Shown piece after piece: positions 1 through 64,000 of a stretch of DNA of 64,000 bases. Below the pieces are notes generated by a model. The model was not told the DNA's origin. It was given only the letters and a program-made list of their open reading frames with translations, and did no database searches. The DNA is from Vibrio cholerae (GTDB lineage: Bacteria; Actinomycetota; Actinomycetes; Actinomycetales; Micrococcaceae). The stretch's first letter is position 1, and every line of letters starts with the position of its first letter. The stretch lies in NCBI GenBank assembly GCA_009728235.1, contig WNZI01000005.1, positions 1-64,000 on the forward strand, written 5' to 3'. A program made the position numbers and the translations under genes.

Positions 1-901
1 TCGACCACGGACTGAGCCGGACAGCTCGGGAACCGCCGAGCGGGCGGCGGATGCCGCCCGAAGCCTCGGCCTCGTGCCCGTCGAGGTACAGCGCGTCTCG
101 GTCGACCGCGAGGGCATGGGCCCGGAGGCCGCGGCCCGCACTGCCCGTTACCGGGCGCTGGACGCCGCCGCCGAGCGCCTGGGAGCGGTGGCGGTCCTGC
201 TCGGACACACCCTCGACGACCAGGCCGAACAGGTCCTCCTCGGCCTGGCCCGTGGTTCCGGGACCCGATCCCTCGCCGGGATGCCGGCCCGGCGCGGCAG
301 GTACCTCCGTCCGTTCCTGGACCTGCGGCGCTCGGACACGGAGGCCATCTGCGCCTTCTACGGCCTGGAGCCCTGGCACGATCCCACCAATGCCGATCCC
401 GCCTTCGCGCGGTCGAGGGTACGCTTCGAGGTCCTCCCGCAGCTCGAGGACCAGCTGGGACCCGGCATCGCCCGGGCCCTGGCCCGCACGGCGCAGATCC
501 TCGGGCAGGACGCCGACCTGCTGGAGCAGCTGAGCCGGGAGGCGTTCGCCTCCCTGGGGAGCACGGACGACGACGGAGCCGTGCTCCTGCCGGAGGACGG
601 TCTCCGGGCGCTGCCCGCGGCACTCAGGCAGCGCGTGCTGGCTCTCGCGGCGCTCGAGCTCGGAGCGTTCCAGCCCAGTTTCGAGCGCCTTCGGGCAGCC
701 GAGGCACTGCTCGACCGGAAGGGTTCGGCCGGTCCCGTGCAGCTGGGAGGCAGGGTGAGTGTGCACCGGCAGGTGCGGGGACGCGCGGTTCTTCCCGGAC
801 AAGCGAGCTATGGCAATCTTGTCCTTAGTAAGAACGGCAGTGACAATGGCAGCAACAATGGCTCCGGTGTGAAGCAACCGCGCCGTCCGACCCAGGAGTA
901 A
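1..901 (+). CDS. tilS: tRNA(Ile)-lysidine synthase TilS, 5' end outside window, frame broken near base 14
   Basis: TilS ligates lysine to C34 of tRNA-Ile(CAU) with ATP, so that the tRNA reads AUA. The PP-loop (SGGxDS) lies upstream of the window; what is visible is the conserved stretch GHTLDDQAEQVLLGLARGSG, the RGRYLRPFLDLRR region and the DPTNADPAFARSRVR substrate-binding segment, followed by a long C-terminal domain. Bases 3-14 read DHGL in one frame, while the rest (PDSSGTAERAA onward) is one frame off. Inserting one base between 14 and 15 restores the family-typical DHGL(Q)PDSSG, so a single-base loss is likely. The C-terminus ends in an Asn-Gly-Ser-rich tail (about residues NGSDNGSNNGSG) before the stop. 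The stop lies three bases before hpt, the usual actinobacterial tilS-hpt pairing. Confidence 0.88.
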   Translation, partial: RPRTEPDSSGTAERAADAARSLGLVPVEVQRVSVDREGMGPEAAARTARYRALDAAAERLGAVAVLLGHTLDDQAEQVLLGLARGSGTRSLAGMPARRGRYLRPFLDLRRSDTEAICAFYGLEPWHDPTNADPAFARSRVRFEVLPQLEDQLGPGIARALARTAQILGQDADLLEQLSREAFASLGSTDDDGAVLLPEDGLRALPAALRQRVLALAALELGAFQPSFERLRAAEALLDRKGSAGPVQLGGRVSVHRQVRGRAVLPGQASYGNLVLSKNGSDNGSNNGSGVKQPRRPTQE

Positions 902-904
902 CCG

Positions 905-1456
905 GTGGATTCCAACGACGTCCAGTCAGACCTCAAGCACGTCCTCTACACCAAGGAAGAGATCCAGCAGCGGATCAACGAGCTGGCGCAGCAGATCGAC
1001 GCCGACTACCAGGGCCGGGACATCCTCCTGGTGGGGGTCCTGAAGGGTGCGGTGATGGTGATGGCCGACCTCGCGCGGGCGCTGCACTCCCACATCACGA
1101 TGGACTGGATGGCTGTCTCGTCCTACGGCAGCGGCACGCAGTCCTCCGGCGTCGTGAGGATCCTCAAGGACCTCGAGACGGACCTGATGGGCAAGCACGT
1201 GCTGATCGTCGAGGACATCATCGATTCGGGCCTCACGCTGTCCTGGCTGAAGGCCAACCTGCTGTCACGCGGGCCGGCCTCGGTCGAGATCTGCACCCTG
1301 CTGCAGAAGCCCGACGCCGCGAAGGTGGAGATCGACGTGAAATACGTCGGCTACGACATCCCGAACGAATTCGTCATCGGCTACGGCCTCGATTTCGCCG
1401 AGAAGTACCGCAACCTCGATTTCATCGGCACCCTGGCCCCCCACGTGTACGAATAG
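905..1456 (+). CDS. hpt: hypoxanthine phosphoribosyltransferase
   Basis: Converts hypoxanthine or guanine plus PRPP to IMP or GMP in purine salvage. The 183-residue length is normal for bacterial Hpt. The PRPP-binding motif is visible as VLIVEDIIDSGLTLSWL (about residues 99-115), with the flexible-loop region MAVSSYGSGTQSSG before it and the C-terminal YRNLDFIGTL typical of the family. The GTG start at 905 lies three bases after the tilS stop, so the two are co-transcribed. The gene is followed by a 176-base gap before ftsH, which probably holds the ftsH promoter. Confidence 0.95.
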   Translation: MDSNDVQSDLKHVLYTKEEIQQRINELAQQIDADYQGRDILLVGVLKGAVMVMADLARALHSHITMDWMAVSSYGSGTQSSGVVRILKDLETDLMGKHVLIVEDIIDSGLTLSWLKANLLSRGPASVEICTLLQKPDAAKVEIDVKYVGYDIPNEFVIGYGLDFAEKYRNLDFIGTLAPHVYE

Positions 1457-1632
1457 GGCGCGTCCGCCCATCCCCCCGCTGTACGCCGGGAGGGAACTAA
1501 AGCCACGATCAACGCGTGGTCAATCTCAGACGGTGTATATGTTGAGGTGCTCCAAGGGCACCCACACAGCAGTGCGCCCTCACACTTGTACTTGCATCAG
1601 CAGGAGGGACAGGGCTTGCTGCCCTGAGACGT

Positions 1633-3690
1633 ATGAAATTCAAGAACATCTTCAAGGGGCCGATCTTCTGGATCGTCCTGGCGGTCGTTGCGCTCCTGCT
1701 GGTCCTCCCGACCCTCTTCGGCTCGGGTACCTCCCGCGTCGACACCAACGTCGGGCTGCAGCTCCTCGAAGATGACCAGGTGACGCAGGCCAAGATCTAC
1801 GACGGCGAGCAGCGCGTGGACCTCACCCTGCGCGACGACTACGAGGACATGGGCCGCAGCGTCCAGTTCTTCTACAGCACCGCGCGCGCCGAGGACGTCG
1901 TCGACGCCATCAACGCCTCCGACACGGAAGGGTTCACCGACCAGCCCGCCGAGAGCAACTGGCTGCTGAGCCTGGCCGGTCTGATCGTCCCCATCCTGAT
2001 CCTCGGCGTCATCTTCTGGTTCCTGCTCAGCCGCATGCAGGGCGGCGGGTCCAAGGTCATGCAGTTCGGCAAGTCCAAGGCGAAGCTGATCTCCAAGGAC
2101 ATGCCGCAGGTGACGTTCAACGACGTCGCAGGTGCCGACGAGGCGGTGGAGGAACTCCTGGAGATCAAGGAGTTCCTGCAGGAGCCCGCGAAATTCCAGG
2201 CGCTCGGTGCCAAGATCCCGAAGGGCGTCCTCCTCTACGGCCCCCCAGGGACCGGCAAGACCCTGCTGGCGCGTGCTGTCGCGGGTGAGGCGGGAGTCCC
2301 GTTCTACTCCATCTCGGGCTCCGACTTCGTCGAGATGTTCGTCGGCGTCGGGGCCTCCCGCGTACGGGACCTCTTCGAGCAGGCCAAGAACAACTCCCCC
2401 GCCATCATCTTCGTGGACGAGATCGACGCCGTCGGTCGTCACCGCGGTGCGGGTGTCGGCGGCGGCAACGACGAGCGGGAACAGACCCTCAACCAGCTCC
2501 TCGTCGAGATGGACGGCTTCGATGCCACGACGAACGTGATCCTGATCGCGGCCACGAACCGCCCGGACGTCCTGGACCCCGCGCTGCTGCGTCCGGGCCG
2601 GTTCGACCGGCAGATCGGCGTCGAGGCCCCGGACATGCGGGGACGTGAGCACATCCTCACGGTCCACTCGAAGGGCAAGCCGATGGCATCGGGGGTCGAC
2701 CTCAAGGGCGTCGCCAAGAAGACCCCGGGCTTCACCGGCGCGGACCTCGCGAACGTCCTCAACGAGGCTGCCCTCCTGACCGCACGGTCGAACGCGCAAC
2801 TGATCGACGACCGCGCCCTCGACGAGGCGATCGACCGCGTCATCGCCGGGCCGCAGAAGCGCAGCCGCGTGATGAAGGAACTCGAACGCAAGATCACGGC
2901 CTACCACGAGGGTGGCCACGCCCTCGTGGCGGCGGCCCTGCGGAACACCGACCCGGTCACCAAGGTGACGATCCTCCCCCGCGGCCGCGCCCTCGGCTAC
3001 ACCATGGTGATGCCGAGCGACGACAAGTACTCGGTGAGCCGGAACGAGCTGCTCGACCAGCTCGCCTACGCCATGGGTGGTCGCGTCGCCGAGGAGATCG
3101 TCTTCCACGATCCATCCACGGGAGCGTCGAACGACATCGAGAAGGCCACCGGCACGGCCCGCAAGATGGTGACGCAGTACGGCATGAGCGAGCGCATCGG
3201 AGCCGTGAAGCTGGGCCAGGGAGCAGGGGAGCCCTTCCTCGGGCGTGACATGGGCAGTGACCGGGACTACTCCGACCAGATCGCCCTCGTCGTCGACGAG
3301 GAGGTGCGTCGCCTGATCGACAACGCGCATGACGAGGCCTACCAGATCCTGACCGAGAACCGCGATGTCCTCGATCGTCTCGCCCTCGAGCTGCTCGAGC
3401 GCGAGACGCTCAACCAGGCCGAGATCGCCGAGGTCTTCCACAACGTCCGCAAGCGGAACCTGCGCGAGGTGTGGCTGTCCAAGCAGACCCGCCCCGTGCA
3501 TTCGCTGCCCCCCGTGATCTCACGGAAGGAGCGCGCGGAGGCGATCGAGAGCGGCCGGCCCGCCCCGGAGGACGTGGCGCCCCAGGACCAGATGGCCGAA
3601 GCCGACATCCCGCGGGACTTCGACGTCCAGGACTCGGACCTTCCGTCGCCCGAGTCGGGCGAGAGCCCCAGGGACGGCCGGGACGGCTAG
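1633..3690 (+). CDS. ftsH: ATP-dependent zinc metalloprotease FtsH
   Basis: Membrane-anchored AAA+ protease that degrades misfolded membrane proteins and short-lived regulators. Two membrane segments flank a short extracytoplasmic region (about residues 8-28 and 112-132). Walker A is GPPGTGKT at 203-210, Walker B is [11 protein letters not shown], and the zinc-protease motif HEGGH is at about 425-429. The 685 residues include an acidic, proline-rich C-terminal tail that is poorly conserved. The start ATG at 1633 gives the canonical [13 protein letters not shown] opening. Position after hpt and before folE is the conserved order in Micrococcaceae. Confidence 0.97.
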
Positions 3691-3770
3691 CCCCGCAGCC
3701 GAGCGACGGCAGCAGGACGTCGGCGACCGCTGGTCGTCGGCGAGCAGCGCCAACCAAGGGGAGAAGACCC

Positions 3771-4388
3771 ATGACGGATTTCGACGACGAAGTGGTGGAG
3801 GCGGCGCTGGTCGCCACGGGGTCGCCCGTCGACCAGCCGCGTATCCAGCGTGCGGTGAGGGAGATCCTCGCGGCGATCGGTGAGGACCCTGATCGTGACG
3901 GACTGCTCGACACCCCGAAGCGCGTCGCCAAGGCCTACGCGGAGATGTTCGCGGGGCTGCACCAGGACGCAGGAGACGTGCTGGCGACCTCCTTCGACAT
4001 CAACCACCAGGAGCTGGTGCTGGTGAAGGACATCCCGTTCTACTCGACGTGCGAGCACCACCTCGTCCCGTTCCACGGGACCGCGCACATCGGCTACATC
4101 CCCTCCGCCGACGGGAGGGTCACCGGACTGAGCAAGCTCGCACGGCTCGTGGAGGTCTACGCCCGGAGACCCCAGGTCCAGGAGCGGCTGACCACCCAGA
4201 TCGTTGATGCGATGATGGAACACCTCAAGCCCAAGGGTGCGATCGTCGTCATCGAGTGCGAACACATGTGCATGTCGATGCGCGGAGTACGGAAACCAGG
4301 GGCGAAGACCGTCACCTCGGCCGTCCGCGGCCAGATCCGCGAGACGGCGACGCGCGCCGAGGCCATGAGCCTCATACTCGGAAGGTAG
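3771..4388 (+). CDS. folE: GTP cyclohydrolase I FolE
   Basis: Converts GTP to 7,8-dihydroneopterin triphosphate, the first step of folate synthesis. The zinc ligands are visible in [12 protein letters not shown] and in [13 protein letters not shown], and the family segments [14 protein letters not shown] and [23 protein letters not shown] are intact. The ATG at 3771 is preceded by AAGGGGAG, a good ribosome site, and gives 205 residues, a normal length. An open extension upstream into the ftsH 3' end has no family similarity and is not used. First gene of the folE-folP-folB-folK run. Confidence 0.97.
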
Positions 4389-4398
4389 GACCTGCTCC

Positions 4399-5310
4399 AT
4401 GGATTCTCTCGCCGCAGCGCCCGGAACGGGACCTGCGACCTCACCGCTCCCGGTCATCCGGCCCGTGCGCACCGCCAAGACCGTGGGCGATCTGCCGACG
4501 AACCGCGCCGTCGTGATGGGGATCCTCAACGTCACCCCCGACTCCTTCAGCGACGGCGGCAGGTACGCGACGACCGACGACGCCATCGGACACGGGCTGC
4601 GGATGCACTACGGCGGCGCGGACATCATCGACATCGGAGGGGAGTCGACGCGCCCCAACGCGCGCGAGGTGCCGATCGAGGAGGAACTGGCGCGCGTGCT
4701 CCCGGTGGTCCGGGCCCTCGTGAAGGCCGGGGCGCTCGTCAGCATCGACACGATGCACGCGGAGACCGCCCGGCAGGCGCTCGACTCCGGCGCCGCGATC
4801 GTCAACGACATCTCGGGCGCGGCCTTCGATCCCGCCATGCCCGCCCTGGTGGCGGAGCGGAAGGTCCCGTACATCCTGACCCACCGCAGGGGTACCGCGG
4901 CCACCATGGACAGCCTGGCGGACTACGACGACGTGGTGGCCGAGGTCGCAGCGGAGCTGACCGGCTTGCGCGACCGCTTCGTCGCGGCCGGCGTCGACGC
5001 GAGCCGGATCATCCTCGACCCCGGAGTCGGTTTCGCGAAGACCGACGAGCACAACTGGGCGATCCTGCAGAACCTCGACGCCTTCACGGCCCTCGGGCAC
5101 CGCGTGCTGGTCGGCGCGTCCCGCAAGCGCTTCCTCGGCACGCTCCTCACCTCGGCCGGGAAGGCTGCGGCACCCGTGGAGCGGGACCACGCCTCACTCG
5201 CCGTCGCCACCCTCGCCGCCGCCGCCGGTGCGTGGGGCGTACGCGTCCATGACCCCGCCGCAGTGCTCGACGCCGTCAAGGTCGCCGCTGCCGCGGGTCG
5301 CCGGCCGTGA
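4399..5310 (+). CDS. folP: dihydropteroate synthase FolP
   Basis: Condenses p-aminobenzoate with hydroxymethyl-dihydropterin pyrophosphate; it is the sulfonamide target. The signature MGILNVTPDSFSDGG starts at about residue 36, followed by IIDIGGESTRPNA, VSIDTMHAE, IVNDISG and a C-terminal VGASRKRFLG. The N-terminal 35 residues before the TIM barrel are not conserved, so the start could lie slightly downstream, although ATG 4399 sits ten bases after the folE stop. Its last four bases overlap the folB GTG start, which implies translational coupling. Confidence 0.96.
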   Translation: MDSLAAAPGTGPATSPLPVIRPVRTAKTVGDLPTNRAVVMGILNVTPDSFSDGGRYATTDDAIGHGLRMHYGGADIIDIGGESTRPNAREVPIEEELARVLPVVRALVKAGALVSIDTMHAETARQALDSGAAIVNDISGAAFDPAMPALVAERKVPYILTHRRGTAATMDSLADYDDVVAEVAAELTGLRDRFVAAGVDASRIILDPGVGFAKTDEHNWAILQNLDAFTALGHRVLVGASRKRFLGTLLTSAGKAAAPVERDHASLAVATLAAAAGAWGVRVHDPAAVLDAVKVAAAAGRRP

Positions 5311-5714
5311 CCGGCGGGAGCGCACCGACCCGCACCGGTTCCCCCTCGGGCGACCTCGACAGCGTGGTCCTCAGCGGCATCACGGCCAAGGGGTACCACG
5401 GTGTCTTCGATCACGAGCGCCGGGACGGTCAGCCGTTCGTGGTGGACATCGTGCTCCACCTGGACCTCCAGCCCGCCGGTACCAGCGACGACCTGGCACG
5501 CACCGCACACTACGGCGAGCTCGCCGAACTCGTTCACGGCATCATCGGAGGTCATCCCTTCGACCTCATCGAAGCCCTCGCCGAGACCATCGCAGCGGCC
5601 GTCCTCGACGTGTTCCCGGTCGCTGCTGTCGACGTCACGGTCCACAAGCCGAAGGCGCCGATCGAGGTCCCCTTCGGAGATGTGGCAGTGACGCTGCGCA
5701 GGAGCCGGTCATGA
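5307..5714 (+). CDS. folB: dihydroneopterin aldolase FolB
   Basis: Splits 7,8-dihydroneopterin to 6-hydroxymethyl-dihydropterin and glycolaldehyde. Family features include ITAKGYHGVFDHERRDGQPFVVD, the TAHYGELAELVHGIIGG helix and the C-terminal DVTVHKPKAPIEVPFGDVAVTLRRSR. GTG 5307 overlaps the folP stop (GTGA), and its own stop overlaps the folK ATG (ATGA), so the three folate genes are coupled. The first 17 or so residues form a Gly/Ser/Thr-rich extension before the fold begins. Confidence 0.94.
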   Translation: MTGGSAPTRTGSPSGDLDSVVLSGITAKGYHGVFDHERRDGQPFVVDIVLHLDLQPAGTSDDLARTAHYGELAELVHGIIGGHPFDLIEALAETIAAAVLDVFPVAAVDVTVHKPKAPIEVPFGDVAVTLRRSRS

Positions 5715-6202
5715 CATCGGTCCGGTCCGTGCTGGCACTCGGCAGCAACCTCGGCGCGAGCAGGGACACCCTCCTGCTGGCGGTGGCGGACATCGTCGAG
5801 CCGGACGACGTGCGCCTGAACTCCGTCTCACCCGTGGTGCGCACGAAACCGGTGGGCGGCCCCGAGCAGCCCGACTACCTGAACATGGTGATCGAGGTGG
5901 AGACCGCACTGGGACCCTACGAACTCCTGGCCCTCTGCCAGTCCGTGGAGGACAAGCACCACCGCAAGCGCGCCGAGCGGTGGGGCCCACGCACGCTGGA
6001 CGTCGACATCATCACCTACGGCGACTGGATGTCCGACGACGAAGCGCTGATCATCCCGCACCCCCGGGCGGCCTCGCGGGCCTTCGTCCTCCAGCCCTGG
6101 GCCTGGATGGATGCGGGTGCCGTCCTGAACGGACGCCCCGTGGCGGAACTGGCCGCGGAAGCCGAGGACCTTGCGGGCCTGGTGCCGTTCGAGGGAGTCT
6201 AG
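5711..6202 (+). CDS. folK: 2-amino-4-hydroxy-6-hydroxymethyldihydropteridine diphosphokinase FolK
   Basis: Transfers pyrophosphate from ATP to hydroxymethyl-dihydropterin, which supplies FolP. Recognisable motifs are LALGSNLGASRDTL at the N-terminus, VVRTKPVGGPEQPDYLNMV and the catalytic RWGPRTLDVDIITYG loop, followed by IPHPRAASRAFVLQPW. The 163-residue length is standard. The ATG overlaps the folB stop by four bases, and the next gene starts seven bases after its stop, so the operon probably continues into the DUF3180 membrane protein. Confidence 0.96.
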   Translation: MTSVRSVLALGSNLGASRDTLLLAVADIVEPDDVRLNSVSPVVRTKPVGGPEQPDYLNMVIEVETALGPYELLALCQSVEDKHHRKRAERWGPRTLDVDIITYGDWMSDDEALIIPHPRAASRAFVLQPWAWMDAGAVLNGRPVAELAAEAEDLAGLVPFEGV

Positions 6203-6208
6203 GACGCC

Positions 6209-6694
6209 GTGAGCACCCTTCAGTTCCGCTGGCTGGCCGTCGTGGGGCTGGTCGCCGGACTTGCCGGCTGGCTGGTGAACTGGTTCGCCACGCGCAACGG
6301 GTACGGTACGCCGACCCTGCCCCTGACCTCCCTCGTCACCACGGCGGCGATCATCGGGATCACCCTCTTCTTCGGGCGCCGGGTGCTCCGGTGGCGCAAT
6401 GGCAGGCGTGACCGACCGCTCGACCCCATCCTGGCCACGCGCACCCTCGTCCTCGCCCAGGCCTGCGCCTACGCCGGCGCGGTGACCCTCGGGTGGCATG
6501 CGGGAATCCTCGTCGACCAGGTGATGCTCCTGCCGGTCCGCTCCGCCACGGCACCGCTGTGGGGATCGGTGGCGCTCATCGTGGGCGGAATCGTCATGAT
6601 TATGGTGGGATTGGTTGTCGAGAACTTCTGCAGGCTTCCGCCCGACGACGACGGCACCGGCGCCCCGGGCCACAGCGAGGGGGAATATGCGTAG
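6209..6694 (+). CDS. DUF3180 membrane protein
   Basis: Small integral membrane protein of 161 residues with four predicted membrane spans (about residues 8-26, 36-55, 80-98 and 112-136). In actinobacteria, members of this family commonly follow folK, as here. The function is unknown. The GTG start lies seven bases after the folK stop, and the 3' end overlaps the next gene by eight bases, so it belongs to the folate/PH-domain transcript. The cytoplasmic tail is short and acidic (PPDDDGTGAPGHSEGEYA). Confidence 0.85.
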   Translation: MSTLQFRWLAVVGLVAGLAGWLVNWFATRNGYGTPTLPLTSLVTTAAIIGITLFFGRRVLRWRNGRRDRPLDPILATRTLVLAQACAYAGAVTLGWHAGILVDQVMLLPVRSATAPLWGSVALIVGGIVMIMVGLVVENFCRLPPDDDGTGAPGHSEGEYA

Positions 6695-7202
6695 CGAACC
6701 GATCGATCCGTCCGGGCTCGAGTGGTCGAGGGTCTCACCGAAGTACCTGCGCGTCAGGCTCCTCGGCTGGGCCATCGGATCCCTGGTCTGGCTCGTCCTC
6801 GCCTGCGTTCCCCTGGTGCTGCGACTCCTGGGCGTCTGGGACTCCTTCCCGCCGGCGTGGCTCGCCTGGGGGCTGCCCGCCGTCGTCGTGGTCCTCGCCG
6901 CGTGGAGGGGGATCCTGTTGCCACGCCAGGTCGCGGCGATCGGGTACGCGGAGCGCGACGACGACCTCCTCGTGCGGCAGGGGGTGTTCTTCCAGCGCAC
7001 GATGGTGGTCCCCTACGGCCGCATGCAGTACGTCGACGTCGCCGTCGGGCCCCTCGAACGCGCTTTCGGCATCTGCACGCTGAAGCTCCACACCGCATCT
7101 CCCGCGACGAACGCCTTCATCCCGGGCCTTCCCACCGTCGAGGGCACGAGGCTGCGCGAGCAGCTGTCCGCGCGGGGAGAAGCCAGGCTGGCCGGGCTGT
7201 GA
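6687..7202 (+). CDS. PH domain-containing (YdbS-like, bPH_2) membrane protein
   Basis: About 171 residues: two membrane helices near residues 27-48 and 54-72, followed by one bacterial PH-like domain of the bPH_2/YdbS type (QGVFFQRTMVVPYGRMQYVDVAVGPLERAFG). The ATG at 6687 (GGGAATATGCGT) overlaps the DUF3180 gene by eight bases and is preferred over upstream starts that lack the family N-terminus. It is paired with a larger three-domain homologue immediately downstream, the same arrangement as the Bacillus ydbS-ydbT pair, where the YdbST complex is linked to resistance to a bacteriocin. Its role in actinobacteria is not established. Confidence 0.85.
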   Translation: MRSEPIDPSGLEWSRVSPKYLRVRLLGWAIGSLVWLVLACVPLVLRLLGVWDSFPPAWLAWGLPAVVVVLAAWRGILLPRQVAAIGYAERDDDLLVRQGVFFQRTMVVPYGRMQYVDVAVGPLERAFGICTLKLHTASPATNAFIPGLPTVEGTRLREQLSARGEARLAGL

Positions 7203-8791
7203 CGACCGGCCACGGGACGTCCGGGGAGAGTCCGCTGCTGCCGGCGCCCGAAGGGGCGGAGGACGTCGGTCAGGGTCCCGCTGCGGAGGGCGGGGACTGG
7301 CAGCGGGTCCATTTCATCTCGCCGCTCGTGCGCGGGTGGATCGCCCTCATCGCCATCCTCTACTTCGTGGGCCGGGACTGGTTCGAGGGGCTCTTCAGCG
7401 CGGAGACCAGGGGCCGGAGCCCGCTGCCCGAAGGGATCAACGCCCTGGTGGCCGTGGGAATCATCCTCGGGATCGCACTGGTGGTCGCCGGCGTCTTCTT
7501 CGTGTCCTGGTACTTCACGCGCTACCAGGTGACGGCGCAGCACGTCCGCGTCCACTCCGGTGTCGTGTTCCGGCAGCAGCGCCAGGCGAGGCTGGACCGG
7601 GTCCAGGCGATCGACATCGTCCAGCCGCTCCTCGCCCGCATCTTCGGCCTCGCCGAACTCAAATTCGAGGTCGCCGACGCCGGTGAGTCCGCCGTACGGC
7701 TCGCGTTCCTGAAGCTCGACGAGGCCAAGCGGCTGCGCGCCACCATCCTCTCCCGCGCCGCGGGGGTGGATAACGATCCGGAGCATCCCGAGGAGATCGT
7801 CGAAGCACCGGAGCGCGAGGTCGTGTCCATCCCGCCGGGCCGGGTCATCGGTTCGGCGGTCCTCTCGGGAACGACCATCGCGCTCGTGATCGCCGCCGCC
7901 GTGGTCATCACCCTCGGGGTCGTGTTCGAGACGCCGATCATCGCGACCTCCTTCATCCCGATCCTCATCGGAGTGGGCGGCGCCTACTGGTCCGCGCTGA
8001 GCACCGGCTACAACTTCCGCGCCGCGACCTCACCCGACGGCATCCGTATCCGCTACGGGCTGCTCGACACGCGGGCGCAGACCGTTCCGCCGGGCCGTGT
8101 GCAGGCCCTCGGGGTCGTGCAGTCACCGCTGTGGCGGCTGAAGGGGTGGTACCGCGTGACGGTGAACGTGGCAGGCTACGGTGCCTCCGCGTCCAGCGAC
8201 GGGCAGGCACGCGCAACGCTCCTGCCGGTCGGTTCGCGCGACGAGGTCCTGCAGATCCTCGCCCTCGTGCTCCCCGATCCGGGCACACCCCGCCCCGTGG
8301 AGCTCTTCACGGCCGGCATGACCGGACGCGACGGCGAGGAGGGCTTCCTCACGACGCCGCGCCGTGCGCGCTGGCTGGCGCCGCTGGCATGGCGGCGGAA
8401 CGGCTTCGCGGTCACGGAGACGGCCCTGCTCATGCGCTCGGGAGTGCTGTGGCGCCAGCTCGTCGTCGTGCCGCACGAGCGGACGCAGTCCCTGTCGATC
8501 GAGCAGGGACCGGTGGACCGGCGCTTCGGTGTGTCGAACCTGCAGTTCCAGACCACACCCGGCCCCGTCACGCCCCGCGTGGTGCTGGCCGACACGGCGA
8601 CGGGGTGGGAGCTCTTCCACGGGCAGGCCCGACGAGCCGCGGAGGCCCGGCGACGGAGCGGCCCCGAGCAGTGGATGAGGCCCGTTGCCGTCGGGCACGC
8701 ACCGGCAGCGCCGGACAGCGGGACGGTGGTGCGGCCGGGAGCCGAGGGCCCCACTCTCCGGGAGGCGCCCGGAGAACCCCGACGCCGTTGA
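7199..8791 (+). CDS. PH domain-containing (YdbT-like) membrane protein, three bPH_2 repeats
   Basis: About 530 residues with three copies of the bPH_2 unit. Each is recognisable by a Gly-Val/Leu turn followed by a Pro/Asp-x-x-Arg-x-Gln strand: VHSGVVFRQQRQARLDRVQAIDI, IRYGLLDTRAQTVPPGRVQALGV and MRSGVLWRQLVVVPHERTQSLSI. Paired hydrophobic segments precede the first two repeats. GTG 7199 overlaps the stop of the smaller PH gene (GTGA), so the two are translationally coupled and probably form one complex. The last 60 residues are low-complexity and basic. Function unknown. Confidence 0.85.
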   Translation: MTTGHGTSGESPLLPAPEGAEDVGQGPAAEGGDWQRVHFISPLVRGWIALIAILYFVGRDWFEGLFSAETRGRSPLPEGINALVAVGIILGIALVVAGVFFVSWYFTRYQVTAQHVRVHSGVVFRQQRQARLDRVQAIDIVQPLLARIFGLAELKFEVADAGESAVRLAFLKLDEAKRLRATILSRAAGVDNDPEHPEEIVEAPEREVVSIPPGRVIGSAVLSGTTIALVIAAAVVITLGVVFETPIIATSFIPILIGVGGAYWSALSTGYNFRAATSPDGIRIRYGLLDTRAQTVPPGRVQALGVVQSPLWRLKGWYRVTVNVAGYGASASSDGQARATLLPVGSRDEVLQILALVLPDPGTPRPVELFTAGMTGRDGEEGFLTTPRRARWLAPLAWRRNGFAVTETALLMRSGVLWRQLVVVPHERTQSLSIEQGPVDRRFGVSNLQFQTTPGPVTPRVVLADTATGWELFHGQARRAAEARRRSGPEQWMRPVAVGHAPAAPDSGTVVRPGAEGPTLREAPGEPRRR

Positions 8792-8799
8792 CCGCTGAG

Positions 8800-8979
8800 A
8801 TGATCCCGGCGCAGGAGACAGCGCCGCCGCTGATGCCGGAGGCGGACCCCGAGCCGGTGTCGGCGCCCGATCCGGGGCAGGAGCCGACGCCCGGCGCGAG
8901 ATCCGAGGAGATGCCCGAGCTCCCGCGGTACGTCCCGGCCACCCCGGACGGGAAGGGGCCCGGCGATGGTCGCCCCTGA
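8800..8979 (+). CDS. possible small Pro/Glu-rich protein
   Basis: An open frame of 59 codons begins with ATG at 8800 (or TTG at 8788, overlapping the previous stop) and ends inside the first codons of the DUF2520 gene. The product is rich in Pro, Glu and Ala, with no hydrophobic stretch and no recognisable domain. It fills what would otherwise be a 174-base gap in a tightly packed operon, which is the main argument for it. The ribosome site is weak (CCGCTGAG). It may equally be non-coding or a remnant C-terminal extension of the PH-domain protein. Confidence 0.3.
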   Translation: MIPAQETAPPLMPEADPEPVSAPDPGQEPTPGARSEEMPELPRYVPATPDGKGPGDGRP

Positions 8980-9901
8980 CGCCCGCAGACGTCCGGGGCG
9001 GCTCGGCGTCGGGATCGTCGGCGCGGGCAGGGTCGGCTCCGTCCTGGGTGCCGCGCTGCGCGCTGCGGGTCACGCCGTCGTCGGTGTCTCCGCCGTCTCC
9101 GAGGCGAGCCGTGAACGCGCCGAGAACCTCCTGTCGGGAGTGCCCGTCCTCGAGGTACCCGACATCATCGAACGCTCCGAGCTGGTCCTGCTCACGGTGC
9201 CCGACGACGCCCTGCCGACGCTCGTCGAGGGTCTGGCCCACCTCGGTGCCTGGCAGGCGGGCCAGCTCGTGGTGCACACCTCCGGCCGCTACGGGACCTC
9301 TGTCCTGGAGCCGGCCCGTGCAGCCGGTGCCATTCCCCTGGCGATCCACCCCGCCATGACGTTCACGGGGATGAGCCTGGACCTCGGACGCCTCCCGGAC
9401 AGCATGTTCGGCATCACCGCAGCCGCCGCCGTCCTGCCGATCGCCCAGGCCCTCGTGGTCGAGATGGGAGCCGAACCCGTGGTCATCGAGGAGGAATCAC
9501 GCGCCCTGTACCACGCGGCCCTCGCCCACGCGTCGAACCACCTCGTGACCATCGCCGCGCAGTCCGCCCAGATCCTGGCCGATCTCGGCGTCGAGCATCC
9601 CGACCGCATGCTGGGGCCGCTGATGAAGGCCTCCCTGGAGAACGCCCTGTCATCCGGCGAGAGTGCACTGACCGGGCCGGTCGCGCGGGGCGACGCCGGG
9701 ACGGTGCGGGCCCACAGGGCGGCCCTCGACGCCCACGACAGCCCCGATACGCGACAGGCGTACCTCGGGATGGCCCGTTCGACGGCCCTGCGGGCACTGC
9801 AGCGGGGGCTCCTCTCACCGGACCAGGGGGACGCGATCCTCACCGCGCTCGCCGACATCGTCCCCGGACCGACTGCCGGCCCGGCGGCGGACGGTTCCTG
9901 A
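8966..9901 (+). CDS. Rossmann-like / DUF2520 dehydrogenase-fold protein, candidate ketopantoate reductase
   Basis: 311 residues: an N-terminal NAD(P)-binding domain with VGIVGAGRVGSVLGAALRAAGH (GxGxxG near residues 20-25), then a helical C-terminal DUF2520 domain (ALYHAALAHASNHLVTIAAQSAQIL, a pattern like that of 6-phosphogluconate dehydrogenase-type reductases). It lies 72 bases upstream of panC on the same strand. From what I recall, PanG, the ketopantoate reductase described in Francisella, shares this two-domain architecture, so a role in making pantoate for PanC is a reasonable inference here but is unproven. The start ATG 8966 gives a short Arg-rich lead before the fold. Confidence 0.82.
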   Translation: MVAPDARRRPGRLGVGIVGAGRVGSVLGAALRAAGHAVVGVSAVSEASRERAENLLSGVPVLEVPDIIERSELVLLTVPDDALPTLVEGLAHLGAWQAGQLVVHTSGRYGTSVLEPARAAGAIPLAIHPAMTFTGMSLDLGRLPDSMFGITAAAAVLPIAQALVVEMGAEPVVIEEESRALYHAALAHASNHLVTIAAQSAQILADLGVEHPDRMLGPLMKASLENALSSGESALTGPVARGDAGTVRAHRAALDAHDSPDTRQAYLGMARSTALRALQRGLLSPDQGDAILTALADIVPGPTAGPAADGS

Positions 9902-9973
9902 ACCCCAACCCGCCGCACCCTCCCGGCGTGCACGACACGTGCCACCGCCGGCACCCGATACGAAGGACACCCC

Positions 9974-10906
9974 GTGACCCCGACCGGCACCCCCCGCCCG
10001 GCCCTTCCTCTCCTCGTCTCCACTCCCGCCGACCTCGGAGCGGCGACCTCGCGGCTGCTCGAGGGTGCCGGATCCCGACGGTCGTCCACCGGCGCTGCGC
10101 CGTCGCTCGGCCTCGTTCCCACGATGGGAGGGCTGCACGAGGGCCACGCCTCCCTGGCTCGGGCCGCTCGCGCCGCGAACGACGTCGTGGTCGCCTCGAT
10201 CTTCGTGAACCCGCTGCAGTTCGGCGACCAGGCGGACCTCGACCGGTACCCGCGTACGCTCGAGGAGGACCTCCTGCTGCTGGCCGGGTGCGGAGCGGAC
10301 ATCGTGTTCGCACCGTCCGTGGAGGACATGTATCCGGGCGGTGAGCCGCTCGTGCGCGTCGGTGCGGGACGGATCGGGAGCGTGCTCGAGGGGGCTTCGC
10401 GCCCCGGCCACTTCGACGGCATGCTGACGGTCGTCGCCAAGCTCCTCAACCTCGGACTGCCGCGCGCCGCCGCACGGTACCGTGCCTACTTCGGCGAGAA
10501 GGACGCCCAGCAGCTCGCGCTCATCCGGCGCATGGCGCTCGACCTGAACATCCCCGTGGCGATCGAGGGGGTGCCGATCGTGCGCGACGCGGACGGATTG
10601 GCGCTCTCGAGCCGCAACCGCTTCCTCAGTCCGGACGAGCGCACGGCGGCCCTGGCCCTGTCCCGGGTGCTGGGACGCATCCGGGACCGGGTCGCGGAGG
10701 GCCTCGCCGCCGACCTCGCGTCCGCCCGCGCAGACCTGATGGCAGCCGAGCTCGTGGACCTCGACTACCTCGAACTCGTCGACGCGTCCTCGTTCACACC
10801 CCTGCCGGACGACGCCGGGCACACCGGTGAGGCGCTCGTCGTCGTCGCTGCACGGGTGGGCGCCGTACGGCTCATCGACAACACGCAGCTACCTGCCGTG
10901 CGCTGA
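9974..10906 (+). CDS. panC: pantoate-beta-alanine ligase PanC
   Basis: Joins pantoate and beta-alanine with ATP to make pantothenate, the CoA precursor. The HIGH-like element is seen in [15 protein letters not shown], and further signatures are [41 protein letters not shown] and the KMSKS-like [11 protein letters not shown]. The 310 residues are a little longer than usual because of an N-terminal Pro/Thr-rich lead. GTG 9974 is preceded by GAAGGACACCCC. No panD follows here, which is unusual because panC and panD are often adjacent. Confidence 0.96.
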
Positions 10907-10957
10907 CCCCCGGCGACGACACGGCGCGGGCTGTCGGGAGCCGTAAACTTGTCTTCC

Positions 10958-12460
10958 GTGACCCACGACGAAACCCTCCCCGCGGAAGACCTCAACGAGC
11001 AGATGCGCTTCCGGCTGCAGAAGCGCGAAGTCCTGCTCGACGCCGGCGTGGAGCCGTACCCGGTCAAGCCGGCGCGCACCCACTCGCTGACCGAGGTCCG
11101 CGAACAGTTCGCCGGCCTCGAGGCGGGCGAGTCCAGTGGCCGGCAGGTCTCCGTCGTCGGCCGTGTGGTGTTCATCCGCAACTCGGGCAAGCTGTGCTTC
11201 GGCACGCTGCAGGAGGGGGACGGGACCAGGCTCCAGGTCATGCTCAGTCTCGCCGAGATCGGGGCCGACAGCCTGGCGGAGTGGAAGTCGCTCGTCGACC
11301 TGGGCGACCACGTGCAGGTCCACGGCGAGGTCATCAGCTCGCGTCGGGGGGAACTGTCGGTGATGGCGGATTCCTGGACCATGGCCTCGAAGGCGCTCCG
11401 CCCGCTGCCCACGCTGCATGCAGGCGTGAACGAGGAGACGCGCGTACGCCAGCGCTATGTCGACCTGATGGTGCGCGAGGAAGCTCGCCAGATGGTACGC
11501 ACGCGGGCCGCCATCACCCGCACCCTGCGTGAGACGCTCCACCGCCACGAGTACGTGGAGGTCGAGACGCCCATCCTGCAGCTCGTCCACGGCGGCGCGA
11601 CGGCCCGGCCGTTCGAGACGCACCTCAATGCGTTCGACCAGAAGATGACGCTCCGGATCGCCCTGGAGCTCTACCTCAAGCGCGCCGTCGTCGGAGGGAT
11701 CGACCGCGTCTACGAGATCGGTCGGATCTTCCGCAACGAGGGCGTCGACTCCACGCACAGCCCGGAATTCACCATGCTCGAGTGCTACGAGGCCTATGCG
11801 GACCAGTTCGTGATGGCGGAGCGCATGAAGGAGATGATCCTCGCCTGCGCCGACCTCCTGGGCTCGCGCAGCATCGAGACCACGAAGGGCACCATCGACC
11901 TCGACGGGGAATGGGCCTGGCTCGGCGTCTATCCCGGCCTGTCCTCCGCCATGGGCCAGGAGGTCACCCCGGATACCGGGCTGGAGGAGCTGCGGTCGAT
12001 CGCCGAGAGGCACGAGGTCTCGCTCAACCCGGCCTGGGGTGCGGAGAAGGTGGTGCTCGAACTCTTCTCGGAGATCGTCGAGCCGACGCTCATCCAGCCG
12101 ACCTTCGTCTACGACTACCCGCCGTCCGCGCAGCCCCTGGCGCGCCCGCACCGCGAGGATCCGCGACTGATCGAGGCATGGGACCTGATCATCGGGGGGA
12201 TGGAGCGCGGGACGGCGTTCTCGGAACTCATCGACCCGGTCATCCAGCGCGAGCGGCTGACGGAGCAGTCGCGCCAGGCCGCGGCGGGCGACGACGAAGC
12301 CATGCAGCTCGACGAGGACTTCCTCCGTGCGCTCGAATACGGGGCTCCTCCCATGGGTGGAATCGGCCTGGGAATCGACCGCCTTGTGATGCTTTTCACG
12401 AACGTCGGAATTCGGGAGTCGATACTCTTCCCCATTCTCAAGCCGGAGACGGGACAGTAG
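10958..12460 (+). CDS. lysS: class II lysyl-tRNA synthetase LysS
   Basis: Charges tRNA-Lys. An N-terminal OB-fold anticodon-binding domain (SVVGRVVFIRNSGKLCFGTLQ) precedes the class II catalytic core, with motif 2 as YEIGRIFRNEG and motif 3 as GIGLGIDRLVMLFT. The final IRESILFPILKPE is typical. GTG 10958 is chosen because it gives the usual 500-residue length; a TTG nine bases earlier is in frame. The upstream sequence GAGCCGTAAACTTGTC could carry a -10 element. A tRNA-Lys(TTT) gene lies elsewhere in this window at 34.2 kb. Confidence 0.97.
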   Translation: MTHDETLPAEDLNEQMRFRLQKREVLLDAGVEPYPVKPARTHSLTEVREQFAGLEAGESSGRQVSVVGRVVFIRNSGKLCFGTLQEGDGTRLQVMLSLAEIGADSLAEWKSLVDLGDHVQVHGEVISSRRGELSVMADSWTMASKALRPLPTLHAGVNEETRVRQRYVDLMVREEARQMVRTRAAITRTLRETLHRHEYVEVETPILQLVHGGATARPFETHLNAFDQKMTLRIALELYLKRAVVGGIDRVYEIGRIFRNEGVDSTHSPEFTMLECYEAYADQFVMAERMKEMILACADLLGSRSIETTKGTIDLDGEWAWLGVYPGLSSAMGQEVTPDTGLEELRSIAERHEVSLNPAWGAEKVVLELFSEIVEPTLIQPTFVYDYPPSAQPLARPHREDPRLIEAWDLIIGGMERGTAFSELIDPVIQRERLTEQSRQAAAGDDEAMQLDEDFLRALEYGAPPMGGIGLGIDRLVMLFTNVGIRESILFPILKPETGQ

Positions 12461-12462
12461 CC

Positions 12463-12660
12463 GTGGAATATGTCGCGGTCCTCCTACCATCAGCCTGCTT
12501 GGCAGTCCTTTTCTACTTCGTGATCAAGGCCATTTTCAACGTGGACAGGTCGGAGCGCGAGGCCATGGCCCGGGCCGAGGAGATGCAGGACGCCGAGGAT
12601 GCCCGCGCGCGGCGGGCGGCACGGGAAAAGAATGACGAACAGGAAATCGATCCGGCCTAG
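12463..12660 (+). CDS. small membrane-anchored protein
   Basis: 65 residues starting with GTG two bases after the lysS stop. One N-terminal hydrophobic helix (about residues 3-23, VAVLLPSACLAVLFYFVIKA) is followed by a strongly charged helical tail rich in Arg, Glu and Ala, ending NDEQEIDPA. This layout suggests a single-pass inner membrane protein with a cytoplasmic coiled tail. I do not recognise a named family. Its spacing implies co-translation with lysS. Confidence 0.7.
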   Translation: MEYVAVLLPSACLAVLFYFVIKAIFNVDRSEREAMARAEEMQDAEDARARRAAREKNDEQEIDPA

Positions 12661-12673
12661 GAATTCTTCCTCT

Positions 12674-12702
12674 TTGACCTCGATTGAATTGTGATCCATA
12701 CT
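12674..12702 (+). promoter_or_regulatory. probable sigma70-type promoter of lsr2
   Basis: TTGACC at 12674-12679 and CATACT at 12697-12702 are separated by exactly 17 bases, a near-consensus housekeeping promoter. The surrounding 12661-12746 stretch is distinctly AT-richer than the flanking genes. Transcription would start near 12709, giving a leader of about 38 bases with GGAG before the lsr2 GTG. Confidence 0.6.
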
Positions 12703-12746
12703 CGCTTGAGGGGACATATTCGAGCGGGAACTAATAGGAGACCATT

Positions 12747-13079
12747 GTGGCGCAGAAGGTAAAGATCATTCTCATCGATGACATCGACGGCGGAGAGGCC
12801 GACGAGACCGTGCGTTTCGGCCTCGATGGCGTCCAGTACGAGATAGACCTTTCGGAAGCGCACGCATTGGAGCTCCGCACGGCACTCGCCGAATACGTCG
12901 GTGCCGCCCGCCGCAGCACCGGCCAGTCCAAGCAGCAGCGCTCGAGTGCCCCTGCGGCCTCGCGCAACCAGGAAGCCTCCCAGATCCGCGAGTGGGCCAA
13001 GGAGAACGGCTACAACGTCTCCTCCCGCGGACGCGTGAACAGCGAGATCGTCGAGGCGTACCGCGCTGCTCAGTCCTGA
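12747..13079 (+). CDS. lsr2: Lsr2 nucleoid-associated protein
   Basis: Actinobacterial H-NS analogue that bridges DNA and silences AT-rich, often horizontally acquired genes. The N-terminal dimerisation domain (MAQKVKIILIDDIDGGEADETVRF) is joined through a Ser/Gln/Ala-rich linker to the C-terminal DNA-binding domain REWAKENGYNVSSRGRVNSEIVEAY, which contains the AT-hook-like RGR. The 110-residue length matches the family. The start is GTG 12747. It has its own promoter upstream and lies immediately before clpC, as is common in actinobacteria. Confidence 0.97.
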   Translation: MAQKVKIILIDDIDGGEADETVRFGLDGVQYEIDLSEAHALELRTALAEYVGAARRSTGQSKQQRSSAPAASRNQEASQIREWAKENGYNVSSRGRVNSEIVEAYRAAQS

Positions 13080-13119
13080 GCAAGCGCACCTGACGCCGGA
13101 GCGGTAGGTGCCCGGCGTT

Positions 13120-13137
13120 ATCTCGCCTGTGGCGAAC
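13120..13137 (+). promoter_or_regulatory. ClgR-type operator upstream of clpC
   Basis: The 18 bases ATCTCGCCTGTGGCGAAC match the ClgR-box pattern known from corynebacteria and streptomycetes (two CGC/GCG half sites around a short centre, CGCY-N4-GCGAAC). They sit 66 bases before the clpC start, where ClgR is known to activate clpC and clpP genes. The match is by eye and no clgR gene is in this window. Confidence 0.55.
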
Positions 13138-13202
13138 ACGGACCCAAAGCACACCCCGTGCCCGTAGCATCGAAATACGCGTTAGCTAGGAGTGTGTGTC
13201 TC

Positions 13203-15710
13203 ATGTTTGAGAGATTTACAGATCGTGCCCGTCGAGTTGTTGTGCTGGCCCAGGAAGAGGCCCGCATGCTCAACCACAATTACATCGGCACCGAGCACAT
13301 CCTGCTTGGCCTCATCCACGAGGGCGAGGGTGTCGCCGCCAAGGCCCTGGAGTCCCTCAGCATCTCGTTGGGTGCCGTGAGGGAACAGGTGCAGGAGATC
13401 ATCGGCCAGGGCCAGCAGGCCCCGTCCGGTCATATCCCCTTCACCCCTCGGGCCAAGAAGGTACTGGAGCTCTCCCTGCGGGAGGCGCTCCAGCTCGGCC
13501 ACAACTACATCGGTACCGAGCACATCCTGCTCGGTCTCATCCGCGAGGGTGAGGGCGTCGCCGCGCAGGTACTCGTCAAGCTCGGCGCGGACCTCAACCG
13601 GGTCCGCCAGCAGGTCATCCAGCTGCTCTCCGGCTACCAGGGCAAGGAACCGGCCGCGGCCGGGGGCCCCCAGCAGGAGGGTACGCCCGCAGGATCGGTG
13701 GTCCTGGACCAGTTCGGGCGGAACCTCACGCAGGCCGCTCGGGAGTCCAAGCTCGACCCGGTCATCGGTCGCGAGCAGGAGATGGAACGCGTCATGCAGG
13801 TTCTCTCCCGACGCACCAAGAACAACCCGGTCCTCATCGGTGAGCCCGGCGTCGGCAAGACCGCCGTCGTCGAAGGCCTCGCTCAGGCGATCGTGCGCGG
13901 CGACGTGCCCGAGACCATCAAGGACAAGCAGCTCTACACGCTGGACCTCGGGTCCCTCGTGGCGGGCTCGCGGTACCGCGGTGACTTCGAGGAGCGCCTG
14001 AAGAAGGTTCTCAAGGAGATCCGCACCCGTGGCGACATCATCCTGTTCATCGACGAGATCCACACCCTCGTCGGCGCTGGCGCTGCAGAGGGTGCGATCG
14101 ACGCCGCGTCGATCCTGAAGCCCATGCTGGCCCGTGGCGAGCTCCAGACCATCGGTGCCACCACGCTGGACGAGTACCGCAAGCACATCGAGAAGGACGC
14201 GGCCCTCGAACGCCGCTTCCAGCCGATCCAGGTCGCGGAGCCCTCCGTGGCACACGCGATCGAGATCCTCAAGGGCCTGCGGGACCGCTACGAAGCGCAC
14301 CACCGCGTCTCGATCACCGACGGCGCGCTCACCAGTGCGGCGACCCTGGCCGAGCGTTACATCTCGGACCGGTTCCTGCCGGACAAGGCGATCGACCTCA
14401 TCGACGAGGCGGGGGCGCGCCTGCGCATCCGCCGGATGACCGCTCCGCCGGAGCTCAAGGAGATCGACGAGCGCATCGCCGACGTGAAGCGCGAGAAGGA
14501 GTCGGCCATCGACTCCCAGGACTTCGAGGGTGCCGCTTCGCTGCGCGACAAGGAGCAGAAGCTCCAGGACGAGCGCAGCGACAAGGAACGCCGCTGGAAG
14601 TCGGGAGGACTGGACGACATCGCAGAGGTCGATGAGGAACTCATCGCCGAGGTGCTGGCGAACTCCACCGGCATCCCCGTGTTCAAGCTGACCGAGGCCG
14701 AGTCCTCGAGGCTGCTGAACATGGAAGCCGAGCTGCACAAGCGGGTCATCGGGCAGAACGAGGCCATCAAGGCCATCTCCCAGGCCATCCGCCGCACCCG
14801 TGCCGGCCTCAAGGATCCGAAGCGCCCGGGTGGCTCGTTCATCTTCGCCGGTCCCACGGGTGTCGGTAAGACGGAGCTCGCCAAGGCCCTCGCGGAGTTC
14901 CTGTTCGGTGAGGAGGACGCCCTCATCACGCTCGACATGTCCGAGTACTCCGAGAAGCACACCGTCTCGCGGCTCTTCGGTGCCCCTCCGGGCTACGTAG
15001 GCTACGAGGAGGGCGGCCAGCTGACCGAGAAGGTCCGCCGCAAGCCGTTCTCGGTGGTCCTCTTCGACGAGGTGGAGAAGGCGCACGCCGATCTCTTCAA
15101 CTCGCTGCTGCAGATCCTGGAGGACGGCCGCCTGACCGACAGCCAGGGACGCATGGTGGACTTCAAGAACACGGTGATCATCATGACCACCAACCTCGGT
15201 ACGAGGGACATCTCCAAGGGCGTCATGACGGGCTTCCAGTCCGGCACCGACACCAGCACGAGCTACAACCGGATGAAGGCCAAGGTCCAGGAAGAGCTCA
15301 AGCAGCACTTCCGCCCCGAGTTCCTCAACCGGGTGGACGACACCGTGGTGTTTCCGCAGCTCACGCAGGACGAGATCGTCGAGATCGTGGACCTGTTCCT
15401 CGCGCGCCTCAGTGGCCGCATGGCGGACAAGGGCATGACCATCGAGCTCACTCCTGCGGCGAAGGTCCTGCTGGCCACGCGTGGCTACGATCCCGCCATG
15501 GGTGCGCGGCCGTTGCGCCGCACCATCCAGCGCGAGATCGAGGACCAGCTCTCGGAGAAGATCCTCTTCGGCGAGATCACCTCGGGCGAGCGGATCGACA
15601 TCGACGTGGAGGGCGAGGGTACGGACGCACGTTTCACCTTCGTCGGGCACGGCGCTCCCAAGGCGCTGGAGGATGCTCCGGCTGCACTCGAGGCCACCGT
15701 CCCCGAGTAG
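13203..15710 (+). CDS. clpC: ATP-dependent Clp protease ATPase subunit ClpC
   Basis: Hsp100 unfoldase that feeds substrates to ClpP. The duplicated N-terminal Clp_N repeat is plain (two copies of [13 protein letters not shown]), then AAA-1 with GEPGVGKT, a UVR motif ([18 protein letters not shown]), and AAA-2 with [17 protein letters not shown] and the C-terminal D2-small domain. The start ATG 13203 gives the canonical [13 protein letters not shown] and 835 residues. An extension from 13158 is in frame but precedes the family start. A hairpin terminator follows. Confidence 0.97.
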
Positions 15711-15739
15711 CACCCGCCGATTCCACGCACGACCCGACC

Positions 15740-15769
15740 AAGCCCGTCCTGGATCACCAGGGCGGGCTT
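15740..15769 (+). terminator. rho-independent-like terminator after clpC
   Basis: Arms AAGCCCGTCCTGG and CCAGGGCGGGCTT pair over 13 bases with one G-T wobble around an ATCA loop, 30 bases beyond the clpC stop. No long T-run follows, as is common in high-GC actinobacteria. Confidence 0.7.
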
Positions 15770-15870
15770 CGTCGTCCCGCACGGGATCGAGGATCGGTGC
15801 CCGCGGCAACGGAATTCGTCCATGAGTGAAATGCTGTGACCGCGGCCACACCGGGTGATAGAGATGGTGC

Positions 15871-17892
15871 ATGACAACCCCCTTCTCATCACTGGATGAC
15901 TTCGTCGCCCTGCCCCGTCTCAGTGGGCTCGTCCTCAGTCGGGAGGGCGACCGTCTCGTCACCTCCGTCGCCACCCTCGATGCGAAGAAGACCGCGTACC
16001 GGACCGCTCTCTGGGAGGTGGATCCCACCGGTGCGCAGCCGGCCCGGCGGCTGACCCGGAGCTCCGCCGGGGAGTCCGGCGCGGCCTTCCTCGCGAGCGG
16101 GGACCTCCTCTTCACGTCCTCGAGGATGGACCCGGACGACGTCGACAGCGAAGCGCGCTCCTCGCTGTGGCGGCTGCCTGCCGGTGGCGGCGAGGCATCG
16201 CTGCTGCTGACCCGGGAGGGTGGCGTGGCCGCGGTCTCGACCGCCGACGGAGCCGACGTCGTGATCGTCACGGGGAACGTGCTGTCGGGGGCCGTCAGCG
16301 AGGAGGACGACGCCGAGCGCCGGAAGACACGCAAGGACTCGGGGGTGGAAGCGATCCTGCACTCCGGCTACCCCGTGCGCTACTGGGACGCGGACCTCGG
16401 CCCGGACGAGCCGCGTTTCCTCGCACTGCGCGATGCCGGGGACGCCGGACAGTCGCTGACCGATCTCCTCCCGTCCGCTAGGGGCGGACTGAGGGACGCT
16501 CATCCCGTGCTCAGCCCGGACGGGACGACGCTCTTCACCTCGCTCACTGTTCCGGAGGCGCGCGGCTCCCAGCGCGCGGTGCTCGTGCGAGTCGATGTCG
16601 CCACGAAGGAACTCACCGTTCTGCTCGACGACCAGGACAACGACTACGCACCGGGGCCGGTCAGCCCCGACGGTAGGTTCCTCGTCGTGTCCAGGGATCG
16701 CCGCACCACGGCCGAGCTCGCACCCCGGACGAGTCTGCTGCTGGTTCCCCTTGACGGAGGCGAGCCGAGGGAGCTGGCCGCGGACTGGGATCGGTGGCCA
16801 TCGCCGGCCGCATGGCTGCCCGACGGCACCGGAGTGGTGGTCACGGCCGACGACGACGGCGCGGCCCCCGTCTTCGTGATCGACGTGGTGTCGGACGAGG
16901 TGCGCCGGGTGACCGAGGATGCTGCAGCGTACTCGGACGTGCATGTGTCCCCGGACGGCGCCACGGCGTACGCCGTACGCAGCTCCTACCTCTTCCCGGC
17001 CGAGGTGGTCAGCATCGAGCTGGCCTCGGGTCGGAGCCGGAGACTCCACAACCCGACCGAGCGGCCCGAGGTGCCGGGTACCCTTCAGCGGATCGAGTCG
17101 GTCGGCGAGGACGGCCAGTCCGTGAAGTCCTGGCTCGTGCTGCCCGATGGCGCCTCCTCCGAGGCTCCCGTCCCGGCGCTGCTCTGGATCCACGGCGGTC
17201 CCATCGGGTCCTGGAACGCCTGGACCTGGCGCTGGTCGCCCTGGATCCTGGCCGCCCGCGGGTACGCGGTCCTGCTCCCGGATCCCGCGCTCTCCACGGG
17301 CTACGGGCAGCACATGGTGGATCGCGGGTGGGGCCAGTGGGGGCACGCCCCCTATACGGACCTCATGGCCGCCACGGATGACCTCGTCGCCAGGGACGAC
17401 ATCGACGAGACCCGAGTCGCCGCGATGGGCGGCAGCTTCGGCGGCTACATGGCGAACTGGGTGGCAGGCCACACGGACCGTTTCGCGGCCATCGTGACGC
17501 ACGCCAGCCTCTGGGCGCTGGACCAGTTCGGGCCGACGACGGACGCTGCGTTCTACTGGGAACGGGAGATGACCGCCGAAGCGAGGGAGGAGAACTCCCC
17601 GCACCACCACGTGGGGGACATCCGCACGCCGATGCTCGTCATCCATGGCGATAAGGACTATCGCGTGCCGATCGGAGAGGGCCTCAGGCTCTGGTACGAA
17701 CTGTTGTCGAAGTCCGGGCTCCCTGCGGACGCCCAGGGCAGGACGCCACACCGCTTCCTGTATTTCCCGGACGAGAACCACTGGATCCTCAAGCCGCAGC
17801 ACGCGAGGATCTGGTACGGCGTCGTCGAGGCCTTCCTCGCCTCCCATGTGCTCGGGGAGGAGCGCGATCTGCCTCGAGAACTCGGACTGTAG
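15871..17892 (+). CDS. S9 family prolyl oligopeptidase-type peptidase
   Basis: 673 residues with an N-terminal beta-propeller (repeated SPDG-like blades such as LSPDGTTLF, VSPDGRFLV and VSPDGATAY) and a C-terminal alpha/beta-hydrolase. The catalytic serine is in MGGSFGGYMANW (about residue 521), the aspartate in HGDKDYRVP (about 595) and the histidine in DENHWIL (about 637). This matches dipeptidyl aminopeptidase/acylaminoacyl-peptidase proteins. There is no signal peptide, so it is cytoplasmic. ATG 15871 directly opens the conserved domain. It stands between clpC and the acetyltransferase gene. Confidence 0.92.
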   Translation: MTTPFSSLDDFVALPRLSGLVLSREGDRLVTSVATLDAKKTAYRTALWEVDPTGAQPARRLTRSSAGESGAAFLASGDLLFTSSRMDPDDVDSEARSSLWRLPAGGGEASLLLTREGGVAAVSTADGADVVIVTGNVLSGAVSEEDDAERRKTRKDSGVEAILHSGYPVRYWDADLGPDEPRFLALRDAGDAGQSLTDLLPSARGGLRDAHPVLSPDGTTLFTSLTVPEARGSQRAVLVRVDVATKELTVLLDDQDNDYAPGPVSPDGRFLVVSRDRRTTAELAPRTSLLLVPLDGGEPRELAADWDRWPSPAAWLPDGTGVVVTADDDGAAPVFVIDVVSDEVRRVTEDAAAYSDVHVSPDGATAYAVRSSYLFPAEVVSIELASGRSRRLHNPTERPEVPGTLQRIESVGEDGQSVKSWLVLPDGASSEAPVPALLWIHGGPIGSWNAWTWRWSPWILAARGYAVLLPDPALSTGYGQHMVDRGWGQWGHAPYTDLMAATDDLVARDDIDETRVAAMGGSFGGYMANWVAGHTDRFAAIVTHASLWALDQFGPTTDAAFYWEREMTAEAREENSPHHHVGDIRTPMLVIHGDKDYRVPIGEGLRLWYELLSKSGLPADAQGRTPHRFLYFPDENHWILKPQHARIWYGVVEAFLASHVLGEERDLPRELGL

Positions 17893-17928
17893 GCGATCTG
17901 GTCGGCTCTCCCTTTGTAGAGTGGTGCG

Positions 17929-18438
17929 GTGACCATCCCCTTTCTCCTCCGCCCCGCCCGTACGTCGGACGTGCCCGCCATCAAGGCGCTCGTCGAGCCA
18001 CTGGCGGAGGAGCGGATCCTGATGGCCAAGGAGACCGTGGCCTACTACGAGGGTCTGCCCGAGTTCCGGATCGCGCAGGACGACGGCGGGGAGGTTCTCG
18101 GGTGCGGCGCCCTGCACATCATGTGGGAGGATCTCGCGGAGGTACGCACCCTGGCGACCTCACCGGCAGCCCGGGGTCGCGGTGTGGGCTCTGCCCTCGT
18201 CGAGGAGCTCCTGGAGGAGGCCCGGAGGTTCGGAGTGAGCAGGGTCTTCTGCCTGACCTTCGAGGTCGGTTTCTTCCGGCGCCACGGGTTCGAGGTCATG
18301 GCGGACCAGTCGGCTGTGGATCCGCAGATCTACTCGGAGCTCCTGCGCTCGCACGACGAGGGCATCGCGGAGTTCCTCGATCTGGCCCGCGTCAAGCCGA
18401 ACACGCTCGGGAACACCCGTATGATCCGAGCGCTGTGA
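17929..18438 (+). CDS. amino-acid N-acetyltransferase (short N-acetylglutamate synthase type, GNAT)
   Basis: 169-residue GNAT protein. The N-terminal RPARTSDVPAIKALVEPLAEERILMAK resembles stand-alone N-acetylglutamate synthases of actinobacteria (M. tuberculosis Rv2747 type), which begin arginine biosynthesis. The acetyl-CoA loop is TSPAARGRGVGSALVEELLEEARRFGV, followed by FFRRHGFEVM. GTG 17929 is 36 bases after the peptidase stop. No arginine genes are nearby, so pathway assignment rests on the sequence pattern alone. Confidence 0.85.
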   Translation: MTIPFLLRPARTSDVPAIKALVEPLAEERILMAKETVAYYEGLPEFRIAQDDGGEVLGCGALHIMWEDLAEVRTLATSPAARGRGVGSALVEELLEEARRFGVSRVFCLTFEVGFFRRHGFEVMADQSAVDPQIYSELLRSHDEGIAEFLDLARVKPNTLGNTRMIRAL

Positions 18439-18583
18439 CGCCGTCGCCGTTCACGCGCCCGCCCCTGCCGCTGGCTTCCTGTGCTCTCCGACGATAAGGT
18501 AAGACTACTGAGCATTCCTTCACGGGGTGCTGGGATGCCACCGGAACCGGTGGCTGTACACCGAGCTGAAGGAGGTCCGCATC

Positions 18584-18763
18584 ATGGGACTGGATGACAA
18601 GATCGGGAACAAGGGCGAAGGCCTGGGCGGCAAGATCAAGGAAGGCGTCGGCAAGGCGTCCGGCGACGAGAGCATGGAAGCCGAGGGTCATAAGGACCAG
18701 GCGAGCTCGAAGGTCAAGGATGCTGCCGAGAACGTCAAGGACGCTTTCAAGCAGGGTCACTGA
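18584..18763 (+). CDS. CsbD family stress-response protein
   Basis: 59-residue, highly charged hydrophilic protein rich in Lys, Gly, Asp and Glu ([20 protein letters not shown], later [22 protein letters not shown]). It matches the CsbD family, named after the SigB-controlled Bacillus protein, whose molecular role is unknown. A strong ribosome site, AAGGAGG, lies a few bases before the ATG at 18584, suggesting high expression. The gene is monocistronic, closed by a strong hairpin. Confidence 0.9.
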
Positions 18764-18798
18764 TCCGAATCGGCTGTGCGTTACCGCACGGCCGTCCA

Positions 18799-18834
18799 CC
18801 TGAGGGAGGGTCCGATTCCGGGCCCTCCCTCAGG
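18799..18834 (+). terminator. strong hairpin terminator after the csbD-like gene
   Basis: CCTGAGGGAGGGTCC and GGGCCCTCCCTCAGG form a 15-base-pair stem with one wobble around GATTCC, followed by CGTTTG. Confidence 0.85.
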
Positions 18835-18987
18835 CGTTTGATCGCCCCTTGCATCACGGGCGGGGGATCCTGCGGCGCTATAGGCAGGCGAAGGAACGGA
18901 CTGTAACGTTTCCAGTGGCCGGAGCGGTCCATGGAAAGCGGGCTGCGGGCTGTCAGGATGTCCATTCGCAGTCAAGGAGCAGCCGTC

Positions 18988-19988
18988 GTGAAGAAGCTCA
19001 TCAATGATCCCAGAGCCGTGGTCGACGAGTCGGTCGAAGGGTTCGGGATCGCGCACGCCGACCTCGTGACGGTCCATCCGGATCCGCTGTTCATCACGCG
19101 GAGGGACGCCCCCGTCCGGGGCAAGGTGGGCCTGGTCTCCGGTGGTGGAAGCGGCCACGAGCCGCTCCACGCGGGCTTCGTGGGACGCGGGATGCTCGAC
19201 GCCGCCGTGCCCGGAGCGGTCTTCACCTCCCCGACACCCGACCAGATCATCCCGGCGACCGTGGCGGTCGACGGCGGAGCCGGCGTCCTCCACATCATCA
19301 AGAACTACACGGGGGACGTCCTCAACTTCGAGACGGCGGCCGAGATGGCCGAAGCTGAGGGCATCACGGTGCGCTCGGTACTCGTCGACGACGACGTCGC
19401 CGTGGAGGACTCCCTCTACACAGCCGGTCGCGGGGAGTCGGAGGAACGGTGTTCGTCGAGCGGATCGCCGGAGCAGCGGCGGAGCGGGGCGACGACCTCG
19501 ACGGCGTCGCGGCGGTCGCGCAGCGCGTCGTCGACGGGGTGCGCTCCATGGGTGTGGCGCTGGCGGCCTGCACGGTCCCGCACGCCGGTGTCCCCAGTTT
19601 CGACCTGGCCGAGGACGAGATCGAGATCGGCATCGGGATCCACGGTGAGCCCGGTCGCCACCGCATCGCCATGGAGGACGCCGATGGCATCACGCAGCGC
19701 CTCCTCGATCCGATCGTCGCGGACCTCGCGCTGAAGGCCGGGGACCGCGCCCTTGTCATGGTCAACGGTATGGGGGGAACACCCGCGAGTGAGCTGTACA
19801 TCATGTTCCGCAGGGTCGCGCAGCTGCTCGACGGACTCGGGGTGACCATCGAGCGCTCCCTCGTCGGCAACTACATCACCGCCCTCGAGATGCAGGGTGC
19901 GTCGCTGACGATCCTCCGGGTCGACGACGAGATGCTCGAGCTGTGGGACTCGCCGGTCCGGACGGCCGCCCTCCGATGGGGGGCTTGA
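18988..19988 (+). pseudogene. dhaK: dihydroxyacetone kinase subunit DhaK, broken by one missing base near 19432
   Basis: DhaK binds dihydroxyacetone covalently through a histidine and, with DhaL, phosphorylates it. The first part ([56 protein letters not shown]) runs in one frame to about 19432. The rest ([23 protein letters not shown], the substrate-histidine motif [27 protein letters not shown]) is one frame back. Restoring a single C in the run GGTCGC/GGGGAGTC gives [16 protein letters not shown], the normal family sequence, so one base is missing. GTG 18988 is preceded by AAGGAG. It heads dhaKLM. The break is either a sequencing indel or genuine inactivation. Confidence 0.85.
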
Positions 19989-19990
19989 GC

Positions 19991-20641
19991 ATGACGACGG
20001 CTCTCGACACCGGGTGGGCGCTGCGCTGGATCCGCGAGACGGCTCGCGTCGTCTCGGAGAACCGCGCACTGCTGATCGATCTGGATCGTGTGATCGGCGA
20101 TGCCGACCACGGCGAGAATCTGGACCGGGGGTTCACCGCCGTCCTCGCCAAGCTGGACGCCGGTGACGCGCCGGACAGCCCGGGCGGTGTGCTGAAGCTG
20201 GTAGCCATGACGCTCATGTCCACGGTGGGCGGGGCTGCCGGCCCGCTGTACGGCACGGCCTTCCTCCGGGCGGCGACCTCCCTCGGTGATGCGCGTGAGC
20301 TCGACGCCGCGGCTGTCGCCGTGATGATCGGGGCTGCGCGTGACGGGATCGTGGCGCGTGGCAAGGCCGAGGTGGGGGACAAGACGATGATCGACGCCTG
20401 GACGCCTGCCGCGGAGTCCGCCGGGACCGCAGCCCAGGCCGGAGCGAACGCGCCGGACGTGCTGGCGGCCGCGGCCAACGCCGCTCACGCCGGTGCCGTG
20501 GCGACAGAGCCGCTGATCGCCCGCAAGGGCAGGGCGAGTTACCTCGGTGAGCGCAGCGCCGGTCACCAGGATCCGGGGGCGGTGTCGACGGCCCTGATCC
20601 TGCAGGCAGCGTCGGAGGCCGCTGGGGGCGAGGTGGCATGA
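19991..20641 (+). CDS. dhaL: dihydroxyacetone kinase subunit DhaL
   Basis: ADP-binding subunit of the PTS-dependent dihydroxyacetone kinase; its bound ADP is rephosphorylated by DhaM. The metal/nucleotide loop is VIGDADHGENLDRGF, with STVGGAAGPLYGTAF and the C-terminal GRASYLGERSAGHQDPGA intact. ATG 19991 follows the dhaK stop by two bases; a longer reading to 19943 overlaps dhaK and lacks family similarity. The 216-residue length is normal. Its end overlaps the dhaM ATG (ATGA). It is the only member of the operon without a frame break. Confidence 0.94.
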   Translation: MTTALDTGWALRWIRETARVVSENRALLIDLDRVIGDADHGENLDRGFTAVLAKLDAGDAPDSPGGVLKLVAMTLMSTVGGAAGPLYGTAFLRAATSLGDARELDAAAVAVMIGAARDGIVARGKAEVGDKTMIDAWTPAAESAGTAAQAGANAPDVLAAAANAAHAGAVATEPLIARKGRASYLGERSAGHQDPGAVSTALILQAASEAAGGEVA

Positions 20642-21377
20642 GCGTCGGGCTGGTCATCGTCTCGCACAGTCAGAAGATCGCGGAGGGCGTGGTCGAGCTC
20701 GCCGCGCAGATGGCGCCCGACGTCGTCCTCGTCCCGCGGGGGGAACAGGCACCAGCGACGGCCCGGGCAGGATCGGAACGAGTTTCGATCTCGTGCAGGC
20801 GGCGATCGGGCGAGCATCCGGTGGTGACGGCGTGGTGGTCCTGACCGACCTCGGGTCCGCTGTCATGACTGCCGAGATGGTGCTGGAGTTCCTCGACCCG
20901 GACGTGCGCCGGTCGGTCCGGTTGGCGGAGGCAGCCCTCGTGGAGGGTGCTGTCGCGGCCGCTGTGCAGGCGCAGGGTGGTGCTTCCCTCGAGGACGTCG
21001 TCCGGGCGGCCGAGGCGGCCGTCGTCTCCATCCGGCCCGAGGAGCTCGAGCCCTTCATCAGCCGTGCCGCTGCTGCGCCGGGACGGGACGAGACGCCCGC
21101 GCCACCGACGGCGGGTCCGACGGCGAGCGGCTCGTGGATACTCCCGAACCAGATGGGCCTGCATGCCCGGCCTGCGGCCACCCTCGCCACGGGACTGACG
21201 GACCTCGACGCCGAGGTGACGGTCAACGGAGTCGACGGCAAATCCGTGATGCTCCTGATGAGTCTCGGACTCGGCCAGGGGAGGACCGTCACGGTCGAGG
21301 CCAGCGGCCCGGATGCCCAGGCCGCCGTGGATCTCGTCGGGCAGGCCGTCGAGTCGGGGTTCGGCGAGCCTACCTGA
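20638..21377 (+). pseudogene. dhaM: PTS-dependent dihydroxyacetone kinase phosphotransferase DhaM (IIA + HPr domains), broken near 20738
   Basis: DhaM passes phosphate from the PTS to DhaL-ADP. The N-terminal mannose-type IIA domain begins MSVGLVIVSHSQKIAEGV with the phospho-histidine at residue 10. After about 20738 the frame shifts, then continues FDLVQAAIGRASGGDGVVVLTDLGSAVMTAEM and a C-terminal HPr domain with NQMGLHARPAATLA. Adding one G in GTCCCG/CGGGGGGAACA restores LVPAGGTGTSDG, so a base is missing in a G/C run. There is no EI-like domain, unlike E. coli DhaM, so general EI must phosphorylate it. It overlaps dhaL by four bases. Confidence 0.83.
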
Positions 21378-21394
21378 CACTCGCGGGACGGGCG

Positions 21395-22411
21395 CTAGCC
21401 GGGAAGCCGGACCCCACGCTCGGTCTCCTCGGCGAGCCCGTCACCCAGCAGTCCGGCAAGGGCCCGTTCGAGCTGCTCGGCGGGAGCTCGCAGTCCGTGG
21501 AGGGCGGCGAGGGCTCTCTGCCACGGCGTCCCGGCGATCGCCGCGGCCGGTTCGGGTGAGCGGACGTCCACGGGGGTGTCGAGGAGGAGGATTCGAGGGA
21601 CCGGGTGGTCGGCGTGCCGGAGGACGGCGACCATCGCGCCGCGCACCTGCCGATCGGTGCCCGCCCAGGACTGCCCCTTCGGAACGTAGTCCGGTGCCGG
21701 CCGGCCCGCCGCGACCCAGGCGCAGGCGTCGGATACCGGGCAGGCGTCGCACGCGGGCGTGCGCGCCGTGCAGACGACGGCACCGAGCTCCATGACGGAG
21801 GCGTTCCAGCGCACGGACAGTGCGTCGTCCTCGGGCAGGAGACCCACCGCCCGCCTCATCTCTGCGGCCGTCAGGGTAGGGGCTGGCAGTGCTGTACCGC
21901 CGAAGAGGCGGGCATGGACACGACGGATGTTGGTGTCGACGACCGTCTCGCGCCGGCCGAAGGCGAAGGCGGCGACCGCGGCCGCCGTATAGTCGCCGAC
22001 ACCGGGCAGGGACAGGAGTTCGTCCCGCGTGGTCGGGACGGTGCCCCCGTGATCGGCGACGATGGCGGTGGCCGCCGCATGGAGGCGCAGCGCCCGCCGG
22101 GGGTATCCGAGGCGGCCCCAGTGCCAGACGGCGGCGCCCGATGCCTCGGAGGCGAGGTGGGCCGGGGTGGGCCACCGGTCGAGCCATTCCCGCCAGACGG
22201 GCAGCACGCGCACCACCGGGGTCTGCTGCAGCATGACCTCGCTCACGAGGATTCCCCAGGGCGAACAGGAGGGCTCACGCCAGGGCAGGTCCCGGGCCGC
22301 GCCGGAGAACCAGGCGGAGATCCGCTCGTGCAGTTCCTGCACCGAGCCCACGGACACCGCCCCGGAAGCGGCGGAAGCAGTGCCGGCGGGTTCTCCGGGA
22401 CCGGGATTCAT
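21395..22411 (-). CDS. mutY: A/G-specific adenine glycosylase MutY
   Basis: Removes adenine mispaired with 8-oxoguanine. The catalytic helix-hairpin-helix region is LSLPGVGDYTAAAVAAFAFG with the downstream Asp in VVDTNIRRVHARLFGG, and the N-terminal LPWREPSCSPWGILVSEVMLQQT is diagnostic. The iron-sulfur cysteines fit C-x6-C-x2-C-x5-C (CTARTPACDACPVSDAC). The C-terminal NUDIX-like recognition domain is short and weak, as in many actinobacteria. The first 25 residues are low-complexity, so the true start could be internal. It faces dhaM tail to tail with 17 bases between. Confidence 0.95.
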   Translation of the reverse strand: MNPGPGEPAGTASAASGAVSVGSVQELHERISAWFSGAARDLPWREPSCSPWGILVSEVMLQQTPVVRVLPVWREWLDRWPTPAHLASEASGAAVWHWGRLGYPRRALRLHAAATAIVADHGGTVPTTRDELLSLPGVGDYTAAAVAAFAFGRRETVVDTNIRRVHARLFGGTALPAPTLTAAEMRRAVGLLPEDDALSVRWNASVMELGAVVCTARTPACDACPVSDACAWVAAGRPAPDYVPKGQSWAGTDRQVRGAMVAVLRHADHPVPRILLLDTPVDVRSPEPAAAIAGTPWQRALAALHGLRAPAEQLERALAGLLGDGLAEETERGVRLPG

Positions 22412-22497
22412 GGGTTCTCCTGTGTCATTGTCGTGAATACTCTATCCACCGGCGTGGTGCCCGGCGGAATCGGACGGCCCCTCCCTAGCCTTGATGG

Positions 22498-23214
22498 ATG
22501 GCATCGACGGGCGATCATGGCACAGGCAGGCGCGCGGGCGGCACGCGGAGGCCCAGCGCTGCCGTCTACCGCCGACGCCGCCTCGCGGTGACCGTCCTCG
22601 CGCTTCTCGTGGTCGCGGCGCTCGCCGTCGGCGGAGCAGCTCTGGCGGGACTGTTCGGCCGGGGTCCGGATGCGAGCGCCGGTGGGCCGACGGTCGCTGC
22701 AGCGACGCCGGGCGTGCCGTCGGAGGCTCCGTCCGAGCCGGGATCCGTCCCGTCCGCAGCGGCGTCCAGCAGTCCTCCTGGCTCCGCCGCAGCGTCCTCC
22801 GGTCCCACGGCCGATCCAGGACCCACGGCTGGAGGGTGCGCTACCGACGTCGTCCTGGTGGCCGAGACGGACAGGGAGGCGTACGCAGCGGACGAGGATC
22901 CCGTCCTGTCGCTCGTGGTCCGGAACGAGGGCGGGGAGCCCTGCACGGTCAATGTGGGCACGTCCCAGATGGAGTTCGTCCTCACCAGCGACGGAGAACG
23001 GGTGTTCTCCTCCACGGACTGCCAGCAGGCGTCGCAGGACCTCGAGCGCACGGTGGAACCCGGTGGCGAGGAACGGGCGACGTTCCAGTGGACCCGCAAC
23101 CGCACCGTGCCCGGCTGCACCGTGGTGGAGGAATCACCGGGGGCCGGGGAGTACACCCTGACGACGAGGCTCGGCGCCCGGAGCAGCACACCCGTCGGGT
23201 TCACCCTGCGGTAG
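22498..23214 (+). CDS. secreted or membrane-anchored protein with C-terminal Ig-like domain
   Basis: 238 residues. A basic N-terminus (TGRRAGGTRRPSAAVYRRRR) precedes one membrane helix (about 28-50), then a long Ala/Ser/Pro/Gly linker (about 60-112) and a globular extracytoplasmic domain with four cysteines (GGCATDVVL, GEPCTVNVG, STDCQQAS, VPGCTVVEES). Strand patterns such as YAADEDPVLSLVVRNEGGEPCTV resemble the BsuPI/DUF4232-like beta-sandwich class. The function is unknown. It is the only plus-strand gene between two minus-strand repair genes. Confidence 0.75.
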   Translation: MASTGDHGTGRRAGGTRRPSAAVYRRRRLAVTVLALLVVAALAVGGAALAGLFGRGPDASAGGPTVAAATPGVPSEAPSEPGSVPSAAASSSPPGSAAASSGPTADPGPTAGGCATDVVLVAETDREAYAADEDPVLSLVVRNEGGEPCTVNVGTSQMEFVLTSDGERVFSSTDCQQASQDLERTVEPGGEERATFQWTRNRTVPGCTVVEESPGAGEYTLTTRLGARSSTPVGFTLR

Positions 23215-23262
23215 GCAGGATCCGCCGATCGGTCCGCCGCTGTCGTAGCGTGGGCCGGGCTG

Positions 23263-24339
23263 CTACATGAACCGGTCCAGCAGGCTCGTCTCCGCGATAC
23301 GGGAGAGCCCTTCCCGGACGGTCCGGGCCCGCTGCTCCCCGATGCCGTCCACCGCCATGAGGTCCTCGATGTTCGCCGCCATGAGGTTCTGCAGGCCGTC
23401 GAAGTGGTCGACGAGCCGATTGGCGACAGCCGGGGGGACGGCCTTGATGCCGGAGAGCAGGCGGTAGCCCTTCGGCTGGATGACGGCCTCGAGTGAGTCG
23501 ATGGAGGGGTTGAACCCCAGCACGCTCGCGATGGTCCCGAGGTCGATGAGGTCGGTCGAGCTGAAGCCCTGCAGCGTCGCCACCCGCTCATCGAGCGGCG
23601 CTGTGCTGGAGCCGAGGTCCATGTAGTCACGGAGCACCATCTCGCTGCCAGGGCCGAGTCCGGTGGTGAGTTCCTCCACCTGGAGGGAGAGCAGGCGACC
23701 GTCGACACCGAGTTCCAGGACGTACTGGGAGATCTCCTCGGAGATCCTGCGGACCATCTCCTGGCGCTGCAGGGTGACGGCGACGTCGCGCACCGTGACC
23801 ATGGCCTCGATCTCGAGAGCGGACAGCGAGTTCGTGACCTGGTCGAGCCGCGCCCGGTAGCGTTCGAGGGTTGCCAGGGCCTGGTTGGCGCGGGCCAGCA
23901 CGGGTTCGGAGCCCTCGAGGACGTGCCGCAGCCCGTCGATGTAGAGAGCGATGATCTGCATCGACTGGCTGACGCTGATGACCGGCAGGCCCGTCTGCTT
24001 CGCGACGCGCTCCGCGGTGCGGTGCCGGGTGCCGGATTCCTGTGTCTCGATGGTGTGGTCCGGTACGAGCTGGACCGCGGCGCGGAGGATGCGGCTCGCA
24101 TCCTTGTCACAGACGATCGCGCCGTCCATCTTCGCGAGCTCCCGCAGCCGGGTAGGGGAGAACTCGATACCGATGTCGAAGCCGCCGGAGCAGATGGAAT
24201 CGACGGTGCGGTCGAAGCCGAGGACGATCAGGGCGCCGGTGCGGCCCCTCAGGATGCGCTCGAGGCCGTCACGCAGCTGCGTCCCCGGGGCTACTCTGGC
24301 GAGTGTGGCTTTGAGCGAGTCCTCAGGACTGCGAACCAT
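23263..24339 (-). CDS. disA: DNA integrity scanning protein DisA, diadenylate cyclase
   Basis: Makes c-di-AMP from two ATP and slows synthesis on branched DNA. The DAC domain carries DGA at residues 72-74 and RHR at 105-107, both needed for catalysis. A central helical spine follows, and C-terminal helix-hairpin-helix DNA-binding repeats are visible (LQNLMAANIEDLMAVDGIGEQRARTVREGL). The 358 residues match the family. radA lies upstream on the same strand, a conserved pairing; in Bacillus, RadA is reported to modulate DisA activity. Confidence 0.96.
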   Translation of the reverse strand: MVRSPEDSLKATLARVAPGTQLRDGLERILRGRTGALIVLGFDRTVDSICSGGFDIGIEFSPTRLRELAKMDGAIVCDKDASRILRAAVQLVPDHTIETQESGTRHRTAERVAKQTGLPVISVSQSMQIIALYIDGLRHVLEGSEPVLARANQALATLERYRARLDQVTNSLSALEIEAMVTVRDVAVTLQRQEMVRRISEEISQYVLELGVDGRLLSLQVEELTTGLGPGSEMVLRDYMDLGSSTAPLDERVATLQGFSSTDLIDLGTIASVLGFNPSIDSLEAVIQPKGYRLLSGIKAVPPAVANRLVDHFDGLQNLMAANIEDLMAVDGIGEQRARTVREGLSRIAETSLLDRFM

Positions 24340-24557
24340 GGGCCTATCCTTTCGCCACCCGCGCTGTCGAAGGCCCGGCGCAGTCGGGCGGCCGCCGTCG
24401 AACCTCCGACGGCGGGCGATGGCTGCGGGTGTACCGCGCAGCCGATGATAATACTACTGGCGCTGGGGATACCGCCGTACCGGGCGCTGTCGCAGAACGG
24501 TAACAGTCCGGGGTGGTCGAGCCCGGACGCTTTCCGTGGAGAGCTCGTGCACCGCCG

Positions 24558-25943
24558 CTAGAACAGGAGCGCCAGCGCCTCCGCGAGGGTCGACACCTCA
24601 CGCACCGAGAATCCCTTGGGAACAGGGCCGGTGCCGCCCGGCGACGCCGGGACGATGGCATGCGTGAAACCGAGGCGCTCCGCTTCCTGGATGCGCCGTC
24701 CGATACCGGGGACAGGGCGGACCTCGCCGGCGAGCCCGACCTCCCCGAAAGCGATGAGCCGGGCGGGAAGGGGGTGGTCGGCCCTGGCCGAGGCGACGGC
24801 CAGGGCCACGGCGAGGTCCGTCGCCGGTTCGGTCAGGCGGACTCCGCCGACCGTCGCGACGTAGCTGTCGTCCTTGTGCAGGCTCACGCCCGCCCGGCTC
24901 TGCAGCACGGCCAGCAGCATCGCCACGCGTGAACTGTCGAGCCCGCTCGTCGCGCGCCTGGGCTGCGAGTTGGACGATTCCGCGAGCAGTGCCTGGACCT
25001 CGGCGACGAGCGGCCGGCGGCCCTCGAGCGTGACCGTGATACAGGTGCCGGACACCGGGTCCTTGGTCCTCGAGACGAACAGGCCGCTCGGATCCGCGAG
25101 TCCCTCGATACCGCCGTCCGTCAGGTCGAAGCAGCCCACCTCGTCCGTGGGGCCGTAGCGGTTCTTCACGGCCCGCAGCAGTCGGAGCCGGGAGTGGCGC
25201 TCGCCCTCGAACTGGCAGACGACGTCGACGAGGTGTTCGAGCAGCCGCGGACCGGCGATGGACCCGTCCTTCGTGACGTGGCCGACGAGCAGCGTGGTCA
25301 TACCGCGTGCCTTCGCCGCTCCGATGAGGGAGGCCGCCACTTCCCGCACCTGCGTGACGCCGCCTGCGCTGCCGTCGACCGCCGCGCTGCTCAGGGTCTG
25401 GACGGAGTCGACGACGAGGAGTGCCGGGTCGAGCTTCTCCACCTGGCCGAGGGCCTGGCCCAGGTCCGTCTCGGCGCTCAGGTAGAGGGAGTCCGCGACG
25501 GCATCGATCCTGTCGGCACGCAGCTTCACCTGCGCGGCCGACTCCTCGCCCGTCACGTAGAGGACGTCCTTGCCGAGCCGCGCCACCCGCGCGGCGACGT
25601 CGAGCAGCAGGGTGGACTTGCCCACGCCGGGCTCCCCGGCGAGCAGGATCACGGCGCCGGGGACCAGGCCGCCGCCCAGCACGCGGTCGAGCTCATCGAT
25701 CTTCGTGGGCTGGAACCCGGACAGCGTCGCGTCGACGTCGGCGATCCGCCGGGCCGGTGTCGTGACCGCGGTCGCGGCCGTGGTGCGCGCGACGACCTGT
25801 CCCGTCTCCTCCACGCTTCCCCATGCCTGGCACTCGCCGCAGCGGCCCACCCATTTCGCCGTCGTCCAGCCGCACTCCGCGCAGCGGTAGTTCGGGGCAT
25901 TGGTGCGGCCTGCGCGAGCGGCGGGGGAGGTCTTGGTGGCCAT
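24558..25943 (-). CDS. radA: DNA repair protein RadA
   Basis: RecA-like branch migration ATPase. The N-terminal zinc ribbon is YRCAECGWTTAKWVGRCGECQAWG, Walker A is AGEPGVGKSTLLLDV, the RadA-specific KNRFG variant is KNRYGPTDEVG, and the C-terminal Lon-like domain has GEVGLAGEVRPVPGIGRRIQEAERLG. The 461-residue length is normal. It lies upstream of disA on the same strand with a 218-base gap, in which I see only AT-richer sequence near 24448 that might hold a disA promoter. Confidence 0.96.
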   Translation of the reverse strand: MATKTSPAARAGRTNAPNYRCAECGWTTAKWVGRCGECQAWGSVEETGQVVARTTAATAVTTPARRIADVDATLSGFQPTKIDELDRVLGGGLVPGAVILLAGEPGVGKSTLLLDVAARVARLGKDVLYVTGEESAAQVKLRADRIDAVADSLYLSAETDLGQALGQVEKLDPALLVVDSVQTLSSAAVDGSAGGVTQVREVAASLIGAAKARGMTTLLVGHVTKDGSIAGPRLLEHLVDVVCQFEGERHSRLRLLRAVKNRYGPTDEVGCFDLTDGGIEGLADPSGLFVSRTKDPVSGTCITVTLEGRRPLVAEVQALLAESSNSQPRRATSGLDSSRVAMLLAVLQSRAGVSLHKDDSYVATVGGVRLTEPATDLAVALAVASARADHPLPARLIAFGEVGLAGEVRPVPGIGRRIQEAERLGFTHAIVPASPGGTGPVPKGFSVREVSTLAEALALLF

Positions 25944-26010
25944 GCACTCAGGCTACCGGCGGCACCGACAGGGGAGGCCCGGCCCCTTCTCCCACCCTTC
26001 GAAGCCCTGC

Positions 26011-27138
26011 TCAGAGCCGGGGCAGGTAGTCGGCGGCATCCTCGTGGGAGAGGCCCGTCGCCTCGAGCAGGTCCACCACGAGCGGACGGAGGAGCAGCAC
26101 GAGTCCCTCTCCTTCGAGGCGGCTGATGTTGAGGGTGGTCGGATGAAGGTCGGTGGCGACGGCCGCCAGTTCGATCCGCGCCTGTCGCAGGTTGAGCCTG
26201 CGCTCGGCGGAATCACGGGCGGAGAGCGCGCGGCTGAGGATGTCGACGGCGTCGGCGGTGTCCTCCAGGGACTGGCCGAGGCTCTCGATGGCTTCGTCGG
26301 TGAGGGCCGTGTGGTTGATGGCGGAGGTGAGGCGCCGTGAGAAGACGCGGCTGTTGCGGATGGCGAGGTCGATCGAATCGACGGCGGTGCGGAGTGTGCC
26401 CAACTCGTCCCGGTGCCTGCGGTAGGCGGGTGAGATGCGCGCAACCTCCTGCGCGGCGCGCATGCTGCCGGTCAGGCTGTCCAGCTGGGACTGGCAGTTA
26501 CGGGCGCGGACCAGCGCGTGCCAGGCGAGGGTCGAATCGCTGTTCCGCAGCGCCGTGGCGCTCTCCCGGAGGACACCGGACAATTCGGACAGGAGCCCGC
26601 GGACGTTCGTCTTGGGCTCACGCCGCGGATCGCGGGGTAGCAGCATCGTGATGACGAGGGCGAAGAGTCCACCGACGATCGCGTCGACGCTCCGGGTGAA
26701 GGGCCCGCCCTCCGGCGCGGGCAGCAACACCACGAGCAGGGACTGCAGGCCGAGCTGCGTGGTGAAGATCGTGCCACTGTCCAGGAAGCGGGCCAGCAGG
26801 ATCGAGATCAGGAGCACGACGGCGGCCTGCCACAGGCCGGTCCCGAAGAACGTGAGCAGGAGGTCTCCGACGGAGATGCCCAGGGTGCAGCCGATGCCCA
26901 CCTCCAGGACGCGGCGCAGGCGCGGGTCCCTGGAGAAGCCCAGGGCGATCATCGACGACGTCGCCGCGAACAGCGGGCCGTTGTGGCCGAGGACCTGCTC
27001 GGCGAAGGCGTAGGCACCCACGGCGCAGACGGTCATCTGCAGTGCGGTGACCACCGACGCCGAACTCCGCTTGAGACCCGTCCGGGAGCGCTTGCGCAGG
27101 AAGGCGAGAGCGGCTGAGACTCCCTGACGCGGCGGCAT
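26011..27138 (-). CDS. FUSC family membrane protein (aromatic acid exporter type)
   Basis: 375 residues: an N-terminal hydrophobic half with about five or six membrane spans (residues 30-165), including GHNGPLFAATSSMIALGFS and GIGCTLGISVGDLLLTFFG, then a long helical cytoplasmic half. The pattern fits FUSC/ArAE-like proteins thought to export aromatic acids or other amphiphiles. Substrate unknown. Its start is 223 bases from the divergent pstS gene. It ends 68 bases before radA begins on the same strand, so they may share a transcript. Confidence 0.82.
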   Translation of the reverse strand: MPPRQGVSAALAFLRKRSRTGLKRSSASVVTALQMTVCAVGAYAFAEQVLGHNGPLFAATSSMIALGFSRDPRLRRVLEVGIGCTLGISVGDLLLTFFGTGLWQAAVVLLISILLARFLDSGTIFTTQLGLQSLLVVLLPAPEGGPFTRSVDAIVGGLFALVITMLLPRDPRREPKTNVRGLLSELSGVLRESATALRNSDSTLAWHALVRARNCQSQLDSLTGSMRAAQEVARISPAYRRHRDELGTLRTAVDSIDLAIRNSRVFSRRLTSAINHTALTDEAIESLGQSLEDTADAVDILSRALSARDSAERRLNLRQARIELAAVATDLHPTTLNISRLEGEGLVLLLRPLVVDLLEATGLSHEDAADYLPRL

Positions 27139-27224
27139 GCACCCAGTCTAAGAGGTGAGTCCGAAGGTGGCTTTCCTCCGTTCCGCAAGTGCGGATTGGT
27201 TCGGCAGGGCAATGGACCGGCGCT

Positions 27225-27264
27225 GTTCACCTTCCGTTCACGTGCGCTGGTCACTCTCTTCACC
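27225..27264 (+). promoter_or_regulatory. PHO box (PhoP-binding direct repeats) upstream of pstS
   Basis: Two adjacent 11-base units, GTTCACCTTCC and GTTCACGTGCG, follow the actinobacterial PhoP repeat GTTCACC-N4. A degenerate unit follows and a fourth, CTTCACC at 27258, lies in the same 11-base phase. They sit about 100-135 bases before the pstS start, where PhoR-PhoP activation under phosphate starvation is expected. Confidence 0.8.
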
Positions 27265-27361
27265 TGCACTGCCTAGCTTCGAGGATGTACAGAAACGCGT
27301 ACATCTTCTCCCGAGTGCCATTCGCGCACCGATGAAACATCCCTGGAAGGGGCAATATCTA

Positions 27362-28479
27362 GTGAAGGCTCTTCGCTTTGGCCGCGCTGCGGCGGTAATC
27401 TCCGTAGCCGCGCTGGCGCTGACCGCATGTGGTTCCGACAACGCCACCAATCAGCCAGCCGCAGAGGGCCCCGCGTCCTCCGCCGCCGGCACCGCTGTGA
27501 CGGGAACCCTGACCGGTATCGGCGCCTCCTCGCAGAACTCCGCGATGGAAGCCTGGAAGACCGGATTCGAGTCCATGAACCAGGACGCGATGATCCAGTA
27601 CTCACCCGATGGTTCGGGCGCGGGCCGTAAGGCCTTCCTGAGTGGTGGAGCACAGTTCGCCGGCTCCGACGCCTACCTCAAGGACGAAGAGATGACGCAG
27701 GCCATGGAGGTCTGCGGACCCGATGGTGCGCTCAACATCCCCGCTTACATCTCCCCGATCGCCGTCGCCTTCAACCTGGGCGACGTCACCGAGCTGAACC
27801 TCGATGCGACCACCATCGCGCAGATCTTCAAGAAGGAGATCAGCACGTGGAACGACCCGGCGATCGCCGCCCAGAACGAGGGCGTCGACCTTCCTGACAC
27901 CCCCATCACGGTCGTCCACCGGTCGGACGAGTCGGGTACCACCGAGAACTTCGTCGACTACCTGGCGGCAGCCGCTCCCGAGGACTGGACCTACGAGGTC
28001 GAGGGCGCATGGCCTGCGGACCTGCAGTCGGAGAACGCCAAGGGCACCTCCGGTGTCGTCCAGACCGTCACCTCGACCGATGGCGCCATCACCTACGCCG
28101 ACGCCTCGGCTGTCGGTGACCTGGGCAAGGCCAAGGTCAAGGTCGGCGAGGAATACACCGAGATCAGCTCCGACGCGGCCGCGAAGGCCGTCGAGGTCGC
28201 AACCCCCGTCGAAGGGCGGCCCGATCTCGACATGTCCCTCGAGCTCGAGCGCGACACCACCGAGTCCGGCGCCTACCCCGTCGTCCTCGTGAGCTACCAC
28301 GTGTACTGCACCTCCTACGACAGCCAGGAGACGGTCGACCTCGTGAAGGCCTTCGGCTCCTACGTCATCAGCGAGGAAGGCCAGGCCGAGGCCGAGTCCT
28401 CGGCAGGCAATGCCCCGCTGTCGGAGACGCTGCGCGAGAAGGCCCAGACCGCGATCGACTCCATCAAGTCGCCTCCTAG
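27362..28479 (+). CDS. pstS: phosphate ABC transporter substrate-binding lipoprotein PstS
   Basis: Binds phosphate outside the cell and delivers it to PstCA. The GTG start 27362 is preceded by GGAAGGGG; a signal peptide ends in the lipobox LALTAC, so the protein is lipid-anchored. Phosphate-loop sequences include TGIGASSQNSAMEAW, YSPDGSGAGRKAFL and VHRSDESGTTENFVDYL. As given, the frame does not stop after IDSIKSPP but runs on through the intergenic hairpin into pstC. A TAG at 28477-28479 is one base out of frame, so I place the end there and suspect a missing base just before it. The PHO box lies upstream. Confidence 0.88.
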
Positions 28480-28492
28480 CGAAGGCTCCCTC

Positions 28493-28527
28493 GGTCCCGT
28501 CTGGTCTAATGGAGACCGGGCGGGACC
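28493..28527 (+). terminator. strong hairpin between pstS and pstC
   Basis: A 15-base-pair stem (GGTCCCGTCTGGTCT with AGACCGGGCGGGACC, two G-U wobbles) closes an AATGG loop. It has no T-run, so it probably acts as a partial terminator or a 3' stabiliser that keeps pstS mRNA in excess over pstCAB. Its presence supports this stretch being non-coding even though it is open in frame. Confidence 0.7.
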
Positions 28528-28627
28528 GTCCGCCGTTTACGGCTGGAACGAGCAGTGGCCTCCTCCTCCCCTTCCGGTACCGGAAGCCGTCACCTCCCCT
28601 GAATACGACCGCCTGGAAGGCAAAGAC

Positions 28628-29559
28628 GTGTCAACCAACTCGCTGAAAGCGTCGACCGATCGAGGCCGCGCGGGCGACAAGATCTTCTCCGGCATCTCCC
28701 TGGGCGCCGGCGTCCTGATTCTGGCCGTGCTCTTCAGCGTGGCGGTCTTCCTCATGGTCCAGGCGCGCCGACGTTCTCGGCCGACCCTGCCGAGGTGACG
28801 GGTGGCAACGGGTTCTCCGCCTACATCCTGCCGATCGTGATCGGCACCGTCGTGGCGGCGGCGATCGCGTTGATCATCGCCACACCGGTCGGCATCGCCG
28901 TCGCGCTCTTCATCTCCCACTACGCTCCACGGCGCCTCGCCAGGGCCTTCGGTTACGTCATCGACCTGCTCGCGGCGATCCCCTCGGTCATCTACGGCGC
29001 GTGGGGCTACATCATCCTGGCGCCGCAGCTCGCGAAGGTCTACGGGTGGCTGGCCGAGAACCTGGGGTGGATCCCGATCTTCGCGGGCCCCGCGAGCCAG
29101 ACCGGCAAGACCATGTTCACCGCCGGCGTCGTCCTCGCGGTGATGGTCATCCCGATCATCACCTCGCTGAGCCGGGAGATCTTCCTGCAGACCCCCAACC
29201 TCCACGAGGAGGCCGCGCTCGCGATGGGCGCCACCCGGTGGGAGATGGTGCGCATGGCCGTGCTGCCCTTCGCCCGCCCCGGCATCATCAGTGCGACCAT
29301 GCTGGGCCTCGGTCGTGCGCTCGGCGAGACCATGGCCGTCGCGCTGGTCCTCTCGCCCGGAGCCCTCGGCGCGAGCCTGATCAAGACCGGCAACCAGACC
29401 ATCGCCGCCGAGATCGCCCTGAACTTCCCCGAGGCCTTCGGCCTGCGGCTCAACGAGCTGATCGCCGCGGGACTCGTGCTCTTCGTCATCACGTTGATCG
29501 TCAACATGATCGCCCGCTTCATCATCACCCGGCACAAAGAATTCTCGGGAGCTAACTAA
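28628..29559 (+). pseudogene. pstC: phosphate ABC transporter permease PstC, broken near 28766
   Basis: Inner-membrane permease partner of PstA. GTG 28628 opens STNSLKASTDRGRAGDKIFSG and the first membrane helix (GISLGAGVLILAVLFSVAVFLMV). At about 28766 the frame shifts, and the remainder begins FSADPAEVTGGNGFSAYILP and carries the other helices and the permease loop EAALAMGATRWEMVRMAVLP. One extra base in CAGGCGCGCC restores VQA(A/R)PTFSADPAEV, so a single-base loss is likely. The stop overlaps the pstA ATG (TAATG). With the base restored the protein has the normal length of about 310 residues. Confidence 0.85.
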
Positions 29560-30665
29560 TGGCAGCGAACCAGACGCTCCAGCGTCGCCAGTCCCAGCTG
29601 ACGCGCGGGCATCTCCCCTCCTACGCCGTATGGGTCGTCCTCGGGGCGTCCCTGGTCCTCGGTGCGGCGATCTCCTCCCTCGTCGGGTTCAGCGTCGTGG
29701 GGTGGGCCGTCATCTCGGCCGTGGTGTTCGTCCTTGCGGCGACCATCGTCACCGCCGTCGCGGAGGGCGAGCGGAAAGCCAAGGACAAGCTGGTGACGTA
29801 CCTCGTGTACGGCGCCTTCCTGCTCGCACTGATCCCCCTCGTCTCGGTGATCTGGACGGTCCTCGAGCGCGGCGTACCCGGGCTGAGCTCCAACTTCCTC
29901 TTCACCTCGATGAACGGCGTCACGGGAGCCGTGGACAACAGTGCCGTCGAGGACGGCACGCCGGTGTTCGGCGGCGCCTACCACGCGGTGCTGGGAACCC
30001 TGCAGATCACCCTCTGGGCCACCCTCATCTCGGTTCCGATCGGCCTGCTCACCGCGGTGTACCTGGTCGAGTACGGCGCGGGGAAGAACCTGACGAAGGC
30101 CATCACGTTCTTCGTGGACGTCATGACGGGTATCCCCTCGATCGTGGCGGGCCTCTTCGCGGCGGCGCTCTTCACCCTGCTCTTCGGTCCGGGTACCCGG
30201 ACGGGTTTCGTCGCCGCCGTCGCGCTCTCGGTGCTGATGATCCCGGTGGTGGTCCGCTCCACCGAGGAGATGCTGAAGATCGTCCCGAACGAACTCCGCG
30301 AGGCGTCCTACGCCCTGGGCGTGCGGAAGTGGCGGACCATCACGAAGGTCGTCGTCCCGACAGCGATCTCCGGGATAGCCTCGGGCGTGACGCTCTCCAT
30401 CGCTCGCGTCATCGGTGAGACGGCACCCATCCTGGTGACGGCCGGTTTCGCGAGCTCCATCAACGTGAACGTCTTCAGCGGCTGGATGAGCACACTGCCC
30501 ACCTTCATCTACTACCAGATCCTCACGCCGACATCCCCGACGTCGCCCGACCCGAGTACGCAGCGAGCCTGGGCCGCGGCGCTCCTGCTGATCCTCATGG
30601 TGATGCTGCTGAACCTGGTAGCCCGGTTCGTCGCCCAGATGTTCGCCCCCAAGACCAGCCGCTGA
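29559..30665 (+). CDS. pstA: phosphate ABC transporter permease PstA
   Basis: Second permease of the Pst complex. 368 residues with about seven or eight hydrophobic segments; two N-terminal helices (about 27-45 and 48-66) are an actinobacterial extension. The permease family loop is LREASYALGVRKWRTITKVVVPTAISGI, and PSIVAGLFAAALFTLLFGPG is typical. ATG 29559 overlaps the pstC stop. The gap to pstB is 30 bases with a good ribosome site, so the operon continues. Confidence 0.95.
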   Translation: MAANQTLQRRQSQLTRGHLPSYAVWVVLGASLVLGAAISSLVGFSVVGWAVISAVVFVLAATIVTAVAEGERKAKDKLVTYLVYGAFLLALIPLVSVIWTVLERGVPGLSSNFLFTSMNGVTGAVDNSAVEDGTPVFGGAYHAVLGTLQITLWATLISVPIGLLTAVYLVEYGAGKNLTKAITFFVDVMTGIPSIVAGLFAAALFTLLFGPGTRTGFVAAVALSVLMIPVVVRSTEEMLKIVPNELREASYALGVRKWRTITKVVVPTAISGIASGVTLSIARVIGETAPILVTAGFASSINVNVFSGWMSTLPTFIYYQILTPTSPTSPDPSTQRAWAAALLLILMVMLLNLVARFVAQMFAPKTSR

Positions 30666-30695
30666 CCACCCGCGGTGACTACCCCTAAGGAAGCA

Positions 30696-31478
30696 ATGTC
30701 CAACAACAGGATCGACGTCAAGGACCTCAACGTCTACTACAGCAAGTTCCTTGCCGTGGAGGACGTCAACATCAACATCGAGGCCCGGTCCGTCACGGCG
30801 TTCATCGGCCCGTCCGGCTGCGGCAAGTCGACCTTCCTCCGCACGCTCAACCGCATGCACGAGGTCATCCCCGGTGCCCGGGTGGAGGGCGAGGTGCTGC
30901 TCGACGGCGACAACCTGTACGACGCCGCCGTGGATCCCGTGACCGTGCGCGGGCAGATCGGGATGGTCTTCCAGCGCCCCAACCCGTTCCCCACGATGTC
31001 CATCCGGGACAACGTGCTGGCCGGCGTGAAGCTCAACAACAAGCGCATCAGCAAGTCCGACGCCGATGCGCTCGTCGAGAAGTCCCTCCAGGGGGCGAAC
31101 CTGTGGAACGAGGTCAAGGACCGGCTGGGGCGTCCCGGCTCGGGTCTCTCGGGCGGCCAGCAGCAGCGCCTCTGCATCGCGCGGGCCATCGCGGTGTCCC
31201 CGCAGGTGATCCTGATGGACGAGCCCTGCTCCGCGCTGGACCCCATCTCGACCCTCGCGATCGAGGACCTCATCAACGAGCTCAAGTCCGAGTACACCGT
31301 GGTGATCGTGACCCACAACATGCAGCAGGCCGCGCGCGTCTCGGACAAGACGGCGTTCTTCAACATCGCAGGTACGGGAAAGCCGGGCAAGCTCATCGAG
31401 TACGGCGACACGACCACCATCTTCAACAAGCCGGCCGTGAAAGCGACCGAGGACTACGTCTCCGGTCGCTTCGGGTAG
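30696..31478 (+). CDS. pstB: phosphate ABC transporter ATP-binding protein PstB
   Basis: Energises phosphate import. Walker A is GPSGCGKST, the Q-loop region [16 protein letters not shown], the ABC signature [14 protein letters not shown], and Walker [14 protein letters not shown] followed by the His loop [16 protein letters not shown] 30696 (after TAAGGAAGC) is preferred to GTG 30675 because it gives the conserved opening [14 protein letters not shown] and a 260-residue protein. Last gene of pstSCAB; no phoU follows on this strand. Confidence 0.96.
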
Positions 31479-31498
31479 CCCCTGGCTCACGGCTCGGC

Positions 31499-31535
31499 AC
31501 GACGACGGCGGCTCCTGCGGGGGCCGCGTCGTCGT
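31499..31535. terminator. bidirectional hairpin between pstB and the convergent pit gene
   Basis: ACGACGACGGCGGCTCC and GGGGCCGCGTCGTCGT pair imperfectly over about 15 bases around TGCG. It lies between two convergent stops and can serve both. Confidence 0.65.
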
Positions 31536-31542
31536 ACCGGTG

Positions 31543-32553
31543 CTACAGCAGGGGGCTGAGCGCGAGGAAGAAGACCGCGCCCAGCAGGGCGGTCACCGGT
31601 GCGGTCCCGAGCCACACGGCGAGGATGCGCACCACCCGGGGCCGCTGGACCGAGGCGAAGCGCTGGTTGGCGCCCGCGCCCACGATCGCCGAGGTCATGG
31701 TGTGGGTGCTGGAGAGCGGCATGTGCAGCGAGATGGCGCCGATGAACAGCATCGCCGAACTCACCCCCTGCGCCGTCATCCCCCGGAGCGGGTCGATGTG
31801 CACGAGCCGGTTGCCCAGCGTGTGCGTGATGCGCCAGCCACCGAAGAGCGAGCCCGTGGCCAGCAGCACGGCGGCGAAGAGCTGCACCCAGAGGGGCATC
31901 TCGGAGCCGCCCGCGTAGCCCGAGCCGACGAGTGCGAGGAGGATCACCGCCATGGTCCGCTGCCCGTCCTGGAGGCCGTGGCCCAGGGCGAAGGCGCCGG
32001 CGAGGACCGACTGCGCCATGCGGTTACCCCGGTTCACCCGGGCCGGCGAGCCGTGCCGCAGCAGCCAGGTCGCGGGGAAGACCGCCGCATAGGCGAGGAC
32101 GTAGGCGACGACGGGCGAGAGGACGAGCGGCAGGGCGATCTGCAGCAGCAGTGCCTCACCCACGCCGCTCATGGCAGGGCCGTGGACCAGCTGTGACGCT
32201 CCTCCGGCACCGATGACGCCACCGAGCAGTGCGTGGGTCGACGACGACGGCTTGCCGCGGTACCAGGTGGCGACTCCCCAGATACAGGCGGCCAGGAGTG
32301 CCGCCATGAGGATGCCGAGACCCGTGGTTCCCTGCGGGAGCCCGATGGCGGCGTCGGTGAAGAACAGTGCGAGTGAGGTGCTGAGCAGGGCTCCGACGAG
32401 ATTGAACAGCGCCGCGAGCAGGACGGCGACCGTCGGTGTCAGCGCACGGGTCCGAATGGCTGTGGCCACCGAGTTCGAGACGTCGTGGAAGCCGTTGAGG
32501 AAGGCGAACCCGCCGGCGGCGACGATCACCGCTCCGAGGAGCAGGGGCTCCAC
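31543..32553 (-). CDS. low-affinity inorganic phosphate transporter (PiT family)
   Basis: 336 residues, about ten membrane spans, with the duplicated PiT signature: N-terminal GFAFLNGFHDVSNSVATAI and C-terminal AISLHMPLSSTHTMTSAIVGAG, plus KPSSSTHALLGGVIGAG. PiT proteins move metal-phosphate with protons at high phosphate, complementing Pst. GTG 32553 immediately abuts the stop of the DUF47 gene, the standard DUF47-pit operon. It is convergent with pstB. Confidence 0.94.
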   Translation of the reverse strand: MEPLLLGAVIVAAGGFAFLNGFHDVSNSVATAIRTRALTPTVAVLLAALFNLVGALLSTSLALFFTDAAIGLPQGTTGLGILMAALLAACIWGVATWYRGKPSSSTHALLGGVIGAGGASQLVHGPAMSGVGEALLLQIALPLVLSPVVAYVLAYAAVFPATWLLRHGSPARVNRGNRMAQSVLAGAFALGHGLQDGQRTMAVILLALVGSGYAGGSEMPLWVQLFAAVLLATGSLFGGWRITHTLGNRLVHIDPLRGMTAQGVSSAMLFIGAISLHMPLSSTHTMTSAIVGAGANQRFASVQRPRVVRILAVWLGTAPVTALLGAVFFLALSPLL

Positions 32554-33191
32554 CTACGATTCCTTGACGAGGATGCTGCCCACCTGGGTGGCGACCCGCC
32601 GGATGTCCTTCGTGACGTCGACCAGCTGGTTCGCCACGTCCCGGTGTCGTGCGTAGACCAGTGGCTTGTGGTCGTTGAGGAGCTCGGCGCACCAGCTGCG
32701 GTGAGTGCGCTCGGCCCGGCGCGCGAGCCTGAGGATCTCGATCCAGTACTCCTCGAGGTCCTCCATCGAGTTCAGCCGCTGCATGGCGACGGCTGTGAGT
32801 TCCGCCTGGCGGTTGATGACCTCGAGCTGGTCGGCCGCCCGCTGGCTGAGCTTGCTCAGCTTGTAGAGGGCTATCAGCTCACCGGCGCGTCGAGCTTCTC
32901 GATGGCCTCGTTCAGCAGCCGGGAGAGGACGTACAGGTCCTCGCGTGGAAGCGGGTTGATGAAGGATGTCCGCATGGAGGTGAGCAGGGCGAAGTGCAGG
33001 TCCGTCGATGCGGATTCGTGCTGGTGCAGTTCCTCCGACAGGCGGTCGTACTCCTGGGTGGAGGCGCCGAGGATGGCGGACATGGTCCCCACGCCGAGGA
33101 CGAGCTGCCGGGCCATCCGGGAGAGCAGTTCCAGGCCAGCGTTCTCCTGCGGGAAGAGGCGTAGTTTCACGGAGTCTTCCTCGGGAGGCAT
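32554..33191 (-). pseudogene. DUF47 (PhoU-like) protein upstream of pit, broken near 32882
   Basis: Helical PhoU-like partner of PiT transporters. The 5' part (VKLRLFPQENAGLELLSRMA, then LREDLYVLSRLLNEAIEKLDAP-type helices) ends prematurely with VS and a stop at about 32874. One frame over, the protein resumes as GELIALYKLSKLSQRAADQLEVINRQ and runs to SMEDLEEYWIEIL and VGSILVKES at 32554. Adding a G in GCGCCG/GTGAGC joins them exactly, giving about 212 residues, the usual family size. One missing base is therefore likely. The ATG at 33191 follows a GAGG-like site. Confidence 0.85.
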
Positions 33192-33384
33192 GGGCGGGCC
33201 GTCATCGCGGCCATCGCCGTGCTGGGTGCCGGTGGGCGAAGTAGTGGCGTCGAACCGGGAGCGCCTCTCGGCGGAAGGCCGCTCGAAGCGGCTGAGTGTT
33301 GAAGCCCGGGGGTTCCACGGTCCGACGCCGGGTTAAGTCTTGCCCTCCCGGAAGCGGCTGTCAACACCGGCTCCGGCAGGCGGC

Positions 33385-34032
33385 TCAGTCGAGCTCCCCG
33401 CGTCGCCAGGACGCCGCCGCGTGCTCGAGGTCCTCGGCGGTCTTGATCAGCTGCTGCGAGTTGCGCGTCAGTCTGGAGGCGTGCGGACCGTTGGCGAGCT
33501 CGGCGTCGTCGGCGTGGTTGGCCTGTCCCAGGGCGACGACGCGGCAGAACGCGGCGAAGCGCTCGAGGGCGACGTCGAAGTCGCCCTCGAAGGCGCCCGA
33601 GAGGATGGTGTCGGCCATGGTGGTCATCTCCGTCGCGCCGGGTGGCTCCGCCACTCCCGCGACGACCTTCGACACCTGCGCCACCTCCTTGCCCGAGGCG
33701 AAGTAGGAGGCGATCCGTTCGGGGTTCTGCTGTGTCGCGGCCCGCAGGGCGTAGAGGCGCCAGAGTGCTCCGGGCAGGGACCGCGCCGGGCTCTCCGCCC
33801 ACATCTCGGCGATGGCTTCGAGGCCCTGCTGGTCGGCGAGTTCGACGAGGCGCCGCGTCACGTCGGGATCATCGGTGTCACGCCCGTGATGGACCAGTGC
33901 ATGCGCCGCCATGTGCGCGGCCTCGGAGACGCGTGAGGGATCGACCCCGCCCGCGAAGACCTCGAAGTCCGCGGGCGCGAAAGGCTTCGGTTTGTGGGGC
34001 CTCGGGGTCTTGTTCGTGTAGTCGCCGTCCAT
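33385..34032 (-). CDS. conserved hypothetical protein
   Basis: About 215 residues, soluble, Ala-rich and helical, beginning MDGDYTNKTPRPHKPKPFAPADF and containing ALVHHGRDTDDPDVTRRLVELAD and LEAIAEMWAESPARSLPGALWRLYALRAATQQ. No domain that I recognise. An ATG at 34032 is preferred because the longer reading has a dissimilar Arg/Pro-rich lead. There are no membrane segments. Neighbours (DUF47/pit upstream in sequence, tRNA-Lys beyond) give no functional hint. The 193-base gap 33192-33384 holds nothing that I can identify. Confidence 0.75.
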   Translation of the reverse strand: MDGDYTNKTPRPHKPKPFAPADFEVFAGGVDPSRVSEAAHMAAHALVHHGRDTDDPDVTRRLVELADQQGLEAIAEMWAESPARSLPGALWRLYALRAATQQNPERIASYFASGKEVAQVSKVVAGVAEPPGATEMTTMADTILSGAFEGDFDVALERFAAFCRVVALGQANHADDAELANGPHASRLTRNSQQLIKTAEDLEHAAASWRRGELD

Positions 34033-34187
34033 GGGTCGAGGATACTCCTGCGGTTTTCCGGGCCGGAAGTCGGGTGCCCGCCGCAGCACCGGGGGGAGTC
34101 CTCGGGGCGGGGACGATTGCGATAAAGTAAGCGGGTCATCGCTCCACGACGGCGGATCCCCGGATGTGCTGCAGGTGTCGATGTGGC

Positions 34188-34261
34188 GGGCCCTTAGCTC
34201 AGTTGGCTAGAGCAACGGACTTTTAATCCGTGGGTCGAGGGTTCGAGCCCCTCAGGGCCCA
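34188..34261 (+). tRNA. tRNA-Lys (anticodon TTT)
   Basis: A complete cloverleaf can be drawn: acceptor GGGCCCT with AGGGCCC, D-arm TAGCTCAGTTGGCTAGAGCA, anticodon loop CTTTTAA (anticodon at 34222-34224), T-loop GGGTTCGAGCCCC. The discriminator is A and the 3' CCA is not encoded. There is no tRNA neighbour. Confidence 0.97.
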
Positions 34262-34268
34262 CCCGTAG

Positions 34269-34303
34269 GACGAAGGACCCCGGGATGACCGGGGTCCTTC
34301 GTC
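34269..34303. terminator. perfect bidirectional hairpin terminator
   Basis: GACGAAGGACCCCGG and CCGGGGTCCTTCGTC form an exact 15-base-pair stem around GATGA. It serves tRNA-Lys on the plus strand and the ZIP gene on the minus strand. Confidence 0.85.
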
Positions 34304-34313
34304 GTCGGACGGT

Positions 34314-35069
34314 TCAGCCGGAGACCTCGTGGACGACGAAGGCCGTGAGGAATCCGAGCGCGGCGATGAGTCCGGTCAGCATGTGCTGCCGCTCGAAGGC
34401 CTCCGGGATCATCGTGTCGGCCACCATGGCGAGGATGGCGCCTGCCGCGATGGCCGTGATGAACGCGATGGTTCCGCCCGAGGCTCCCGCGAGGAGCGAG
34501 TAGCCCGCGAGTGCTGCCAGGCCCGACGCGAACGCGATGACGCCCCACAGCCCGAACACGTACCGCCCGCTGCGGCCGGCGTTCTTCATGCCCGCGCTGC
34601 TCGAGAGACCCTCGGGGACGTTGGAGATGAAGATCGCCACGAGCACGGCGGGGTTCACCGCGCCGCCCGCCACGAGCCCGAGCCCGAGGACGACGGACTC
34701 CGGGATGCCGTCGAGCAGCGCCCCGAGTGCGATGGCGTTGCCGCTGCCGGCGCTGTCCTGTTCCGACGGCTGTTGCCCGCCGGAGCGTTTGCGGTGCTGG
34801 GCGCCCTTCCTCGCGAGCACGGCGTTGGCTCCGACGTAGGTGACGGCCCCGACGAGGAAACCGACCGCGGTGGGGGCGAGGCCTCCTGCGTCCTGGGCTT
34901 CCGCGACGAGCTCGAACGCCAGCGCCGAGATGAGGACACCGGCACCGAAGGCCATCACGAAGGCCACCATGCGCGGCGGGACGGTCCACTTCCACGCGAT
35001 GGCGGAACCGATGAGCAGCGCTCCACCCGCGATGGCGCCCCATGAGAATGCCTGCAGCCACAACGGCAT
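34314..35069 (-). CDS. ZIP family metal transporter
   Basis: About 251 residues with eight predicted membrane segments. The ZIP core is seen in IALGALLDGIPESVVLGLGL and FISNVPEGLSSSAGMKNAG, which carry the His/Glu/Asn metal ligands typical of helices 4 and 5 (here D-G-I-P-E and N-V-P-E-G). A variable loop rich in Lys, Arg, Gln and Ser lies between helices 3 and 4. ATG 35069 has AAAGGAAG upstream; a longer reading is Cys/Arg-rich and not family-like. Probably zinc or another divalent metal. Confidence 0.87.
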   Translation of the reverse strand: MPLWLQAFSWGAIAGGALLIGSAIAWKWTVPPRMVAFVMAFGAGVLISALAFELVAEAQDAGGLAPTAVGFLVGAVTYVGANAVLARKGAQHRKRSGGQQPSEQDSAGSGNAIALGALLDGIPESVVLGLGLVAGGAVNPAVLVAIFISNVPEGLSSSAGMKNAGRSGRYVFGLWGVIAFASGLAALAGYSLLAGASGGTIAFITAIAAGAILAMVADTMIPEAFERQHMLTGLIAALGFLTAFVVHEVSG

Positions 35070-35302
35070 GACGTGCTTCCTTTCGAAGATGGCAGCTGCC
35101 CGGAGCAGGGGTTCCCAGCGCTGCGGGCAGCACGACGACGAACGACCCGGCCCAGCCTGACATGTCGCGGCGGTGGCGTGGCAGGTCGATCCGCGCACGC
35201 ACGAGGGATTGACTCGCCGCCCTTACTCGTTTGCACTGGTAGAAGGCACTACTCGACGCATGGCGGTCGCGCTGAAGGCGCCGTCGCCGAGGAGAGGAAC
35301 CA

Positions 35303-35917
35303 ATGGACGCCGTTGCCCTGATCGGAACCCTGGCGGCATGGGTTGTCATGGCCGGTGCTGCCGCCCTGACCGCATGGCGCGTGGACGGCGCCTGGCGCCG
35401 GGGAGCCGATGCGGACGACTACTTCTGGCTGGTGTTCGGCGGCGCCGTCGTCGTGGTGGGCGCCGGAGTCGCCGCCGGATCCTTCGGGAGCGCCTGGTCG
35501 GCCGTCACTGTCGGCATCGCGACGTCGGGTGCCGCCTCGGCCTGGGTGTGGTGGCGGCACCGACAGCGCCGCATGCTCGCCGCCCGGACCGCGCAGGAGA
35601 ACGCTTGGGCCGAGCTGTGCCGTCGCCATGACGCGGTGGTACGCAGGTGGGCTGATTACGACGTCGACCTCTCGAAAGCCATCGCCTACCCCGCCATGCA
35701 CCGTCCCGGAGATCCGGCGACCCGTCCGGTGGTGCTCGCGCTCCGGGAGGCCGCTGCCGAACGCGCGGTTGCGGCGGACGGTGTCCCCGACGGCGGGCAC
35801 GCCGACCGTTACCGTGCTGCCGTGGTCCACCTCGAGCGTGCTTTCGGCGCCGCGGAGCAGGACGTCATCGCACGGGAGAGCCGCCGTGGCGCCCGCCATC
35901 GGGCCGTATCCGGATGA
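35303..35917 (+). CDS. membrane protein of unknown function
   Basis: 204 residues: two N-terminal membrane helices (about 4-25 and 43-80, the second broken by GAGVAAGSFGSAW), then an Arg/Ala-rich cytoplasmic helical region with WAELCRRHDAVVRRWADYDVDLSKAIAYPAMHRPGD. The ATG 35303 has GAGAGGAAC upstream. I do not recognise a family. The gene stands alone between the divergent ZIP gene and the secreted EEP protein. Confidence 0.7.
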   Translation: MDAVALIGTLAAWVVMAGAAALTAWRVDGAWRRGADADDYFWLVFGGAVVVVGAGVAAGSFGSAWSAVTVGIATSGAASAWVWWRHRQRRMLAARTAQENAWAELCRRHDAVVRRWADYDVDLSKAIAYPAMHRPGDPATRPVVLALREAAAERAVAADGVPDGGHADRYRAAVVHLERAFGAAEQDVIARESRRGARHRAVSG

Positions 35918-36047
35918 CCTCGAATCGTTACCTCGCAGCCGGTCAGCAGGACCTCGCCGCGATTAGGCTCAAGTTACCGAAGCGAACCATCGCGAGGTGC
36001 TCTGCGTCCGGGGACGGACTGCCGGCCGGAATACCGGGGAAGGAACC

Positions 36048-37319
36048 ATGCGCGCACTGACGAGTTGTTCGGTCGGCCTGCTGGCAGTGGCACTGCTCGT
36101 CTCCGGTGCGCCCGCGGCTCTCGCGGAACCTCGCGACGACGCCCGCTCCGCGGTGCCGGGAGCCTCCGACGGCCCCAAGCAGAACGTCCGCTTCGCGACC
36201 TACAACGCGAGTCTCAACCGGTCGGCGGCCGGTGATCTGGTCCGTGACCTCAGCACCCCCGGGAACGCCCAGGCCCGGGCGATCGCCGAGGTGGTGCAGA
36301 TCAACCGTCCGGACGTCCTCCTGCTCAACGAGTTCGACTACGCACCGGACAACCGGGCGGCGGACCTCTTCAACCGGAACTACCTCCAGATCGGGCAGAA
36401 CGGCAAGGCGCCGGTCGAGTACCCCTACGTCTACACCGCTCCGTCGAACACGGGTGTGCCGAGTTCCTACGACCTGAACAAGGACGGCACCATCGGCGGC
36501 CCCGACGATGCCCTCGGCTTCGGGGCCTTCGAGGGCCAGTACGGCATGGTCGTGTACTCCAAGTACCCTATCCAGTCCGGAGGCGTCCGCACCTTCCAGA
36601 ACTTCCTGTGGAAGGACATGCCCGGGGCGCTCCTGCCCGATAATCCGGCCACCGAGGCCCAGGGTGACTGGTACTCAGCCGACGAGCTCGCCGTCCTGCC
36701 CCTCTCCAGCAAGTCCCACTGGGACATCCCCGTGAGTGTGGGGGGCAGGACGGTCCACGTCCTCGCGAGCCACCCCACTCCTCCCGTGTTCGACGGTGCA
36801 GAGGATCGCAACGGTAAGCGCAACAGCGATGAGATCCGCTTCTGGTCCGATTACGTCACCTCCGGTCAGGGGGCGTCCTACATCTACGACGACGACGGCG
36901 CGCGGGGTGGTCTCAAGCGGGGCGAGCGTTTCGTCATCATGGGCGACCAGAACAGCGACCCCCTCGACGGCGACTCGCTCGATGGTTCGATCGATCAGCT
37001 GTTGCGGAACAAGCTGGTGCAGGACCCGATGCCCTCGTCCAAGGGCGCGGTCGAGGCGGCGGCGCTGCAGGGTGGCGCGAATGCAGCCCACTTCAGCGAT
37101 CCGCGGTTCGACACCGCGGACTTCGAGGACCGCTCGGCCGGCAACATCCGCGCCGACTACGTGCTGCCGTCCCGAACGCTACGCGTCGTCTCGTCCGGCG
37201 TCTTCTGGCCCCGTGCCGGTTCGCCCGGCTCGGAGCTCACGGGAATCTTCCCCTTTCCGACCAGTGACCACCGGCTGGTCCACGTCGACGTCGTGGTGAA
37301 CGGGACCAGGCAGCGTTAG
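36048..37319 (+). CDS. secreted endonuclease/exonuclease/phosphatase family protein
   Basis: 423 residues. A Sec signal peptide (MRALTSCSVGLLAVALLVSG, cleavage probably after APAALA near residue 26) precedes an EEP-fold domain. Its conserved residues are visible as RFATYNASL, DVLLLNEFDY (metal-binding Glu), VLASHPTPP, FVIMGDQNSDP (catalytic Asp-x-Asn) and the final PTSDHRLVHVDV (Asp-His). The insert DLNKDGTIGGPDD looks like a calcium-binding loop. Likely an extracellular phosphoesterase or nuclease; substrate unknown. ATG 36048 follows GAAGGAACC. Confidence 0.88.
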   Translation: MRALTSCSVGLLAVALLVSGAPAALAEPRDDARSAVPGASDGPKQNVRFATYNASLNRSAAGDLVRDLSTPGNAQARAIAEVVQINRPDVLLLNEFDYAPDNRAADLFNRNYLQIGQNGKAPVEYPYVYTAPSNTGVPSSYDLNKDGTIGGPDDALGFGAFEGQYGMVVYSKYPIQSGGVRTFQNFLWKDMPGALLPDNPATEAQGDWYSADELAVLPLSSKSHWDIPVSVGGRTVHVLASHPTPPVFDGAEDRNGKRNSDEIRFWSDYVTSGQGASYIYDDDGARGGLKRGERFVIMGDQNSDPLDGDSLDGSIDQLLRNKLVQDPMPSSKGAVEAAALQGGANAAHFSDPRFDTADFEDRSAGNIRADYVLPSRTLRVVSSGVFWPRAGSPGSELTGIFPFPTSDHRLVHVDVVVNGTRQR

Positions 37320-37574
37320 CGGCTGCCGCACGATCGCGCATCCGGTACCTTGTTCCGCCGTATCTGCGGGGTGTACCGTCGATGGCATGAGGACACTCCT
37401 GTTCCAGTAGGCGGCACGGCTTCTGCCGAGCCCAGCGCACCCGTCGATGACAGCACTCCGAGGGCGCCCACTGAACCTGTCCGGCTCCCAGCACATCCGG
37501 TCCCGCGACCCCGGGTACCGCTGTGCCGGGCGCTCCGTCGCAGTCGATGGGCGCTCGCACCCGAAAGGAACACC

Positions 37575-37775
37575 ATGACCGAATCACCGAAGAACCAGCC
37601 GACCGAGGCCGAGGGAACCACCGCCCGGAAGGTGCAGGACGACCCCCGGGCACAGCGGGCACTGGCCAGGAAGACCTCCGGCGGCGCACCGACCTCCTCA
37701 GCAGGTACGGGTCAGGCGAAGGCCGCGCATCAAAGCAGCAAGCAGGGGAAGAAGGAGAAGAAAGTGCGCTGGTAG
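37575..37775 (+). CDS. small basic hydrophilic protein
   Basis: 66 residues, Lys/Gln/Ala/Ser-rich, no hydrophobic stretch (MTESPKNQPTEAEG..., ending KQGKKEKKVRW). ATG 37575 is preceded by GAAAGGAAC, a clear ribosome site, which together with the biased composition supports a real gene. Probably disordered. The function is unknown. The 255 bases between the EEP gene and this one hold no feature that I can name. A large inverted repeat begins 36 bases after its stop and might also terminate it. Confidence 0.6.
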   Translation: MTESPKNQPTEAEGTTARKVQDDPRAQRALARKTSGGAPTSSAGTGQAKAAHQSSKQGKKEKKVRW

Positions 37776-37811
37776 GAGCGCAGCAGCACCTGCAGCCACC
37801 GTTAAAGTGGA

Positions 37812-37874
37812 GCTGGCTCCGAGTTCTGCGTATGGGGGAATCGCAGAAATCGGAGCCAGCGATCTCAGTATACT
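37812..37874 (+). promoter_or_regulatory. 19-bp inverted repeat plus -10 element before the HTH/7TM pair
   Basis: GCTGGCTCCGAGTTCTGCG (37812-37830) and CGCAGAAATCGGAGCCAGC (37842-37860) are inverted copies with one mismatch around an 11-base centre. A TATACT -10-like hexamer follows at 37869-37874, so the right arm covers the expected -35 position. This arrangement fits an operator for the regulator encoded just downstream; a terminator of the upstream small gene is an alternative. Confidence 0.6.
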
Positions 37875-37911
37875 TCGACAGCAGACCGACTTGTCCAATC
37901 GAAAGGTGATG

Positions 37912-38646
37912 ATGGCCGTCACAGCCAAGGCTTTCCAGCTGTGGCGTTCCCGGATCGCACCCGAGGACACGGTGTCGGACCTGTGCAGGGTCGCCGGCAT
38001 CAAGCGTTCGACACTTGCGCAGCAACTCGTGCGGGGCAAGGTCTCCGTACCGACCGTCGTCGCGATCGCGCGTGGCTACCGGCTTTCGCCGGTAGAGGCG
38101 CTCGCCGCCTTCGACGGCTATGAGGACCTTCCCGGAGGAATCGCTCCGCCGACGAACGCCGAACTCGTCAGTCAGGTCTCGCACATCGACATCCTGCGCC
38201 TGCTGGTCGCCCGTAGCGAGGACAGGGAGCGCGCCGGCGCGGATCTGCAGTTCGGCCTCGCGCCGTTCCCGCACCGCAGTTCGGTACGCGCCTGGATCGA
38301 GGCCGTGGATCCGGGCGACCTCCGGCAGCGCCTGGCTGAACGGACCGGCGTCGCGCGGCAGAACCTCTCGGCGCAACTCACGGCAGGCCGGCTCGCTCCG
38401 GAGATCGCGGTCGAGGCGGCGCGGATCGCCGGGGTGTCCCGCACCAGCGGTCTCGTGGTGACGGGACTGCTCACTCCACAGGAGGGCGGCTGGCCGGAGG
38501 ACGGCCGTGCGCGGGCGCTGTGCGCCCTGTCGGATCTCGATCTCGTGCTCCTCGCCCGCGACCGGCTCGACGTCCTGGGCAAGCAGATCAGGCGGACCGA
38601 ATTCGACGACGGCAAGGACCGCGCCATGTGGGAGAACCTCGGATGA
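37912..38646 (+). CDS. transcriptional regulator with two HTH segments
   Basis: About 244 residues. The first helix-turn-helix is DTVSDLCRVAGIKRSTLAQQLVRGKVSVPTVVAIARGYRL-like (Xre-type, about residues 18-58), and a second similar motif lies near residue 140 (LAERTGVARQNLSAQLTAGRLAPEIAVEAARIAGV). ATG 37912 has GAAAGG just upstream; ATG 37909 is equally possible. Translation is coupled to the following seven-helix protein by an ATGA overlap. The inverted repeat upstream suggests autoregulation. I do not recognise a characterised homologue. Confidence 0.72.
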   Translation: MAVTAKAFQLWRSRIAPEDTVSDLCRVAGIKRSTLAQQLVRGKVSVPTVVAIARGYRLSPVEALAAFDGYEDLPGGIAPPTNAELVSQVSHIDILRLLVARSEDRERAGADLQFGLAPFPHRSSVRAWIEAVDPGDLRQRLAERTGVARQNLSAQLTAGRLAPEIAVEAARIAGVSRTSGLVVTGLLTPQEGGWPEDGRARALCALSDLDLVLLARDRLDVLGKQIRRTEFDDGKDRAMWENLG

Positions 38647-39365
38647 CGGCTCTGGTCATCCAGTGGATCGCTCTCGGGCTGTGCGCCGTCGGCGCACTCG
38701 TCCGGTTGCCGGGCGTACGCAAGGGGCACGGGCGGACCGTCTTCGCCGCCCTCGTTCTCCTCACGGTTGCCGTGGGACTGTCGATCGATCCCATGTACCA
38801 TGCGGTCGATCGCCTGCTCGGTGGGGTCAACCTGGCGAACCTGCTCCTGCGGCTCACTCTCTACGCCGTGTTCGTCCTCCTCGGCGTCCGGATGGCGGCA
38901 GCCTTCGGTTCCCTCCGTGCCCGGCGTCTGATCGCCGGGCCCATCGGAGTAGTGATCCTGAGCCTGACGGTTGCCGCGACGCTCTCCTTCTTTCTTGCCA
39001 GTGATGTGCCGACCAGTTCCACGGGTCTTCGGGCCTTCGGGGACCAGGGCGCCGTCCAGCAGTACGCAGCCGTCGGGAGGCTGTACCCGGCGTACGTCGC
39101 TGCGTGCCTCGTCGGCCCGGCGATCGCCTCCGTCTTCGACCGGCACTACCGGGTCATCCACCGGGTGGCCTGTGGGTTGCTCGCCCTCGGGTTCCTGCTC
39201 GTGGTCGTCTTCGTGATCCTGCGGCTCACCACCCTCGACCTGATGGCATGGGACGTCATCCTCCCGTTCAGTGCCATCGTGCTGGCGGTGACGGGACTGT
39301 GCCTCATCTGGCTGAGTTCCACCCTGAGCAGGAGGACCAGGGGGCGGGAGAATCCCCTCGCCTGA
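38643..39365 (+). CDS. seven-helix integral membrane protein coupled to HTH regulator
   Basis: 240 residues with about seven membrane helices (for example ALVIQWIALGLCAVGALV, TVFAALVLLTVAVGL, LIAGPIGVVILSLTVAATL, VACGLLALGFLLVVVFVIL, VILPFSAIVLAVTGLCLIWL) and a short basic tail. Start ATG 38643 overlaps the regulator's stop. Regulator plus multi-pass membrane protein pairs of this kind are frequent in actinobacteria (for example next to MAB_1171c-type proteins), but the function is not known. It may be a sensor, a transporter, or the target of the regulator. Confidence 0.72.
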   Translation: MTALVIQWIALGLCAVGALVRLPGVRKGHGRTVFAALVLLTVAVGLSIDPMYHAVDRLLGGVNLANLLLRLTLYAVFVLLGVRMAAAFGSLRARRLIAGPIGVVILSLTVAATLSFFLASDVPTSSTGLRAFGDQGAVQQYAAVGRLYPAYVAACLVGPAIASVFDRHYRVIHRVACGLLALGFLLVVVFVILRLTTLDLMAWDVILPFSAIVLAVTGLCLIWLSSTLSRRTRGRENPLA

Positions 39366-39637
39366 ACGGGCGCTCCCGGTGTCGGGCGTCCTTTGTGCAC
39401 AGGAGGCAAGAAGTGTGACCGAACCGTGTCATGCTGCTATTCACGTTTTCATGATGGTGTGTAAAAATAATGATTATGTAACTGCCGCGGACCGTGGGGG
39501 GTCAGCGGATCGTTACACGGCAGGTAGGTGTGTCCATTAGAACGGGTGGACCCACCTCCATGCCACGAAGGCTGGGGACGCAGAAAGGCACCGACCGTAC
39601 CGGTCGGTGCCTTTCTCGTATGCAACCCGTGATCGGG
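39366..39637. other. intergenic region between the 7TM gene and ptsH, with bidirectional terminator
   Basis: 272 bases without a gene. The stretch 39436-39485 is unusually AT-rich for this genome (GTGTAAAAATAATGATTATG). A strong inverted repeat at 39582-39616 (AGAAAGGCACCGACCG / CGGTCGGTGCCTTTCT around TAC, with T-runs on both strands) is a bidirectional terminator for ptsH on the minus strand and for the 7TM operon. Confidence 0.75.
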
Positions 39638-39916
39638 TTACTCGGCGTCGTGGTCCGTCTCGATGATGCGGGCCAGGGCCTCCAGGGCGTCCTCCGCCCC
39701 GTCACCCTCCGCGCGCAGGACGATGATGTCCCCGTGTGAGGCTCCGAGGCTCATGAGCGAGAGGATGCTGGACGCGTCCATCGCTTCCTCGGCGGGTTCC
39801 CCGTCCATGGCGATGGTGACCTCCAGGGGAAGTTCGCCGGCGGCCTCGGCGAAGATCGACGCCGGTCGGGCGTGCAGCCCGACGCGGCTCGCGACCGTTG
39901 CCTTGCGTTCTGCCAT
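39638..39916 (-). CDS. ptsH: PTS phosphocarrier protein HPr
   Basis: 92-residue HPr that relays phosphate from enzyme I to sugar-specific IIA domains. The phospho-histidine is His15 in RVGLHARPAS, and the regulatory-serine region is MDASSILSLMSLGASHGD. ATG 39916 has AAAAGGAG upstream; the in-frame extension is rejected. It is the last gene of the deoR-fruK-fruA-ptsH run, 51 bases after fruA. Enzyme I (ptsI) is not in the window. Confidence 0.95.
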   Translation of the reverse strand: MAERKATVASRVGLHARPASIFAEAAGELPLEVTIAMDGEPAEEAMDASSILSLMSLGASHGDIIVLRAEGDGAEDALEALARIIETDHDAE

Positions 39917-39967
39917 GATGTGCTCCTTTTCGTAGATGGGTTCAGGTACAGCCAAGCGGACTGCGGG

Positions 39968-42068
39968 TCAGGCTGCAACCGGCTCCGCAGCGCGGGTGGC
40001 TTTCTTGCTGGTCGCGTAGCGCTTGAGGGCGATGACGGCGAGGGCCGAGATGATCGTGCCGACGATGACGGCGACGATGAACATCGCCACGTTGCCGATG
40101 GCGAAGAAGACGAAGATGCCACCATGAGGAGCCTGTGACGTGACCCCGGTGCCCATGACGATCGCGCCCGTCACGGCCGAGCCGAGCAGGGATGCCGGGA
40201 TGACGCGGAGCGGATCGGCTGCGGCGAACGGGATGGCACCCTCCGAGATGAAAGCCGCTCCGAGCAGCCACGCGGCCTTGCCGTTCTCCCGCTCGGCCAG
40301 GGTGAAGCGCCTGCGGTCGAGTGTCGTGGCCAGGGCCATGGCCAGCGGCGGGACCATGCCCGCGGCCATCACCGCCGCCATGATCTGCCAGGGTGCCTGG
40401 TTGTCGATCGACCCGGCGCTCAAACCGGCGACGGCGAACGAGTAGGCCACCTTGTTCACGGGCCCGCCGAGATCGACGGCCATCATGAGGCCCAGGATCA
40501 GGCCGAGACCAACGGCGGCGGTGCCCGTCAGGCCGGACAGCCAGTCGTTGAGGCCGGCGGTGATCGCAGCGATGGGTCCACCCAGGACGAGGAACATCAG
40601 GCCCGACGCGACGATGGAGGCCACGAGCGGGATGATCACCACGGGCATGAGGCTCCGGAGCCAGCGCGGCACCGAGAGGCGGCCGATCATCATGGCCACG
40701 TAGCCGGCGAGGAGCCCGCCGACGATGCCGCCCAGGAAGCCCGCTCCCATGAAGCCGGCCACGGCGCCGGCCACGAAACCGGGAGCGATGCCCGGCCGGT
40801 CGGCCAGGGCGTACGCGATGTAGCCGGCGAGCGCGGGGACCAGGAACCCGAGGGACAACTGGCCGATCTTGAACGCGACCGCACCGAGATAGGTGCCCAG
40901 CCCACCGTCGGGAAGGTTCGCGAGGCTGTTGTCGAGGACGATGGCGTCAGCGGTGTCGGTGATGAGGTATCCACCGAGCAGGAAACCCAGGGCGATGAGG
41001 AGTCCGCCGCCGGCCACGAACGGGATCATGTAGCTGACCCCCGTCAGCAACGCTCGCTTGAGCGTGCTGCCGATGCCGTCCCTGCCGCTGTCGTCGTCCG
41101 TCTGTTCGCCGCCACCGGCCGTGCCGGCGACCCTGCGGGCGTTCGGGTTCCGCGCCGCGGCGACTGCTTCCTCGACCATCTCACCTGGCTCGTCGATGCC
41201 GCGTTTCACGGGTGCACTGATCACGGGGAGCCCGGCGAACCGGTGCTTGTCCCGGACGTCGACGTCCACCGCGAAGATGACGGCGTCGGCGGCTGCGATG
41301 ACCGAGGGATCCAGGGGTGTGGCTCCGGAGGAGCCCTGCGTCTCCACCTGCAGATCGATGCCGCGCTCCTTGGCCGCCGCGACGAGTGAATCCGCTGCCA
41401 TGTAGGTGTGGGCGATGCCCGTGGGGCACGCCGTCACGGCAACGAGGCGGCGCACCTCCGCGTCGTCGGATCGGCGTCGACGGCGGGGCGGGTCGTGTCG
41501 GTGCCCGCGGGAGCCGTACCCAGCGTGGCAGCAGCTTCCGCCGTGCGGCTGTTCGGGGCGGACAGGGCGGAGGCGCCGGTTGCCTGCGCGCCTGACTCCG
41601 TCGTGGCGGTCTGATCACCGATGCCCAGGGCGCCGTCGACGATGGCGACGACGTCCGCCGGTGTACGTGCTGCCCGCAGGGAAGCGGTGAAGTCCTTCCT
41701 GATCAGCGAGCGCGCCAGCTTGGACAGCAACTTGAGGTGCTCCTGGTCGCGCCGTCGGGAGCGGCGATGAAGAAGACGAGATCCGCGGGGCCGTCCTTGG
41801 CGCCGAAATCCACCGGTGGTGACAGGCGGACCATGGCGAGGGTCGCCTGGGACACGGCCGTCGAGCGGCAGTGCGGGATGGCGATGCCGCCGGGTATTCC
41901 CGTGGAGGTCTTGGCCTCCCGGGCCATGGCGTCGGCGTACAGGCCGTCGACTTCGGTGGAGCGGCCCTGCGCGGCGACCTGCTCCGCGAGGTAGCGGATC
42001 ACCGAGGAGCGATCGCTCCCCAGGTCCGTGTCCAGAGCGACGAGCTCCGGGGTGATGAGATCGGACAT
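39968..42068 (-). pseudogene. fruA: PTS fructose transporter subunit IIABC, broken at about 41747 and 41469
   Basis: Imports fructose as fructose-1-phosphate. The IIA domain starts MSDLITPELVALDTDLGSD, with the active histidine in GIAIPHCRS. After APDGA the frame is lost, then resumes as KLARSLIRKDFTASLRAARTPADVV and a Thr/Ala linker. A second shift precedes the IIB domain (VTACPTGIAHTYMAADSL, phospho-cysteine) and a complete IIC membrane domain (MIPFVAGGGLLIALGFLLGG onward). One missing C/G at each point explains both (restoring DGADQEHLKLLSKL and DADPDDAEVRRLVAV). The total would be about 700 residues, normal for fused FruA. It overlaps the fruK stop. Confidence 0.85.
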
Positions 42069-43090
42069 CAGAAATCCTCCTGTGCGGGGCGCCCTGCGAC
42101 GGACCCGGTTGAGCTCGACTCGATCACGGGCAGTGTGACCTCGAGGGGGGTGACCGTGACGGCGGCCGGCGTCGTCTGGTCGAGGGATGGGACGGTGGAA
42201 CCAGGAAGGGCGGCAGCCGCCGATCCGTGGGCGACGGCCTGGCGCAGGCAGTTCTCCGGAAGTTCGCCTGCGCTGTGCGCCAGCAGGTAGCCGGCCAGCG
42301 CGGAGTCTCCCGCGCCGACCGTCGAACGCGCCGTGACGGGTGGGTGCACGGCGTGCCATGCTCCCCTGTTCGTCACGAGCAGGGCTCCCCGGGATCCCAG
42401 GGTCGCCAGCACCGCGCCCACCCCCGCGGTGATGAGCACCGCGCAGGCCTTGGCGGCCAATTCATGGTCCTGCTCGAGCTCGTCCCCGGTGCCGATGCCC
42501 GTCAGTTCGCTCAGTTCCTCGGCGTTGGGCTTCAGGAGGTCCGGAGCGGGTACGCCTGCTGCAGCCTCGATCAGGGGAGTGCCGGAGGAGTCGATGGCGA
42601 CCAGCGGTGCCGACAGCCCGTAGGCCTCCCGCACTGCTGCCGTGACCCTCGTGTAGAAGGTGGGCGGCACTCCGGGGGGAAGTGACCCGGCGAGCACGAG
42701 CCAGTCCGCGCCGTCACTCTCGGCCACGACGGCGGCCAGGAGTTCGTCGAGAAGCTCGGAGGAGAGCTCCGGACCGGGCTCGTTGATCTTCGTCGTCGTG
42801 CCGTCGGGTTCGGTGACCGCGGTATTGGTGCGCAGTGCGGCCCCGATCGGAAGGTTGCGGAACGGGACGGGCACGCTGCGCAGGTGCGCGACCACGGCGT
42901 CGTCGTCGTCCCCCGGAAGGATGGCGAGCGTCCGCGTGCCGGACATGGCGAGTGCACGGGTGACGTTGACGCCCTTGCCGCCCGCTTCCTGCACTACTCG
43001 GGTCGCTCTCTGCACGGCACCCCGGACGAGCGGTTCGCCGAGTTCGACGGTGCGGTCGATACTCGGATTCGCGGTGAGGGTCAGGATCAC
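42068..43090 (-). CDS. fruK: 1-phosphofructokinase (PfkB family)
   Basis: Phosphorylates fructose-1-phosphate to fructose-1,6-bisphosphate. 340 residues with the opening MILTLTANPSIDRTVEL, the GGKGVNVTRALA substrate segment, VLAGSLPPGVP and the PfkB signature ARSTVGAGDSALAGYLLA carrying the catalytic aspartate. The stop overlaps the fruA start (TGATG), and its ATG overlaps the upstream deoR gene by four bases, so the operon is deoR-fruK-fruA-ptsH. The C-terminal 15 residues are variable. Confidence 0.95.
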   Translation of the reverse strand: MILTLTANPSIDRTVELGEPLVRGAVQRATRVVQEAGGKGVNVTRALAMSGTRTLAILPGDDDDAVVAHLRSVPVPFRNLPIGAALRTNTAVTEPDGTTTKINEPGPELSSELLDELLAAVVAESDGADWLVLAGSLPPGVPPTFYTRVTAAVREAYGLSAPLVAIDSSGTPLIEAAAGVPAPDLLKPNAEELSELTGIGTGDELEQDHELAAKACAVLITAGVGAVLATLGSRGALLVTNRGAWHAVHPPVTARSTVGAGDSALAGYLLAHSAGELPENCLRQAVAHGSAAAALPGSTVPSLDQTTPAAVTVTPLEVTLPVIESSSTGSVAGRPAQEDF

Positions 43091-43854
43091 GCGACGATCA
43101 CCTCCACATCGGCATCGGAGAGTGCGGTGGCCAGGGGGTGACCGGGTGCGCGGTCGGTGACGAGTACATCGATGTCCTCCAGGTGGGCGAAACTGACCAG
43201 GGTCTCCTCGTCGAATTTCGACGAGTCGATGAGCAGCACGACGCGGCGTGCCGAGCGCACGATCGCCGTCTTCACGGCGGCCTCGTCGGCGTCGGGTGTG
43301 CTGAGGCCGAAGCCGGCGGCGAGGCCGTTGGCTCCGACGAAGGCGATATCGGTGCGGAGCCGCGCGAAGTGCGCCGCTGTGCTGCTGCCGACCGCGGCGC
43401 TGGTCAGGGCGCGGACACGTCCGCCGACCAGCTCGACGCCCAGCTCGGCGCCGGAGATCAGGGCGGCGATCGGCACGGAGTGGGTGACGACCAGCAGTCC
43501 CGCACGGGACTCCTCGACGAGCAGTTCGGCGAGGGCGCCCGTGGTGCTGCCGGCGTCGAGCACGACGGCGCCGGCCGCGGGAGCGAGGGACAGTGCGGCC
43601 CGGGCAATGCGCTTCTTCTCGGGGGAGTGACGCGATGCCCGGCTCGACAGGCTCGGCTCCTCGGTGGTGGGGCCGCTGCCGGCGATGGCGCCGCCGTGGA
43701 CCCGGCGCAGGATGCCGTCGTTCTCGAGGAGCGCGAGGTCCCGGCGGACGGTCTCCTTCGTGATACCGAAGCGGGACGAGAGGCCGGACACCGTCACGCG
43801 CCCGTCAGCGGAGACGAGGTTGCTGATCTGGCGGTACCGCTCTTCCGCGAACAC
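43087..43854 (-). CDS. DeoR/GlpR family regulator of the fructose operon
   Basis: 255 residues. The N-terminal winged HTH is YRQISNLVSADGRVTVSGLSSRFGITKETVRRDLALLENDGILRRVHGGA, diagnostic of DeoR/GlpR. The C-terminal DeoRC sensor has VVLDAGSTTGALAEL and LLIDSSKFD. Such regulators usually respond to phosphorylated sugars, here probably fructose-1-phosphate. GTG 43854 is chosen because it opens FAEERYRQI; the upstream extension has no family match. Its own promoter region holds two direct repeats, suggesting autorepression. Confidence 0.93.
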   Translation of the reverse strand: MFAEERYRQISNLVSADGRVTVSGLSSRFGITKETVRRDLALLENDGILRRVHGGAIAGSGPTTEEPSLSSRASRHSPEKKRIARAALSLAPAAGAVVLDAGSTTGALAELLVEESRAGLLVVTHSVPIAALISGAELGVELVGGRVRALTSAAVGSSTAAHFARLRTDIAFVGANGLAAGFGLSTPDADEAAVKTAIVRSARRVVLLIDSSKFDEETLVSFAHLEDIDVLVTDRAPGHPLATALSDADVEVIVA

Positions 43855-43901
43855 GGGGACTCCATCGTCAGGGGGCCGGGTCAGGACCCGGGATGTTGTT
43901 T

Positions 43902-43939
43902 TGTCTTTGTTTGAGTGACTATATCTTTGCTTTTTCTGA
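43902..43939 (-). promoter_or_regulatory. DeoR-type operator repeats upstream of the fructose operon
   Basis: Two similar T-rich elements on the plus strand, TGTCTTTGTTTGAGTGA and TATCTTTGCTTTTTCTGA, lie about 20 bases apart (read as CAAAGACA and CAAAGATA on the minus strand). A possible TATAGT -10 on the minus strand falls between them. The position 50-85 bases before the deoR start fits a repressor site. Confidence 0.55.
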
Positions 43940-43978
43940 GCAGTCAAGGGTGGACCGCCTGATCTCGGGCACTCACGA

Positions 43979-44019
43979 GAACGGAAAGGGCCGGGGTGTT
44001 CCCCCGGCCCTTCCCGTTC
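43979..44019. terminator. hairpin terminator for the DUF6458 gene
   Basis: GAACGGAAAGGGCCGGGG and CCCCGGCCCTTCCCGTTC form an 18-base stem with one mismatch around about five bases, on the 3' side of the minus-strand gene that stops at 44068. Confidence 0.75.
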
Positions 44020-44067
44020 TTCTGGTGCTTCTGGTTTTTCTGGTGCTTCCTCGTGCAGAGTGAGGGC

Positions 44068-44325
44068 CTAGAGGCCGCGGTCGCGTGTCTCGTTCCGCGT
44101 GATGGTCTCCCCGGTGTTCGGATCGACGACCGAGCGTGACTCGGACACCCGACTCTGGCGTCGAGGTGCCGCCAGGACGAGGGAGGCGATGAGGCCGACG
44201 ACTCCCACCGCCATCAGGATGTACCCGACCATATTGATGTCGACGATGCTGATGACGTCCGCCTGAATGGCGAAAGCGAGAATTGCACCCAGTGCAATGA
44301 GGAAAATCGATGAGCCGATTCGCAT
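44068..44325 (-). CDS. DUF6458 family small membrane protein
   Basis: 85 residues: two membrane helices (RIGSSIFLIALGAILAFAI and MVGYILMAVGVVGLIASLVLA) joined by a short DVISIVDIN loop, then a cytoplasmic tail with SRSVVDPNTGETITRNETRD. This fits the actinobacterial DUF6458 pattern. ATG 44325 has a very good ribosome site (GAAGGAG). Function unknown. Confidence 0.85.
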   Translation of the reverse strand: MRIGSSIFLIALGAILAFAIQADVISIVDINMVGYILMAVGVVGLIASLVLAAPRRQSRVSESRSVVDPNTGETITRNETRDRGL

Positions 44326-44674
44326 TGGAAATACTCCTTCAGGGTTGGCATTCAAGACTGTTCCGGAAAAATTCACTCATGCGGGTCCACCTCGCCCTGC
44401 AGCCCGTTTCCGGGCCTCTCCGCTTCAGGTCACTATACGGCGAGAACCGTGCGATTTCGGGGATCCGGATGCTCCTGAAAGCCTCCTCCAGCTCTGCAAC
44501 GGTTCGGGAAAGATGTGGCGCAGGGACTTGATAAGCAGGATTAGCGTGATGCTACGATTGCACCCTAAGCATGCTGATGAAGTACAGTCGTTAACAGTTG
44601 CACTTCGGTGCATCAGAACATTGGTCGACGGGCAGCCTCAGGGCGGATCGTCACAATCACTCAAGGAGCACCTT
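44326..44674. other. divergent intergenic region with promoters
   Basis: 349 bases without a gene, AT-richer than average. On the minus strand TATAGT at 44432-44437 is a -10 candidate for the DUF6458 gene. On the plus strand TTGATA at 44528-44533 with TACGAT at 44553-44558 (19-base spacing) may be the promoter of the GlsB/YeaQ gene, giving a leader of about 110 bases that contains a small TTGCACTTCGGTGCA stem-loop (44597-44611). Confidence 0.45.
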
Positions 44675-44944
44675 ATGAGTTTCATCGGTTTTCTTATCCT
44701 CGGCCTCATCGCCGGCGCACTCGCAAAGCTCATCATGCCCGGCAAGCAGGGTGGAGGCATCTTCATCACGATGCTGCTCGGCGTCATCGGCGCGTTCCTC
44801 GGCGGCTTCATCGGTGGCAGCATCCTGGGTGTCGACCTCGGCGGCACGTTCTCGCTGATGTCCATCTTGTTCGCCGTCATCGGTGCACTCATCGTTCTCT
44901 TCGTCTACGGCCTCATCACCGGTCGCAAGGGCTCGCGCGTCTGA
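44675..44944 (+). CDS. GlsB/YeaQ/YmgE family stress-response membrane protein
   Basis: 89 residues with three membrane helices: MSFIGFLILGLIAGALAKLI, GIFITMLLGVIGAFLGGFIG and LMSILFAVIGALIVLFVYGL, ending GRKGSRV. The central MPGKQGGG turn is the family hallmark. It is usually induced by general stress. ATG 44675 follows CAAGGAGC. A long leader precedes it, and a hairpin follows at 44980-45012. Confidence 0.9.
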   Translation: MSFIGFLILGLIAGALAKLIMPGKQGGGIFITMLLGVIGAFLGGFIGGSILGVDLGGTFSLMSILFAVIGALIVLFVYGLITGRKGSRV

Positions 44945-44979
44945 TCAGCAGCAACGGCTGAACCTGGGGGAACAGCTGA

Positions 44980-45012
44980 GAAGGGCGTCACCGGATAGCG
45001 GTGGCGCCCTTC
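44980..45012 (+). terminator. terminator after the GlsB/YeaQ gene
   Basis: GAAGGGCGTCACCG and CGGTGGCGCCCTTC pair over 14 bases with one wobble around GATAG. Confidence 0.75.
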
Positions 45013-45122
45013 ACCGTTAAGGTGGCGGACCACGCCGCGTGCGCCACCAGCAGAACACCCACCAGACCCGCGCTGCCCCACCTACACTCGGTGCAGGACA
45101 CGCCGACCCCGGAAGGACCAGG

Positions 45123-45908
45123 ATGTTTGGCCGTAACAGAGAGAACCCTGCCGTGAAGGCAGCCAGCGGGACGCTGTTTGACAAGGACGGCAACCCGAAG
45201 CCCGGGATCCTCCGGGCCATCGAGCGTGCGCTGGACGTCCAGCGCCCCCTCATCATCTCGAACCTGGAGCGTCTTCGCCGCCGGCACCCCGAGGCATCCC
45301 CGGCTGAACTGGCCCGGCTGCTGGAGCGCGACTACCTGAGGGCGACGACGGCCGCCGGTGCCGCTGTCGGTGCGACAGCGGCGGTACCTGCGGTAGGGAC
45401 CGTCGCCTCACTCGGTCTGTCCGCCGTGGCGACGGTCGGCTTCCTCGAGGCCACGGCCCTGTACGCCGAATCGATCGCCGAGCTGCACGGCGTCAAGACG
45501 GTGGACCCCGAGAGGTCGCGGGTCATGGTGATGGCCATCCTCATGGGTGAGGAGGGCATGGCCCTGGTGCGCTCCGTCCTCGGAGCCTCCGCCGGGCAGG
45601 GAGCACCCCAGTACTGGGGCCAGCTCGTCAACAAGTCGGCTCCGACGTCGATGGTCAAGACCATCACGGGCACCATCCAGCGACGCTTCCTCAAGAAGTT
45701 CCTCGCGAAGCAGGGCGGCTTCATGCTCGGCCGTGCCCTGCCGTTCGGAGCCGGTGCGGTGATCGGTGGAACCGGTAACCACCTCATGGGCAAGGCGGTC
45801 ATCAAGACCACGCGCGAGGCCTTCGGACCCCTGCCGCAGACCATCCCCGGTGAACTGGCCGAGGCACTGCAGCTTCCCGGAGCAGCATCCGGGCACGAGC
45901 GGGCCTAG
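45123..45908 (+). CDS. EcsC-like membrane-associated protein
   Basis: 261 residues: a helical N-terminus (LRAIERALDVQRPLIISNLERLRRRHP), then a hydrophobic Ala/Gly/Val-rich core (AAGAAVGATAAVPAVGTVASLGLS, VATVGFLEATALYAESIAELHG) and a C-terminal half with RFLKKFLAKQGGFMLGRALPFGAGAVIGG. The order of helices resembles EcsC-type proteins, but I am not certain. ATG 45123 has AGGACCAGG upstream. Its stop overlaps the convergent DUF445 gene by four bases. Function unknown. Confidence 0.68.
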   Translation: MFGRNRENPAVKAASGTLFDKDGNPKPGILRAIERALDVQRPLIISNLERLRRRHPEASPAELARLLERDYLRATTAAGAAVGATAAVPAVGTVASLGLSAVATVGFLEATALYAESIAELHGVKTVDPERSRVMVMAILMGEEGMALVRSVLGASAGQGAPQYWGQLVNKSAPTSMVKTITGTIQRRFLKKFLAKQGGFMLGRALPFGAGAVIGGTGNHLMGKAVIKTTREAFGPLPQTIPGELAEALQLPGAASGHERA

Positions 45909-47164
45909 CCGAAGACCGCCGTCGCGACGGTGAAGATCACCAGGCCCGCCAGCGAGCCGACCACTGTCCCGTTGATGCGGATGAACTGCAGGTCCTTGCC
46001 GACCTGCAGTTCGATCTTCCGCGAGGTCTCCTCGGCGTCCCAGCGACCCACGGTCTCCGAGATGACTCCGGCGATCTCACTGCGATAGGTCCGCACGGCG
46101 TAGGACGCACCGTCGGCGATCCAGCGATTCACCTTGCCCGCCAGTTCCACGTCGCTGGTGAGGCGCGAGCCGAAGTCACGCACGGCCGCCTTGAAGTTGG
46201 ACGTCAGTTCGCTCTCCGGATCGTTCACCGCCTCGAGCAGTGCGCCCTTGATGGTTGCCCAGGTCCGAGCCGTGAGGTCGCGGACCCGGGGGTCGTCGAG
46301 CAGCTGCCCCTTGATCTCCTCGGCCTTCGCGATGGTCTCGGGCTTGTGCTGGAGGTCCTGTGCGAGATCCCGCAGGTACTTGTCGATCGCGAGCCGTACG
46401 TCGTGCTGCGGATCCTCCTGCACTGCCCGGATGAACTTCGACAACTCGGCATGTACGCGGTCCCCGACGACGCCGTCCACCAGCCGCGGAACCCAGGTGG
46501 GAGAGCGCTGGGCGACGACCCTCGTGACGACGCCGTAGTTCGCGTCCACCCAGTCGCCCGCGCGGTCCACGAGCAGGTCCACGAGCCGGTGGTGGTGACC
46601 CTCCGCGAAGACGCGTTCGGCGATACTGCCGATCGGTGGGCCCCACGGCGGCTCCAGCAGGTGCTTGCGGACCATGGACTCGATGACCCCCTGGACGGCG
46701 TCGTCGTTCAGGACGGTGAAGAGGCCGCGGATCAGCGCCGCACCCTCTGCAGCGACGCGGTCCGCGCTCTCGGGCTTCTCGAGCCACGCGCCCACCTTCT
46801 GCGCGATCTGCACCGAGTCCAGTTTGGAACGCACCACGTCCTCGGACAGGAAGTTCTCCTCGACGAACTGGCCGAGGGACTCGCCGATCTGGTCCTTCTT
46901 GCGGGGGATGATCGCGGTGTGCGGGATCTTCAGGCCCATCGGGTGCTTGAAGAGGGCGGTCACCGCGAACCAGTCGGCCAGCGCGCCCACCATGCCGCCC
47001 TCGGCTGCCGCGCGGACGTACTCGAGCCACGGATAGTCGTCCTGCAGCGCGAAGGCGACCACGAAGATGGCAGCCATGACCACCAGCAGTCCCGTGGCGA
47101 CCATCTTCATGCGGCGGAGGGCGGCCGCCCGCTCCGCGTCGGTCCCGGCCATCTGAGCATTCAC
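45905..47164 (-). CDS. DUF445 family membrane protein
   Basis: 419 residues. An N-terminal membrane helix (VATGLLVVMAAIFVVAFAL) is followed by the family signature EGGMVGALADWFAVTALFKHPMGL and IPHTAIIPRKKDQIGESLGQFVEENFLS. A long helical repeat region and a C-terminal membrane helix (GTVVGSLAGLVIFTVATAVFG) complete it. GTG 47164 is chosen because the family N-terminus follows; Met codons further upstream have no match. Function unknown, YheB/YjiN-like. Confidence 0.88.
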   Translation of the reverse strand: MNAQMAGTDAERAAALRRMKMVATGLLVVMAAIFVVAFALQDDYPWLEYVRAAAEGGMVGALADWFAVTALFKHPMGLKIPHTAIIPRKKDQIGESLGQFVEENFLSEDVVRSKLDSVQIAQKVGAWLEKPESADRVAAEGAALIRGLFTVLNDDAVQGVIESMVRKHLLEPPWGPPIGSIAERVFAEGHHHRLVDLLVDRAGDWVDANYGVVTRVVAQRSPTWVPRLVDGVVGDRVHAELSKFIRAVQEDPQHDVRLAIDKYLRDLAQDLQHKPETIAKAEEIKGQLLDDPRVRDLTARTWATIKGALLEAVNDPESELTSNFKAAVRDFGSRLTSDVELAGKVNRWIADGASYAVRTYRSEIAGVISETVGRWDAEETSRKIELQVGKDLQFIRINGTVVGSLAGLVIFTVATAVFG

Positions 47165-47282
47165 CCTCCCGAGTCTATCGAGGCCGCCTACCGGTGGGGC
47201 GCGGGGTCCGGGCCGTTGGTGCGCCGGACACGCCGTCACGTACGGTGTTACCGACACCACCGACGACGTGAAGGAATGCCCT

Positions 47283-48149
47283 GTGCGTCCTGTGATCTTC
47301 GCCCACCGCGGCAGCAGCGGCACCTACGCCGAACACACGCATGCAGCGTTCCTGCAGGCGCTCGCCGACGGCGCCGACGGCGTGGAGTGCGATGTCCATC
47401 TGAGTCGCGACGGACAGCTGGTGTGTTTCCATGACACGACGGTGGACCGGACCACGAACGGATCGGGCGACGTGGGGGATCTGACCCTGGCCGAGCTGCG
47501 ACAGCTCGATGTGTCCTCCTGGAAGGGTGTGAGCATCCCGGCCGAGTACGGCGACGCGACCGAGCAGTTCATGGCGCTCGCCGATCTCCTGATCCTGCTG
47601 CGCCGGGCCGGGCGACCGGTCAGGCTCGCCATCGAGCTGAAGCACCCGAGTCCCCAGGGCCTGCGGCTCGAGGAAGCGCTGATCGCCTTCCTCATGGACG
47701 AGGGCTGGAACCCGGAATCCTCGATGCTCGGCGGGATCGAGGTCAGCTTCATGAGCTTCAACCCCGATTCGATGCGGCAGCTCGCGGAATCCGCACCGCC
47801 CCACGTCCTGTGCCAACTGGTGGCCGACATCAGCCCCCAGGAGGTCCGTGACGCCCTCAGGCTCGGACCGCTCATGGAGGGGGCACTGATCAGGGTCATG
47901 CACCGGGCCCTGAAGGAGGGCGAGGGTCTCATCGACCACCAGGACGTGGGCATCGCGGGGCCCGGCATGAAGTACGTCCACAGGCATCCCGACCGTGTGC
48001 GGCGCTGGGTCCGGGACGGCGTCCGGGTGCGGGCATGGACCGTCAACGCCGTGGAGGACGCCCTGTTCCTCGCGGATCTCGGGGTCCAGGAGATGACGAC
48101 CGACTATCCGGCGCGGTTGCGCCTGGCCTTCGAGGGCGCCGGGAAGTAA
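47283..48149 (+). CDS. glycerophosphodiester phosphodiesterase
   Basis: 288-residue GDPD TIM barrel. The catalytic segment is IFAHRGSSGTYAEHTHAAF (HR, then the usual E-N replaced by E-H-T), followed by GADGVECDVHLSRDGQLVCFHD with the metal-binding Glu/Asp and catalytic His. AIELKHPSPQG and a C-terminal VRAWTVNAVEDALFLADLGV complete the barrel. GTG 47283 opens the domain directly. There is no signal peptide, so it probably acts in the cytoplasm on glycerophosphodiesters from lipid turnover. Confidence 0.92.
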   Translation: MRPVIFAHRGSSGTYAEHTHAAFLQALADGADGVECDVHLSRDGQLVCFHDTTVDRTTNGSGDVGDLTLAELRQLDVSSWKGVSIPAEYGDATEQFMALADLLILLRRAGRPVRLAIELKHPSPQGLRLEEALIAFLMDEGWNPESSMLGGIEVSFMSFNPDSMRQLAESAPPHVLCQLVADISPQEVRDALRLGPLMEGALIRVMHRALKEGEGLIDHQDVGIAGPGMKYVHRHPDRVRRWVRDGVRVRAWTVNAVEDALFLADLGVQEMTTDYPARLRLAFEGAGK

Positions 48150-48187
48150 CCCGCACAGGGTGCCGGGGGGTGTGATTGAGTGAGAAG

Positions 48188-50005
48188 ATGCAATCCCCCA
48201 TCGAGGACTATGCACTGGTCTCGGACCTCCATACCGGTGCGCTCATCTCCCGGGACGGCAGCGTCGACTGGCTCTGCTTCCCCCGGTTCGACTCCGCGTC
48301 GGTGTTCGCCGCGATGCTCGGCACAGCTGAGCACGGCCGCTGGCTGGTGGCGCCGTCGTCGGCGGACGCCGAGGTGGTGGAGCGCAGCTACATCGACTCG
48401 ACCTTCGTCCTCCAGACCCGCTGGAGTACTCCCGGGGGCGAGGTGCTGGTCACCGACTTCATGCCCGTGACGGACCGGCGAGCCAACGTGGTCCGGCGCA
48501 TCCAGGGGCTGCGGGGGACGGTCTCCCTGCGCCAGGAACTCGAGATCCGCTTCGGGTACGGCGAGATCGTGCCGTGGGTCAGCCAGGGGACCGACGACGA
48601 CGGCAGGCCCCTGCTCCTGGCCATCGCCGGTCCGGACGCACTCCTGCTCCGCGGGCCCCGGCTGAAGGCCACCGACCACCGCCACGAGGGCACCTTCGAG
48701 GTGTTGGCGGGCGACGTCGTCGACCTCGAACTGATCTGGTACCCCTCGCACCGCGACGAGCCACCGGCCCTGGACGTCGACGAGGCGCTGGACAGCACGA
48801 TCAGCTACTGGCGCGCGTGGGCGGCGAGCTGTTCCGACGACGGCGAGTACGCGGACGCGGTCCAGCGTTCCCTGCTGGTGCTGCGCGCGCTCACGCACGA
48901 GGACACCGGCGGCATCGTCGCTGCCCCCACGACGTCCCTGCCGGAGCACTTCGGGGGAGCCCGGAACTGGGACTACCGCTTCTGCTGGCTCCGCGACGCG
49001 GCCCTGACACTCGAGGCCATGATGACCCACGGCTTCGCCGAGGAGGCGCTCGAGTGGAGAAACTGGCTGCTCCGGGCGGTCGCGGGTGATCCCGAGGACC
49101 TCCAGATCATGTACGGCGTGGCCGGTGAGCGGCACCTGCCCGAGCGGGAGCTCGACCACCTGCCGGGGTACGCGGGCTCCGTCCCGGTGCGCATCGGCAA
49201 CGGTGCCGTGGACCAGTACCAGGCCGACGTCGTCGGCGAGGTGATGGTGGCCCTGGAGAAGCTGCGCGGCCACGGCGTCACGGAGGACAGCTTCTCCTGG
49301 CCGCTGCAGCGGGCGCTCCTCGGGTTCGCCGAGAACCACCTGCACGACCGCGATCACGGGATCTGGGAGATGCGCGGGGACCTCCAGCACTTCACCCACT
49401 CCCGCGTGATGATGTGGGCGGCGTTCGACTGCGCGGTGCGGGCGGTCCGCGACCACGGGCTGAGCGGGCCGCAGGAGCACTGGGCGGCGATCCGCGACGG
49501 GTTGCGGGAGGAGATCCTCGAGCGCGGGTTCGACCGCGACCTCGATTCTTTCACCCAGGTGTACGGCGGCGCGGAGGTGGACGCCTCACTCCTGCAGCTG
49601 CCGCAGGTCGGTTTCCTCGACTACGACGACCCGATGATGCTCGGAACGGTGGCGCGCATCGAGCAGGACCTGCTGAACGGGCAGGGACTCCTGCTCCGCT
49701 ACCGGACCGACAACTCGGACGACGGGCTCGAGCCGGGCGAGCACCCGTTCCTCGCGTGTTCCTTCTGGCTCGTCGAGCAGTACGCCCACAGCGGCCGGCC
49801 GGACGAGGCGACGGCGCTCATGGACCAGCTCGTGGGTTACTCCAACGAGCTGGGGCTGCTGTCCGAGGAGTACGACGCCGTCGAGAACCGCATGGCGGGC
49901 AACTTCCCCCAGGCGTTCTCGCATCTGGCGCTCGTGCGGGCCGCGGACGCCCTGCAGCTGGCCAGGGGCGAAGCCGGCGCCCACGAGTCGGTCGCTCGGG
50001 AGTAG
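48188..50005 (+). CDS. glycoside hydrolase family 15 protein (glucoamylase or trehalase type)
   Basis: 605 residues. The N-terminal beta-sandwich domain opens QSPIEDYALVSDLHTGALIS and DGSVDWLCFPRFDSASVFAAMLG, the actinobacterial GH15 pattern shared with the mycobacterial trehalase type. The (alpha/alpha)6 barrel includes GGARNWDYRFCWLRDAALTLEAM and the C-terminal EQYAHSGRPDEATALMDQLVGYSNELGLLSEEYD, which carries a catalytic acid region. ATG 48188 is used; a TTG 12 bases earlier is in frame. The exact substrate (trehalose or alpha-glucan) cannot be read from sequence. Confidence 0.92.
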   Translation: MQSPIEDYALVSDLHTGALISRDGSVDWLCFPRFDSASVFAAMLGTAEHGRWLVAPSSADAEVVERSYIDSTFVLQTRWSTPGGEVLVTDFMPVTDRRANVVRRIQGLRGTVSLRQELEIRFGYGEIVPWVSQGTDDDGRPLLLAIAGPDALLLRGPRLKATDHRHEGTFEVLAGDVVDLELIWYPSHRDEPPALDVDEALDSTISYWRAWAASCSDDGEYADAVQRSLLVLRALTHEDTGGIVAAPTTSLPEHFGGARNWDYRFCWLRDAALTLEAMMTHGFAEEALEWRNWLLRAVAGDPEDLQIMYGVAGERHLPERELDHLPGYAGSVPVRIGNGAVDQYQADVVGEVMVALEKLRGHGVTEDSFSWPLQRALLGFAENHLHDRDHGIWEMRGDLQHFTHSRVMMWAAFDCAVRAVRDHGLSGPQEHWAAIRDGLREEILERGFDRDLDSFTQVYGGAEVDASLLQLPQVGFLDYDDPMMLGTVARIEQDLLNGQGLLLRYRTDNSDDGLEPGEHPFLACSFWLVEQYAHSGRPDEATALMDQLVGYSNELGLLSEEYDAVENRMAGNFPQAFSHLALVRAADALQLARGEAGAHESVARE

Positions 50006-50016
50006 ACCCCCGGCAC

Positions 50017-50050
50017 CACAGAGCGCCGCCGTGTCCGGCGACGCTCTGTG
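50017..50050 (+). terminator. terminator after the GH15 gene
   Basis: CACAGAGCGCCGCC and the inverted CCGGCGACGCTCTGTG pair around GTGT; the stem is about 13 bases, 12 bases beyond the stop. Confidence 0.65.
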
Positions 50051-50121
50051 TGCTGCAGGAGGGCGCAGGAGCCCCGACACCACGACGGCGGGCCCCGGGA
50101 AGGGCGACCCGCCGTCGTCGA

Positions 50122-51312
50122 TCAGACCGTGACGCCCTGCGGCTTGAGGACCACCTTGATGGTTCCGTCCGTCTTCTTCTGGAAGTTCCGGTACGCGGCA
50201 GGAGCCTCGTCGATCGAGACCTCGTGGGTCATCAGGTCGGTGACGCCCAGGGGGTCGGACGCTTCCTCGACGATCGGCAGGAGCTCGTCCGTCCACCGGC
50301 GGACGTTGCACTGTCCCATGCGGAACTGGATCTGCTTGTCGAACATGGAGAGCAGCGGCATGGGGGTCGCGGATCCTCCGTACACTCCGCTGAGGGACAC
50401 CGTGCCGCCGCGGCGGACGGCGTCGATCGCCGAGTGCAGGACGGTCACGCGGTCGCTGCCGCCCGTCTCCATCACCTTCTGGGCCAGCTTGTCCGGCAGG
50501 ATACCGACTGCGTGCTGGGCGAAGGCGCCGACGGGGGAACCGTGGGCTTCCATGCCGACGGCGTCGACGATGGCGTCCGGTCCGCGCCCGTTGGTCATGC
50601 TGCGCAGTTCCTCGGCGGTGTTCTTCGTGAAGTCGATGGTCTCGATGCCGTGGCGCTTGGCCATCTCGCGGCGTTCGGGGACCGGCTCGACGGCGATAAC
50701 GCGGTGGCCGAGGTACTTGCCGATCCGGGCGGCGAACTGGCCCACCGGGCCGAGACCGTACACGGCCAGCACGCCGTCCTTCGGGACGTCCGCGTACTGG
50801 ACGCCCTGCCAGGCGGTGGGGAGGATGTCCGAGAGGTAGAGGTAGCGCTCATCCGGCAGGTCGTGCCCCACCTTGACGGGTCCGTAGTCCGCGAAGGGCA
50901 CGCGCAGGTACTCGGCCTGGCCGCCGGGGACGGAACCGTAGAGCTCCGAGAAGCCGAGCAGGGCCGCTCCCGATCCGGCCGAATGGACCTGCGTGGTCTC
51001 GCACTGCGACTGCAGGCCGCGCTTGCACATGAAGCAGTAGCCGCAGGAGATGTTGAACGGGACGACGACGCGGTCGCCGACCTTCAGGTTGGTGACGCCG
51101 GCTCCGACCTCCTCGACGATACCCATGGGCTCGTGTCCGAGGATGTCACCCTTGTGCATGTAGGGGCCGAGGACCTCGTAGAGGTGGAGGTCCGAGCCGC
51201 AGATCGCGGTCGAGGTGACGCGGATGATCGCGTCGGTCGGCTCCTGGATGGTGGGGTCGGGCACGTTCTCGACGCTGACGTTGCGCTTGCCCTGCCATGT
51301 CACTGCCTTCAT
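50122..51312 (-). CDS. zinc-dependent alcohol dehydrogenase (formaldehyde dehydrogenase-like)
   Basis: 396-residue medium-chain dehydrogenase. The catalytic zinc site includes CGSDLHLYEVLG and GHEPMGIVEEVG, the structural zinc is the four-cysteine loop CGYCFMCKRGLQSQC, and the NAD loop is AVYGLGPVGQFAARIGKYLG. The large insertion and the end SIDEAPAAYRNFQKKTDGTIKVVLKPQG fit glutathione-independent formaldehyde dehydrogenase-like enzymes. ATG 51312 has a GGAGACACC ribosome site. The substrate is uncertain. It is monocistronic. Confidence 0.9.
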   Translation of the reverse strand: MKAVTWQGKRNVSVENVPDPTIQEPTDAIIRVTSTAICGSDLHLYEVLGPYMHKGDILGHEPMGIVEEVGAGVTNLKVGDRVVVPFNISCGYCFMCKRGLQSQCETTQVHSAGSGAALLGFSELYGSVPGGQAEYLRVPFADYGPVKVGHDLPDERYLYLSDILPTAWQGVQYADVPKDGVLAVYGLGPVGQFAARIGKYLGHRVIAVEPVPERREMAKRHGIETIDFTKNTAEELRSMTNGRGPDAIVDAVGMEAHGSPVGAFAQHAVGILPDKLAQKVMETGGSDRVTVLHSAIDAVRRGGTVSLSGVYGGSATPMPLLSMFDKQIQFRMGQCNVRRWTDELLPIVEEASDPLGVTDLMTHEVSIDEAPAAYRNFQKKTDGTIKVVLKPQGVTV

Positions 51313-51411
51313 GGTGTCTCCTTTGGGGTAGTAAGTAGGCTTTCCTTCCCTACTATTCACCCCTTCGACACGAATGGAAAGCCGGCGGCCCGCGTCGCCT
51401 AGCCTTGACGG

Positions 51412-52140
51412 GTGACGCTCTCCTCTTCGCCCGCGGTCCGCGTTGCGCTGTCCGTGGCCATAGCCACCGGGCTGTACGGGTTGTCCTTCGGCGCCCTGTC
51501 CGTCGCTGCGGGCCTCGATCTCCTCCAGACCATGGCGCTCAGCCTCCTGCTGTTCAGTGGCGGTTCGCAGTTCGCGTTCATCGGGGTCATCGCCGGTGGT
51601 GGGAGCGGGATCTCCGCGATGTCCGCAGCGGCGTTGCTCGGTATCCGCAACGGCATCTACGGCATGCAGGTCAACGTGCTGCTGAGGCCTCCGGGCCGGC
51701 GGAAGCTCCTCGCCGCGCACGTCACGATCGACGAATCGGTGGCGACGGCGACGGGCCAGACCGACCCGGACGAGCAACGCCGGGGGTTCTGGGCCGCGGG
51801 CATCGGCGTGTTCGTGCTGTGGAACCTGTTCACGCTCGTGGGCGCCCTCGCGGGCAATGCGATGGGCGACCCTGCCCGGTGGGGGCTCGACGGCGCCGCG
51901 GTCGCCGCGTTCCTGGGGCTGCTCTGGCCCCGGATCCGGTCCCGCGAGCCGGCAGCGATCGCCGTCGTCTGCGCCGTGGTCACGCTGCTCGCCGTGCCCT
52001 TCGTGCCGCCCGGCGTGCCGATCCTCATCGCGGCCGTCGTGGCGGGCGTTCTCGGACTGTCCGGCCTCGGCCCGGCCACGGAGGGTCTGGAGCCCGACGT
52101 CGAACCCTATCCCTCCGGCTCCACCGGGACTTCCTCGTGA
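51412..52140 (+). CDS. AzlC family ABC-type/branched-chain amino acid exporter subunit
   Basis: 242 residues with about seven membrane helices. The AzlC core is GLYGLSFGALSVAAGLDLLQTMALSLLLFSGGSQFAFIG and LLGIRNGIYGMQVNVLLR. AzlC with AzlD exports branched-chain amino acids and analogues such as azaleucine. GTG 51412 lies 99 bases from the divergent dehydrogenase start. It overlaps azlD by four bases (GTGA). Confidence 0.9.
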   Translation: MTLSSSPAVRVALSVAIATGLYGLSFGALSVAAGLDLLQTMALSLLLFSGGSQFAFIGVIAGGGSGISAMSAAALLGIRNGIYGMQVNVLLRPPGRRKLLAAHVTIDESVATATGQTDPDEQRRGFWAAGIGVFVLWNLFTLVGALAGNAMGDPARWGLDGAAVAAFLGLLWPRIRSREPAAIAVVCAVVTLLAVPFVPPGVPILIAAVVAGVLGLSGLGPATEGLEPDVEPYPSGSTGTSS

Positions 52141-52448
52141 ACCTGTGGGGGTGGATCCTGCTCGCCTGCGCCATCTCGATCGCGACGAAGTTCCTCGGCT
52201 TCATGGTGCCGGCGAAACTGCTCGACAACCCGCGGATGCTGCGCATCGCGGGGTCGCTCACCATCGGCCTGCTCGCAGCCCTCACGGCGACGAACACGTT
52301 CGCCTCGGGCCAGGCCCTGGTGGTCGACGCGCGGGTGGTGGCGCTCCTGGCGGCCGCCGTCGCCCTGTGGCTGAGGGCGCCGTTCCTCGTGGTGGTGGTG
52401 GTCGGCGCGCTCGCGGCCGGCGTCGCCCGGCTGCTCGGGGCGGCGTAG
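52137..52448 (+). CDS. AzlD domain-containing protein
   Basis: 103-residue small partner of AzlC with four membrane helices (LWGWILLACAISIATKFLGF, LRIAGSLTIGLLAALTATNT, VVALLAAAVALWL, FLVVVVVGALAAGVARLLG). GTG 52137 overlaps the azlC stop, so the two subunits are translationally coupled. It ends eight bases before the convergent YnfA gene. Confidence 0.88.
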   Translation: MNLWGWILLACAISIATKFLGFMVPAKLLDNPRMLRIAGSLTIGLLAALTATNTFASGQALVVDARVVALLAAAVALWLRAPFLVVVVVGALAAGVARLLGAA

Positions 52449-52456
52449 CGCCCTTC

Positions 52457-52795
52457 TCAGACGGAGGACCGCGGCATGAACATGATCAGCGCGACGCCGA
52501 GAAGGCAGACCGCCGAGCCGAGGTAGTCCCAGCGGTCCGGGCGGAAGCCGTCGACGAAGACTCCCCATGCCAGTGAGCCCGCCACGAAGACCCCGCCGTA
52601 GGCCGCGAGGATCCGCCCGAAGTTGGGGTCCGGCTGCAGCGTCGCCACGAAGCCGTACGCTCCCAGCGCCATGACGCCCAGCCCGGCCCACCACCAGGGC
52701 CGGCCTTCGCGCACGGCCTGCCAGATGAGCCACGCGCCACCGATCTCGGCGCCCGCGGCCAGGACGAACAGGAGGGTCATGCGCAGGATCGTCAT
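52457..52795 (-). CDS. YnfA family small membrane protein
   Basis: 112 residues, four membrane helices. The family features [57 protein letters not shown] and [25 protein letters not shown] are all present. YnfA is related to small multidrug resistance proteins and may export toxic cations. ATG 52795. Convergent with azlD; the ackA gene lies upstream on the same strand, 87 bases away. Confidence 0.92.
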
Positions 52796-52882
52796 GGCTC
52801 CAGTCTGCCCGAGCGTGACCGGAGCCGGTGGGCAGGACGCAGGAGGAACACCCGCCGCCCGCAGGCGCCGGATCGCCGGGGG

Positions 52883-53998
52883 TCAGGACCCGCCGACGAC
52901 GGCGGCGGTCGCCTCCGCGATCGCTGCCTCCTCGTTCGTGGGCACCACCAGCACGGGAAAGGCCGATGACGGCGTGCTGATGACGCGGGCCTCCTTGCTG
53001 CGCCGGCCGTTCTCGTCGTCGTCGAGCTCGAGGCCGAGGGCGCCGAGCTTCGACACGACGGCGGCACGGAAATCCCCGGCATTCTCACCGATGCCCGCCG
53101 TGAACACGAGTGCCTCGGCGCCCCCCACCGCCACGTGGTACCCGCCGACGTACTTGGCGAGCCTGTAGGAGGCCAGCTCGATAGCGAGTTTCGCGCGTTC
53201 CCCGCCGGAGTCGGCGGATTCCGTCACGGACCGCATGTCATTGGTCCCGGTGAGCCCTTTCAGCCCGCTGTCGCGGTTGAGCAGGGTGTCGAGGTCCTTC
53301 TCCGAGTACCCCTCCCGCAGCAGGAACAGCAGGATGGACGGGTCGATGTCGCCCGAGCGCGTCCCCATGACCAGGCCTTCGAGCGGGGTGAAGCCCATGG
53401 AGGTGTCGATGCTCTCGCCGTGGCGCACCGCCGTCACGGAGGCGCCGTTCCCGAGATGCGCGATGACGCCGGTGAAGGTGTCCCTGCCGAGCAGTCCGGC
53501 GGCGCCACGCGCCACATAGGCGTGGGACGTCCCGTGGAAGCCGTAGCGCCGGATGCCGTACTTCCGGTACAGCTCGTCCGGCACGGCGTAGCGCCAGGCG
53601 CGCTCGGGCAGGGTGCGGTGGAAGGCCGTGTCGAAGACGGCCACCTGTGGCATGTTCGGCCACTTCTCGGTGATGGCCCGGATGCCCGTGACGGCCGCAG
53701 GATTGTGCAGCGGCGCCAGGGGGTTGAGCCGCTCGATGGCGCGGGTGATCTCGTTGTCGATCAGGACGGGCGCGCTGAAGCGCTCACCGCCGTGCACCAC
53801 GCGATGCCCGACGGCGTCGATCGCGCGTCCGTCGAGCGCGGCGGCCACGTCGCCGTCGACGCGGTCCAGGGCGGCTGCGTGGTCCGGTACCTCGGATTCA
53901 CCGATGCGCTCGACGAGTCCTTCCGCGAGGACGTCCTCGCCCTCACGGATCTGGTACTTGAGCGAGGACGAGCCGGAGTTGATGACGAGGATGATCAT
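52883..53998 (-). CDS. ackA: acetate kinase
   Basis: Interconverts acetyl phosphate plus ADP with acetate plus ATP. 371 residues with the ASKHA phosphate loop VINSGSSSLKYQI, the second signature VAVFDTAFHRTLPERAW, GFHGTSHAYVARGA, HLGNGASVTAVRHGES and FTAGIGENAGDFR. ATG 53998 follows the pta stop by 37 bases, so pta-ackA is one operon. The C-terminal ETVPTNEEAAIAEAT-type end is intact. Confidence 0.96.
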   Translation of the reverse strand: MIILVINSGSSSLKYQIREGEDVLAEGLVERIGESEVPDHAAALDRVDGDVAAALDGRAIDAVGHRVVHGGERFSAPVLIDNEITRAIERLNPLAPLHNPAAVTGIRAITEKWPNMPQVAVFDTAFHRTLPERAWRYAVPDELYRKYGIRRYGFHGTSHAYVARGAAGLLGRDTFTGVIAHLGNGASVTAVRHGESIDTSMGFTPLEGLVMGTRSGDIDPSILLFLLREGYSEKDLDTLLNRDSGLKGLTGTNDMRSVTESADSGGERAKLAIELASYRLAKYVGGYHVAVGGAEALVFTAGIGENAGDFRAAVVSKLGALGLELDDDENGRRSKEARVISTPSSAFPVLVVPTNEEAAIAEATAAVVGGS

Positions 53999-54035
53999 GG
54001 GGGTCCTGTCCCTGGTGGAGTGCAGACGGAAACGG

Positions 54036-56117
54036 TCAGGAGGCGGCAGGCTGCTGCGCCTGGACGGCGGTGATGGCGACGGTGTTGACGATGTCCTCGA
54101 CGGTGCACCCGCGCGAGAGGTCGTTGACCGGTTTGCGCAGGCCCTGGAGGACGGGCCCGACGGCCACGGCTCCCGCCGACTGCTGCACGGCCTTGTAGGT
54201 GTTGTTGCCCGTGTTGAGGTCCGGGAAGATGAAGACCGTCGCCTGCCCGGCCACGGACGAGCCCGGTAGTTTCGACGCGGCGACCGAGGCGTCCACGGCG
54301 GCGTCGTACTGGATGGGACCCTCGACCGCGAGGTCGGGCCGCTGCTTCCGCACGAGTTCGGTGGCCCGGCGCACCTCGTCCACGGCGCCGCCCGAGCCTG
54401 ATTCGCCCGTCGAGTAGGAGAGCATCGCGACCCGCGGCTCCACGCCGAACTGCGCAGCCGTCTCGGCGGAGGCGACCGCGATGTCCGCGAGCTGCTCGTC
54501 GTTCGGGTCCGGGTTCACCGCGCAGTCGCCGTACACGAGCACGCGATCCTGGAGGAGCATCAGGAAGACCGACGAGACGATCTTCACGCCGTCCTTGGTC
54601 TTCACGAACTCGAGGGCGGGGCGGATGGTGTTCGCCGTGGTGTGGGCGGCGCCGGACACCATGCCGTCGAGCTTGCCCAGCTGCACCATCATCGTGCCGA
54701 AGTATGCTCCTTCGAGCATGCGCTCGCGGGCCTGGTCGAGGGAGACGTTCTTGTGCGCGCGCAGCCGGGCGTACTCGGCGGCGAACTCGTCGAGCAGCTC
54801 GGACGTGGCAGGATCGACCAGCGTGAGCCCGGTCAGGTCGATGCCCTGGCCGGAGGCCAGTTCGCGGATGCGGCCCTCGGGGCCGAGGATCGTGAGGTCG
54901 CAGACGTCCCGGCGGTGCAGGATCTCGGCGGCCTTGAGCACCCTGACGTCCTCGCCCTCGGGGAGCACGATGTGCTTGCGCTCCGCGCGGGCCCGCTGGA
55001 TGAGCTCGTGCAGGAAGCGCAGGGGGGTCATGCTGACGGGCCGGGGGAGTTCGAGGCGCTCCAGCAGTTCGTGCTCGTCCACCTGCCGCGACCACGCACC
55101 GAGTGCGGCCGCGGCCTTCCGGCGCAGCCCGCTCGCGATCTCGCCGCGCACCTCGCTGACGCGGCGCGCGGCGGTGTAGGTGTCGTCGTCGAGCGCGAAG
55201 ACCGGGAACGGCGCCTGTGCGAGCAGGGCGAGGATGTTGGGGTCCGGCGCGAGTCCGCCGGTGAGGAACAGGGCCGAGGGCACCGGGAACTCGGGGGAGA
55301 ACGACGACGCCAGGGTCGCCACGAGGACGTCGGCGCGATCACCGGGGACGATCACGAGCGCGCCGTCGGTGAGCAGGTGCAGGAAGTTGCCGACGTTCAT
55401 GGCGGCCACCCGCACGCTGGTGACGTCACGATCGAGGTTGGAATTGCCGGCGATCTGGCGTGCTCCGAGCTCGATCGACACCTCGGAGACGGTGGGCTGG
55501 GAGATCTCGGTCAGTTCCGGGATCACGTACACGGGGCGCCCCGAACGGCCGGGGCGGACCTGCTCGCTGATGGCGGTGACGGCGTCGTCCGCGGCCCGGT
55601 TCACCATCATGGCGAGGAGGGAGACCTTGGCGGCGTCGAGCTCCCGGCGCGCCACGTCGACGGCGTCGGCCGCCTCCGCGACGGACATGTCCTTCGCGCT
55701 GACCACGGCGAGCACCATGGCGCCCAGGTTGTTCGCGAGGCGGGCGTTGAGGTCGAACTCGACGGCGGCGTCGTTGCCGGAGAGGTCCGTACCCTCGACG
55801 ATGACGACGTCGCACTCCGCGGCGATCTCGCTGTAGATCGCGACGCAGCGGGCGTCGATCTCGGCGCGGTCGCCGGCGACGAGGAGGGCGCGGGCCTCGG
55901 CGCGCGTGAGGCCTCCGCGGGCGCGGCTCCCCGGCAGGTCGAAAGCGCGCTGCATGAGCCGCACCATGGGGTCGGCGGCCGGATCGGTGCCCTCGACGAT
56001 GGGCCGAAAGAAGCCCACACGATCGGCGTGGCGATGCAGCATGTCGGCCAGTCCCAGGGAGATCAGGGACTTGCCGGAGCCGTTGGTCATGGCACTCACA
56101 TAGATTCCGCGGGTCAT
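54036..56117 (-). CDS. pta: phosphate acetyltransferase (long, two-domain)
   Basis: Interconverts acetyl-CoA and acetyl phosphate. 693 residues: an N-terminal P-loop domain of the DRTGG/AAA_26 kind (VSAMTNGSGKSLISLGLADML), a middle DRTGG region (VIPELTEISQPTVSEVSIEL), and a C-terminal PTA domain (RKHIVLPEGEDVRVLKAAEIL, MVSGAAHTTANTIRPALEF, MLSYSTGESGSG, VFIFPDLNTGNNTYKAVQQS). This is the long class-II Pta, whose N-terminal domain binds effectors. ATG 56117 is preferred because longer readings lack family match. The MFS gene ends 86 bases beyond the start. Confidence 0.96.
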   Translation of the reverse strand: MTRGIYVSAMTNGSGKSLISLGLADMLHRHADRVGFFRPIVEGTDPAADPMVRLMQRAFDLPGSRARGGLTRAEARALLVAGDRAEIDARCVAIYSEIAAECDVVIVEGTDLSGNDAAVEFDLNARLANNLGAMVLAVVSAKDMSVAEAADAVDVARRELDAAKVSLLAMMVNRAADDAVTAISEQVRPGRSGRPVYVIPELTEISQPTVSEVSIELGARQIAGNSNLDRDVTSVRVAAMNVGNFLHLLTDGALVIVPGDRADVLVATLASSFSPEFPVPSALFLTGGLAPDPNILALLAQAPFPVFALDDDTYTAARRVSEVRGEIASGLRRKAAAALGAWSRQVDEHELLERLELPRPVSMTPLRFLHELIQRARAERKHIVLPEGEDVRVLKAAEILHRRDVCDLTILGPEGRIRELASGQGIDLTGLTLVDPATSELLDEFAAEYARLRAHKNVSLDQARERMLEGAYFGTMMVQLGKLDGMVSGAAHTTANTIRPALEFVKTKDGVKIVSSVFLMLLQDRVLVYGDCAVNPDPNDEQLADIAVASAETAAQFGVEPRVAMLSYSTGESGSGGAVDEVRRATELVRKQRPDLAVEGPIQYDAAVDASVAASKLPGSSVAGQATVFIFPDLNTGNNTYKAVQQSAGAVAVGPVLQGLRKPVNDLSRGCTVEDIVNTVAITAVQAQQPAAS

Positions 56118-56202
56118 GGGCCCAGTCTTGCAGGGTCCCCCGGTGCCCGCCATAACGGGAGTCACGTCAGCGTGCCCGTCCTGCCGGTGGAGTATCCCGC
56201 CG

Positions 56203-57501
56203 TCACCGCAGGGGTGCGCGCGGATCCGTGTCCGGGCCCCAGGAACCACCGACCGCCACCAGGACCCCGGCGAGCACCAGCAGGGTCGCGATGGGGCCGT
56301 ACGTGCCGAAGGCTTCCTGCAGTGGCGGCAGGTAGTAGGGGTAGAGCGCGGGCACGACGATCGACAGGCTGTAGCCCAACCCGTACCCGCTCGAGCGGAC
56401 CCCGCCGGCGAAGCGTTCGGAGAGGTACGCCCCGATCGGCCCGTAGACCGAGACCGTCACCACCTGCAGTGCGGCGCAGAGCGCGATGACGGCCACGGGA
56501 GCCTGCACGGCGAAGATCCCCAGGAAGCAGACGGGGCCGAGGACGGCGGCCAGCATGCCGAAGCCGATGAAGAAGCGTCGCCGTCCCACGAGGGTGGACA
56601 GGTGGCCGCAGAGGGCCATGGCGACGGCGGAGACGGCGGTGGCGCAGAGCAGGGCGAGGGTGACCCCGCGACCGTCGAAGGTCCCCGCCCTCGTGAGTTC
56701 CGCCGTGAGGGTGGGAATCGCCATGTAGGTCAGGAGCCAGAGGCCCGTCATGAGGACGAAGGTCTGCAGGAGCACGCGGCGTTCGGCCCCGACGAGGACT
56801 TCCCGCAGGGGCGAGCGGGGCGCTGCCGCCCGGACCGCAGCCGGGGCGTCCGTCACCTGGCGCCGGTAGTACCCGAGCATCACGAGGGCCAGGATCCCCC
56901 CGATGAGGAACGGGATGCGCCAACCCCAGGCGGCGTAGGACGCGGGATCGAGGACCGTCAGCAGGAGGAGCACGAGGGCCGCGATGCTCGCATTGGCCAC
57001 GGGAGACATCGCCATGATCAGTCCGCTCGCCAGCCCCCGCCGCCGGGGCGCCGACCATTCCATGGCCAGCGGCACGGCGGAGGTGTACTCGCCGCCCAGG
57101 AAGACGCCACCGATGAAGCGCAGGGCGAGGATCAGGGCGACGGTCCCACCACCGAGCACCTCGTGGCCCGGGACGGCGGCGATCAGCAGCGTGGTCCCGG
57201 CGATGCCCGCCAGGGCCACCTGCGTGGTGACGGTGCGCCCCACGCGGTCGGCGACAGGGCCGAAGATCGCCGCTCCCAGCGGACGGCCGATGAGCGTGGC
57301 GGTGAAGACCAGCCCGGCCGTCGCGACGACGTTCTCGGCACCGAGCAGGGTGCTCGCCGCCGGCGCGAGCGCGATCACCGGCAGGAAGATGTCGAACTGG
57401 TCCACGAAGTTGCCGAAGATGCCGCCGCGGACGGCATGGCGGGCCTGCCGGCGATCTGGGGACGGCAGGTCGGTGGACGATGACACGGAGGAACGGGGCA
57501 C
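56203..57501 (-). CDS. MFS transporter of MHS type, probable thiamine-related uptake
   Basis: 432 residues with 12 membrane helices. The metabolite:H+ symporter subfamily shows in GAAIFGPVADRVGRTVTTQVA, FIGGVFLGGEYTSAVPLAMEW, PRRRGLASGLIMAMSPVANA and GWRIPFLIGGILALVMLGYYRRQV. The GTG start 57501 lies immediately downstream of a TPP riboswitch, so expression should fall when thiamine pyrophosphate is plentiful. By that control the cargo is most likely thiamine, a pyrimidine or thiazole precursor, or another thiamine-linked compound. The sequence alone would only say MHS symporter. Confidence 0.85.
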   Translation of the reverse strand: MPRSSVSSSTDLPSPDRRQARHAVRGGIFGNFVDQFDIFLPVIALAPAASTLLGAENVVATAGLVFTATLIGRPLGAAIFGPVADRVGRTVTTQVALAGIAGTTLLIAAVPGHEVLGGGTVALILALRFIGGVFLGGEYTSAVPLAMEWSAPRRRGLASGLIMAMSPVANASIAALVLLLLTVLDPASYAAWGWRIPFLIGGILALVMLGYYRRQVTDAPAAVRAAAPRSPLREVLVGAERRVLLQTFVLMTGLWLLTYMAIPTLTAELTRAGTFDGRGVTLALLCATAVSAVAMALCGHLSTLVGRRRFFIGFGMLAAVLGPVCFLGIFAVQAPVAVIALCAALQVVTVSVYGPIGAYLSERFAGGVRSSGYGLGYSLSIVVPALYPYYLPPLQEAFGTYGPIATLLVLAGVLVAVGGSWGPDTDPRAPLR

Positions 57502-57507
57502 GACATT

Positions 57508-57598
57508 CTCGCTTCCTTCGCCGGCATGATCCGGAGCAGGTTCGGCGGTCGAAGCTGCAGCAGCTTCCTCTCAGCCCTTGCCGGGGCTCCCGCGGGAA
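57508..57598 (-). promoter_or_regulatory. TPP riboswitch (THI element)
   Basis: On the minus strand the conserved core reads GGGAGCCC, GGGCTGAGAGG, CGACCGCCGAACCTG, CTCCGGATCATGCCGGCG and AAGGAAGC, matching the TPP aptamer: CTGAGA of the pyrimidine-sensing arm, and GAACCTG with GGATCATGCCGGCG of the pyrophosphate-sensing arm, plus a variable stem (GAAGCTGC/GCAGCTTC). The GAAGGAAG Shine-Dalgarno-like sequence forms the 3' edge of the aptamer, 10-15 bases before the MFS GTG, so ligand binding may mask the ribosome site directly. Confidence 0.93.
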
Positions 57599-57631
57599 TT
57601 GGTGTCCTCATCCTGCCATGCTCCGGAACCC

Positions 57632-57676
57632 TTGACGCTCGGACACCCCGCGCGTAACGTACAACCATATGGTTGT
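57632..57676 (+). promoter_or_regulatory. ArsR promoter and palindromic operator over the start codon
   Basis: TTGACG (57632-57637) and TAACGT (57655-57660) are spaced by exactly 17 bases. The perfect palindrome ACAACCATATGGTTGT (57661-57676) follows at once and contains the ATG of the regulator gene at 57669. Transcription should begin within about two bases of the ATG, so the mRNA is probably leaderless, and repressor binding would cover the start site. Confidence 0.7.
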
Positions 57677-58016
57677 ATATGAGCTGAGCGAGGACGAGGT
57701 GGACAGGCTCTTCCAGGCGCTCGCCGACGCGACCAGGAGGGATATCGTGGCACGCGTCCTGATCTCCGAGTACTCGGTATCGGGGTTGGCCGAGCAGTAC
57801 GACATGAGTTTCGCCGCCGTGCAGAAACATGTGGCCGTGCTCGAGCGGGCCCGACTCGTCACGAAGCACAGACGCGGACGGGAGCAGATGGTGCGCGGAC
57901 AGGTCGACGGTGTCCAGCGGGCCCGACGCCTGCTCGACGACTACGAGGGGATCTGGCGGCAACGGGTCGACCGGATGGAGGACATCCTCGCCGAGGGCGC
58001 GAAGGATGCGGACTAG
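57669..58016 (+). CDS. ArsR family regulator
   Basis: 115 residues with a winged HTH: LFQALADATRRDIVARVLISEYSVSGLAEQYDMSFAAVQKHVAVLERARLVTKHRRGREQMV, typical of ArsR proteins that pair with AHSA1 enzymes. There are no metal-site cysteines, so it is probably not a metal sensor. The ATG lies inside the palindrome that it probably binds. The AHSA1 gene starts 12 bases after its stop with an AGAGAGG site. Confidence 0.9.
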   Translation: MVVYELSEDEVDRLFQALADATRRDIVARVLISEYSVSGLAEQYDMSFAAVQKHVAVLERARLVTKHRRGREQMVRGQVDGVQRARRLLDDYEGIWRQRVDRMEDILAEGAKDAD

Positions 58017-58028
58017 AGAGGCAGCATC

Positions 58029-58526
58029 ATGGCGGTCATCAGTACGGAGAAGGACACGGAAGCGCTCCGCTTCAGCCTCGTCGCGGAGTTCGACGCCGGT
58101 GTGGAGCGTGTCTGGCAGATCTGGGCGGACCCCGCGCAGCTCCAGCGGTGGTGGGGCCCGCCCACCTGGCCCGCCACCTTCGAGACCTACGACTTCGAGG
58201 AGGGCGGCCGCGCCGCCTACGTCATGTCCGGGCCCGACGGCGAGAAGGCGCGGGGTTGGTGGCGCATCACCGGCGTCGAGCCGCCGCACCGCCTCACCTT
58301 CGTGGACGGCTTCGCGGACGAGAACGGCGATCCCGTGCCGGACATGGGGGAGACGACGGCTACGGTCACGCTCGAGGATCTCGACGGTCGGACGCGCATG
58401 ACGATGATCACCGCCTTCGCGTCCCTCGAGCAGCTCGAGCAGATGGCGGAGATGGGGATGGAGGAGGGTATCCGGCTGGCCCTCGGGCAGGTGGACGCCC
58501 TCCTTGCGGAGGACACCGCCGCCTGA
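58029..58526 (+). CDS. AHSA1/SRPBCC domain protein
   Basis: 165-residue hot-dog/Bet v1-like (SRPBCC) protein, of the activator-of-Hsp90-ATPase-homologue type: FDAGVERVWQIWADPAQLQRWWGPPTWPATF, GGRAAYVMSGPDGEKARGWWRI and a C-terminal helix LEQMAEMGMEEGIRLALGQVDALLAED. It is encoded with an ArsR regulator, the standard actinobacterial pair; its ligand is unknown. ATG 58029. Confidence 0.9.
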   Translation: MAVISTEKDTEALRFSLVAEFDAGVERVWQIWADPAQLQRWWGPPTWPATFETYDFEEGGRAAYVMSGPDGEKARGWWRITGVEPPHRLTFVDGFADENGDPVPDMGETTATVTLEDLDGRTRMTMITAFASLEQLEQMAEMGMEEGIRLALGQVDALLAEDTAA

Positions 58527-58550
58527 CCCGGCCCGGACCCCGGTACGACG

Positions 58551-58588
58551 AAGCGCCGCCGTCCCCCGTCAGGGGAGCGGCGGCGCTT
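58551..58588. terminator. bidirectional terminator between AHSA1 and desaturase genes
   Basis: AAGCGCCGCCG and CGGCGGCGCTT pair, extended by CCCC/GGGG after a bulge, around CGTCA; it lies between two convergent stops. Confidence 0.7.
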
Positions 58589-58597
58589 TCGCGCGGC

Positions 58598-59743
58598 CTA
58601 GGCCGTGGCGGCCTTCTGCTTGCGGGGCGGCAGGGCGAGCTTGAAGATCTTCGCCCAGGTGGAGCCGACCTGCTTGGGCAGGGGGCCCGTGGTGTACGGG
58701 AGGTTGTAGCGCGAGCAGATCTCGCGAACCTTGACCGCTACCTCGGCGTACCGGTTGGACGGCAGGTCCGGGAAGCAGTGGTGCTCGATCTGGTGGGACA
58801 GGTTCCCGGACATCAGGTGCATGAACTTGGAGCCGGAGATGTTCGCCGAGCCGATCATCTGGCGGACGTACCAGTCGCCGCGCGTCTCGCCGTCCACCTC
58901 CTCCTCCGTGAACGTGTCCGTGCCGTCCGGGAAGTGACCGCAGAAGATGATGGCGTGTGCCCAGAAGTTGCGGATGGCGTTGGCGGCGAGGGTGCCGTAG
59001 AGGGCCTGCTTGCCGGAGCCGGTCAGCATGGCGACGGCGGGAGTGGCTGCGTAGTCCTTGGAGAACTGCTTGAGCACCTTGACGCCCACGGCCTTGAGGT
59101 CGCGGTTCATGGCCTCCTTGGTCTTGAGGCCCTCCTTGTACTCGGGGATCTCGAGGTCGTAGAGGGCGATGCCCCACTCGAAGACGGGCGCCAGGATCGC
59201 GTTGTACAGCGGGTTGCCGAGGTTGAACGGCTTCCAGGGCTGATCGGGGTCCATGCGGAGCAGGTTGTACCCGATGTCCCTGTCCTTGCCGATGACGTTG
59301 GTCCAGCGGTGGTGCAGGTCGTTGTGGGTGTGCTGCCAGGACCGGGCAGGGGTGACGAAGTCCCACTCCCAGGTGGTCGAGTGGATGTCCGGATCGCGCA
59401 TCCAGTCCCACTGACCGTGCAGGACGTTATGACCGATCTCCATGTTCTCGAGGATCTTGGCAATGCTCAGCATGGCGGTTCCGGCGAAGAACGCCGGCTT
59501 GTACTTGCTGAACAGGAGGGTGCCTCGGCCGGCGAATTCCAGGCTGCGCTGCACCTTGATGACGCGGCGGATGTACGCGGCGTCGGTGGCTCCACGCTTG
59601 GCGAGGATCTCGTCGCGGACGGCGTCGAGCTCGCGTCCGAGTTCCTCGACCTGCTCGTCCGTCAGGTGCTTGGCGGCGTCGGGGCGGACCAAGGGGTGGC
59701 CCGACGCCGCGAGGGCGCCTGGGCGGGTCAGCGTAGTGGTCAT
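58598..59743 (-). CDS. membrane acyl-lipid/acyl-CoA desaturase (DesA3-like)
   Basis: 381 residues with four hydrophobic segments and the three histidine boxes of a di-iron membrane desaturase: HNVLHGQW (H105, H109), HTHNDLHH (138-145) and HQIEHH (317-322). This matches the mycobacterial DesA3 (Rv3229c) type, which introduces a delta-9 double bond into stearoyl-CoA. The gene for its electron donor, a ferredoxin reductase like Rv3230c, lies 21 bases upstream. ATG 59743 has a GAGGAGTCC ribosome site. The exact position and substrate of desaturation are inferred. Confidence 0.92.
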   Translation of the reverse strand: MTTTLTRPGALAASGHPLVRPDAAKHLTDEQVEELGRELDAVRDEILAKRGATDAAYIRRVIKVQRSLEFAGRGTLLFSKYKPAFFAGTAMLSIAKILENMEIGHNVLHGQWDWMRDPDIHSTTWEWDFVTPARSWQHTHNDLHHRWTNVIGKDRDIGYNLLRMDPDQPWKPFNLGNPLYNAILAPVFEWGIALYDLEIPEYKEGLKTKEAMNRDLKAVGVKVLKQFSKDYAATPAVAMLTGSGKQALYGTLAANAIRNFWAHAIIFCGHFPDGTDTFTEEEVDGETRGDWYVRQMIGSANISGSKFMHLMSGNLSHQIEHHCFPDLPSNRYAEVAVKVREICSRYNLPYTTGPLPKQVGSTWAKIFKLALPPRKQKAATA

Positions 59744-59764
59744 GGGGACTCCTCTGGTGGGGGT

Positions 59765-60865
59765 TTATATGTCGAGGTTCACGGGCCCGGCTGCTGCCGA
59801 GACGCAGGTCTGGATAAGTTGGCCGGGGTTGTTGTGGAGCTCCCCGGTCCGGAGATCACGCACCTGTCCGGCGCGCAGCGGGAGGAGGCAGCTGTGGCAG
59901 ATGCCCATACGGCAGCCACTGGGCATGAGGACGCCGGCGTCCTCCCCGATGTCCAGCAGCGGGGTGTCGCCGTCGGCCTGGACCTCGCGGTCGGACTGCT
60001 CGAAGGTGACGAGGCCGCCGTCGTGTCCGGCGCCGGCCGTCAGGTCGGTGCTGAAGCGTTCGATCGTCAGGGTGCCCGGGGCGGCCTGACCCGCTCCTGC
60101 GTCCGACGCGGTCTGCGCCGTCTCCAGGGCGGCTTCGCGGCGCCAGAGTTCCTCGGCGTCGTCGAGGAAGCCCTCGGGTCCGCAGGCGTAGGCCGCCCGT
60201 GAGCGCCAGTCGGGACAGAGCTCCGCGACGGTCTTCGCGGTGAATTCGAGGCGGCCGCGGGCGCTGGTGAACCAGTGCCGGACGGTGAGGTTCGGGAACT
60301 GGTCCGCCAGTTCGTCGAGCTCCTCACGGAAGAGGCTCTTCTCCGGGGTGCTGTTCGAGTTGATGAGGACCACGTTGGCGTCCGGGCGACGCGGGATCAG
60401 CGTCCGGATCATCGACATGACCGGGGTGATGCCACTGCCTGCCGTGAGCATGAGCAGCGAGCGGGGGTGCTCGGGGAGCACGAAGTCGCCCTGCGGCGGC
60501 GCGAGGAACAGGACGTCCCCCGGCTTGGTGTCCCGCACCAGCACGTGCGACACGGAGCCGGCGTCCTTCACGGTGATCGCGGGATCATGGCCGGCGGCGT
60601 TGCTCAGTGAATAGGAGCGCCACTGCCGGACGCCGTTCAGCTCGACGCCGATGCGCGCCCATTGGCCGGCCTGGTGTGCGTGCCAGCCCTTCCCGGGGCG
60701 GAAGTAGATGGTGGCCGAGTCATCGGTCTCCCGCTCCACGCGGGTGACGACACCGCGCAGCTGGCGCGAGGAGTACACCGGGTTGAAGAGTGCCAGGAAG
60801 TCTTCCGGTGTGAGGGGCGTGGTGAGCGCGGATGCTGCACGCGCCAACTGTCGGAACCGGATCAT
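59765..60865 (-). CDS. ferredoxin reductase / 2Fe-2S oxidoreductase for the desaturase
   Basis: 366 residues: an FAD-binding barrel (WRSYSLSNAAG), an NAD(P)-binding domain (LLMLTAGSGITPVMSMIRTL, AAYACGPEGFL) and a C-terminal plant-type 2Fe-2S domain with CRMGICHSCLLPLRAG and a later cysteine (LIQTCVSAAAG). This is the Rv3230c layout, which passes electrons from NADPH to the desaturase. ATG 60865 opens IRFRQLARAASALT; an upstream Met codon would add a weak lead. It precedes the desaturase gene by 21 bases on the same strand. Confidence 0.93.
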   Translation of the reverse strand: MIRFRQLARAASALTTPLTPEDFLALFNPVYSSRQLRGVVTRVERETDDSATIYFRPGKGWHAHQAGQWARIGVELNGVRQWRSYSLSNAAGHDPAITVKDAGSVSHVLVRDTKPGDVLFLAPPQGDFVLPEHPRSLLMLTAGSGITPVMSMIRTLIPRRPDANVVLINSNSTPEKSLFREELDELADQFPNLTVRHWFTSARGRLEFTAKTVAELCPDWRSRAAYACGPEGFLDDAEELWRREAALETAQTASDAGAGQAAPGTLTIERFSTDLTAGAGHDGGLVTFEQSDREVQADGDTPLLDIGEDAGVLMPSGCRMGICHSCLLPLRAGQVRDLRTGELHNNPGQLIQTCVSAAAGPVNLDI

Positions 60866-60902
60866 TGACCTAACGATATAACCTCTCCCGCTAAAAATCT
60901 TC

Positions 60903-60927
60903 GCTCCTGACATAGAGTTACAGGAGC
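60903..60927. promoter_or_regulatory. inverted repeat in the divergent desaturase-PucR intergenic region
   Basis: GCTCCTG and CAGGAGC are exact 7-base inverted copies around an 11-base centre in an 83-base divergent region; a candidate site for the PucR-type regulator. A GTTATATC element at 60874-60881 (minus strand) may be the -10 for the reductase-desaturase operon. Confidence 0.45.
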
Positions 60928-60948
60928 AGGACTATCGCGACGGAATAG

Positions 60949-62160
60949 ATGGGGGCCGTACAGGACGTGAATGACGCCGTCACCGCACCACCCGAGCCAC
61001 CCTGGCTGGCTCTTCCACCCGATGTCAGTGAACGGCTGCGACCGCTGACGCCGGATCTCGTGGAGGCGATCATCCAGGCCGTCCCCCAGCTGGTCCCGGC
61101 CTACGCCCGGCCCATCGAGGGCGGGTTCGGCCGCGGGCTGCGACTCGGGGTCGCGGTGGCACTGGAGCGTTTTCTCGAGTTGCCGGGCACGAGGCTGCCC
61201 GCCCTGTCCGACCAGAGCCGCCAGCTGGTGGCGGGCCTCGGCCGCGGCGAATTCCGACAGGGTCGCAGCATGGATTCGTTGCTCGGCGCCTACCGGATGG
61301 GCGCGCGCGTCACGTTCCGGGAGATGTCGCGCCATTCCATGGATGCCGGCCTGGGCTCGGCCGTCGTGGTGGACCTCGGTGAATCGATCATGGCGTACAT
61401 CGACGAACTCTCGGCGGTGAGTGCAGAGGCCTACGCCTTCGCCCAGTCCGAACGAGCGGGCGCCGTGGACCGGCGCCGCGCCGAGCTGCTGGAACTGCTC
61501 CTGCTCGGCCAGGCCGACGAGACCGCGCTTCGCCAGGCGGCCTCGCTCGCGGACTGGGCCGTGCCTGCGCAGATCGCCGTCGTGACGTTGCCGCTGGACC
61601 GCTCCCAAGGACTGCGGCAACGCCTGGGGACGGGTGCCATCGTCGTCGAGCGCGAGACGGACGCCGTGGCCCTGGTGCCCGAACGCGGGCCGGCGTCGCG
61701 GGTGGAGCTCGACCGCATCCTCACCGGCAGGAGCGCGGCGGTCGGCCCCGCGGGCGGGCTCGAGCAGGTGGCGCAGTCGCTGCGCCTGGCGGTGCTGGCG
61801 GCGTCGATGCTCCCTCCGCGCGAGGGCGACGACGACCCTCCGGTCTGGGCCCACGAGCACCTCACCGAGGTGATCCTGGCTGCGGAGTCCTCGGCCACGG
61901 GTGAACTGGCGCGGCGCCGTCTCGCACCGCTGGCGGGGCTCGCCGACGGCCAGCGGGAGAAGCTCGAGGAGACCCTGCTCGCCTGGCTGCGCCACTGGGG
62001 CCAGCGGACCCCGATCGCGGAGGAGCTCGGCATCCACGCGCAGACCGTGGGGTACCGCGTGCTGCAGCTGCGGGAACTGTTCGGGGACGACCTCAGGGAC
62101 CCGCAGGTGCGCTTCGAACTGGAGATCGCCCTGCGCAGTGCGCGCAGGGCGCCCGTCTAG
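60949..62160 (+). CDS. PucR family transcriptional regulator
   Basis: 403 residues. A helical N-terminal domain (ALSDQSRQLVAGLGRGEFRQGRSMDSLLGAYRMGARV) and central GGDEF-like region precede the C-terminal PucR helix-turn-helix: FLRHWG-like LAWLRHWGQRTPIAEELGIHAQTVGYRVLQLRELFGDDLRDP. It is divergent from the desaturase pair and probably controls it. The start is either ATG 60949 or GTG 60967 (VNDAVTAPPEP). Its stop codon TAG overlaps the alkA stop as the palindrome CTAG. Confidence 0.88.
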   Translation: MGAVQDVNDAVTAPPEPPWLALPPDVSERLRPLTPDLVEAIIQAVPQLVPAYARPIEGGFGRGLRLGVAVALERFLELPGTRLPALSDQSRQLVAGLGRGEFRQGRSMDSLLGAYRMGARVTFREMSRHSMDAGLGSAVVVDLGESIMAYIDELSAVSAEAYAFAQSERAGAVDRRRAELLELLLLGQADETALRQAASLADWAVPAQIAVVTLPLDRSQGLRQRLGTGAIVVERETDAVALVPERGPASRVELDRILTGRSAAVGPAGGLEQVAQSLRLAVLAASMLPPREGDDDPPVWAHEHLTEVILAAESSATGELARRRLAPLAGLADGQREKLEETLLAWLRHWGQRTPIAEELGIHAQTVGYRVLQLRELFGDDLRDPQVRFELEIALRSARRAPV

Positions 62161-63020
62161 GGGTCCCGGTACGTGGCCGACGTCCAGAGGTGGAAGAGTG
62201 CATAGGCGCGGTAGGGGCGCCACGCCTCGGCCAGCCGCTCAGCGTCCCCGATGCTCGGGTTGCCCATGGCCCGCCGTGCCACCAGGTCGCCGGGGGTGAA
62301 GGCGTCGGCATCCCGGAGGACACGCACGGCGAGGTAGTCGGCGGACCACGGCCCGATCCCGGGTATCGCGAGAAGCTCCCTCCGCAGGCGTGCGTGGTCC
62401 CCGCCGGGGTCGAGGGACAGCCCGGCGACGACGGCGCGGGCCACGTTCTGCACGGTCGCCGCCCGGGTGCGGGTCACGCCGATCACGGCGCGCAGTTCCT
62501 CGTGGCGCGCGGACGCAAGGGCCTCCGGCGTGGGGAAACGGATCAGGTCGGACGGCGTAGGAGTCCCGTACGCCGCCGCGAGCCTGCCTCCGAAGGTGCC
62601 ACCCGCCGCCACGGACACCTGCTGCCCGAGGACTGTCATGACCGCCGCCTCGAAGGCCTCCGGGTAACCGACAGCGCGCAGGCCGGGGCGCCGGCGCACC
62701 AGCGGACCGAGGAGCGGGTCCTGCCCGAGAGCGCGGGCGACGGCGCCGGTGTCGGTATCGAGGTCCAGCCAGGACCGGGAGGTGCGGACGAGCTCGGCGA
62801 ACTCGCCGTCGTCGTCGGTGTCCGCCACGAGCTCGACGGTGTCCGGGCGGATGGTGACGGTGACGCGGCGCGGGCCGCCCGTCGTGCCGAGCAGACGCGT
62901 GTGCGAGCGCCCGGGCCGGTCCGTCACCTCGCAGCCGGGGATCGCGTGGTTAGCGAGGATCGCTGCCATCGGCCCGGCCTCGAGCGTGCCGTTCGGTACG
63001 AGGACCGCGGTGCGGCTCAC
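62157..63020 (-). CDS. alkA: DNA-3-methyladenine glycosylase II (AlkA-like)
   Basis: 287 residues. The N-terminal AlkA_N beta domain (PGRSHTRLLGTTGGPRRVTVTIRP) is followed by the helix-hairpin-helix core with FEAAVMTVLGQQVSV and LAIPGIGPWSADYLAVRVLRDADAFTPGDL, where the catalytic aspartate lies in DADAF. Unlike Ada-AlkA fusions it lacks the Ada domains. GTG 63020 overlaps the SDR stop (GTGA), so the two are co-translated. It removes alkylated purines from DNA. Confidence 0.9.
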   Translation of the reverse strand: MSRTAVLVPNGTLEAGPMAAILANHAIPGCEVTDRPGRSHTRLLGTTGGPRRVTVTIRPDTVELVADTDDDGEFAELVRTSRSWLDLDTDTGAVARALGQDPLLGPLVRRRPGLRAVGYPEAFEAAVMTVLGQQVSVAAGGTFGGRLAAAYGTPTPSDLIRFPTPEALASARHEELRAVIGVTRTRAATVQNVARAVVAGLSLDPGGDHARLRRELLAIPGIGPWSADYLAVRVLRDADAFTPGDLVARRAMGNPSIGDAERLAEAWRPYRAYALFHLWTSATYRDP

Positions 63021-63817
63021 GGAAGGATGGCGTCCACGTATCCGCCGTCGACCCGCACGGCTGCGCCCGTCGTGGCCGAGGCCAGCGGGGAGGAGAGATA
63101 CGTCACCATGTTCGCGATCTCGGCCGGTTCGATGAGGCGTTCCAGCAGCGACTGGGGGCGGTGGTCCTTCATGAACTGCCGCTGTGCGTCCTCCCACTCG
63201 AGGTCCTTGTCCACCAGCTGGTAGACGAAGTCCTCGACACCACCGGTGTGGGTGGGCCCCGCGATGATGGAGTTCACCGTGACGCCGGTACCCCTGGCCT
63301 CCTTCGCGAAGCCGCGCGAGACGGCGAGCAGCGCCGTCTTGGACACCCCGTAGTGGATCATCTCGGTCGGGATGACGACGGCGGAATCGCTCGCGATGTA
63401 CTGGATGCGGCCCCAGCCCGCCTCGGTCATCCCGGGGAGATAGGCACGCGTCAGGCGGATGGCGGTCAGCACGTTGACCTCGAAGTAGCGGCGCCACTCG
63501 GCGTCGTCGATCTCCAGGGCGGGCTGCGCACCGAAGATGCCGAGGTTGTTGATCAGGATGTCCACCGCCGGCAGGGCCCGGAGCGCCGTCGCGACGCCGT
63601 CGTCCGTGGTGACGTCGGCGGCGACGGACAGGAGGTCGGCGTCCGGCACGTCCGCGCGGATGGTCTCCATGGCACGGGCGACGCTGCGGTTGCTGCGCCC
63701 GTTGACGCCTACGCGGGCGCCTGCTCCGGCAAGCCCGGCTGCGATCGCCAGCCCGATGCCCTGGGTCGAGCCGGTGACGAGCGCCGTCCTGCCGCTGAGA
63801 TCGATTGCCAATGCCAT
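63017..63817 (-). CDS. SDR family oxidoreductase
   Basis: 266-residue classical short-chain dehydrogenase. The cofactor loop is TALVTGSTQGIGLAIAAGLAG, the NNLGI motif is INNLGIFG, the catalytic Ser-Tyr-Lys is IASDSAVVIPTEMIHYGVSKTALLAVS, and the C-terminal GAAVRVDGGYVDAILP is typical. Residues after the loop (NGRSN, with Arg) suggest NADP. The substrate is unknown. ATG 63817 has a CAGGAGC site. It overlaps alkA. Confidence 0.93.
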   Translation of the reverse strand: MALAIDLSGRTALVTGSTQGIGLAIAAGLAGAGARVGVNGRSNRSVARAMETIRADVPDADLLSVAADVTTDDGVATALRALPAVDILINNLGIFGAQPALEIDDAEWRRYFEVNVLTAIRLTRAYLPGMTEAGWGRIQYIASDSAVVIPTEMIHYGVSKTALLAVSRGFAKEARGTGVTVNSIIAGPTHTGGVEDFVYQLVDKDLEWEDAQRQFMKDHRPQSLLERLIEPAEIANMVTYLSSPLASATTGAAVRVDGGYVDAILP

Positions 63818-64000
63818 GGGAGCTCCTGGTCGGTCGAGGGGGTTGGATCAACCCTACGACGACGCCGGACCGGGCGAGCGGGCAGTTCGCGCCACCGCGG
63901 CCCGCCTACCACGCTCCCGCCCATCCGTCACATTGCCGGGTGGCTTGACCTGATGGCCCTCGATGGAGAAAAGTCTCAGCGGTAACGGGTATATTGCTCC
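63818..64000. other. intergenic end of window
   Basis: No gene in the last 183 bases. The final 40 bases are AT-richer (GGGTATATTGCTCC) and may belong to the promoter of a gene beyond the window. TATATT at 63990-63995 would serve as a -10, but no convincing -35 precedes it. Confidence 0.3.

Follow-up and report, generated by a model that had tools for sequence, protein, structure and literature searches.

We predict that a minus-strand transporter gene of the window (the whole 64,000-nt stretch of DNA that was analysed) encodes an importer of 5-(2-hydroxyethyl)-4-methylthiazole (HET), and assign this reading a probability of about 0.7. The carrier very likely has a thiamine-related role, and the evidence points to HET, the substrate of ThiM, as its cargo rather than thiamine or HMP. 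The window presents an Arthrobacter-like bacterium with a vitamin B1-sensing RNA switch ahead of a probable thiazole importer. The locus comprises the following features:

57496..57603, minus strand: TPP riboswitch aptamer (RF00059), full length (cmscan; pair count over 17 aptamers)
57512..57517, minus strand: Shine-Dalgarno sequence AGGAAG, within the 3' part of the aptamer (sequence; aptamer scan)
57499..57501, minus strand: GTG start codon, 10 nt 3' of the Shine-Dalgarno sequence (ORF list; aptamer scan)
56203..57501, minus strand: MFS transporter of 432 amino acids with 12 helices, nearest to the metabolite:H+ symporter (MHS) family, proposed HET importer (Pfam, NCBIfam, AlphaFold2, Foldseek)

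A cmscan search of the whole window gave one TPP match, at 57603-57496 on the minus strand, which covers model positions 1-105 of RF00059 (E 9e-9). The first-pass annotation of this DNA had suggested a covariance search as a check on its riboswitch call, and the element withstood it: its 58.0 bits exceed the curated Rfam gathering cut-off of 54.3, by a margin of just 3.7 bits, and we regard the match as sound. The same annotation had placed a TPP aptamer right before the GTG of a 12-helix MFS gene on the minus strand, with a Shine-Dalgarno-like sequence at the aptamer edge. This arrangement was confirmed by cmscan, the open reading frame and the AlphaFold2 model, and the sequence in question is the AGGAAG listed above. 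In the Rfam alignment, the last hairpin pairs three of the six AGGAAG bases and the closing stem (P1) a fourth; P1 contains a C-C mismatch. Folded by itself, the leader has a minimum energy no better than that of shuffled sequences (z 0.71). Therefore, the evidence for the RNA comes from the covariance model and from pair changes in relatives, not from folding energy. No terminator-like site was found between 56100 and 57760, and a promoter scan detected nothing. As a separate observation, a perfect palindrome of 18 bases, TACAACCATATGGTTGTA, lies at 57660-57677 on the riboswitch side of a divergent ArsR-like gene (57669-58016, plus strand; named by eye) and spans the start of this gene. It is possibly an operator, which could also affect the promoter of the carrier.

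We subsequently compared the aptamers located directly before carrier genes. The pair count included 17 of 22 such aptamers; four from genus g24, which were misaligned by MAFFT, and one identical copy were left out, and the rows were trimmed at the Rfam hits, which biases the count towards the model. Standard pairs occupied 89.1% of the pair cells, compared to at most 47.3% in slid controls. Changes on both sides of a pair occurred in 39 cells, a level reached in none of 500 shuffles, and the covariation score of 0.270 was likewise not attained in any of the 500. Such changes affected 11 of the 27 pairs, which 7 of the 500 shuffles matched. P1 is the weakest helix across the relatives, with 65.9% of its cells paired. 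AGGAAG or AGGGAG is found at the equivalent position in 16 of 21 scanned aptamers, and in 15 of the 21 a start codon follows this internal Shine-Dalgarno sequence by 4-10 nt (the script found none in six). Two Arthrobacter relatives have ATG instead of GTG at the equivalent position. Taken together, a Shine-Dalgarno sequence inside the aptamer, a start codon nearby and the lack of a terminator-like site in the region scanned fit translational control, towards which Actinomycetota riboswitches tend according to a passage in PMC12452182. The window element resembles translational-type TPP riboswitches in having a full aptamer, an internal Shine-Dalgarno sequence and no terminator-like site. We found no structural difference from them, and the governed gene is the sole unusual point.

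The encoded protein matches only two Pfam families, MFS_1 and Sugar_tr. Its MFS_1 score of 86.3 bits against a cut-off of 33.4 (E 2.5e-24) places it in the major facilitator superfamily. The best NCBIfam match is the metabolite/H+ symporter model TIGR00883, with 156.6 bits far under the curated cut-off of 443.45. Therefore, we file the protein as an MFS carrier nearest to the MHS family and not as a TIGR00883 member; its earlier designation as MHS holds for the nearest family only. An AlphaFold2 model (mean pLDDT 89.3) built from a 17-sequence alignment shows 12 long helical segments, and the 50 Foldseek matches listed include MFS structures, with E values from 2e-11 to 1e-8. A sequence search of the PDB with the window protein gave no match at E 0.001.

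The gene neighbourhoods of relatives tie the carrier to thiamine metabolism. We examined 16 named relatives (L005-L020; 48-88% identity) from a scan of one genome per species; the thi genes used as seeds were named by Pfam. Fourteen of the 16 have a TPP site ahead of the carrier gene or of the operon that contains it, nine sites scoring above the Rfam cut-off and five under it. The site stands directly before the carrier in L005, L006, L010, L012 and L015 (above the cut-off) and in L007, L011 and L020 (42.8-51.8 bits) and L009 (52.5 bits), all four under it. The order TPP site, thiC, carrier is found in L016, L017 and L018, and in L008 with a site under the cut-off (52.9 bits). In Cutibacterium avidum (L019), the TPP site is followed by thiD/tenA, the carrier, thiM and thiE. 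No TPP site was detected at E 0.1 for L013 and L014, where the carrier comes after thiM and thiE (in L014 also thiD) and the contigs stop just before those genes. Frequent neighbours are thiC or thiD/tenA upstream and thiM and thiE downstream. The earlier assignment of the carrier to uptake of thiamine or a precursor is thus borne out by the TPP sites and thi neighbours of the relatives. Two of these loci carry further riboswitches. In L009 (945-2155), another TPP riboswitch, located on the opposite strand, lies ahead of the gene of a lipoprotein that by eye resembles THI5/NMT1-type pyrimidine-binding proteins, and in Kocuria palustris (L011, 5311-5647) a SAM-IV and a SAM-I riboswitch lie back to back on opposite strands.

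A second collection, whose genomes may overlap with the named relatives, was a sample of 396 genomes from the order, in which the carrier was called at E 1e-60 in 32 genomes, including that of the window. The TPP and thiM tallies of this sample were entered from sites near the carrier or on its contig. For 29 of the 32 carriers, a TPP site was located no more than 3.5 kb upstream in the same orientation; 25 sites score above the cut-off, and the four that fall short of it are in G088 (37.1 bits), G321 (33.7), G329 (52.1) and G347 (47.3). In at least 14 of the 32, thiM follows the carrier in the same orientation at a distance of up to 2.5 kb. In 11 of these the distance is at most 126 nt, and in the remaining three it was taken from a match covering just the first half of the carrier. 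For the carriers of G006, G262 and G265, the DNA searched contained neither a TPP site nor any of the five seed thi genes. The carrier genes of G006 and G262 (L117, L118) were seen right behind two tRNA genes without a TPP site, and both genomes have thiG. Elsewhere in the sample, TPP riboswitches occur as outward-facing pairs, one on each strand and separated by about 90-120 nt (G323:C1:196476-196765; G304:C1:401114-401427).

Across the same sample, presence of the carrier follows the thiamine genes of the genomes. A thiM gene (E 1e-20) is present in 32 of 32 carrier genomes versus 142 of the 364 others (Fisher p 6e-13), so that 142 of the 174 thiM genomes have no carrier gene. At E 1e-40, thiG was detected in 99 and thiC in 63 of the 396 genomes. 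The carrier occurs in 12 of 14 genomes with thiC and no thiG versus 2 of 49 with both (p 3e-9), in 4 of 50 with thiG only and in 14 of 283 with neither. Because the 32 carrier genomes are related to each other, p values calculated over genomes come out too low. Counted per genus, a weaker but safer test, the carrier is found in five of six thiC+ thiG- genera versus two of 20 thiC+ thiG+ genera (p 0.0018). Two genomes, G050 and G363, have thiC and lack both thiG and the carrier. Full-length thiG (>300 bits) is present in six of the 32 carrier genomes (G006, G136, G262, G304, G323 and G367) and absent in 26. At the permissive level of E 0.001, thiG was matched in all 32, the best matches of 26 genomes amounting to just 23.6-33.7 bits over short stretches, above the Pfam cut-off of 23. 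We presumed these 26 matches to be other proteins, and for this reason the thiG and thiC counts use E 1e-40. Thi4 was detected at E 1e-15 in none of the 34 genomes searched; five of 14 control genomes were positive. A search for ThiW matched none of the 34 genomes, but since the control genomes also gave no match, this result is not evidence of absence.

The genome to which the window belongs is a draft assembly of 117 contigs (95.3% complete). A tblastn search at E 1e-3 with ThiC, ThiM, ThiD, ThiE and YkoE as seeds found none of these genes in the window, in agreement with the first-pass annotation, which had seen no thi biosynthesis genes there and had called the gene a lone transporter. The latter description is valid for the window locus only: the genome has three further TPP sites, before thiM-thiE, before ykoE and the adjoining genes of an ABC ATPase and a CbiQ-type protein, and before thiD/tenA, and in many relatives the carrier adjoins thiC, thiD/tenA, thiM or thiE. 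Neither thiC nor thiG was detected in this genome at E 1e-40, and Thi4 was absent at E 1e-15. Therefore, the bacterium would need external HMP and thiazole, or thiamine. On contig C14 of the assembly, thiE (L132, around 2541-2547) and thiD/tenA (L133, around 1931-1994) are each split over two frames, and thiE keeps a single frame in two Arthrobacter relatives. The split could reflect either an assembly error or decay, and because of it the bacterium's own use of HET is not certain.

Which compound the carrier transports can be narrowed down by the thiC+ thiG- genomes. A genome of this type that keeps ThiM makes HMP and no thiazole, and therefore must obtain HET or thiamine. The carrier is present in 12 of 14 genomes of this type, and since these should make their own HMP, HMP is unlikely as the needed cargo there. 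Import of HMP, or of a degraded pyrimidine as substrate of ThiD or TenA, would agree with thiD/tenA directly upstream of the carrier in several relatives and with the lack of thiC in the window genome at E 1e-40. But this genome already has a TPP-controlled ykoE transporter locus, and YkoEDC is entered as an HMP or thiamine carrier in Table 1 of PMC6593275; we consider a pyrimidine cargo very unlikely. Thiamine itself is an unlikely cargo, albeit a natural candidate, as TPP riboswitches commonly control thiamine carriers. Fourteen of the 32 carrier genomes lack both thiC and thiG, and in these the pattern cannot separate HET from HMP or thiamine. However, thiC is retained in another 14 of the 32, of which 12 lack thiG, and thiM is present throughout the 32; with thiamine as the main cargo thiC and thiM would idle, and thiM and thiE often adjoin the carrier. 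In addition, a full-length match to PF04263 (thiamine pyrophosphokinase) was found in none of 13 genomes searched. Three had no match and ten had a match of only 35-39 residues (31.9-36.5 bits, above the Pfam cut-off of 30.7); the one protein examined among the partial matches is SteA (497.4 bits). The idling of thiC and thiM and the PF04263 result make thiamine less likely than HET.

Two further explanations concern the direction of transport and the aptamer itself. MFS carriers can work in either direction, and a passage in PMC6593275 raises reverse transport as a hypothesis, so that the protein might export thiamine, a precursor or an antivitamin. Repression by TPP would, however, turn an exporter off just when thiamine is plentiful, and occurrence of the carrier follows the absence of thiG among thiC genomes; export is therefore highly improbable. 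If the aptamer were instead a chance match or a dead relic, the transporter could carry a carboxylate. The small margin of the Rfam score, the weak P1 and the unremarkable fold energy would suit such a view, as would two plasmid-borne homologues (~37-41% identity) located amid catabolic-looking genes. Against it stand the E value of the match and the repetition of the arrangement across several families with changes on both sides of pairs, which leave this explanation a probability close to negligible.

We favour the HET importer and read the locus as a probable thiamine-salvage unit. In this reading, the binding of TPP, the shut-off of translation, the direction of uptake, the coupling to protons and the cargo itself are inferred. 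ThiE joins the thiazole and pyrimidine halves. When TPP is scarce, the Shine-Dalgarno sequence in the leader would be free and the transporter would be made. When TPP is plentiful, the aptamer would fold around it, most of the Shine-Dalgarno sequence would be paired in the last hairpin and the closing stem, and translation would be off. The symporter would import HET, probably together with protons. Imported HET would then be phosphorylated by ThiM, described as HET kinase in PMC6593275, and ThiE would join HET phosphate with HMP-PP.

To place the carrier among its homologues, we calculated a tree of 57 proteins (L022 and L023 omitted, L084 and L021 trimmed at one end). A branch with 100/99 support separates the 46 carriers of the clade from all other proteins, and two plasmid-borne homologues join them next. 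The E. coli proteins YhjE, KgtP, ShiA and ProP lie beyond a long 100/100 branch; these are four long rows, the placement of which was flagged as unsure. The clade members observed come from Actinomycetota, except for one MAG labelled Proteobacteria (L013). The DNA searched around eight outside homologues (~37-41% identity, local blastp) contained no TPP riboswitch in any case, which makes the TPP link a mark of the clade. Within a sample of the phylum, six of 266 genomes matched at E 1e-40, the window genome among them. The other five, all of one family, have six homologues of 40-42% identity, without a TPP site within about 1.5 kb on either side. A plasmid search by tblastn returned 16 records, with identities of ~36-42% among the 15 matches listed, and the two plasmid homologues examined are located in catabolic-looking clusters and not in thi loci.

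An MHS-type HET carrier is not a new idea: a passage in PMC10588857, citing Rodionov 2002, gives ThiU of Haemophilus influenzae (HI_0418, TC 2.A.1.6.12) as an MHS-family protein in a thiamine gene cluster predicted, and predicted only, to transport HET, and names YhjE as its nearest relative. Both ThiU and the present clade are thus MFS proteins in or near the MHS family and occur in thiamine gene clusters, the latter in the relatives and not in the window. With YhjE as a proxy for ThiU, the identity between the window protein and YhjE is 28%, the same value as for KgtP (28%), and the clade and YhjE are on opposite sides of the long 100/100 branch, the placement of YhjE being unsure. Because the clade is neither nearer to this proxy nor on its branch, we do not file it as ThiU, although it may work like ThiU. 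PMC6593275 lists ThiW and ThiU as HET carriers and reports ThiW in just 64% of HET auxotrophs among gut genomes. ThiW (PF09512) shares the predicted cargo proposed for the window protein, but is of an unrelated family, and PF09512 is not among the Pfam matches of the window protein. KgtP, ShiA, ProP and YhjE are also MFS proteins, and the best NCBIfam models of the window protein come from their neighbourhood. They are only 26-28% identical to it and lie outside the clade, and KgtP, ShiA and ProP are annotated with other cargo.

We found no description of the actinobacterial clade in the open-access literature, to which this search was confined; an earlier annotation in RegPrecise, mcSEED, supplements or subscription papers is possible. 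We rate it somewhat better than an even chance that an MHS-like branch separate from ThiU was recruited to thiamine salvage in Actinomycetota and is the missing HET importer, which would fill the thiazole gap of species that produce HMP and no thiazole, and be switched by TPP aptamers that hide the translation start. Little is known about carriers of the thiazole half of vitamin B1. With its riboswitch mark and its link to the lack of thiazole synthesis, the clade is a concrete candidate for one large bacterial group and would help to predict the vitamin needs of its bacteria. A further suggestion from the data is that a vitamin precursor is the cargo of a carrier type frequently associated with carboxylates.

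A comparison of clade members with the eight near outsiders, in which L084 was again trimmed at one end, yielded residues that set the clade apart. N31 (helix 1), T258 (helix 7), T349 and Y353 (both helix 10) are among those that all 46 clade members share and all eight outsiders lack. Q346, also in helix 10, is present in 45 of the 46 and again in none of the eight. Judged by this distribution, the five positions are candidate residues of an altered binding site.
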